Virus record (IMG/VR): IMGVR_UViG_3300025736_000175 | Span: 1-25,658 of that record | Length of the DNA: 25,658 nucleotides | From: a virus | Direction: 5' to 3' (one strand) | The notes under the pieces: model-generated | Seen by the model: the letters and a program-made list of their open reading frames with translations, nothing else | Database searches by the model: none | Told to the model about the DNA's origin: nothing | Program-made: the position numbers and the translations under genes | In this document: piece after piece, positions 1-25,658 of the stretch | Layout of the letters: each line of letters starts with the position of its first letter | How positions within the stretch are numbered: position 1 is the stretch's first letter

Positions 1-4
1 CCAT
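1..4 (-). CDS. Start of the next minus-strand gene (only the start codon is in the window)
   Basis: The complement of bases 4 to 2 is ATG, preceded on the minus strand by AGGAG (9-13) at normal spacing. A gene therefore probably continues leftwards out of the window, in the same direction as the virion genes. Nothing can be said about its product. Confidence 0.45.
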
Positions 5-31
5 AATGCTCCTATTGTTTAAAAGTTAATG

Positions 32-235
32 TTAATCTTTTGAGATTTTACCAATAGCAATATACCCTGTAGCTCCACAAACAGAACAAGGGTAATTATT
101 GGTTCTACCCGTAACTTCACCATCCCCTTCGCAATGATGACAAACGGTATATGTCTTCTTATCCGCTTCTACCTTTGTTTCCAAGTCATCGAGTTTGTCT
201 AAGATAACCTGTAATGTTTCTTGCACAGTCGCCAT
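32..235 (-). CDS. Small zinc-finger protein with DnaJ-like CxxC pairs
   Basis: A 67-residue protein of unknown function. Residues 1-27 are predicted helical and charged. Residues 32-57 hold two CxxC pairs, CHHCEGDGEV and CSVCGATGY, in the CxxCxGxG style of the DnaJ central zinc finger, so it probably folds around one zinc ion. The start is set by AGGAGG just upstream. It follows the beta-helix gene and a small hairpin in the virion gene order. DnaJ-like fingers can bind unfolded protein, so an assembly-helper role is possible, but that is inference. It is one of several short Cys-rich proteins in this phage. Confidence 0.75.
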   Translation of the reverse strand: MATVQETLQVILDKLDDLETKVEADKKTYTVCHHCEGDGEVTGRTNNYPCSVCGATGYIAIGKISKD

Positions 236-252
236 ATTGCCTCCTTTATAAA

Positions 253-276
253 GGGGTGGAAGTTACCAACCACCCC
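253..276 (-). terminator. Hairpin between the beta-helix gene and the small zinc-finger gene
   Basis: On the minus strand GGGGTGG and CCACCCC form a 7-bp GC-rich stem with a 10-nt loop, followed by TTTATAAAGG. The U-run is short, so this may be a weak terminator or an RNA-end stabiliser. The AGGAGG of the next gene starts only a few bases later. Confidence 0.5.
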
Positions 277-292
277 GTCAGATTGTTAAATA

Positions 293-1276
293 TTAAGCTC
301 CGGCAGGAAGTTCTCTGGTCGGATTTGCATTATGTCCAAGACCAACATAGTTACCCATGATATTCTGCACGTTAAAGCCCTTAATTACATCGTGTGCAGC
401 AGAACAGTAGTTTTCAATGACCTTAAGCAACACATTGTCCTCACCGTCAGCATAAGCAGTAATTGCACCAGTTGCACATTCACCTCTACTAAGGTGAGCA
501 CCCATACACTGATTTCCTATGATATAAGTGCTACCACCGGCATTTCTGTTATGGTTTAGATATATCGCGTGAGTTTCTGCATTTATCTTATTGTATCCGA
601 TAGTACTTCCTATTGAATAATGGCTAGAAGCATTTGTTCCAACACTATCAACAGACGCACCGAAAACAAACCCCCAATAGAAACAGTCACCACTGATTGC
701 ACTACCGATAACATTGTTAGTGAATGAGCTTCGATACATAATTACTTTGTCTGAACCATCAAGTCCACCCACTTCATCATAACCAAGTCTAAACCCAGTA
801 GCGTCTGTTGACGTGTCCGTACCGGCATACAACCAACACCCATCAATTATTGAACCTGTCATTAAAGAAACACGACAAGCTGCATATTCTGGATTGGCAC
901 TACTTGAACTAAACATGGTCAAGTTCCGTATCGCTGAATTAGTCATTGCACCAGCATATGAACCACCATCCGTAGGTGTAATCAACACACTATTAGGGGT
1001 TGCTCCCGCACCAATAATCGAAACATCTGTCATGTCACCAGTAATGCTCTCGGCATAAGTTCCAGGAAGCACATAGATTCTGTCTCCCCTCCCAGTCGCA
1101 TCTGCTATTTGAACAGTGAGAGCACGTTGGATAGTCAGAAATGCCTTATCAGGTGTTAATCCGGTATTGCCATCCAGACCGTTAGTCCCGTCTACAAAGT
1201 AGACATTCCCGAAGCATGGTATGTCACTAGGAAATATTGGCATACCCTTATATTTAAAAGTTCCGTAATTACTCAT
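293..1276 (-). CDS. Right-handed beta-helix (pectate-lyase-like fold) virion protein
   Basis: A 327-residue protein. The start (residues 25-55, VYFVDGTNGLDGNTG followed by a K-A-F-T-I-Q-type stretch) is the usual entry to parallel beta-helix proteins of the DUF1565/pectate-lyase-like group. Repeating turns with N, G and short hydrophobic strands follow to about residue 310, such as SAIRNLTMF, GSIIDGCWLY and VIMYRSSFTNNVIG. No catalytic site is recognisable. The position just after the major capsid gene suggests a head decoration or fibre-like protein. A tailspike or host-surface binding protein is the alternative. GGAGAG precedes the ATG. Confidence is high for the fold and low for the exact role. 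Confidence 0.8.
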   Translation of the reverse strand: MSNYGTFKYKGMPIFPSDIPCFGNVYFVDGTNGLDGNTGLTPDKAFLTIQRALTVQIADATGRGDRIYVLPGTYAESITGDMTDVSIIGAGATPNSVLITPTDGGSYAGAMTNSAIRNLTMFSSSSANPEYAACRVSLMTGSIIDGCWLYAGTDTSTDATGFRLGYDEVGGLDGSDKVIMYRSSFTNNVIGSAISGDCFYWGFVFGASVDSVGTNASSHYSIGSTIGYNKINAETHAIYLNHNRNAGGSTYIIGNQCMGAHLSRGECATGAITAYADGEDNVLLKVIENYCSAAHDVIKGFNVQNIMGNYVGLGHNANPTRELPAGA

Positions 1277-1322
1277 TCTATCTCTCCTTTAGCCAGACGT
1301 TATAGTGCCTGAGCTATATAGA

Positions 1323-1340
1323 GGGGGAGCCATCACCCCC
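1323..1340 (-). terminator. GC hairpin just downstream of the major capsid gene
   Basis: On the minus strand GGGGG and CCCCC flank an 8-nt loop, about 40 nt after the capsid stop codon. Only TCTATATAG follows, so it is a poor intrinsic terminator. A partial terminator or 3'-end protector between the most highly expressed gene and its neighbour is the likely role. The same layout occurs at 253-276. Confidence 0.4.
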
Positions 1341-1379
1341 CCAATTAAAGAGGTTTAAGCTATAATGGTAGCTGTTTGT

Positions 1380-2306
1380 TTAGGTAACAGCATGACCATA
1401 TGCCCATCTCCAGTTTTTGAATCCATACCCAATCCTGAAATACATGGACTGTTGAACAATCTTGGTCTGGAAATCAATATTGGTTGCAGATTCTGGCGCG
1501 ACTCTCTCTATCCATACCAAATCACGTTTCTGGGCATCGAGATCGACCATAAACCAGTTATTCGTATCGCTATCATCCATCCTCAGATATGGAATAACCT
1601 TATACCGGCCATAATCCATGTTCTTATCTTCCCCTACGGTATCATATCCCTTTGGGGTTCCGACTATCTCATAGGCTTCATCAGCGAGATTATCAGGGAC
1701 TATAAGACCGAGATTATCTGAAATCTCATACCTCTCAGAAATATCATCCCTGAATTTCCGCATCAAAACCCTTGTAGCTGCCACAGCGGTTTTACTAAAC
1801 GCCGTGGTTCCACTATTGTCAAAACCTACAGATGTAGATGTCCCTGACTTAGTGGTATGTGAAGAACTACAAAGAGATACACCTTCCTCAGATTCCATGA
1901 AATCAAAAGCAGAAGAGAACGCATTGGTGAATGTCTTTACACCGTACTTCTCACGCACTCTATGAGCGGCTCGCAAAAGCCCTTTAGCATCATTGACTAA
2001 AACCTGATACTTATTGTCGTCCAAGAACTTACGCTCCCACTGTAATCCGCCTCCGAACTCACCGGGTTCAATTTTAGTATGAAAGCCTGGATAGACCGAA
2101 AGATACGTTATCTTTCCATTAAATTTCGGAATATCAGGCACATTCCCTACAGCATAGAATTCCTCCCAAGCACTATCAGAATCAAGCATCCGATAGATTG
2201 TGGGTATCATAGAAGGAAGTTCTTTAAATGCTTCAGGCCCAGTTACTTCTTTTAAATCAGCGACAAGTAATCTAACAAATGCCGCGCTATCCAATGGATT
2301 AGCCAT
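1380..2306 (-). CDS. Major capsid protein, Mu gpT-like family
   Basis: A 308-residue protein, a usual size for HK97-fold shell subunits. The segment around residues 88-125 (ERKFLDDNKYQVLVNDAKGL, then a helix ending in TFTNAF) and the later strand-rich half (NLGLIVPDNLADEAYEIVGT, VWIERVAPES) match what I know of the Mu-like major head subunit gpT family. The surrounding order portal, scaffold-like, capsid supports this. The extra stretch at residues 138-165 is rich in S, T and G and may be a surface loop. The start follows AAGGAGG. No long N-terminal prodomain is evident, consistent with the separate scaffold-like gene upstream. Confidence 0.85.
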   Translation of the reverse strand: MANPLDSAAFVRLLVADLKEVTGPEAFKELPSMIPTIYRMLDSDSAWEEFYAVGNVPDIPKFNGKITYLSVYPGFHTKIEPGEFGGGLQWERKFLDDNKYQVLVNDAKGLLRAAHRVREKYGVKTFTNAFSSAFDFMESEEGVSLCSSSHTTKSGTSTSVGFDNSGTTAFSKTAVAATRVLMRKFRDDISERYEISDNLGLIVPDNLADEAYEIVGTPKGYDTVGEDKNMDYGRYKVIPYLRMDDSDTNNWFMVDLDAQKRDLVWIERVAPESATNIDFQTKIVQQSMYFRIGYGFKNWRWAYGHAVT

Positions 2307-2324
2307 TATTTATCCTCCTTCCTT

Positions 2325-3149
2325 TTAAGCTCTACCAGTTGCGGTAGGCAACCAATTTGTTGCGGCCCACTGAAACTCTACATACTCTTTGTCTGCTTCA
2401 GCAAGGTCGAGTCTGATTACATTAATTTGATAGGCATAACTGCCAACAGCGGCGTTAATGTCAAAAGATAATGAATAATTCGACAACTGCGCTGCGCCTA
2501 TACCAAATAGCGGCATATTTACTAATACACATGTATCATCCGTAGCCACATCTGCATACGTTGGGGTATACCACGTATGAATAGTGGCATGAGTAGAATA
2601 TACCATTCTGTATGCGCCCTTATTGGCACCAGTCCTAAAATAAATGGTTGAATATCCTGGAACACTGGCAACTGACATTGCACTGGTTGTGCATCCAGTT
2701 CCAGCCTCGCTACCAGTGGTAACTGTCCCAACTACTGGGGCCACCGGCGCAGCCGTATCGGTATCATCAACCAAATTAACCCTAAGAACTGTAGTAGGAT
2801 CAACGAGATCAACCTTTACAAAAGGTTGACGTCCGCCATTGATATATGGCCCATCAGTGAGAACAAACTCATTGGTCGAATCGTGGGGAGTAGACCAAGC
2901 AATATACTCAGTTTTAATCCCTCCAGTTCCACTATACAAAGGTCTCCTGTTATTTGTACCGATAATGACACCAAACGGAATATCATAATGACTATTCCAA
3001 AGACTGGCTGACAGGGGCAACATTTCAAGACCTTCATGAGTTGCTATATTTTGCATATCCTGACCTGCCATCCCACCAACATATAGTGTGGCGTCTTTTT
3101 CTATTGGGCACCATATCGCTTGAGGAGAATCGTGAACTACGCTAAACAT
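2325..3149 (-). CDS. Unrecognised virion protein between zinc protein and major capsid protein
   Basis: A 274-residue protein that I do not recognise. It begins without a signal peptide and is predicted to be mostly beta. The middle (residues 120-175) is rich in T, G, S, V and A, like a linker or Ig-type sandwich. The end contains LDLAEADKEYVEFQWAATNW. It lies 18 nt upstream of the major capsid gene and shares its orientation, so a head decoration, cement or head-fibre protein is the best guess. The GC-rich, Gly/Thr-rich composition resembles the capsid and beta-helix genes. AAAGGAG precedes the ATG. Confidence 0.7.
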   Translation of the reverse strand: MFSVVHDSPQAIWCPIEKDATLYVGGMAGQDMQNIATHEGLEMLPLSASLWNSHYDIPFGVIIGTNNRRPLYSGTGGIKTEYIAWSTPHDSTNEFVLTDGPYINGGRQPFVKVDLVDPTTVLRVNLVDDTDTAAPVAPVVGTVTTGSEAGTGCTTSAMSVASVPGYSTIYFRTGANKGAYRMVYSTHATIHTWYTPTYADVATDDTCVLVNMPLFGIGAAQLSNYSLSFDINAAVGSYAYQINVIRLDLAEADKEYVEFQWAATNWLPTATGRA

Positions 3150-3174
3150 AATAATCTCCTTTCATTGTTAATAA

Positions 3175-3522
3175 TTAATAGTCCCCTCGCCAATTCGGGC
3201 TCCCGCACATAGGACAACCGGAATTTATCACTGGTTTATACCGAGTAGATGTCCATTCACCGCCGGCGGCTTCGCAGATAGCCTGTGTTGAACCGGCAGC
3301 TCCAAAGCAATGATAGACTTCGCTACCATATTGATCTAACTGGGTATATACAGTCGGGGTTATGTTTGCTTCACTCTCAGAATCTCCGAGAGCATCCCTA
3401 TCCAGATTGCAAATCCAGCCACAGTTCCAGCATTTATAATACTTGCCGGCATCTTCGCCATCGCCTCTTATGGAATTACCTTTCAAGGGGATGGTTCTAC
3501 TGCGTTTTCCTATGGCTCCCAT
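3175..3522 (-). CDS. Zinc-ribbon protein in the capsid gene cluster
   Basis: A 115-residue protein. One knuckle is at residues 31-38 (CWNCGWIC). The second is near the C terminus (CPMCGSPNW). About 65 residues separate them, including two more cysteines (HCFG, ICEAAGG). The outer pairs could form one zinc ribbon with a long inserted loop. The N terminus is basic (GKRSRTIPLKG). It sits between the scaffold-like gene and the unknown virion gene, so a structural or assembly role is likely. Such zinc proteins are occasionally seen beside capsid genes in environmental phages, but I cannot assign a named family. Confidence 0.75.
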   Translation of the reverse strand: MGAIGKRSRTIPLKGNSIRGDGEDAGKYYKCWNCGWICNLDRDALGDSESEANITPTVYTQLDQYGSEVYHCFGAAGSTQAICEAAGGEWTSTRYKPVINSGCPMCGSPNWRGDY

Positions 3523-3531
3523 ATTACAACC

Positions 3532-4335
3532 TTACTTCCTTGCCTCATTGTTTATGCCGGTTATCGATAACGGCAAATCAGCTTTGAGGTATTTCTTAAC
3601 CTGTTCCTCACTTAACCCCCGTCTTTTGATGAAGTCTTTAGCTGCATCATCTAAGGGAGGAAGATCGGAATCGGTATCTTTACCTGTACTTCTAATTTCG
3701 TCTCCTTCAACTCCACTTCCCAAGGGAGGTGTTTTTTCACCATTGCCCCTAATTGGGACTTTCTTCTTTTGAAAACTGAGTTGCTTATTGTAAAAAGCCC
3801 TCGTAGCCTTATGATAGTTAGCTTCGGCATCCCTCGTTCCATCACTTGAATGCACAAAATTAAAGTTAGCTTCCAATTCTTTTATTATTGCCGCATGAAT
3901 ATCTCCGTCTTCATCTAAGCCAAACCCATCTATTGTTCTGCCATATGCTATCTGATATTTGTTTTTACTGGCATCCTCTTCATCTCTTTGTGCTTTCAAT
4001 TCCTGTCTCAATGTCTTTCTAGTAACAAATTCCTCTTCAGTCTCTTCCTCACTGCCAGCACCGGATTGTAAACTGAGTAATCTCTCAACTGAACCGGAGA
4101 TATCCTCCAACCGTTCATTGGTACTTCTTTCAATGGCACTGATTCTTCTGCCTAATGCAGAGCGTTCCCTGTGTTCTTTTTCCTTATCTGATAATTCTGC
4201 ATCTATCTCGGTTTGTTCCTCTTCTGTTCCGATTGTTTCTGTTGTTTCAGCCTCTTGCGTTCCTTCTACTTCTTTAATTTCACCATCAGTCACAGTAGCA
4301 TCAGCTACTTTTTCTTCCTTTGGCTTTGTTGTCAT
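3532..4335 (-). CDS. Probable capsid scaffolding protein
   Basis: A 267-residue, highly charged protein. Residues 1-45 are acidic and low complexity (E, T, D). A predicted coiled coil with SALGRRISAIERSTNERLED follows to about residue 100, then helical and disordered stretches. A compact C terminus (residues 222-260) contains AAKDFIKRRGLSEEQVKKYL. Acidic N terminus, coiled coil, basic helical tail and a place between portal and capsid genes are typical of phage scaffold proteins, in which the C-terminal helix contacts the shell. No protease motif is visible. The identification rests on composition and position, not on a sequence family. Confidence 0.7.
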   Translation of the reverse strand: MTTKPKEEKVADATVTDGEIKEVEGTQEAETTETIGTEEEQTEIDAELSDKEKEHRERSALGRRISAIERSTNERLEDISGSVERLLSLQSGAGSEEETEEEFVTRKTLRQELKAQRDEEDASKNKYQIAYGRTIDGFGLDEDGDIHAAIIKELEANFNFVHSSDGTRDAEANYHKATRAFYNKQLSFQKKKVPIRGNGEKTPPLGSGVEGDEIRSTGKDTDSDLPPLDDAAKDFIKRRGLSEEQVKKYLKADLPLSITGINNEARK

Positions 4336-4339
4336 TGTT

Positions 4340-4669
4340 CTATCCTTCCTTTAATTGTTTAAGGTTTCTATTGTACTCATTTATCTTACTCACCCATCTC
4401 AGTGATAGATTCTTTGCTGCCCTGAAATCTGCCCTGTCCTTATCGGTAGCACTTTCATCGATAATTTTATCCAGTTTGCTTTCCATCGTGTCGATAAGGT
4501 CCGTTAAGAGTTCGCTCCCTAATGGAGAATTAAAGGCGTTAAGAAATTGCTCATTCTTGCCGAGTGCTGACAATAACCTCCCTGCCATCTCCTTGCCTTT
4601 TTTCCCATGTTTGTTGATATAATCTTCTATATCCATTAAAGTTCTGTTTGGTTTAATAGTATCCGCCAC
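4340..4669 (-). CDS. Small helical protein after the portal gene
   Basis: A 109-residue, largely alpha-helical and charged protein with no recognised domain. Helices such as IEDYINKHGKKGKEMAGRLL and DLIDTMESKLDKIIDE suggest a coiled or bundled small protein. Its start overlaps the portal end by 17 nt and its ribosome site lies inside the portal gene, so the two are translationally coupled. It ends 4 nt before the scaffold-like gene. A head-assembly accessory role is plausible from position only. Confidence 0.7.
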   Translation of the reverse strand: MADTIKPNRTLMDIEDYINKHGKKGKEMAGRLLSALGKNEQFLNAFNSPLGSELLTDLIDTMESKLDKIIDESATDKDRADFRAAKNLSLRWVSKINEYNRNLKQLKEG

Positions 4670-6638
4670 CGGCTCCCTCCCTTGTTTGAGTTTCCATCCC
4701 TGACATCGGGACTTGGTTTTGATTACTCATGCCACCACCCATGCCAGACTGTTCTCCTGCCTGTTCTTCCCCCTGGCCACCCTTTTGTTGTATCGGAATA
4801 TCAGGGTTAAGAAATATGTTCGCAAAATTAGTAGGTTCATCTCCCATGAGTTTGAACATTTCAAGAAGAATATAATTAACCATTTTTGCACTATCAGGAT
4901 GTTGGATCTGCATGACATAGCCTAATGCTTGCGTCCAGGTTTTGAGCTTCATACCCTTAGACTGCTCTGTCTCTATGGATTGGGATAAAGGCTTATAGGT
5001 ATAGTTTAAGACAGGGTTAAAGGAATAAACTTTCTCTCCCATCAGCTTAACCGCAGTTTGTTCTGTGGCAAACGCCCATGTCATTTGTTGGATCATCCAG
5101 TAAAGCTCTGTTAAGAAGGTAAACTCAAAGGTGAGAGATTTATAATTGGTGCGTATATTGGTACTACCTTCGGCTCCGGCCACAGCCGTTGCGGTCGTGC
5201 TTGCCTTACCAGGTAAATCTCCCATCGTTGTGGGAAAGATCGAATTAACCTGCTGCATCTTGTTAGTTAGTATTCCAATTTGCGATAAGGCCCCTTGAAT
5301 ATCATCACTGATTGTAAATTCCTGCAAATCCTTTTCGGGATCTTCCAATTCTATTACATGCTCGGGTTCAAAAAAGATTGTATTGTTATCTTCGGTTACA
5401 TCACGCTTGCCTTTTAAGGTTGGTAATGTAGCGAGCATTACCCTGTCTTGGCTTATATTGAAAGTATCATCTATACCTATCTGAATTTCACGGGAATATT
5501 TGCCATCTCCTATCCCATTATCTTTCGTAGGGTGGATATAACATAAACCACGAATAACAGGCTTAAACGGAACTCCCTCAGAACTTACGTTCGGTGTGGG
5601 GTGATATGCTATAAGGGTAGAATGTCCGGCAGATACGGCAAATATAATTACCATTTCTATGAACTCGGCCTTGGGTTTGATAGTGCCAAACTGATCTATC
5701 CCTGGTTCGGCCTTGATAGGAGTATCATTCTCATCTCGTTCTTTTACTATTGCCCAGGACCTGCCATAGCGTTTCAATATATCAAAGTATTTCTCTCCGG
5801 CATAGTCTGTGCGGTTTTGTGTATTCTCTTTATTGTCTGTTTCCTTTGAAGTTTGGGTATCAGGTTCACCTGACATTTCTTCCAAAAGATGAAGATTAAA
5901 ATAACCTGCCTTACTTTGATCCGCTTTGAGTTTGCTAAGAGATTGTTCTTTTCTGGTAATAACCCAGTCTTTCTCCTGTAATGAGTATGTATAGCGATTA
6001 TCAGTGAAGACATTTCGGGGATCTAATATTTCATAATTAAATCTATCTATAACAGGAATATCCCCATAAACAGGTTCCTCTTCGATCTCCGTGGCTGGAA
6101 TTTGAATAGATGGATCTGTAATCTTGTTGCCGTAGGTATCGACATCGAGTTCAATAGTTTTATGTGTTACCCCAATCACCTCTCTTTTAGTTTTCTGTTC
6201 CCACCAACATTCAGCATAGACATAGCCGGAAAGATTGTTGAGCACTTTACCACGGACAAATTTCTGATAATGGTAGAGGTGCTTCTGGTTGAGGGTACGA
6301 TTGATTAGCTCTTTAGTAGCAGCAGCAGCATCTAAGGATTCTTGCCCCTCGTCCTCTACATAGGTCTCCACAAAATCTCTGGTCTGGAAGTATTGATTAA
6401 CGTCTATGGAAGTCTGGGTAAGGATGTGTGAGGGAAATTCAGGTATAGAAATATCACTTTGCCAGTCATAGTTCTTCTCTTCCCGTTCTGAATCTAAGAG
6501 GGCTATATATGCTTCGAAGTCTCTATTGTCAGCCTGGCGATTAATTTGAGAGGTAATATATTCACCGGATACTATACGTTTGGCTAACTCGGACTCTATA
6601 TTCTCATCAAAATTGTGTTTGGTTTTTGGTTTGGCCAT
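4653..6638 (-). CDS. Portal (head-tail connector) protein
   Basis: A 661-residue protein forming the ring through which DNA enters and leaves the head. Its size and pattern fit the larger P22/T7-type connectors: an N-terminal helical clip region (RDFEAYIALLDSER, NYDWQSDISIPEFP), a wing with HLYHYQKFVRGKVLNNLSGY, a beta region with DRFNYEILDPRNVFTDNRYT, and a helical stem around residues 440-530. The C-terminal 60 residues are Gly/Gln-rich and disordered (GGQGEEQAGEQSGMGGGMS). The terminase-portal-scaffold-capsid order supports the call. It overlaps the upstream small basic gene by one base (TAATG), so translation is coupled. Assignment is by pattern, not search. Confidence 0.85.
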   Translation of the reverse strand: MAKPKTKHNFDENIESELAKRIVSGEYITSQINRQADNRDFEAYIALLDSEREEKNYDWQSDISIPEFPSHILTQTSIDVNQYFQTRDFVETYVEDEGQESLDAAAATKELINRTLNQKHLYHYQKFVRGKVLNNLSGYVYAECWWEQKTKREVIGVTHKTIELDVDTYGNKITDPSIQIPATEIEEEPVYGDIPVIDRFNYEILDPRNVFTDNRYTYSLQEKDWVITRKEQSLSKLKADQSKAGYFNLHLLEEMSGEPDTQTSKETDNKENTQNRTDYAGEKYFDILKRYGRSWAIVKERDENDTPIKAEPGIDQFGTIKPKAEFIEMVIIFAVSAGHSTLIAYHPTPNVSSEGVPFKPVIRGLCYIHPTKDNGIGDGKYSREIQIGIDDTFNISQDRVMLATLPTLKGKRDVTEDNNTIFFEPEHVIELEDPEKDLQEFTISDDIQGALSQIGILTNKMQQVNSIFPTTMGDLPGKASTTATAVAGAEGSTNIRTNYKSLTFEFTFLTELYWMIQQMTWAFATEQTAVKLMGEKVYSFNPVLNYTYKPLSQSIETEQSKGMKLKTWTQALGYVMQIQHPDSAKMVNYILLEMFKLMGDEPTNFANIFLNPDIPIQQKGGQGEEQAGEQSGMGGGMSNQNQVPMSGMETQTREGAGGGYY

Positions 6639-6802
6639 TACTTTTTCTTTTTTGCTGGTTTCCCTGTGGGTTTCCAGCCATGTCTTACAGCATTTAAGAG
6701 TCTTGCTTGTTTCTTCGCCTTTGCTTTAGTGGTATTTTTAGCAGACACTTTTTTATTATGGCTAACTCGATAACCATCAATCTTCTTAATGTGAACAGGC
6801 AT
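6638..6802 (-). CDS. Small basic protein upstream of portal
   Basis: A 54-residue, very basic protein beginning MPVHIKKIDGYRV, with KKQARLLNAVRHGWKPTG near the end and a final KPAKKKK. Tiny basic proteins like this are common next to terminase and portal genes, but no function is assigned. It is joined at both ends by TAATG stop-start overlaps: with the 42-residue gene upstream and with portal downstream. The three are therefore probably translated in series. DNA or RNA binding is suggested only by charge. Confidence 0.7.
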   Translation of the reverse strand: MPVHIKKIDGYRVSHNKKVSAKNTTKAKAKKQARLLNAVRHGWKPTGKPAKKKK

Positions 6803-6930
6803 TATTTAGCCTTCCGGCGTAATCCCGTGCCTCTTGCAGGCAACTTACTGGAGCCATATAAGCGTTTATGACGTGCCTTTCGCTCTGCCTCTGATCTTGG
6901 TTTCCCATTCCGTCTTGTTCCTGCTGCCAT
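6802..6930 (-). CDS. 42-residue arginine/lysine-rich protein
   Basis: This short ORF begins MAAGTRRNGKPRSEAERKAR and ends RGTGLRRKAK. GGAG lies 8 nt before its ATG, and its stop overlaps the next start (TAATG). It is the first gene after the terminator hairpin at 6946-6999 and so the first gene of the virion operon. Strong basic charge suggests nucleic-acid contact. No family is recognised. Confidence 0.65.
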   Translation of the reverse strand: MAAGTRRNGKPRSEAERKARHKRLYGSSKLPARGTGLRRKAK

Positions 6931-6945
6931 GGTTATATCTCCTAA

Positions 6946-6999
6946 TAAAAAAGCCCCTTCAAATACAGGTAATTGTAAGTCCTGTATCCGAAGAGGCTT
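6946..6999 (-). terminator. Intrinsic terminator in the late leader
   Basis: On the minus strand AAGCC pairs with GGCTT, CTTC with GAAG, and ATACAGG with CCTGTAT, giving a long two-part stem with an 11-nt loop. A run of T (TTTTTT) follows directly. This is a textbook Rho-independent terminator placed after the promoter at 7154-7182 and before the virion genes, so it would stop transcription unless it is read through or antiterminated. Confidence 0.8.
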
Positions 7000-7027
7000 A
7001 GTTGCGTGTTCGGGTTGACCTTAAAAT

Positions 7028-7150
7028 TTAATTATCTTTTTTTAAGCTCCCATTTTCTTTTTCCTCCTCACATAGTTTTTTAAGCAATCCCGCTAAATGA
7101 TACAATGATCGGTAAACTGCTTTTAATATTTCTTTAGTATCTTGTTTCAT
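7028..7150 (-). CDS. Possible 40-residue helical ORF in the late leader
   Basis: A short ORF beginning MKQDTKEILKAVYRSLYHL and ending in charged residues (CEEEKENGSLKKDN). The amphipathic pattern looks protein-like. However, no Shine-Dalgarno site precedes the ATG, and the start of transcription predicted from the promoter at 7154-7182 falls about 3 bases inside the ORF. It could be translated only from longer transcripts. The stretch may instead be an untranslated leader. Confidence 0.3.
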   Translation of the reverse strand: MKQDTKEILKAVYRSLYHLAGLLKKLCEEEKENGSLKKDN

Positions 7151-7153
7151 AAA

Positions 7154-7182
7154 ATTTTAAATTAATAGAAATTGTTTGTCAA
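7154..7182 (-). promoter_or_regulatory. Strong sigma70-type promoter for the late leader
   Basis: The minus strand reads TTGACA (7182-7177), a 17-nt spacer, then TAAAAT (7159-7154). The -35 box is perfect, the -10 box is five of six, and the spacing is ideal. It points towards the terminator at 6946-6999 and the virion genes. Confidence 0.75.
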
Positions 7183-7191
7183 GTTATTTTA

Positions 7192-7341
7192 TTATATTTT
7201 AAATAACACCGGGGTCATTACCTTCTTCAGCACACCCTTCTTACATTTTGGGCATTTAATCTTTTCATTGTACTTGGCTAAAGGCACAATATATTCAAAA
7301 CTTTTATTACATTTGGGACATTTGAGTTCGTATAGTGGAAT
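7192..7341 (-). CDS. FmdB-like zinc ribbon with an apparent ATT start
   Basis: If it starts at ATT (7341-7339), the 49-residue product reads I/M-PLYELKCPKCNKSFEY, then KIKCPKCKKGVLKKV. That is the classic FmdB-type zinc ribbon (MPxYEYxCxxC, then CPxC), which normally starts Met-Pro. AAAAAAGG lies 8 nt upstream of the ATT. A longer reading from an ATG at 7590 would give 132 residues but needs 80 residues overlapping a gene in another frame (7307-7633) that has its own ribosome site. FmdB ribbons are proposed regulators. A start at an upstream ATG cannot be excluded. Confidence 0.6.
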   Translation of the reverse strand: MPLYELKCPKCNKSFEYIVPLAKYNEKIKCPKCKKGVLKKVMTPVLFKI

Positions 7342-7633
7342 AATCGTTACCTTTTTTAATGATTCTATGTTTGTTAAATAAGATGCACAAAAGACAATGA
7401 ACATAATCAACTTGTCTTTGTAATGCAGTATAATGTGAATACTTATCATATTGATGAGAAAACCAACAACCCGCCCTAAAATATAATATAAATAAAGGAT
7501 TCCATAAAAAAGCAAAAAAGATAGCACAGCATATAGGAATATTATCTTGCTTAGCTCGTTTCGTATGGAAGTAAGGTGATAATATATCACCAGGTGCTTT
7601 CCCTGTAAGTTTATAAATAAATAGCATAATCAT
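7307..7633 (-). CDS. Small protein with one membrane segment
   Basis: A 108-residue ORF starting after ACAAGGA. It begins MIMLFIYKLTGKAPGDIL and has a hydrophobic stretch around residues 34-52 (CCAIFFAFLWNPLFILYF) that could cross the membrane. The rest is polar with several Cys and His. It overlaps the FmdB-like ORF by 35 nt. No family is recognised. The competing ORF in the other frame over 7342-7590 lacks a good ribosome site, which favours this one. Confidence 0.5.
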   Translation of the reverse strand: MIMLFIYKLTGKAPGDILSPYFHTKRAKQDNIPICCAIFFAFLWNPLFILYFRAGCWFSHQYDKYSHYTALQRQVDYVHCLLCILFNKHRIIKKGNDYSTIRTQMSQM

Positions 7634-7654
7634 CTATTCCTTGTTGATTGTTTA

Positions 7655-7858
7655 TTATTTTGCCAAAACCCCAAAATATGGATCATTCATTTCAGCACAG
7701 GTATTTGGATACCCAATTGCCATATAACCCCCGTCATTGATTTCATGCCTCACAAATATTTGTTCTATGTCATCTAACAAAATCCTCGCTTTCAATGGAA
7801 ATTCAATAGCACCCTTATTGGGTAGTTCTTTCAGCGCATTTCTTAATTTATTTTCCAT
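7655..7858 (-). CDS. Hypothetical 67-residue protein
   Basis: It starts MENKLRNALKELPNKGAIEF and has an amphipathic helix (KARILLDDIEQIFVRHEI) followed by a Gly/Pro/Asn-rich C terminus. No domain is recognised. Its ATG overlaps the stop of the FmdB-like gene upstream (TAATG), so it is probably a real, translationally coupled member of the operon. Confidence 0.6.
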   Translation of the reverse strand: MENKLRNALKELPNKGAIEFPLKARILLDDIEQIFVRHEINDGGYMAIGYPNTCAEMNDPYFGVLAK

Positions 7859-8073
7859 TATCCTTTCCTTTCATTCCATTCCCGTTCTTTGATCTTATTC
7901 ATATTGTAATCATCCATAGACTTCTGACTATCCAAATATGTAAGTTCCTTGGTATAGTCCTGCCGCTTCATCATGGCTCCACACCTGGGGCAGTCCATCC
8001 ATCTTTGATGTGTCACCAAGGCTTTCTGGACTCTTACGTGACATTTAGGGCAATCGAATGAGTAGAGTGGCAC
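7858..8073 (-). CDS. FmdB-type zinc ribbon protein
   Basis: A 71-residue protein beginning MPLYSFDCPKCHVRVQK, with a second knuckle CPRCGAMMKR at residues 28-37. The two CPxC knuckles spaced by about 17 residues make a single zinc ribbon of the FmdB family. The C-terminal half is a charged helix. It sits between other small Cys-rich genes downstream of the large terminase. A DNA-binding or protein-binding regulator is the usual suggestion for such phage ribbons. No specific role is known. Confidence 0.75.
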   Translation of the reverse strand: MPLYSFDCPKCHVRVQKALVTHQRWMDCPRCGAMMKRQDYTKELTYLDSQKSMDDYNMNKIKEREWNERKG

Positions 8074-8074
8074 T

Positions 8075-8257
8075 TTAATTACCTCCGTGAGTTCTATCTT
8101 CTGTTATATACCATCTACCGTTTTCATCATCATAAATATTATTATAAAAATCACAAAATACAGATCCACATTTTTTACACCACCAAACGTCACCCCAATC
8201 GGTTGTAGCAATATCTTTCATCTCATGTCCACATTTACATATCTTTTGTTCCATCAT
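8075..8257 (-). CDS. 60-residue zinc ribbon protein
   Basis: CKCGHEM at residues 7-13 and WWCKKCGSVFC at residues 25-35 form a two-knuckle zinc ribbon. The remaining residues are acidic and aromatic (DDENGRWYITEDRTH). Its start overlaps the stop of the 63-residue gene upstream (ATGATGG arrangement), and it ends one base before the next gene. Function is unknown. Confidence 0.65.
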   Translation of the reverse strand: MMEQKICKCGHEMKDIATTDWGDVWWCKKCGSVFCDFYNNIYDDENGRWYITEDRTHGGN

Positions 8258-8445
8258 CGCCTACCCTTTTTCATCAATAGCCCTCTGAAGATTCTTCCAC
8301 GAATTGATTTGTTATAATATTTTTTTGCATACCAAACCTTTTCTGTCCCATCTGAAAGACATAAATTCTCTGGAAAATTATCAGGCATATCCATTATCCT
8401 TTTATTACTGCTAAAACCAACAACAGACAAATTAAAAAAATCCAT
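8254..8445 (-). CDS. Hypothetical 63-residue basic protein
   Basis: It begins MDFFNLSVVGFSSNKRIMDM and ends with the basic stretch RGRIFRGLLMKKGRR. The middle (PENLCLSDGTEKVWYAKKYY) resembles a small beta fold. No family is recognised. Its ATG overlaps the large terminase stop (TAATG after GGGAGGAGA), so translation is coupled to packaging-gene expression. Confidence 0.6.
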   Translation of the reverse strand: MDFFNLSVVGFSSNKRIMDMPDNFPENLCLSDGTEKVWYAKKYYNKSIRGRIFRGLLMKKGRR

Positions 8446-10202
8446 TATCTCCTCCCTTTGAAATAACTCTTAGCCCTTTTTGTTTCCCTAAGTCCATTTA
8501 TTTTCCGAGCTTTAAACGCAGGATGTTTGAAAATCGCTTCCCAAATCATATTCATATGACTCCATTTCTCTTCTGGTCTGTTTTTTGCATCCCGTAACTG
8601 TGCCATTTTGGTTTCTGTATATTCTTCCCATCTCCACCGGCGCATGTGTTCAGCAGCCCGTTTACAATTATTAAATAACCATAAAGTTGGCAAATACACA
8701 TCCCGTCCTCGGTCATCTCTTATTTTATTGTTGAATGGTCTTTGACATCGTTTGGCATTCACCAACCTTTTACGGATCTCATCTCTGCCTTTTTCGCCCT
8801 TTGTATCCCAAGTATGCCAATACCCACCCTCGCCGATCCCCTCTTTCTTTAACTCATAAAACTCACTGTTAATATCATCTAATACCGTAATCTTATCTTT
8901 CTTTATACCTTCTGATAAAGGATCAATGAGATTAAGGGTAAACTTATAGTCTCTGCCCATGATAGCAAACTCATGGCAGATCTCACGTATGGTGTATTTT
9001 TCAGGGGAAGGGTTGTAATCCATCCAGATAAAGGCCTCATTGGTGGAAGATAGGGACATATTCCCACAAGCCCATGGGGTCTGGGGATGATAATCTATAC
9101 CTCTTGCATGTACCCAGTCATGGGATATACCATAGGGGAAGTACGGTTCGGGATTGATAAAATGTACCTTATACTCAAATGCCTTAAATATCCGTCCTTT
9201 GACCTGTTTATGGATACCATATCGTCTTGTTGCCACCAAATCAGGGTCGTCATCCCCGCCATAAGCGTCTACCATTTGGTTAATTCCGGCTTCAGTTATG
9301 GTAGGGTTATCATCTGTAGCTGCCTGAATAACAGCTATTGATGCCTTACTGTCGGTATACTCTATCTGCTTTGGTTCATAATCATCAGTTCTAAGAAAAT
9401 CACACATTGTCTTTGTACGAATATAAACCTGTGCCCGTTCAAATATCAGATCGTATGTCCATGAAATTTTATTAGCCGGAGTAAGCGAAAGCAAAAGATC
9501 TCCTTCCTCATCCGCCACTCTCGGAACCTGCTCTTCCCAGAAGTCAAGGGGAGCTTCCTCATCCATCCAGACACTTACCCTTCTCTGACCGGCGCTTGCT
9601 TGGGTATCCTGACTGTATGACACAAACTCAACTATAATGTCATTGCCATAATATTCTTTATCGCAAAATACACTTCCATTATTGATATCGTGGATTATCA
9701 TGGCAAGGTTACGATGTTTAATGTCATTCTTGACCAGAATAGGTGGGAGCCATTTCTTGAATTCGGGGTAGACGGTATTCCTAACCTCTGCCGATACAGA
9801 CCCATCCTTACTGACTGTGCCTGTTTCTCCAGGTAAGGTTTCTGAGGCAAACCTGAATACTCTTGACTCGCGCTCATGTATATGGATCTCACCCTGGCAT
9901 TTAGGGCATATCCAATCTTTAGGCAGTGTCTTTACAGTGAATTTATGCCCCTGCGGACATTCAAAGTAGAGTATATTTTTTTCAGGTATAGGATGCCAAC
10001 CCAGGATACGGTAGACATACTGATAGGCAAATGAACTCGTTTTCATCGCTCTGTTACCGGTGAACGCAGCTATGATCTTATGCGGGAGATGAATTAGCTG
10101 TTTGAATTGCCAGGTAGGTTGATACTTCAGGAAATTAGAAAAATGCTCTAATTCGCTGTAATCCAACCCATCTGAGGGAATTTTATCTATCGATGAATTC
10201 AT
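8445..10202 (-). CDS. terL: Terminase large subunit with embedded zinc ribbon
   Basis: A 585-residue DNA-packaging motor and head-filling nuclease. The ATPase half has a Walker A-like loop TGNRAMKTSS (residues 48-57), Walker B VSVWMDEE (209-216) and a coupling motif SLTPAN (239-244). Unusually, residues 80-104 between Walker A and Walker B carry C82, H86, C99 and C102 in a zinc-ribbon pattern (ECPQGHKF, CPKC). The C-terminal RNase H-like nuclease half includes RGIDYHP, FIWMDY and NLIDPLS, which provide candidate acidic metal ligands. It overlaps its neighbours at both ends (ATGA and TAATG). The putative small subunit gene lies 1.4 kb upstream on the same strand, an unusually wide separation. 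Confidence 0.92.
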   Translation of the reverse strand: MNSSIDKIPSDGLDYSELEHFSNFLKYQPTWQFKQLIHLPHKIIAAFTGNRAMKTSSFAYQYVYRILGWHPIPEKNILYFECPQGHKFTVKTLPKDWICPKCQGEIHIHERESRVFRFASETLPGETGTVSKDGSVSAEVRNTVYPEFKKWLPPILVKNDIKHRNLAMIIHDINNGSVFCDKEYYGNDIIVEFVSYSQDTQASAGQRRVSVWMDEEAPLDFWEEQVPRVADEEGDLLLSLTPANKISWTYDLIFERAQVYIRTKTMCDFLRTDDYEPKQIEYTDSKASIAVIQAATDDNPTITEAGINQMVDAYGGDDDPDLVATRRYGIHKQVKGRIFKAFEYKVHFINPEPYFPYGISHDWVHARGIDYHPQTPWACGNMSLSSTNEAFIWMDYNPSPEKYTIREICHEFAIMGRDYKFTLNLIDPLSEGIKKDKITVLDDINSEFYELKKEGIGEGGYWHTWDTKGEKGRDEIRKRLVNAKRCQRPFNNKIRDDRGRDVYLPTLWLFNNCKRAAEHMRRWRWEEYTETKMAQLRDAKNRPEEKWSHMNMIWEAIFKHPAFKARKINGLRETKRAKSYFKGRR

Positions 10203-10399
10203 TTATATAAAAACTTTTCTTTAGGGATACTTGTTAAGTTGCTATCAGTAGTGGTATGCCATTGAGTATTATTATCCCAGGTTCCATCCGAATATAGATT
10301 AATTGTTGGATAGCATGGGTATAATTGGAGTTCCCTTTGATCTCTAATCTCTTTTAATGATGCTATGAGATTGTCTAATTTGTATATCTCTGCGTTCAC
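10199..10399 (-). CDS. Hypothetical 66-residue protein upstream of terL
   Basis: An N-terminal helix with IYKLDNLIASLKEIRDQREL is followed by a polar, aromatic C-terminal half (LYSDGTWDNNTQWHTTTDS). It overlaps the terL start by 4 nt (ATGA), which indicates coupled translation. No family is recognised. Confidence 0.6.
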   Translation of the reverse strand: MNAEIYKLDNLIASLKEIRDQRELQLYPCYPTINLYSDGTWDNNTQWHTTTDSNLTSIPKEKFLYK

Positions 10400-10408
10400 G
10401 ATTACCCC

Positions 10409-10696
10409 CTATTTAATCTTTAAAGCCCTATTAGCCAAACTACCTGCCCTTTTCTTTGCAGCCTTCTTAATCCGTTCAGCCATCCTTTTTTTGGCATCAG
10501 CCATCTTCTTTTCTTTCAGCCTTTTAGCCTCTGCCGCTTTTTTTGCTCGTGCTATAGCCTCTGCCGTTGGATTAACTTTATTCATCCTTTTAACAATCTT
10601 AGCCATTCGCTGATTGCCTGCACCTGCCCTATTCTCATAAACTTCTCTCAAACTCCCAGCCTTTTTCACCTCTTTCCTTGTAATGGGCTTTCTCAT
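10409..10696 (-). CDS. Lysine/alanine-rich basic helical protein
   Basis: A 95-residue protein taking the ATG at 10696. A GTG three bases earlier is too close to the GGAGGA ribosome site. More than a third of residues are Lys, Arg or Ala, in helical repeats such as ARAKKAAEAKRLKEKKMAD and AERIKKAAKKRAG. This resembles histone-H1-like or other DNA-coating tails, and nucleic-acid binding is likely from charge alone. It lies between terL and the micro-ORF chain. The low complexity means that similarity searches will be uninformative. Confidence 0.65.
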   Translation of the reverse strand: MRKPITRKEVKKAGSLREVYENRAGAGNQRMAKIVKRMNKVNPTAEAIARAKKAAEAKRLKEKKMADAKKRMAERIKKAAKKRAGSLANRALKIK

Positions 10697-10704
10697 CACT
10701 CCTC

Positions 10705-10791
10705 CTAATTATAAGATACCATCATTGGCATTATCATCATCATTGTGTATCCATATACCTTTATATCTATGAAAAAGTTAAAGTAGGGCAT
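10705..10791 (-). CDS. 28-residue Met-rich micro-ORF in the coupled chain
   Basis: It begins MPYFNFFIDIKVYGYTMMMI, and its last eight residues include three more Met. Its ATG overlaps the stop of the 39-residue ORF upstream (TAATG), and it ends just before the GGAGGA of the basic protein gene. The run ATGATGATGATAATG within it reflects a short ATG repeat. The coupling suggests translation. No function is visible. Confidence 0.35.
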   Translation of the reverse strand: MPYFNFFIDIKVYGYTMMMIMPMMVSYN

Positions 10792-10910
10792 TAGGCTATA
10801 CACCTCCCACAGTCATCTAATTGCATAGGATGTATAGGGATGATAGTTATCGCAGTGGTGTGGACGTTTGATAGCTTGCGTGGCGTTATGGAGGTATTGT
10901 ATAGGTGCAT
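10791..10910 (-). CDS. 39-residue micro-ORF in the coupled chain
   Basis: It begins MHLYNTSITPRKLSNVHTTA and ends LDDCGRCIA. A single CxxC and several His residues might bind metal. TAATG overlaps join it to the ORFs on both sides. No ribosome site of its own is clear, so translation would depend on re-initiation. Function is unknown. Confidence 0.35.
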   Translation of the reverse strand: MHLYNTSITPRKLSNVHTTAITIIPIHPMQLDDCGRCIA

Positions 10911-11032
10911 TATCTGTGTAGGATTATAAACCATAGCCGTTTTAACCAATAACATTTACATGGAAGTTCTATATCCCAATCATGGACATGGACTGTTTTG
11001 GATTTCCAATTGTGTGTGAGCCAGTGGGTCAT
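10910..11032 (-). CDS. 40-residue micro-ORF, head of the coupled chain
   Basis: It begins MTHWLTHNWKSKTVHVHDWD and ends CYWLKRLWFIILHR, rich in Trp and His. Its stop overlaps the next start (TAATG). It lies only 8 nt after the -10 box of the promoter at 11040-11068, so the transcript would be nearly leaderless here. There is no Shine-Dalgarno site. Confidence 0.35.
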   Translation of the reverse strand: MTHWLTHNWKSKTVHVHDWDIELPCKCYWLKRLWFIILHR

Positions 11033-11039
11033 TGTGTAT

Positions 11040-11068
11040 ATTAAATATTATATGTGGTGGGAAGTCAA
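11040..11068 (-). promoter_or_regulatory. Sigma70-type promoter for the micro-ORF/terL segment
   Basis: The minus strand reads TTGACT (11068-11063), a 17-nt spacer, then TTTAAT (11045-11040). Each box is five of six against consensus. It would add transcription of the region from 11032 down through terL. Confidence 0.5.
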
Positions 11069-11079
11069 GTGTTTTGTAG

Positions 11080-11223
11080 TTAGCCATCTTCCTGTCCATT
11101 GGTGCCGTAAAGGTTGATGTAGAAAAATAGTTTATATATAGCCACTCTTTCCCTTACCTTCCAGCCTATGGGAAATAGTAAATAATTTTCATCAGGAGCT
11201 ATGAGCCATTCATTACGAGTCAT
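11080..11223 (-). CDS. Hypothetical 47-residue protein
   Basis: It begins MTRNEWLIAPDENYLLFPIG, continues with the basic and hydrophobic WKVRERVAIYKLFFYINLYG, and ends TNGQEDG. CAAGG lies 8 nt before the ATG. Composition and a clean ribosome site make it the most protein-like ORF in the sparse 10705-11610 region. No family is recognised. Confidence 0.5.
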   Translation of the reverse strand: MTRNEWLIAPDENYLLFPIGWKVRERVAIYKLFFYINLYGTNGQEDG

Positions 11224-11286
11224 ATTTTAACCTTGTGGGTGTGTGTGGATGTGAATGTGATTGTTGTATATAATATAAAAGTAAAT

Positions 11287-11318
11287 CCCGAAACGGCAAT
11301 CCCGCTCCCCCTCCCCCC
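11287..11318 (-). other. Four-tract G-rich stretch (possible G-quadruplex) on the minus strand
   Basis: The plus strand shows C-tracts of 3, 3, 5 and 6 bases at 11287, 11301, 11307 and 11313. The minus strand, which is also the RNA-like strand here, therefore has four G-tracts with loops of 1, 3 and 11 nt. A weak 34-codon ORF (11220-11324) runs through it without a ribosome site. The rest of 11224-11415 shows only short CCTGCCTG and CCCAC repeats. Confidence 0.45.
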
Positions 11319-11415
11319 TATCATGTTTAGTATATGACCTGCTCAACACACTCACCCACTTACTTTATGCCCTGCCTGGCTATGTCCTGCCTGCCCACCT
11401 GTTAGCCTATTGGTT

Positions 11416-11610
11416 CTAATAATACATATTATGTACACAACTTTTAATCGTCTCATATAGGCCCACACTGGCTATCCTGGTTTGGTATGGTATTAAATGA
11501 TAACTAATTAATATAATGTATGTATAGATATATAGTTGTAGTATGCATAGGTATAATGTAGTAAATAGCCGTAAATCGTAGGTTGGATGAGTTTGGATAT
11601 TATATCCCAT
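11416..11610 (-). CDS. Possible 64-residue membrane protein coupled to the small terminase
   Basis: Its ATG overlaps the small terminase stop (TAATG after GGGAGG). It begins MGYNIQTHPTYDLRLFTTLY and continues with a Leu/Ile/Tyr-rich stretch able to span the membrane. The junction is the same kind used by secure gene pairs in this genome, which supports it. Such a composition can also arise by chance in AT-rich DNA, so it is only a candidate. Confidence 0.4.
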   Translation of the reverse strand: MGYNIQTHPTYDLRLFTTLYLCILQLYIYTYIILISYHLIPYQTRIASVGLYETIKSCVHNMYY

Positions 11611-12047
11611 TATTCCTCCCAATCCTTAGTAGTCTGGCTGGTGTCCTCTATTACTTCACCCTCTATAGTTTGGGTAAAGTGATCGGTAAGTAGTTGCTGG
11701 ACATGAGGAGATAAGATCTGCACTCGGTTATCCTGGAAGATCTGTTGGATAAAAACGGGTGCGTGTGGTGTGCTAATGCCCACATTTTTAAGTGTCCCCT
11801 CCGCTACCTTCAGCTTAATAGCCTCATCATCACTATTTAACAGCTCATCTAACACATCACACGCGGCCGGTATTCTCATAGCTTCCCGCTTACTACCATA
11901 TACAATAAGCTCCCGGATCTGGTCCTTCTTTAACCGCCTTGCGATAGTGTCCTTGTCCCTATTTACCATCTTACCGATTTCTCTAAGGGTCTTACCCTCC
12001 AAGTGCAACTCAGCGATCTTTACATTCTCTTTTGTTAGAGTCCCCAT
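11610..12047 (-). CDS. Putative terminase small subunit with N-terminal helix-turn-helix
   Basis: A 145-residue protein. Residues 6-45 form a helix-turn-helix (KIAELHLEGKTLREIGKMV, then RDKDTIARRL) like those of small terminase subunits, which recognise the packaging site. A helical middle (residues 60-90) would make the oligomer core, and the C terminus is acidic (GEVIEDTSQTTKDWEE). It is the first gene of the minus arm, immediately downstream of a promoter. It lies 1.4 kb from terL with small ORFs between. A plain DNA-binding regulator is the alternative. Confidence 0.65.
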   Translation of the reverse strand: MGTLTKENVKIAELHLEGKTLREIGKMVNRDKDTIARRLKKDQIRELIVYGSKREAMRIPAACDVLDELLNSDDEAIKLKVAEGTLKNVGISTPHAPVFIQQIFQDNRVQILSPHVQQLLTDHFTQTIEGEVIEDTSQTTKDWEE

Positions 12048-12150
12048 ATTTCCCTGTAAATTAGTCAGATATTTGCATGGTTAATAAGTAATTATCTCAT
12101 TATATTGTGGATTAGATGGTTATTTATACAATATGTAGGTTGGTATCTAT

Positions 12151-12179
12151 AGGATAAGGGTTTTAAATGTTACTGTCAA
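12151..12179 (-). promoter_or_regulatory. Promoter for the minus-strand arm
   Basis: The minus strand reads TTGACA (12179-12174), 17 nt, then TATCCT (12156-12151). The -35 box is perfect and the -10 box is four of six. It lies about 100 nt before the small terminase gene and diverges from the plus-strand promoter at 12219-12247. Confidence 0.65.
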
Positions 12180-12214
12180 GCAAAAATAATATGCTTTAAA
12201 TGATATAAAAGATT

Positions 12215-12229
12215 TTGGTTGACAACCAA
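12215..12229. promoter_or_regulatory. Operator-like inverted repeat on the -35 box
   Basis: TTGGTT-GAC-AACCAA is an inverted repeat with 6-bp arms and a 3-bp centre, and it contains the plus-strand TTGACA. A repressor bound here would block that promoter and could also affect the divergent one 40 bp away. Confidence 0.55.
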
Positions 12230-12247
12230 GATAGTAAATGCTACCCT
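12219..12247 (+). promoter_or_regulatory. Promoter for the plus-strand arm
   Basis: TTGACA (12219-12224), 17 nt, then TACCCT (12242-12247). The -35 box is perfect. The -10 box is weak and resembles the TATCCT and TATTCT boxes of the promoters at 12151-12179 and 15506-15534, which suggests a shared promoter type or dependence on an activator. Confidence 0.5.
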
Positions 12248-12288
12248 ATGATTAAAATGATAAATAATAACAATATAAAGGAGGGATT

Positions 12289-12432
12289 ATGAAAAAAAGT
12301 TATACGATTAAGGATATACCGAATGATGGTTTCTGGAAGCAGGTTAAGGTGTTAGCTGCGACTAAAGGTATAAGCATTAAACAGTTGATTATTGATTCAC
12401 TTAAAAGAGAGATTAAAAAGAATGAAAAGTAA
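12289..12432 (+). CDS. Ribbon-helix-helix (Arc/CopG-type) regulator
   Basis: A 47-residue protein beginning MKKSYTIKDIPNDGFWKQVK, followed by a helix VLAATKGISIKQLIIDSLKR and a Lys-rich tail. One beta strand with IKDIP, helix A, a Gly-containing turn and helix B at this size is the Arc-type ribbon-helix-helix, which binds DNA as dimers. It is the first gene after the divergent control region, behind AAAGGAGGG. It may bind the inverted repeat at 12215-12229 or the GTAC repeats at 12834-12940 (inference). Confidence 0.65.
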   Translation: MKKSYTIKDIPNDGFWKQVKVLAATKGISIKQLIIDSLKREIKKNEK

Positions 12433-12796
12433 AAAACAACAAATATATTTTATTCAAGCTGATAATGGAGATATTAAGATAGGTATTACCTTGAACCCAA
12501 AGAACAGATTGAGAGCATTACAAACTCATTGCCCTTTGAAATTAAAAACCTTAAAGCTTATAGATGGAGATTATATATTAGAAAAGAAGATCCATAAATT
12601 ATTTAAAGACTTTAGGATAAGGGGTGAATGGTATTTGCCATGTAGAAAACTTATTAATTTAATTCATAGTAAAATTACCACAGCTTATAAAAAAGATGAG
12701 TTAAGAGTGTTGAGAGTTAATGGTAAATTAATACCTTTACAAGAAACCATACGTCCTAAAAGAAAAAGAATAACACAACTAACAGAATCATGGTAA
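12422..12796 (+). CDS. GIY-YIG-type endonuclease domain protein (Mug113/T5orf172-like)
   Basis: A 124-residue protein starting at the ATG that overlaps the end of the regulator gene by 11 nt. An in-frame upstream ATG at 12392 would only extend it over the regulator. IYFIQADNGDIKIGITLNPK followed by RLRALQTHCP matches the T5orf172/Mug113 branch of GIY-YIG nucleases, here with IYFI and KIGIT in place of GIY and YIG. E58 near LEKKIHKLF is the likely catalytic glutamate, and GEWYLP closes the domain. The C terminus is basic. Many such phage proteins are free-standing homing nucleases, but this one could be a regulatory or defence nuclease. Confidence 0.75.
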   Translation: MKSKKQQIYFIQADNGDIKIGITLNPKNRLRALQTHCPLKLKTLKLIDGDYILEKKIHKLFKDFRIRGEWYLPCRKLINLIHSKITTAYKKDELRVLRVNGKLIPLQETIRPKRKRITQLTESW

Positions 12797-12833
12797 TCAA
12801 AAAACAATACCCTGTAAATTTTACTGTAAGTAG

Positions 12834-12940
12834 GTACAATATATTGTACATGGGTATTATATCTTGTACTTCTGATTATATCCTTGATGGGCTTGGATTT
12901 AATGATATTAAGTTTACATAACTGGTGTATTATATTGTAC
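12834..12940 (+). promoter_or_regulatory. GTAC palindrome with repeated TTGTAC half-sites
   Basis: GTACAATATATTGTAC at 12834-12849 is a perfect 16-bp palindrome. TTGTAC recurs at 12864 (20 bp on, about two helical turns) and at 12935, each preceded by an AT-rich TATAT/TATATC stretch. This gene-poor stretch (12797-13083) is the leader of the accessory gene run and looks like a multi-site operator. I see no consensus promoter in it. Confidence 0.5.
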
Positions 12941-13083
12941 TTTCAGAGGGTAATATTATCAGACACTGAATGAGGAAAGGCTTGTGTGGTGTAGGTTTGG
13001 GGGATTATTGAGTATGTTGGCATGGGGATTGCTGTAGTATAGGGCAAATGAAAACAAACAAATAAAGGAGAGGAGGTAGGAAC

Positions 13084-13533
13084 ATGGAAGATTATAACAA
13101 ACAAGCAAAGGATTTCATGGCTAAGGCTAAAGCGACAATGGAAGTTAAACTTTTAGGCCACTATCCATATTTTGATGATGATAAAGAGAGTAGAGATGTT
13201 TATCAGATCACACTAACAAGAGGCGACAAAACATATACTTTTAAGTTCGGCCAATCTATTGCACGCAGTAAAAACCCTAATTTCAAACCGATAGATGATA
13301 CAATAATAGAACGGATGAAAGAAAATAGAAGGGTGAAACCTCCAACTGAATATGATGTCCTGGCAGGTATAACCAAGCATGAAGTTGGTACTTTTCAAAA
13401 CTTCTGCAATGATTTTGGTTATGATACGGACAGTCGAAAAGCTGAAAAGACATATTTTGCCGTGCAGGATGAATATGAGAATATTAACAAGCTCTTTTCT
13501 GATGTTATAGAAGACTTGCAAGAAATAAGTTAA
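13084..13533 (+). CDS. Hypothetical phage protein, 149 residues
   Basis: The start follows GGAGAGGAGG. A first half with LTRGDKTYTFKFGQSIARSK resembles a small beta domain. TEYDVLAGITKHEVGTFQNF and FGYDTDSRKAEKTYFAVQDE precede a helical end. Proteins with this pattern are common as uncharacterised early genes in environmental phages. No function can be assigned. It heads a run of small plus-strand genes. Confidence 0.75.
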   Translation: MEDYNKQAKDFMAKAKATMEVKLLGHYPYFDDDKESRDVYQITLTRGDKTYTFKFGQSIARSKNPNFKPIDDTIIERMKENRRVKPPTEYDVLAGITKHEVGTFQNFCNDFGYDTDSRKAEKTYFAVQDEYENINKLFSDVIEDLQEIS

Positions 13534-13559
13534 TAACAATTAACAAGGAGGGAAAGATT

Positions 13560-13862
13560 ATGAAAGTACAAAATATGACAGGTAGAACAGGTAAAAACGT
13601 GGCTAATCAATTTATAATCACGGATGAAGGCCACGGAAACCTTGGCAACTTTAGCAAAAGAGAAGCATTCCAAAGTTATAACAGGACTATTGCTGTTATA
13701 ACTATATGGCCCGATGTAACTGAAATTCAGTTAGATAGAATCTATTGGGATTACTCTGTCACAACCGGCAAGTATCGTAATCAATTCTTAGGTGAAACTA
13801 AAAAAGAGACTGAGAAAAAGATTAAAGATGGAATATATAAACTAGTTGATCTTAATGCTTAA
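13560..13862 (+). CDS. Small phage protein of a common uncharacterised family
   Basis: A 100-residue protein. VANQFIITDEG, REAFQSYNRTIAVIT and YWDYSVTTGKYRNQFLGE form a pattern I recognise as very widespread in phage early regions and usually labelled with a DUF number (probably DUF8033, not checked). It is a compact alpha/beta protein with no catalytic signature. AGGAGGG precedes the ATG. Confidence 0.75.
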   Translation: MKVQNMTGRTGKNVANQFIITDEGHGNLGNFSKREAFQSYNRTIAVITIWPDVTEIQLDRIYWDYSVTTGKYRNQFLGETKKETEKKIKDGIYKLVDLNA

Positions 13863-13927
13863 CCTTTCATCCCGGGCCTTTGGATAGGCTCAGGACTGAG
13901 GGATTAAACTTTAACAGGGAGGTAATC

Positions 13928-14113
13928 ATGGCAACTTGGCAAAGCAAATTAACAAAAAAAGAGTTAAAGCATGTCAAAGAAACAACTAACAACTGTACGC
14001 TTAGAGAATTAAAAGAAAATCTAACGTGGCAGAGAAAATTGGATGCTGATAATCCTACAGGGATGCTTGCATGTGCAGATTGTAACCATATAGCTAATAA
14101 GTTAGGGATTTAA
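13928..14113 (+). CDS. Hypothetical 61-residue protein with CxxC
   Basis: I chose the ATG at 13928 (GGGAGG five bases upstream). An earlier in-frame start at 13880 lacks a ribosome site. Residues 1-40 are helical and charged (SKLTKKELKHVKETTNN). CADCNHIANKLGI near the end plus a further Cys may bind metal. No family is recognised. Confidence 0.6.
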   Translation: MATWQSKLTKKELKHVKETTNNCTLRELKENLTWQRKLDADNPTGMLACADCNHIANKLGI

Positions 14114-14142
14114 TCTTAACCACAAAAGGAAGCAATCAAACC

Positions 14143-14319
14143 ATGACTAACCAAGACACCCTAAAAATATTAGAAGAAATGCCAGAGCCTGAATTTCAAG
14201 AATTCTTCAAGTCATTGCCTTATCGTGTTCAACTAATATGTAAAGGTGGCTTAGTTGATTGGAAAGAAGTATTGCCACAATGGTATGCAAAGTCAATAAA
14301 AGAAGTATCAAATGAATAA
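14143..14319 (+). CDS. Hypothetical 58-residue protein
   Basis: It begins MTNQDTLKILEEMPEPEFQE and contains FFKSLPYRVQLICKGGLVDW, then a short helical tail. AAAGGAAG lies 11 nt before the ATG. The composition is protein-like and predicted helical. It fills most of an otherwise blank gap. Function is unknown. Confidence 0.6.
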   Translation: MTNQDTLKILEEMPEPEFQEFFKSLPYRVQLICKGGLVDWKEVLPQWYAKSIKEVSNE

Positions 14320-14422
14320 GTCAGCATTGATTGATCTTAATATTATTGATTCCAAAGGCATACATAGAGGTACAATCAATGAACTAATCATTTACATAGG
14401 GATACATACATGGATAAGCTAA
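14312..14422 (+). CDS. Possible 36-residue ORF
   Basis: It overlaps the end of the 58-residue gene by 8 nt and begins MNKSALIDLNIIDSKGIHRG. There is no ribosome site of its own, and it could be read only by coupled translation. Weak candidate. Confidence 0.3.
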   Translation: MNKSALIDLNIIDSKGIHRGTINELIIYIGIHTWIS

Positions 14423-14514
14423 GTACAGTGTGGGCGATATTAAAAGCAAGGGTGAGGCATATCATAGGTACCCAGGATATGTTGATTGAGATTGTTATTG
14501 TAATGTATAGATAG
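14410..14514 (+). CDS. Possible 34-residue ORF
   Basis: It begins MDKLSTVWAILKARVRHIIG, a plausible amphipathic helix, and overlaps the preceding ORF by 13 nt. AGGGA lies upstream at loose spacing. Weak candidate in a run of small overlapping ORFs. Confidence 0.35.
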   Translation: MDKLSTVWAILKARVRHIIGTQDMLIEIVIVMYR

Positions 14515-14527
14515 GGAGGGATTGAAC

Positions 14528-14968
14528 ATGAAAGCAACAAGCATTATTAAAACCAAGGCATGGGTAAAAGGTATGATTGGTGATTATGATTATAATCAGG
14601 TATTTATTACTAAAGAAGGATATTATACCAATGGAGCCTGGATGTTAAAACCTAAGTATATGACTAAGCCATTAAAACGTAGAATACAAACAATGGGCGG
14701 GGCACAGAAAAGAGATGTTGCCAGTGAATTTTTGTTTGAAGATCATGGACATAGAGAAATAGAATATGATCGTAGCGAAGGTGCGGTTGGAAGTGTGATT
14801 GCTATATATAAAGCAGAGGATCTTGAAATTGGGTTTGATGAAAAATACATAGCCTGGTTGCAAAAGAATATCCCTGGATTTGGATTGAAAGCATATGATC
14901 CTAAACAAGCAACTTTTATCATGTCAGGGGATGAAATAGCAGGCGTAATTGCATCAATAAGATTATAA
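14528..14968 (+). CDS. Hypothetical 146-residue protein
   Basis: I chose the ATG at 14528. A TTG two codons earlier lies too close to GGGAGGG. The protein is predicted alpha/beta, with YNQVFITKEGYYTNGAWMLK, RRIQTMGGAQKRDVASEFLF and a C terminus IMSGDEIAGVIASIRL. I do not recognise a family. The paired H and D/E residues in EDHGHREIEYDRSEG might bind metal, but that is speculation. Confidence 0.7.
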   Translation: MKATSIIKTKAWVKGMIGDYDYNQVFITKEGYYTNGAWMLKPKYMTKPLKRRIQTMGGAQKRDVASEFLFEDHGHREIEYDRSEGAVGSVIAIYKAEDLEIGFDEKYIAWLQKNIPGFGLKAYDPKQATFIMSGDEIAGVIASIRL

Positions 14969-14981
14969 TAGGGGAGGATTC

Positions 14982-15164
14982 ATGGAAAAACCACGGTATA
15001 AAATAGACTTGATATTTTCAGTTAATAACAAAGTGGTTGCGGTCCAGAATGTCAGCACCTGGACAATACCGGAGATCACTTCATTTATTAGGATGCAGAA
15101 TAGAGAGTATCCTGAAAGAGAGTATAGGATTAAGAGAAGGGAGGTTAGAGAAGATGGAAAATAA
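14982..15164 (+). CDS. Hypothetical 60-residue protein
   Basis: It begins MEKPRYKIDLIFSVNNKVVA, a beta hairpin followed by a helix (IPEITSFIRMQNREYPERE) and a basic tail. GGGGAGG precedes the start. It overlaps the next gene by 11 nt, and that gene's ribosome site lies inside it. No known family. Confidence 0.65.
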   Translation: MEKPRYKIDLIFSVNNKVVAVQNVSTWTIPEITSFIRMQNREYPEREYRIKRREVREDGK

Positions 15165-15486
15165 ATACTCGCCAGGGCCGTGGGAAGTTAGAAATATAAA
15201 TGATAGGCGCAGAGGATGGAGGATATCTATAAAACAAGATGGCCCTCTTGAACTGATTGGAGATATTGCCCATATTTACATGAAAAGCGGACAATCACAC
15301 ACATTTACAGATAATGCAGATAATGGAACAGGCATGGCCAACGCCCACCTGATAGCCGCTGCACCTGAATTGTTAGCGGCATTAGAAGGCGTTATGGAAT
15401 TAACAGATAAACCGTTTTCAGTTACAGAACATAGCAAACGGTTTGATATAGCAAGGGAAATCATAGCAAAAGTTAAAGGAAAATAA
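15154..15486 (+). CDS. Common phage protein with ANAHLIAAAPELL motif
   Basis: A 110-residue protein starting at 15154 behind GGGAGG. A longer in-frame reading from 15037 would run across the preceding gene. PGPWEVRNINDRRRGWRISI at the start and ANAHLIAAAPELLAALE near residues 66-82 are the marks of a very common but uncharacterised early phage family. A helical C terminus follows. It lies upstream of a new promoter. Confidence 0.75.
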   Translation: MENKYSPGPWEVRNINDRRRGWRISIKQDGPLELIGDIAHIYMKSGQSHTFTDNADNGTGMANAHLIAAAPELLAALEGVMELTDKPFSVTEHSKRFDIAREIIAKVKGK

Positions 15487-15505
15487 TCAGACTTACAAAA
15501 AACCT

Positions 15506-15534
15506 TTGACATTAACATTTATATAATCTATTCT
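15506..15534 (+). promoter_or_regulatory. Promoter upstream of the replication module
   Basis: TTGACA (15506-15511), 17 nt, then TATTCT (15529-15534). The -35 box is perfect and the -10 box is four of six. A better-looking TATAAT at 15522 is only 10 nt from the -35 box and cannot pair with it. The -10 box lies within the palindrome at 15526-15543. Confidence 0.6.
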
Positions 15535-15543
15535 AGAATAGAT
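15526..15543. promoter_or_regulatory. 18-bp perfect palindrome over the -10 box
   Basis: ATCTATTCTAGAATAGAT is perfectly self-complementary and covers the -10 region and probable start of transcription of the promoter at 15506-15534. This is the position of a repressor operator. Confidence 0.6.
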
Positions 15544-15557
15544 GGAAGGGGCGCACG

Positions 15558-15740
15558 ATGGAATATTCACTATCCTCTAATATCCAAGTCAAAGTAGACG
15601 ACATTGAAACCAAACCTCTAACACAAGACCATTTAATCATGCCAGATAATTTCCCCTGGGCAGATTACGTATTTAACACACTTCTCATAGTCATAGATAA
15701 TCAAAAACACAAAAACCTACAGTATGTTCGTCAATACTAG
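15558..15740 (+). CDS. Hypothetical 60-residue protein
   Basis: First gene after the promoter and operator. It begins MEYSLSSNIQVKVDDIETKP and contains NFPWADYVFNTLLIVIDNQK. GGAAGGGG precedes the ATG. No family is recognised. Position directly behind an operator would suit a regulatory or host-takeover protein, but nothing in the sequence shows this. Confidence 0.55.
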   Translation: MEYSLSSNIQVKVDDIETKPLTQDHLIMPDNFPWADYVFNTLLIVIDNQKHKNLQYVRQY

Positions 15741-15767
15741 ATATTAAATTAAACAAAGGAGATTATA

Positions 15768-16241
15768 TTGAAAGTAAATAAAGATGATAAGGATGTATCC
15801 GGTGAGTTTAAATTTACCAAGGTTGAACTAAAGAAAATGAAAGAATACATTTTGCATGGAGTACCGGCAAAAGATGGAAAGGGGGCGCATCCTTATTTCT
15901 TTAATGTTAGAATTAGAGAAACTCAATCGGATCTTATCCATGGGATTAAAGAAAAACTTCCCGGCTGGTGGAAAAGCAATGCGGACTTACAGAGATCAAT
16001 CGTGGCTGCCGGAACCTATTTAGTATTATGTTTCATAAACAAAACAGCAAAGATTGATGATTTGATAGAAATATTAGACGATATGAACTTTTTGTCAAAA
16101 CACACAAGACTTAAAGATCTAAAAAATGATATTCAACAACTTAAATTAAATGCAGTAAATTCAGACATGCCTACCGAACTAAAAACCAAAACATTAAGCT
16201 TTATTGACACAATAGAAAAGAAGACTCGAAACTTATTTTAA
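15768..16241 (+). CDS. Hypothetical 157-residue helical protein (TTG start)
   Basis: It starts at TTG, 7 nt after AAAGGAG. No ATG lies near enough. The first 60 residues contain FTKVELKKMKEYILHGVPAK and HPYFFNVRIRETQSDLIHGI. The rest is helical (AKIDDLIEILDDMNFLSKHT), ending in a Lys/Thr-rich helix. GIKEKLPGWWKSNADLQRSI resembles a protein-interaction segment of DNA-metabolism proteins, but I assign no family. It lies just upstream of the AT-rich repeat region and the PD-(D/E)XK nuclease. Confidence 0.7.
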   Translation: MKVNKDDKDVSGEFKFTKVELKKMKEYILHGVPAKDGKGAHPYFFNVRIRETQSDLIHGIKEKLPGWWKSNADLQRSIVAAGTYLVLCFINKTAKIDDLIEILDDMNFLSKHTRLKDLKNDIQQLKLNAVNSDMPTELKTKTLSFIDTIEKKTRNLF

Positions 16242-16316
16242 TCCCCCTATATAATATATAACTAAAGTATACTTGCTTTTTTTTGACGGTTACAATTCAC
16301 ATTCACACTTTTACAA

Positions 16317-16342
16317 TTTACTATTTACTATTTACTATTTAC
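16317..16342 (+). repeat. Tandem 7-bp TTTACTA repeat in an AT-rich leader
   Basis: TTTACTA occurs three times head to tail (16317, 16324, 16331) plus a partial TTTAC. It lies within the AT-rich, pyrimidine-skewed 16242-16378 stretch, which also holds the palindrome AAGTATACTT and a run of eight T. Iteron-like sites or an origin are possible, as is simple slippage. The nuclease gene that follows has no Shine-Dalgarno site. Confidence 0.5.
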
Positions 16343-16378
16343 ACACATACAATATACAACAACACACTATATATAGAT

Positions 16379-17266
16379 ATGAGTAAAGATATAGAGTATA
16401 TGAGTTTCTCGTCTTGTCAGAATTTTGATCGCTGCCCATTATTGTATTATTATAATAAAATCATGCGAATAAAATTAAAAAATGAGTATCAAAATATTGC
16501 ACTCAAAAAAGGCCAATTCTTCGCAAAAATAATTGAAAGCCAAAAAAACGTCAAAAAAGAGGCAGAAAAGATATTCTTAGATCGTGAGATAATTCACGCT
16601 AAAATCTGTAATATTGTGTACGTGTGTATGTGTGAATTGGAGTTATTACCAGAGGGCGGAGTGTATGAATCTACGTGGATAAAAAAGTTAGATCATGAGT
16701 TGGATATTAATCTAAAAGGGAAGTTAGATGTGTTGTATGAAAATGCTTTTGTAGAGTTGAAATATACCATGAAATTGGAATTTTATTTGAATGAGTGGCT
16801 GGCTCATAAACAACTACTTTGGTATTTTTATCTTACTCCCCCAGAGATTGAAAAGGCCTATATGTGTCCAGTGAGAGTGCCGGCATTGAGACAGGGGAAA
16901 GAAGAGAGTGTGAAGGGGTTTTTAGATAGGATTAGAATGGATATATATAAGAGGCCCAGTCATTATTTTCCTGGATATAAACCGGATCGTGAGGGTGTTA
17001 AGTGGGGGAGGGTGTTTTATAGGAATGAGTTTAAAAGGGAGTTTGAGGGATTTGAAAGGAAAATGAGGTGGATGAGAGAAGAGATTGAGAGATGTACTGA
17101 GAATGAGTATTGGGATCAAAAAACCACAGGATGTTTATTTCCTGGGCCATGTAATTACTTGAATATATGTAGTACTGGTGGATTTATTAATGATGAATTA
17201 TTTGAACGATGGGGTAATAAAAATGAAAAGGATAACAAGAAAAGAAAGGATGGAGTTGAAAATTAG
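16379..17266 (+). CDS. PD-(D/E)XK nuclease with Fe-S type Cys cluster (Cas4/RecB-like)
   Basis: A 295-residue protein taking the ATG at 16379. In-frame codons upstream encode low-complexity Tyr/Thr-rich sequence from the repeat. The start YMSFSSCQNFDRCPLLYYY is the usual opening of RecB/Cas4-like nucleases. GKLD (D117) and VELK (E126, K128) give the D...ExK active site. GCLFPGPCNYLNIC near the C terminus, with an N-terminal Cys, fits the four-cysteine Fe-S clasp of AddB/Cas4-type enzymes. A DNA-end exonuclease in phage recombination is the likely role. The second half is purine-skewed on the coding strand. There is no Cas1, Cas2 or array nearby. Confidence 0.85.
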   Translation: MSKDIEYMSFSSCQNFDRCPLLYYYNKIMRIKLKNEYQNIALKKGQFFAKIIESQKNVKKEAEKIFLDREIIHAKICNIVYVCMCELELLPEGGVYESTWIKKLDHELDINLKGKLDVLYENAFVELKYTMKLEFYLNEWLAHKQLLWYFYLTPPEIEKAYMCPVRVPALRQGKEESVKGFLDRIRMDIYKRPSHYFPGYKPDREGVKWGRVFYRNEFKREFEGFERKMRWMREEIERCTENEYWDQKTTGCLFPGPCNYLNICSTGGFINDELFERWGNKNEKDNKKRKDGVEN

Positions 17267-17528
17267 AGAAGCACGGAAAAGGAAAAGTGAGGAGAGGTTG
17301 AGAGAATTATTAGATGAGGATGTACAAATTGCGGAGAGTGATGGGTTGATGGATGAGGATGAATATTTGGAGGTAAAAATGAAAATTGGGAGCTATCAAT
17401 GTCCGATATGCGGTCTTTGTAGTGGTTATGGATGGAGTGGTGAGCCAGATGATCCGCCAAGTTGTTGTGGGGGTGTATCAATGGTTGCTTATGAAATACC
17501 AAACAACATAATCATCCATGCACAGTAA
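17223..17528 (+). CDS. Small protein with coiled coil and Cys-rich knuckle
   Basis: A 101-residue protein starting at 17223, overlapping the nuclease gene by 44 nt. Residues 1-35 are a charged helix (RKERMELKIREARKRKSEE). The middle is acidic. CPICGLC and a following SCCGG form a probable zinc-binding end. No family is recognised. Translation is probably coupled to the nuclease gene. Confidence 0.6.
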   Translation: MKRITRKERMELKIREARKRKSEERLRELLDEDVQIAESDGLMDEDEYLEVKMKIGSYQCPICGLCSGYGWSGEPDDPPSCCGGVSMVAYEIPNNIIIHAQ

Positions 17529-17530
17529 AT

Positions 17531-17641
17531 AATAGCCTGTCCCTTCTGCTGCATTGGGTGGCAAGAGGAGATATAATATGAAGGGAAAAGGATACAAACT
17601 ATTTTTATATCGCGACAACCTCTTAAAAGGGATGGGCTATT
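17531..17641 (+). ncRNA. Nested four-helix RNA element enclosing a micro-ORF
   Basis: Four complementary segments nest in order: AATAGCC 17531-17537 with GGCTATT 17635-17641; TCCCTT 17540-17545 with AAGGGA 17627-17632; AAGAGG 17563-17568 with CCTCTT 17619-17624; GATATAA 17570-17576 with TTATATC 17605-17611. The third helix covers the ribosome site of the 21-codon ORF at 17578. No known riboswitch or ribozyme core is recognised. It may be a translational switch or a structured RNA. Confidence 0.5.
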
Positions 17642-17643
17642 AA
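17578..17643 (+). CDS. 21-residue micro-ORF inside the structured element
   Basis: It begins MKGKGYKLFLYRDNLLKGMG. AAGAGGAG is ideally placed 7 nt before the ATG, so the ORF is well set for translation, yet that site is paired in the predicted fold. Its stop codon lies on the closing helix. It could be a leader peptide controlling the ATPase gene 24 nt downstream, or a small basic phage peptide. Confidence 0.5.
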   Translation: MKGKGYKLFLYRDNLLKGMGY

Positions 17644-17667
17644 ACTTAATTAAAAGGAGGGAAATGT

Positions 17668-18510
17668 ATGAGTGAGTATAAATACAAAAGTTTAGTGTTT
17701 GATGGGAGTACCCAGTTTATGAATATTCATTTACTTGGTGAACTCCAAGATGAGTATTTTAAGAGTAGAGAGTTTAAAGATAAAAAACATATGAGAGAAA
17801 TTGCAGTACAAACAGAAACAGATTGGACGATATTTAATGCCATGGCATTTCAAATGTTACGGGTGTTTAAGATGATGAGGATGATAGCAGGGAATACTAA
17901 CTATTTTATTATGCTTTATGGAAGTACAGGAGTGGGCAAGACGGCTTCTGTGTTGGCAAGCAGCCCTGAACCTATACTTTACATTGATGCAGAAAATAGG
18001 CCTGTTAGCTTAGCTATGGATGCGATAGAAGAAGTAGAGGGGCGAAGACCAAAGTGTCATCAAGAGTTTTTCGATCATCCTGATAAGTTAATCGGTTTTC
18101 TGAATGAACAGATCGATGAGGGGGCCAATGGTTTGTTGGTTACTGTAATTGCATTGAGTAGGACTATTAATAGGTTTAAGAAGATGAGGGATAAGTTTGG
18201 GAAGGCTATGGATATTACAGATCCTAAGTTTTATCAGGTATTGAATACATTGGAGAGAGGTGGGTTTACTGATTTGAGTAGCTATACCATTCCTAATTAT
18301 GAGGGTGATAAGTTTTTGAAGAGTTTCCCTGGGATGTTGGATTACATTGGGTTTGTGGTTGATAGATATGATAGTGAGGATAACGTGGTGTTTCCACCAT
18401 TGGTGAAGTTTGAAAGGAATGAGGATTATTTGGGGAAATGGACTGGGGCGAGGAAGAAGGGAAAGTTGGTTGGGCCATTGGATTTTAGAAAAATGTTTAA
18501 AGGTAAATAA
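17668..18510 (+). CDS. RecA/Sak4-like P-loop ATPase with segments in swapped order
   Basis: A 280-residue protein starting behind AAAGGAGGG. Walker A is YGSTGVGKTA (residues 84-93), followed by ILYIDAEN (103-110) as in phage RecA-like nucleotide-binding proteins (AAA_24/Sak4 type). The Walker B-like strand YKSLVFDG (6-13), with STQFMN and the helix TDWTIFNAMAFQMLRVFKMM that normally comes after it, is at the N terminus, before Walker A. The last part (FPGMLDYIGFVVDRYDSEDN, PPLVKFERN, KWTG, GPLDFRKM) is in its usual place. Likely role: single-strand annealing or recombination ATPase working with the SSB-like protein. Whether the swapped protein is functional is unknown. Confidence 0.75.
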   Translation: MSEYKYKSLVFDGSTQFMNIHLLGELQDEYFKSREFKDKKHMREIAVQTETDWTIFNAMAFQMLRVFKMMRMIAGNTNYFIMLYGSTGVGKTASVLASSPEPILYIDAENRPVSLAMDAIEEVEGRRPKCHQEFFDHPDKLIGFLNEQIDEGANGLLVTVIALSRTINRFKKMRDKFGKAMDITDPKFYQVLNTLERGGFTDLSSYTIPNYEGDKFLKSFPGMLDYIGFVVDRYDSEDNVVFPPLVKFERNEDYLGKWTGARKKGKLVGPLDFRKMFKGK

Positions 18511-18903
18511 ATGAGTAAATACTGGCTAACACCACCAGATATAATGAAAAAACTTAATGATGAATTTCACTTTGACTTTGACCCCTGCCCTTATCCAAAA
18601 CCTATTGACTTCAATAGTCTGGAAACTGATTGGGGTAAAATGAATTATGTTAATCCACCATTTAGACCAAAAGAAAACAATGGGTTTGGGCCTACTGCAT
18701 TTGTTAGGAAATCCATAGAAGAACAAGCAAAAGGAAAATCATCAGTAATATTGATACCGACTCAATCTTATGTGAACTTACTTTTAGAGGCTAATGCTGA
18801 ATTAAGGTCAATGGGCAGAGTTAGATGGTTAGATGTCGAGTCAGATGAACCATGTAAAAGTCCATCTCCTATAACTTGTTTTATATTATATGGGAATAAG
18901 TAA
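18511..18903 (+). CDS. Phage N6-adenine methyltransferase, Dam-like, short form
   Basis: A 130-residue protein whose ATG directly follows the ATPase stop. It has the order seen in phage Dam-like enzymes: YWLTPPDIMKKLNDEFHFDF, then DPCPYP, then the catalytic NPPF in MNYVNPPFRP (residues 44-53), then SSVILIPTQSY and a C-terminal VRWLDVES. It would methylate adenine in DNA, perhaps to resist host restriction or time replication. It is shorter than the usual 150-180 residues. The N-terminal SAM-binding part seems minimal, and the end abuts the GC-rich island, so C-terminal loss is possible. Confidence 0.8.
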   Translation: MSKYWLTPPDIMKKLNDEFHFDFDPCPYPKPIDFNSLETDWGKMNYVNPPFRPKENNGFGPTAFVRKSIEEQAKGKSSVILIPTQSYVNLLLEANAELRSMGRVRWLDVESDEPCKSPSPITCFILYGNK

Positions 18904-18906
18904 CTT

Positions 18907-18970
18907 TGTACTGTGTGCCGCCGCCGTCCCCCCCGCCCGCGTTGCAGGCTCACGGCGCGGCCATGGTACA
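18907..18970. other. GC-rich island with strong inverted repeat
   Basis: About 45 of 56 bases at 18911-18966 are G or C, against AT-rich flanks. TGTAC (18907), GCCGC (18917) and GCCG (18923) can pair with GTACA (18966), GCGGC (18957) and CGGC (18953), closing a 26-nt C-rich loop. No T-run follows, so it is not an ordinary terminator. An orphan GGAGGG near 18992 has no start codon after it. The rest of 18971-19063 shows only the ribosome site of the next gene. Confidence 0.6.
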
Positions 18971-19063
18971 TTAATTAAATCTATAGGGAAAGGAGGGTAA
19001 ATTCAAAATAGATAAGTAAGTAGATATTATGTGATATTAATTTAAACAAAGGAGAGTAGCAGT

Positions 19064-19603
19064 ATGAAAACAACAGACAAAGATAAGCAGATGGGGTTTG
19101 TAAATGCAAAGGATGGGTGGCATACGTTTAAAGTCCAGGAGAATTGTAGGTACCTTGAGGATAAGGATACAGGGGAGGCTACCAATAAGGTTATCATTCC
19201 TATGCAAGTCATAGGTGATGAAGATGAGGGTTCAGTGGCCAGTGTATTTTGTGATATCAGTAAAAAGGGTGGCAGGACTGCATTGGCTAAAATGGTAGAG
19301 TTCTCAGGATTGTCAAAAGCAGTGGAAAAACCTGCTATGAAGGCAAGTGATCTGACTCCGGTTGAATGGGGGGAGAGATTACTGAATCCTGATAGTCCTA
19401 AGTGTTTGAAATTGATTAATGAGATCCTGATGAAACTACCGGAACATATGATAAGTGGAGAGGTGAAGACTAATAAGGATGGGTTTAGCAATGTTATCAA
19501 TGTGGACTATGATACGGGGAAGGCTAAGAAGGATGAGGTAAATACAGTTGAACCTGCTGGAGCTGCTGAGACTAAAGTTGATGATGATGATGATTGGGTG
19601 TAG
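19064..19603 (+). CDS. Probable SSB-like protein with acidic C-terminal tip
   Basis: A 179-residue protein behind AAAGGAG. The first 110 residues are a predicted beta-rich domain (GWHTFKVQENCRYLEDKDTG, NKVIIPMQVIGDEDEG, ASVFCDISKKGG). A flexible linker and the tail DDDDDWV follow. An OB-like core plus an acidic tail ending in an aromatic and a hydrophobic residue is the layout of SSB proteins, whose tip recruits partner enzymes. DUF669-type proteins of this size often sit beside RecA-like ATPases in phages, as here. The SSB assignment is inference from layout and context. Confidence 0.6.
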   Translation: MKTTDKDKQMGFVNAKDGWHTFKVQENCRYLEDKDTGEATNKVIIPMQVIGDEDEGSVASVFCDISKKGGRTALAKMVEFSGLSKAVEKPAMKASDLTPVEWGERLLNPDSPKCLKLINEILMKLPEHMISGEVKTNKDGFSNVINVDYDTGKAKKDEVNTVEPAGAAETKVDDDDDWV

Positions 19604-19702
19604 ATGAGATATGTGCTGGTAGTGATGGCACATGGCAAGGGAGTACTATAAACAATAACACTTTATCTGAAAAGGCTGTTCTAAGGATTTTCACAAGATA
19701 TA

Positions 19703-19768
19703 GGGCTGGTAGCGGCAAGCAGTAAGTTGAGGTGGAGCTTTTTTTATTATGAGAGTAACTACCAGTCC
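19703..19768 (+). repeat. Inverted repeat in the gap before the HNH gene
   Basis: GGGCTGGTAG (19703-19712) can pair with CTACCAGTCC (19759-19768) over 10 bp with one G-U. GCTGGTAG also occurs at 19615-19622, so two alternative pairings are possible. The loop holds GAGCTTTTTTT without a stem strong enough for a terminator. The 19604-19791 gap otherwise shows nothing. Confidence 0.4.
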
Positions 19769-19791
19769 TACCAATCAAAGAAAGGGATTTT

Positions 19792-20427
19792 ATGAATAAA
19801 GTTGCTGATATTACAGGTCAAAGATTTGGAAGGCTTGAAGTTTTATCAAGACAAACATCTGATCGAAAAGGCCAATCTGTATGGCTTTGTCAATGTGATT
19901 GTGGAAATAAGTGCATCATTCAGGGGGTGAATCTACGAAGTGGAAGGACTAAGTCTTGTGGTTGTCTACAAAAGGAAATTACAGCACAGAGAAACAAAAT
20001 AATTAGCACTTCACACGGAATGTCAAATACCAAAATATATAATACCTGGGCAGGCATGCTTAAACGATGTAGAAATAAAAAACATCCAGCTTATAAATAT
20101 TATGGAGCTAGAGGTATTACAGTTTGTGATAGGTGGCTTAAAATCGAAAACTTCTATGAAGATATGGGAGACCCGCCAAAGGGATTAACACTTGAAAGAA
20201 TTGATAATGATAGAGAGTATTCTCCTGACAACTGTAAATGGGCTACATATAAGGAACAAGCTAATAATAAAAGTAGTAACGTAATTATTAAATATAAAGA
20301 CCAGAAATTTACAATAAGCCAATGGGCAAAGGAATTAGGAATTGATTATGCCACCCTGCGATGTAGATTACGTTTATATGATTGGCCTATAGAAAGAGCA
20401 TTAACAGAAAAAGTGAGGACAGCATAA
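19792..20427 (+). CDS. HNH-type homing endonuclease with N-terminal zinc finger
   Basis: A 211-residue protein. The N terminus reads GQRFGRLEVLSRQTSDRKGQ, then a zinc knuckle WLCQCDCGN with SCGCLQ, the common entry module of this phage HNH family. The core has YNTWAGMLKRCRNKKHPAYK, YYGARGITVCDRW, and LERIDNDREYSPDNCKWAT, the equivalent of the HNH active site. A C-terminal DNA-binding helix (ISQWAKELGIDYATLRCRLR) follows. Such genes are mobile and insert between phage genes. It overlaps the next gene by one base (TAATG). Confidence 0.85.
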   Translation: MNKVADITGQRFGRLEVLSRQTSDRKGQSVWLCQCDCGNKCIIQGVNLRSGRTKSCGCLQKEITAQRNKIISTSHGMSNTKIYNTWAGMLKRCRNKKHPAYKYYGARGITVCDRWLKIENFYEDMGDPPKGLTLERIDNDREYSPDNCKWATYKEQANNKSSNVIIKYKDQKFTISQWAKELGIDYATLRCRLRLYDWPIERALTEKVRTA

Positions 20428-20615
20428 TGTGGTCAGAAACACAATGGGAATATATCGGTAATTGTGAAATATGCGGTGCAGCTTGTTATTCAAATGGTGA
20501 GGAATTTCGCTCTACTACTGATATGGATTGTAGGTGTTGGGTAAAGGGTTTTACAGGCCCGATGGAATGTGAGTTTTTAAAAATAGATGAAGAAGAACAT
20601 TTAGAGGGGAGGTAG
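20427..20615 (+). CDS. 62-residue Cys-rich protein
   Basis: It starts at the ATG overlapping the HNH stop (TAATG). CEICGAACYS and MDCRCWVKG supply a possible zinc site. The C terminus is acidic (FLKIDEEEHLEGR). No family is recognised. It is another of the short Cys-rich proteins of this genome. Confidence 0.6.
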   Translation: MWSETQWEYIGNCEICGAACYSNGEEFRSTTDMDCRCWVKGFTGPMECEFLKIDEEEHLEGR

Positions 20616-20620
20616 AAATT

Positions 20621-20818
20621 ATGATAAGCATTAGAAAGGTAATCGCAGCTTTTATTATCATATTTGCCATGAGTGTTGGTCTTGGCTACTTTTGGGCCTT
20701 TGAGTCCTATCAACCTTTTAAACTAGCCCAACAAATCCAAGAACTCAAAGCTGATGTTAATAACTGTGAACGTAGATGGGTGAGGGACTTTAGCAAAAAA
20801 CATGGATTGATAGAATAG
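20621..20818 (+). CDS. Small membrane-anchored protein
   Basis: A 65-residue protein. After ISIRK comes one hydrophobic segment (VIAAFIIIFAMSVGLGYFW, residues 7-25), then a polar helix with QIQELKADVNNCERRWVRD. This is an N-in, C-out single-pass topology similar in size to i-spanin (Rz-like) proteins, but no lysis partners are seen nearby, so the role is open. GGGGAGG precedes the start. Confidence 0.6.
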   Translation: MISIRKVIAAFIIIFAMSVGLGYFWAFESYQPFKLAQQIQELKADVNNCERRWVRDFSKKHGLIE

Positions 20819-20826
20819 AGGCAATT

Positions 20827-21012
20827 ATGAAAGAAAGCGAAGTGCTCAAATTGATGAATGCTATTAGTGATAAAATGCCACTATCTTTAGAAGATGCAGA
20901 TGACGGACGTTACACATGGCCTGCAAGATGGAAAGAATTGTTCAATCAAATTTCTAATTATCCAAAAGGCACCTTCCGACAAGATAATAATAAAGCAGAT
21001 GAAGCACCATAG
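20827..21012 (+). CDS. Hypothetical 61-residue protein
   Basis: It begins MKESEVLKLMNAISDKMPLS and contains YTWPARWKELFNQISNYPKG, ending in a polar acidic tail. It is predicted helical. GAGGC lies just upstream. No family is recognised. It sits 8 nt after the membrane protein gene. Confidence 0.55.
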   Translation: MKESEVLKLMNAISDKMPLSLEDADDGRYTWPARWKELFNQISNYPKGTFRQDNNKADEAP

Positions 21013-21051
21013 GAGGATGCAAAATAATTTAAAACATACCAGGAGGGCTTG

Positions 21052-21477
21052 ATGAAAATAAATCATATTAAAGAAAACAATCCAAACTGGAAAGGTGGCA
21101 TGAGATATGACGGAGATGGCTATAAAACTATTAGGATAGGGACTTCATATTATCCTTATCATCGTTTTATGGTTGAACAGTTGCTTGGGAGAAAATTACC
21201 AGATCATGCGGTTGTTCATCATTTTAATGGAAAAAAACAAGATAACAAATTTAGCAATTTTATAGTTTGTGAAGATAACTCTTATCATATGCTTCTTCAT
21301 CAAAGAAAACGAGCCTATGATGCCTGCGGTCATGCTGATTGGCGGAAATGTAAATTTTGCAAAGAATATGATGACCCAATTAATTTATGGATTTCAGATA
21401 AACCTAAATCAGCAGCATATCATAGGGAATGTAGTGCACGATATGCACGTGAAAGGAGAGCAAAATGCAAGAATTAG
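21052..21477 (+). CDS. HNH homing endonuclease
   Basis: A 141-residue protein starting at ATG 21052 behind AGGAGGG; a TTG one codon earlier is less likely. The opening NNPNWKGGMRYDGDGYKTIR is the NUMOD-like module of phage HNH nucleases. YHRFMVEQLLGRKLPDHAVV followed by HHFNGKKQDNKFSNFIVCED is the HNH core. A zinc pair CKFCKEYD lies near the C terminus. It overlaps the following coiled-coil gene by 13 nt, so it is inserted tightly between recombination genes. Confidence 0.85.
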   Translation: MKINHIKENNPNWKGGMRYDGDGYKTIRIGTSYYPYHRFMVEQLLGRKLPDHAVVHHFNGKKQDNKFSNFIVCEDNSYHMLLHQRKRAYDACGHADWRKCKFCKEYDDPINLWISDKPKSAAYHRECSARYARERRAKCKN

Positions 21478-22463
21478 CAAAGATAGACAAACCAAGCCAA
21501 GCCATTGTTTTATACAAGATCACACCTAAAGAAATAGCAGAAAGATTAAAAGAGTATGATCAGTTAAAAGTAATTGAGGCAGATACGAAATCCTATAAAA
21601 AAGTTCGAAGTGCTCTCACTTCTATCATCACAACACGAGTAGAAGTTGATAAAAGACGAAAACAGTTAGGAGAAGATGCTCGTAAACTGGTTTCGAATAT
21701 CAATCAAGCAGCTAAAATGCTTATTGAGCCAATGACTCCTTATGAAGATCGATTTAAATCTGAACTTAATACGGAGGATGATCGTAAAACAGAGATTAAA
21801 GCGGTAAAAGAGGCTAAAGAGCAGGCAAGAGTGGACAAAATACGCTCTAAGATCAACGATCTCCAAGCTGTGCTTATTACCATTATCACTCTACCCTCAA
21901 ATAAGATACAAGCTATACAAATGGAGGTAGAATCAATAGAAATAAGTGTGATTGACTATATGGAATTCACTGAGGAAGCTGAAAGGGTGAAAGCAAATGT
22001 TCTTAATACCATCCAGGATTATATGAAAGTCACGATTGAAAATGAAAAGGAAGATGCTGAACGTAAGATAGAGGCAGAGAGGTTTGAAAAGATAAGGGTA
22101 GAACAAGAAGTTACTCAAAAGAAGATCGATGAGGCTAATCAGAAATTAAAGGAAAAGGAAGCGATATTGGAAAAGAAAGAGTGGGAAAGAACAGAGAAGA
22201 TACGGATTGCTAAGGAGATGGAAGAGGAGAAAGTTAAAGTGGAAAAAGAACAGGAAGTAGAGGCAGAGAGGCTTGAAAAGGATATTGCTGAACAGAATAG
22301 ATTGAAACCTGATAAGGAGAGATTGATTGAATACGCTGATAAACTTTTCAATATTACCCATCCTAATGTCAAAGCTAAAAGTTCAAAAGAACTATTGATT
22401 GAAATGAATAACAGGTTATTTAAATTAATCACAGGGTTTAAGAATCAGATAAACAAACTATGA
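21465..22463 (+). CDS. Coiled-coil protein, DUF1351-like, of the recombination module
   Basis: A 332-residue protein. Residues 1-110 include EIAERLKEYDQLKVIEADTK and an Arg/Lys-rich helix (VDKRRKQLGEDARKLVSNIN), the pattern of DUF1351-type phage proteins found with SSB and annealing genes. From about 170 to 285 the sequence is a long charged coiled coil rich in E and K. The last 50 residues form a small helical domain. It probably assists the neighbouring recombination and replication proteins. The family name is my recollection, not a search result. AAGGAGAG precedes the ATG. Confidence 0.65.
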   Translation: MQELAKIDKPSQAIVLYKITPKEIAERLKEYDQLKVIEADTKSYKKVRSALTSIITTRVEVDKRRKQLGEDARKLVSNINQAAKMLIEPMTPYEDRFKSELNTEDDRKTEIKAVKEAKEQARVDKIRSKINDLQAVLITIITLPSNKIQAIQMEVESIEISVIDYMEFTEEAERVKANVLNTIQDYMKVTIENEKEDAERKIEAERFEKIRVEQEVTQKKIDEANQKLKEKEAILEKKEWERTEKIRIAKEMEEEKVKVEKEQEVEAERLEKDIAEQNRLKPDKERLIEYADKLFNITHPNVKAKSSKELLIEMNNRLFKLITGFKNQINKL

Positions 22464-22476
22464 AAGGTGGGATCTC

Positions 22477-22959
22477 ATGCGTATGGTGCCAAGAATCAGT
22501 TTCACTCCTAAGATCGATATTCCTGATGGGTTTATAATGGTAGTCGATACCCGGGAACAAAAACCATTATTCAAACCTAAACCCTGGATTGTAGAAGCTG
22601 GGTTAAACTCCGGTGATTATAGCATTCAAGGGTTTGAAACTGTAATAACCATTGAACGGAAGTCTATTCCTGATTTGCTAGGGACACTTGGCAAGGGTAG
22701 GATCAGATTTGAAAAGGAACTAAACAGGATGAGTGAATATAAATGGAAAGGGTTATTGATAGAGGGATTAGAAAATGATGTGTATCAACCAAATGACTTT
22801 TCATCCATGCACCCAAATAGTATCTATCATTCCCTTGCTGCTATTGAGACGAAATGGGGGATGTGTATTTACTATGCTAAGGATAAGAAGCATGCACGTT
22901 GGTGGGTATTAAGTCGCCTTTGTAAACTTTACAAATACTTACGACAAGGAGATATATAA
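22477..22959 (+). CDS. ERCC4-type (XPF/Mus81-like) nuclease
   Basis: A 160-residue single-domain nuclease. VVDTREQKP (residues 22-30), NSGDYSI (44-50) and ITIERKSIPDLLG (58-70) make up the ERCC4 active site GDx(n)ERKx3D, with D24, D47, E60, R61, K62 and D66. The following GRIRFEKELNRM and the C-terminal SLAAIETKWGMCIYY helix complete the fold. These enzymes cut branched or flap DNA. It lies upstream of an XPD/DinG-type helicase with one HNH gene between, suggesting that the two act together in DNA processing. Confidence 0.88.
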   Translation: MRMVPRISFTPKIDIPDGFIMVVDTREQKPLFKPKPWIVEAGLNSGDYSIQGFETVITIERKSIPDLLGTLGKGRIRFEKELNRMSEYKWKGLLIEGLENDVYQPNDFSSMHPNSIYHSLAAIETKWGMCIYYAKDKKHARWWVLSRLCKLYKYLRQGDI

Positions 22960-23457
22960 ATGAAAAGGATTCCGTTAACACAAGGTAAGGTAGCTTTAAT
23001 TGACGATGAAGATTATGAATTAATAAATGATTACCCGAATTGTTGGTACACAAGACAATGTAATCATACCGCTTATGCAATGGCTAATCCACGAATCAAT
23101 GGTAAAAAAACTACTGTTTTAATGCACCGTTTTATCATGAAGGCTGAGAAGGGGAAAGAAGTAGATCATATAAATCACAATGGATTAGATAATAGAAGAT
23201 GTAATTTAAGAATTGTAAATAGAACGCAACAACAATGGAATAGGCAAAAATATAATACAAATTCACCCTCTATTTTTAAAAGAGTATATTGGCATAAATC
23301 AAGAAAGACATGGAGGGTAGATATAAAAACAGATAAGAGACTTTTTCTTGGTTATTTTAAAAATGAAATAGATGCAGCTAAAGCCTATGATAGGGCAGCA
23401 ATCAAATACTTTGATGAATATGCTTGTTTGAATTTTCCGAGGAATGAATCATGCTAA
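22960..23457 (+). CDS. HNH homing endonuclease with AP2 domain
   Basis: A 165-residue protein. The HNH core is around VLMHRFIMKAEKGKEVDHIN, then HNGLDNRRCNLRIVNRTQQQ (residues 49-90). A C-terminal AP2-like DNA-binding domain reads VYWHKSRKTWRVDIKTD, then FLGYFKNEIDAAKAYDRAAI. It starts directly after the ERCC4 stop, behind AAGGAGAT, and overlaps the helicase start by 7 nt. HNH-AP2 proteins are classic free-standing phage homing endonucleases. Confidence 0.9.
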   Translation: MKRIPLTQGKVALIDDEDYELINDYPNCWYTRQCNHTAYAMANPRINGKKTTVLMHRFIMKAEKGKEVDHINHNGLDNRRCNLRIVNRTQQQWNRQKYNTNSPSIFKRVYWHKSRKTWRVDIKTDKRLFLGYFKNEIDAAKAYDRAAIKYFDEYACLNFPRNESC

Positions 23458-24491
23458 TTACTTTAGGAGTGCATCAAGGTAAGCCATTCAGAGAATCCCA
23501 GGAAATCGCCTATGAATTCATCACCAATAGCACCAAACGGTTTATATGTTTATCGGCTCCACCAGGTATTGGAAAGAGTGTGGTGGGCTTTGAATCGATC
23601 AATTCCCCCTTTTGGTATGTATGCAGTAGTATTTCCCTCGAACATCAACTTATCCACGATTTCCCCAAGGCATCATTATTAAAAGGGAGATCAAATTACC
23701 CCTGTGATATGTTTGAGAGTGCTGATCTATGTATAATAACTCCCCCTTGTGATAATTGTGAATATGCAGAGGCTAAGGATGCTGCCCTATTCAATAAACA
23801 TAGTATTCTTAACTTTCATTATTTTCTCTATGCGGCTAATTTCGCTGGGTTCAGTACTAAGGATGAGGGAATGAGAAATATTATAATTGATGAAGCTGAT
23901 GATAGAGATATGGCTTTAGTTGAATTCATATCCTTTGTATTCAGTATGAAACAAATGAAATATTTAAACATTGCACAATATCCACCTGATAAGAAAACAG
24001 TAATTGATTCGTTTGTCAAATGGATGGAACCTATAGGAAATAAGTTAAAGAATCAGATTGTAAACATTGCTGATCAAGTGGCTGGGATAAAAACTAAACT
24101 AAAAAATCATGTGGGTTTAAGTTCAGATGATATGAGGACGTTGCGTAGGGAGCAAAGACTATCAAGTGTGGCATGGAAGGTAAACTTTTTAAACAAGCAG
24201 GATCTCACTAATGGTAACTGGGTGTATTATAATGATAAGAATAAGATTATATTGAAACCTAAGTGGTTAACAAGGGAATTAAGTAATACTTTCTTATTCA
24301 ACCATGGGAAAAGATTTCTATTTATGTCTGCCACATTGCCACCTAAGCCTGTATTTTGTGGGTTATATGGGTTTGAACCTGATGAAGTGGATTATTTGGA
24401 ATTAGATCATCCGTTTAAGGTTGAGAATAGAAGGGTGGTGTATAGGCCAAGATTTAGTTTGACTAAGAAGGAATTGGATAGGGAGGGGTAA
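23451..24491 (+). CDS. N-terminal half of a split XPD/DinG-type superfamily 2 helicase
   Basis: A 346-residue protein that carries only the first motor domain. Walker A is APPGIGKS (36-43). Four cysteines at 85, 94, 100 and 103 lie where XPD and DinG hold an Fe-S cluster. Walker B is IIIDEAD (144-150), and motif III is FLFMSATLP near residue 290. It stops at KKELDREG, just after the first domain (NRRVVYRPR). Motifs IV to VI are encoded separately at 25254-25658, in the same frame, beyond a Thg1-like gene. The stop codon lies one base before that gene's start, and its ribosome site GGGAGGGG is made from the last helicase codons. The two halves may associate, or the helicase may be inactivated. 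Confidence 0.88.
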   Translation: MLITLGVHQGKPFRESQEIAYEFITNSTKRFICLSAPPGIGKSVVGFESINSPFWYVCSSISLEHQLIHDFPKASLLKGRSNYPCDMFESADLCIITPPCDNCEYAEAKDAALFNKHSILNFHYFLYAANFAGFSTKDEGMRNIIIDEADDRDMALVEFISFVFSMKQMKYLNIAQYPPDKKTVIDSFVKWMEPIGNKLKNQIVNIADQVAGIKTKLKNHVGLSSDDMRTLRREQRLSSVAWKVNFLNKQDLTNGNWVYYNDKNKIILKPKWLTRELSNTFLFNHGKRFLFMSATLPPKPVFCGLYGFEPDEVDYLELDHPFKVENRRVVYRPRFSLTKKELDREG

Positions 24492-24492
24492 A

Positions 24493-25230
24493 ATGAGAGA
24501 AGATTCAATCGGAAACAGAATGAAAGAAAATTATGAAAGTCGATATAGAATTAAATTAACAAGGCGTATGCCTGTTATTATTCGACTTGATGGTAAGGCA
24601 TTTCATACACTAACCAAGAAATGTGAAAAACCTTTTGATACTAACTTTTCTGAAACAATGAAATTAACAGGCTTAATGCTTATGTCTGAAATTCAAGGAG
24701 CTAAATGTGCATACATTCAATCCGATGAAATATCTTTCCTGATAACTGATTTTGACCGATTAACAACTGAGGGATGGTTTGATTATAACTTGCAAAAAAT
24801 AGTTTCTGTATCAGCAGGAATTGCATCAGCCTATTTTACAAAAAATTGGGAGCCATTGGGGGATGGACATGGAATGATAGCAGTATTTGATTCAAGAGCT
24901 TTTAATATTCCAAAAGAAGAAGTGTGTAATTATTTTATATGGCGACAACAAGATTGGGTTAGAAACTCAATACAAATGTTAGCACAATCCCATTACTCGC
25001 ATAAAGAATTATATGGAAGAAATCAACCTGCAATGCACGAAATGTTGCATGAAAAAGGTATTAATTGGGCAAACTTAGAAGATAGATGGAAAAATGGCAT
25101 TTATTTAGATTCAACTGAAAGTGAAATCGAGTCCATAGATGCACCGATATTTACAAAAGATCGTGAATGTATTGAAAAACATCTTAAACCCACTGAGGAA
25201 CAATCTATAAAATCCTCAGAAAGCCTCTGA
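24493..25230 (+). CDS. Thg1-like protein (tRNA-His guanylyltransferase family, 3'-5' polymerase)
   Basis: A 245-residue protein, the normal family length. VIIRLDGKAFHTL (28-40) carries the first metal-binding Asp (D33). AYIQSDEISFLI (73-84) carries D78 and E79 of the palm-type active site. MIAVFDSRAFNIP and the C-terminal YFIWRQQDWVRNSIQMLA, with HKELYGRNQPAMHEMLHEKG, are typical of Thg1-like proteins. Family members add nucleotides to RNA in the 3' to 5' direction, either G-1 of tRNA-His or repair of 5'-truncated tRNAs. All catalytic residues are present. It interrupts the helicase gene, and no tRNA gene is in the window. The substrate is unknown. Confidence 0.9.
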   Translation: MREDSIGNRMKENYESRYRIKLTRRMPVIIRLDGKAFHTLTKKCEKPFDTNFSETMKLTGLMLMSEIQGAKCAYIQSDEISFLITDFDRLTTEGWFDYNLQKIVSVSAGIASAYFTKNWEPLGDGHGMIAVFDSRAFNIPKEEVCNYFIWRQQDWVRNSIQMLAQSHYSHKELYGRNQPAMHEMLHEKGINWANLEDRWKNGIYLDSTESEIESIDAPIFTKDRECIEKHLKPTEEQSIKSSESL

Positions 25231-25253
25231 AATTTCTAAGAAAGGCGTAACCC

Positions 25254-25658
25254 ATGAACAAAACATTAGTAAAGGAGATACGAAATGAAATCAGTATTAT
25301 ACTGGATGAGGAGTGTGGTCGTGGGATTATACATTGCACTTCTTACGCTCTTGGCAATACTCTTTTCGACCTTAACACTCGTCTTATATTCCACAATTCG
25401 CTGGACAAAGAAGTACAGTTTCAGAAGTTTATCAACACTCCTGGATCGGTATTTGTAAGTCCAAGTAGTACAAGAGGGGTGGATTTAAAAGGAGAGCTTG
25501 CACGATGGGCTGTTATATTAAAATGTCCTTATCTGAGCTTAGGAGATTATCACATTCAACAAAGATTGTTCAACAGTGGAAAATGGGGTCAAATGTGGTA
25601 TTCAAGTCAGGCCATTGATAACATAGTGCAAGCAAGTGGAAGGATTGTAAGAGATTTT
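25254..25658 (+). CDS. C-terminal half of the split helicase (cut by window end)
   Basis: A partial ORF of 135 codons running off the window, starting at an ATG behind GAAAGG. It reads KTLVKEIRNEISIILDEECG, GIIHCTSYALGNTLFDL (motif IV), VFVSPSSTRGVDLKGELARW (motif V) and IDNIVQASGRIVRDF (motif VI). These are the second-domain motifs of DinG/XPD helicases that the upstream ORF lacks. It has its own start and ribosome site, so it can be made as a separate chain. The frame is the same as that of the N-terminal half. Confidence 0.88.
   Translation, partial: MNKTLVKEIRNEISIILDEECGRGIIHCTSYALGNTLFDLNTRLIFHNSLDKEVQFQKFINTPGSVFVSPSSTRGVDLKGELARWAVILKCPYLSLGDYHIQQRLFNSGKWGQMWYSSQAIDNIVQASGRIVRDF

What the first reader, a model, noticed from the sequence alone, without database searches (positions are those of the whole stretch)
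23451..25658. XPD/DinG-type helicase split between its two motor domains by an inserted gene
The ORF at 23451-24491 has motifs I, II and III plus a four-Cys Fe-S-like cluster. The ORF at 25254 has motifs IV, V and VI. Together they make one helicase. The halves are in the same frame and the intervening 24489-25253 is 765 bases, an exact multiple of three. KKELDREG at the end of one half runs naturally into NKTLVKEI of the other, so little or no coding sequence seems lost. Split but functional phage genes are known where homing endonuclease genes have inserted (Aeromonas phage Aeh1 nrdA split by mobE). A helicase cut at the domain boundary would be a new example.
Basis: partly seen in the sequence, partly recalled or inferred. 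Interest (0 to 1): 0.85.

Follow-up and report, generated by a model that had tools for sequence, protein, structure and literature searches.

The report
Phage helicase split by tRNA-repair gene
In this phage fragment the gene for a DNA-unwinding enzyme is cut in two by a gene for a tRNA-editing enzyme (Thg1), inserted so neatly that no essential part seems lost, so the two halves probably have to come together as separate proteins to work.

Summary
ORF 23451-24491 and ORF 25254-25658 (cut by the contig end) are the N and C parts of one phage XPD/DinG-type helicase. They match one PHROG profile at positions 31-408 and 407-543. All tested helicase motifs and four Fe-S-type cysteines are present. 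Of 335 relatives held, 326 read straight through this linker and none is split there by a gene. The nearest relative, which also has an ERCC4 nuclease gene upstream, is intact. So one gene is ancestral and the split is derived.

It is a complete Thg1-type tRNA(His) guanylyltransferase, not a homing endonuclease. No intein or intron is present. Its third-position GC (0.22) matches the nearby HNH genes (0.23), not the helicase halves (0.34 and 0.33).

The cut lies just after the first beta-strand of motor domain 2, slightly inside that domain. Nothing is missing; about 4-5 residues are redundant. Predicted folds suggest the N half's tail donates that strand to the C half.

Most likely the halves are made separately and assemble (inferred, untested). 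This is a new variant of the known "genes-in-pieces" kind. Seven related loci have this helicase family interrupted at motif II, by split inteins where read.

The parts
23451..24491 (+). N part of XPD/DinG-type helicase (346 aa): motor domain 1, four-Cys cluster, and the first beta-strand of motor domain 2
   Evidence: phrog_2488 31-408/579, E 5e-26; AlphaFold pLDDT 86.5, Foldseek best matches XPD/DinG
23556..23579 (+). motif I (Walker A) APPGIGKS
   Evidence: direct reading; G39, G41, K42 invariant in 52-sequence alignment A5
23703..23759 (+). four Cys (85, 94, 100, 103), Fe-S-type cluster
   Evidence: C103 invariant and C85, C100 nearly invariant in A5; C85, C94, C103 invariant in the 9-sequence alignment A2; iron binding not tested
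23889..23900 (+). motif II DEAD
   Evidence: D147, E148 invariant
24324..24338 (+). motif III MSATL
   Evidence: S293, T295 nearly invariant
24429..24488 (+). N-half tail RRVVYRPRFSLTKKELDREG; contains first strand of motor domain 2 and half of the inter-domain linker
   Evidence: equivalent residues 329-335 form a strand in the intact relative's model but no strand in the N half alone
24493..25230 (+). complete Thg1-type tRNA(His) guanylyltransferase gene inserted in the helicase (245 aa), starting 1 nt after the N-half stop
   Evidence: Pfam Thg1 E 8.5e-29; phrog_4717 E 2.3e-84; 4KGK E 3.9e-60
25231..25253 (+). 23-nt gap after Thg1 with a short Shine-Dalgarno-like AAGG 8 nt before the C-half ATG
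25254..25658 (+). C part of the helicase (motor domain 2; motifs IV-VI), 3' end cut by contig end
   Evidence: phrog_2488 407-543/579, E 2e-21; Pfam Helicase_C_2 E 3.7e-11
25323..25346 (+). motif IV GIIHCTSY
   Evidence: H27 invariant, G24 nearly invariant
25458..25484 (+). motif V SPSSTRGVD
   Evidence: G75 invariant; S69, P70, S71 nearly invariant
25629..25652 (+). motif VI QASGRIVR
   Evidence: Q126, R130, R133 invariant
22960..23457 (+). HNH-AP2 homing-type endonuclease gene, overlapping the helicase start by 7 nt
   Evidence: HNH_3 3.7e-7; phrog_99 2.2e-37

Best explanation
A Thg1-type tRNA(His) guanylyltransferase gene has inserted into the inter-domain linker of a tailed phage's single-gene XPD/DinG-type helicase, between the first strand and first helix of motor domain 2. 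Shown: the split, its precision, the intact relatives and the identity of the insert. Inferred: all three proteins come from one transcript. The N half ends at a stop next to the Thg1 start (its last codons hold the Shine-Dalgarno-like site for Thg1), and the C half starts from its own ATG. The two helicase chains then associate, the N half's tail probably giving its strand to the C half's sheet, to form a working two-chain helicase. Thg1 probably arrived by recombination, possibly helped by the neighbouring HNH homing-type endonucleases, and is a passenger rather than part of the helicase.
For: Halves join end to end on one profile, and both fall at residue 430 of T. acidophilum XPD 4A15. 326 of 335 loci (270 distinct ORFs) read through this linker, and the others are explained by sequence ends or in-frame stops. 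Nearest relative L001 is intact at 530 aa with ERCC4 upstream and shares a 4-residue insert near motif VI. Linker 43 aa against 34-45, in register through IDxT. At the conserved columns that the window covers it departs at 3, while L001 departs at 9 of 45. Thg1 third-position GC 0.220, HNH genes 0.229-0.231, helicase halves 0.343 and 0.328. Thirty Thg1 relatives up to 67% identical carry no helicase in their flanks. No terminator-like site in the region; Shine-Dalgarno-like sites before all three ORFs. Strand seen in the intact model, absent in the N half alone. Precedents: PMC2988022.
Against: One contig only, with no second isolate and no reads. The C half is truncated by the contig end, so its last ~45 residues are unseen. 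The N half is somewhat further from outgroups than L001 is (22.5% against 25.3% identity), which allows some relaxed constraint. The start signal of the C half is short (AAGG). No test of association or activity. No target-site duplication: the longest shared 7-mer at the two edges is reached in 118 of 500 shuffles. The role of the HNH genes is conjecture.
Confidence: 0.62

Rival explanations
1. The insertion inactivated the helicase; both halves are still open only because the event is recent, and the phage lives without it or has another helicase.
For: Only one contig seen; N half slightly faster than L001; short start signal before the C half; only 25.7 kb of the genome is held, so a second helicase cannot be excluded.
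Against: All tested motifs kept; no coding residue lost; the N half ends by a stop right at the Thg1 start and the C half opens with an in-register ATG one codon after an in-frame stop, which a random cut would rarely give. A blunt insertion would not itself supply a start codon and Shine-Dalgarno-like site.
Confidence: 0.25
2. Assembly chimera: the contig wrongly joins the N half, a Thg1 gene and a C half.
For: Metagenomic contig; it ends 405 bases into the C half; no reads available.
Against: Halves meet exactly on the profile and have the same nearest relative (33% and 42.5% to L001, best in both); similar base composition of both halves; breakpoints fall at stop and start codons on both sides.
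Confidence: 0.08
3. The halves are rejoined by splicing (split intein, or an intron carrying the Thg1 gene).
For: Split inteins do occur in this same helicase family at motif II in related loci.
Against: No intein domain in any of the three ORFs at E up to 10; no Rfam intron at gathering, and nothing but chance-level hits at E up to 5; the insert is nearly all Thg1 coding sequence, with 1 nt before and 23 nt after it, leaving little room for a ribozyme core.
Confidence: 0.02
4. Two separate helicase genes are the ancestral state of this lineage.
For: None found.
Against: 326 of 335 loci, and the nearest relative among them, are single genes across the linker.
Confidence: 0.03

Closest known systems
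Aeromonas phage Aeh1 nrdA split by mobE, T4 topoisomerase gene 39/60 (mobA), and phage 25 gene 43A/43B (PMC2988022)
   Same: A phage DNA-metabolism gene cut into two coding regions by an inserted free-standing gene; in Aeh1 and phage 25 the pieces are reported to give active enzyme
   Different: There the insert is a homing endonuclease (in phage 25 possibly placed in an already split gene); here it is Thg1, and the host gene is a superfamily 2 helicase cut between its motor domains. Activity here is untested
Fractured genes with split inteins (Dassa et al. 2009, known to me only by citation; phage MIJ3 polB, PMC6892783)
   Same: Gene in two ORFs with a third ORF between them
   Different: No intein halves in the window; the third ORF is not a nuclease
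phrog_2488 phage DNA helicases / DinG-XPD family (6FWR, 4A15)
   Same: Motifs I-VI, four Cys, overall fold
   Different: Two chains instead of one
Thg1-like protein 4KGK and phage tRNA-His guanylyltransferases (phrog_4717)
   Same: Full-length match, D and DE catalytic residues aligned
   Different: The others looked at are free-standing genes; this one sits inside another gene
HEG-islands (PMC10448857)
   Same: Homing endonuclease genes near core replication/recombination genes and possible cargo movement
   Different: HNH genes lie on one side only in what is visible; no homologous island found

Membership tests
XPD/DinG-type superfamily 2 helicase (phrog_2488) | Motifs I, II, III and IV, V, VI in order | tested here: met
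XPD/DinG-type superfamily 2 helicase (phrog_2488) | Four-Cys Fe-S cluster in motor domain 1 | tested here: met
   C85, C94, C100, C103 aligned with family cysteines; actual Fe-S binding not testable here
XPD/DinG-type superfamily 2 helicase (phrog_2488) | XPD/DinG fold | tested here: met
   N half: Foldseek E 1.7e-11 to XPD. The C half itself was not modelled; intact relative L001 full chain E 2.9e-23 to DinG
XPD/DinG-type superfamily 2 helicase (phrog_2488) | Single polypeptide (usual in the family, not required for the helicase fold) | tested here: not met
   two ORFs separated by Thg1
XPD/DinG-type superfamily 2 helicase (phrog_2488) | ATP-dependent unwinding | not testable with these tools
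   needs purified proteins
Thg1 tRNA(His) guanylyltransferase (inserted gene) | Thg1 domain above Pfam cut-off with catalytic D and DE | tested here: met
   100.5 bits against cut-off 29.2; alignment to 4KGK
Gene split by homing endonuclease (nrdA/mobE kind) | Inserted gene is a homing endonuclease | tested here: not met
   insert is Thg1
Gene split by homing endonuclease (nrdA/mobE kind) | Contiguous homologue in relatives, insert without loss of coding sequence | tested here: met
Gene split by homing endonuclease (nrdA/mobE kind) | Pieces assemble to active enzyme | not testable with these tools
   no complex modelling or bench test available
Fractured gene with split intein | Intein N and C halves at the junctions | tested here: not met
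   no intein domain at E up to 10; positive control found in L214
Group I/II intron interruption | Intron RNA in the insert | tested here: not met
   no Rfam match at gathering, only chance-level hits at E up to 5

The most novel reading that the evidence does not exclude
A naturally two-chain XPD/DinG-type helicase, held together by a strand donated from the N half's tail, and created by a non-endonuclease metabolic gene (Thg1) settling inside it. That would show that gene splitting in phages is not confined to self-mobile endonucleases, and that the two motor domains of a superfamily 2 helicase can be separate natural subunits.
Probability: 0.5. Interest if true: 0.7.

Novelty: new variant of a known kind. 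Interest (0 to 1): 0.5.

Why it matters
Genes-in-pieces test how proteins tolerate being cut and how mobile genes find harmless sites. The known phage cases read here involve homing endonucleases or split inteins. A helicase cut between its motor domains by a tRNA-editing gene would be a natural two-subunit superfamily 2 motor and would show that passenger genes can do the same. The wider search also shows that this helicase family is interrupted independently at a second site, motif II, by split inteins with nuclease genes.

Tried and rejected
Homing endonuclease as the insert: rejected. Split intein: rejected, though found in relatives at another site. Intron: rejected. Ancestral two genes: rejected. 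Target-site duplication at the insert edges: only a shared CTAAGAA, which 118 of 500 shuffles reach. Thg1 generally living inside helicases: not seen in 30 viral loci or in four annotated phages. Dassa et al. 2009 is not held. Literature searches for split phage helicases gave nothing relevant in the hits read.

Full report
What was checked. The window is a whole viral record of 25,658 bases. It is from a tailed phage: a major head protein match at 1380-2306 and a weak portal match at 4653-6638. The finding lies at its right end.

One helicase in two pieces. The two ORFs match a single phage helicase profile, phrog_2488, at positions 31-408 and 407-543 of 579. Profiles of the two halves meet at the same residue, 430, of Thermoplasma XPD 4A15. 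Motifs I, II, III and four cysteines are in the first ORF; motifs IV, V, VI are in the second. A model of the N half (mean pLDDT 86.5) and one of the intact relative L001 (89.8) both find XPD and DinG structures as best matches. The C half itself was not modelled.

The split is derived. The nearest relative found, L001, has one uninterrupted helicase ORF of 530 aa, an ERCC4 nuclease gene upstream as in the window, and no Thg1 match in the 12.4 kb held. It is 33% and 42.5% identical to the two halves, the best match of both among 11 intact relatives. Further scans gave 335 loci with this helicase: 326 run straight through the HD1/HD2 linker, representing 270 distinct ORFs. The rest are the window itself and its copy L002, sequences cut by an end, and L292/L293, which have in-frame TAG codons. 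None has a gene inserted at the linker.

Nothing was lost. Between the conserved arginine and the GIIH motif the window has 20 + 23 residues; 11 intact relatives have 34-45. In the 52-sequence alignment the N half runs to LDRE, in register with the family's IDxT, and then adds one glycine; the C half starts MNKT, also in register with IDxT, and continues so that its TLVK stands where the family has TLPK. So the linker is complete and about four residues are present twice. At the DNA level this is not a recognisable duplication. Of 45 columns conserved in at least 90% of 158 intact sequences, the window departs at 3 that it covers (5 others lie beyond the contig end and 2 at the N-terminal edge are gapped); L001 departs at 9.

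Where the cut lies. In the intact relative's model the residues matching the N half's tail (329-335) form a beta-strand, followed by a loop and a helix from 342; the cut falls in the first turn of that helix. In the model of the N half alone this tail is not a strand and has low confidence. By analogy with other superfamily 2 helicases (general knowledge) this is the first strand of motor domain 2. The cut is therefore slightly inside domain 2, and the N half may hold on to the C half by donating that strand. This is inference from two single-chain models; coordinates and a complex model were not available.

The inserted gene. It is a complete tRNA(His) guanylyltransferase of the Thg1 family: Pfam Thg1 100.5 bits against a cut-off of 29.2, phrog_4717 E 2e-84, solved relative 4KGK E 4e-60 over almost the full length with the D and DE catalytic residues aligned. 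Thg1 is common in phages, at least 127 records, and the relatives looked at, up to 67% identical, are free-standing. Its third-position GC is 0.220, like the three HNH genes of the window (0.229-0.231) and unlike the helicase halves (0.343, 0.328) or the ERCC4 gene (0.360). Its start codon follows the N half's stop by one base, and its Shine-Dalgarno-like GGAGG lies in the last codons of the N half. The C half's ATG follows 23 bases after the Thg1 stop, with AAGG eight bases before it. No terminator-like site was found in 22400-25658. No intein or intron was found.

How it most likely works. Shown: one ancestral gene, cut by a Thg1 gene without loss, both halves open and conserved at the motifs. 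Inferred: co-transcription, separate translation and assembly into a two-chain helicase. The precedents in T4-like phages, where nrdA, topoisomerase and DNA polymerase genes are split and at least the nrdA and gene 43 pieces are active, make this reasonable (PMC2988022). The precision of the stop and start on either side speaks against a random inactivating insertion and against a chimera. How Thg1 got there is not known. Three HNH endonuclease genes lie within 3.7 kb upstream, one directly abutting the helicase, and such genes are known to mark boundaries of exchange between phages (PMC10448857), but no direct trace links them to the insertion.

A second kind of split in the same family. Seven viral loci (L214, L223, L229, L233, L235, L237, L238) have this helicase interrupted at about motif II. 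Of the four whose sequences were read (L214, L223, L235, L237), all break at DE|CH with intein-like N and C ends, and L214, L223 and L235 have a ~300 aa ORF between, with a TnsA-like nuclease match. Hint and intein-splicing domains were confirmed by Pfam in L214. This matches the described 'fractured gene' arrangement and served as a positive control: the same search finds no intein in the window.

Verdict. A real, precise split of a phage helicase gene; a new variant of a known kind because the insert is not an endonuclease and the host gene is a superfamily 2 helicase cut between its motors. It rests on one contig, and function of the halves is untested.

Noticed in passing
L214 584-3537; also L223, L229, L233, L235, L237, L238: The same helicase family is interrupted at about motif II in seven viral loci. 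In the four read, the ends look like split intein halves (break at DE|CH), three of them with a ~300 aa TnsA-like nuclease ORF between.
   Followed up: partly
L292/L293 2983-2985 and 3301-3303; L290 2005-2007: Helicase frames interrupted only by in-frame TAG codons, which suggests phages that read TAG as an amino acid. L047 has one in-frame TAA at 3629-3631.
   Followed up: no
L129 1884-3693: A Haloquadratum MAG copy of a related helicase is broken into overlapping frames near profile position 284, probably a frameshift.
   Followed up: no
window 19792-20427, 21049-21477, 22960-23457: Three HNH endonuclease genes within 3.7 kb, directly upstream of the split helicase, all with low third-position GC like Thg1.
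   Followed up: partly
window 18905-18965: A short, very GC-rich stretch (GCCGCCGCCGTCCCCCCCGCCCGCG...) in an otherwise AT-rich genome, right after the Dam-like gene; origin unclear, possibly an artefact.
   Followed up: no
window 18511-18903: A short Dam-like adenine methyltransferase ORF (130 aa) covering only part of its profiles.
   Followed up: no
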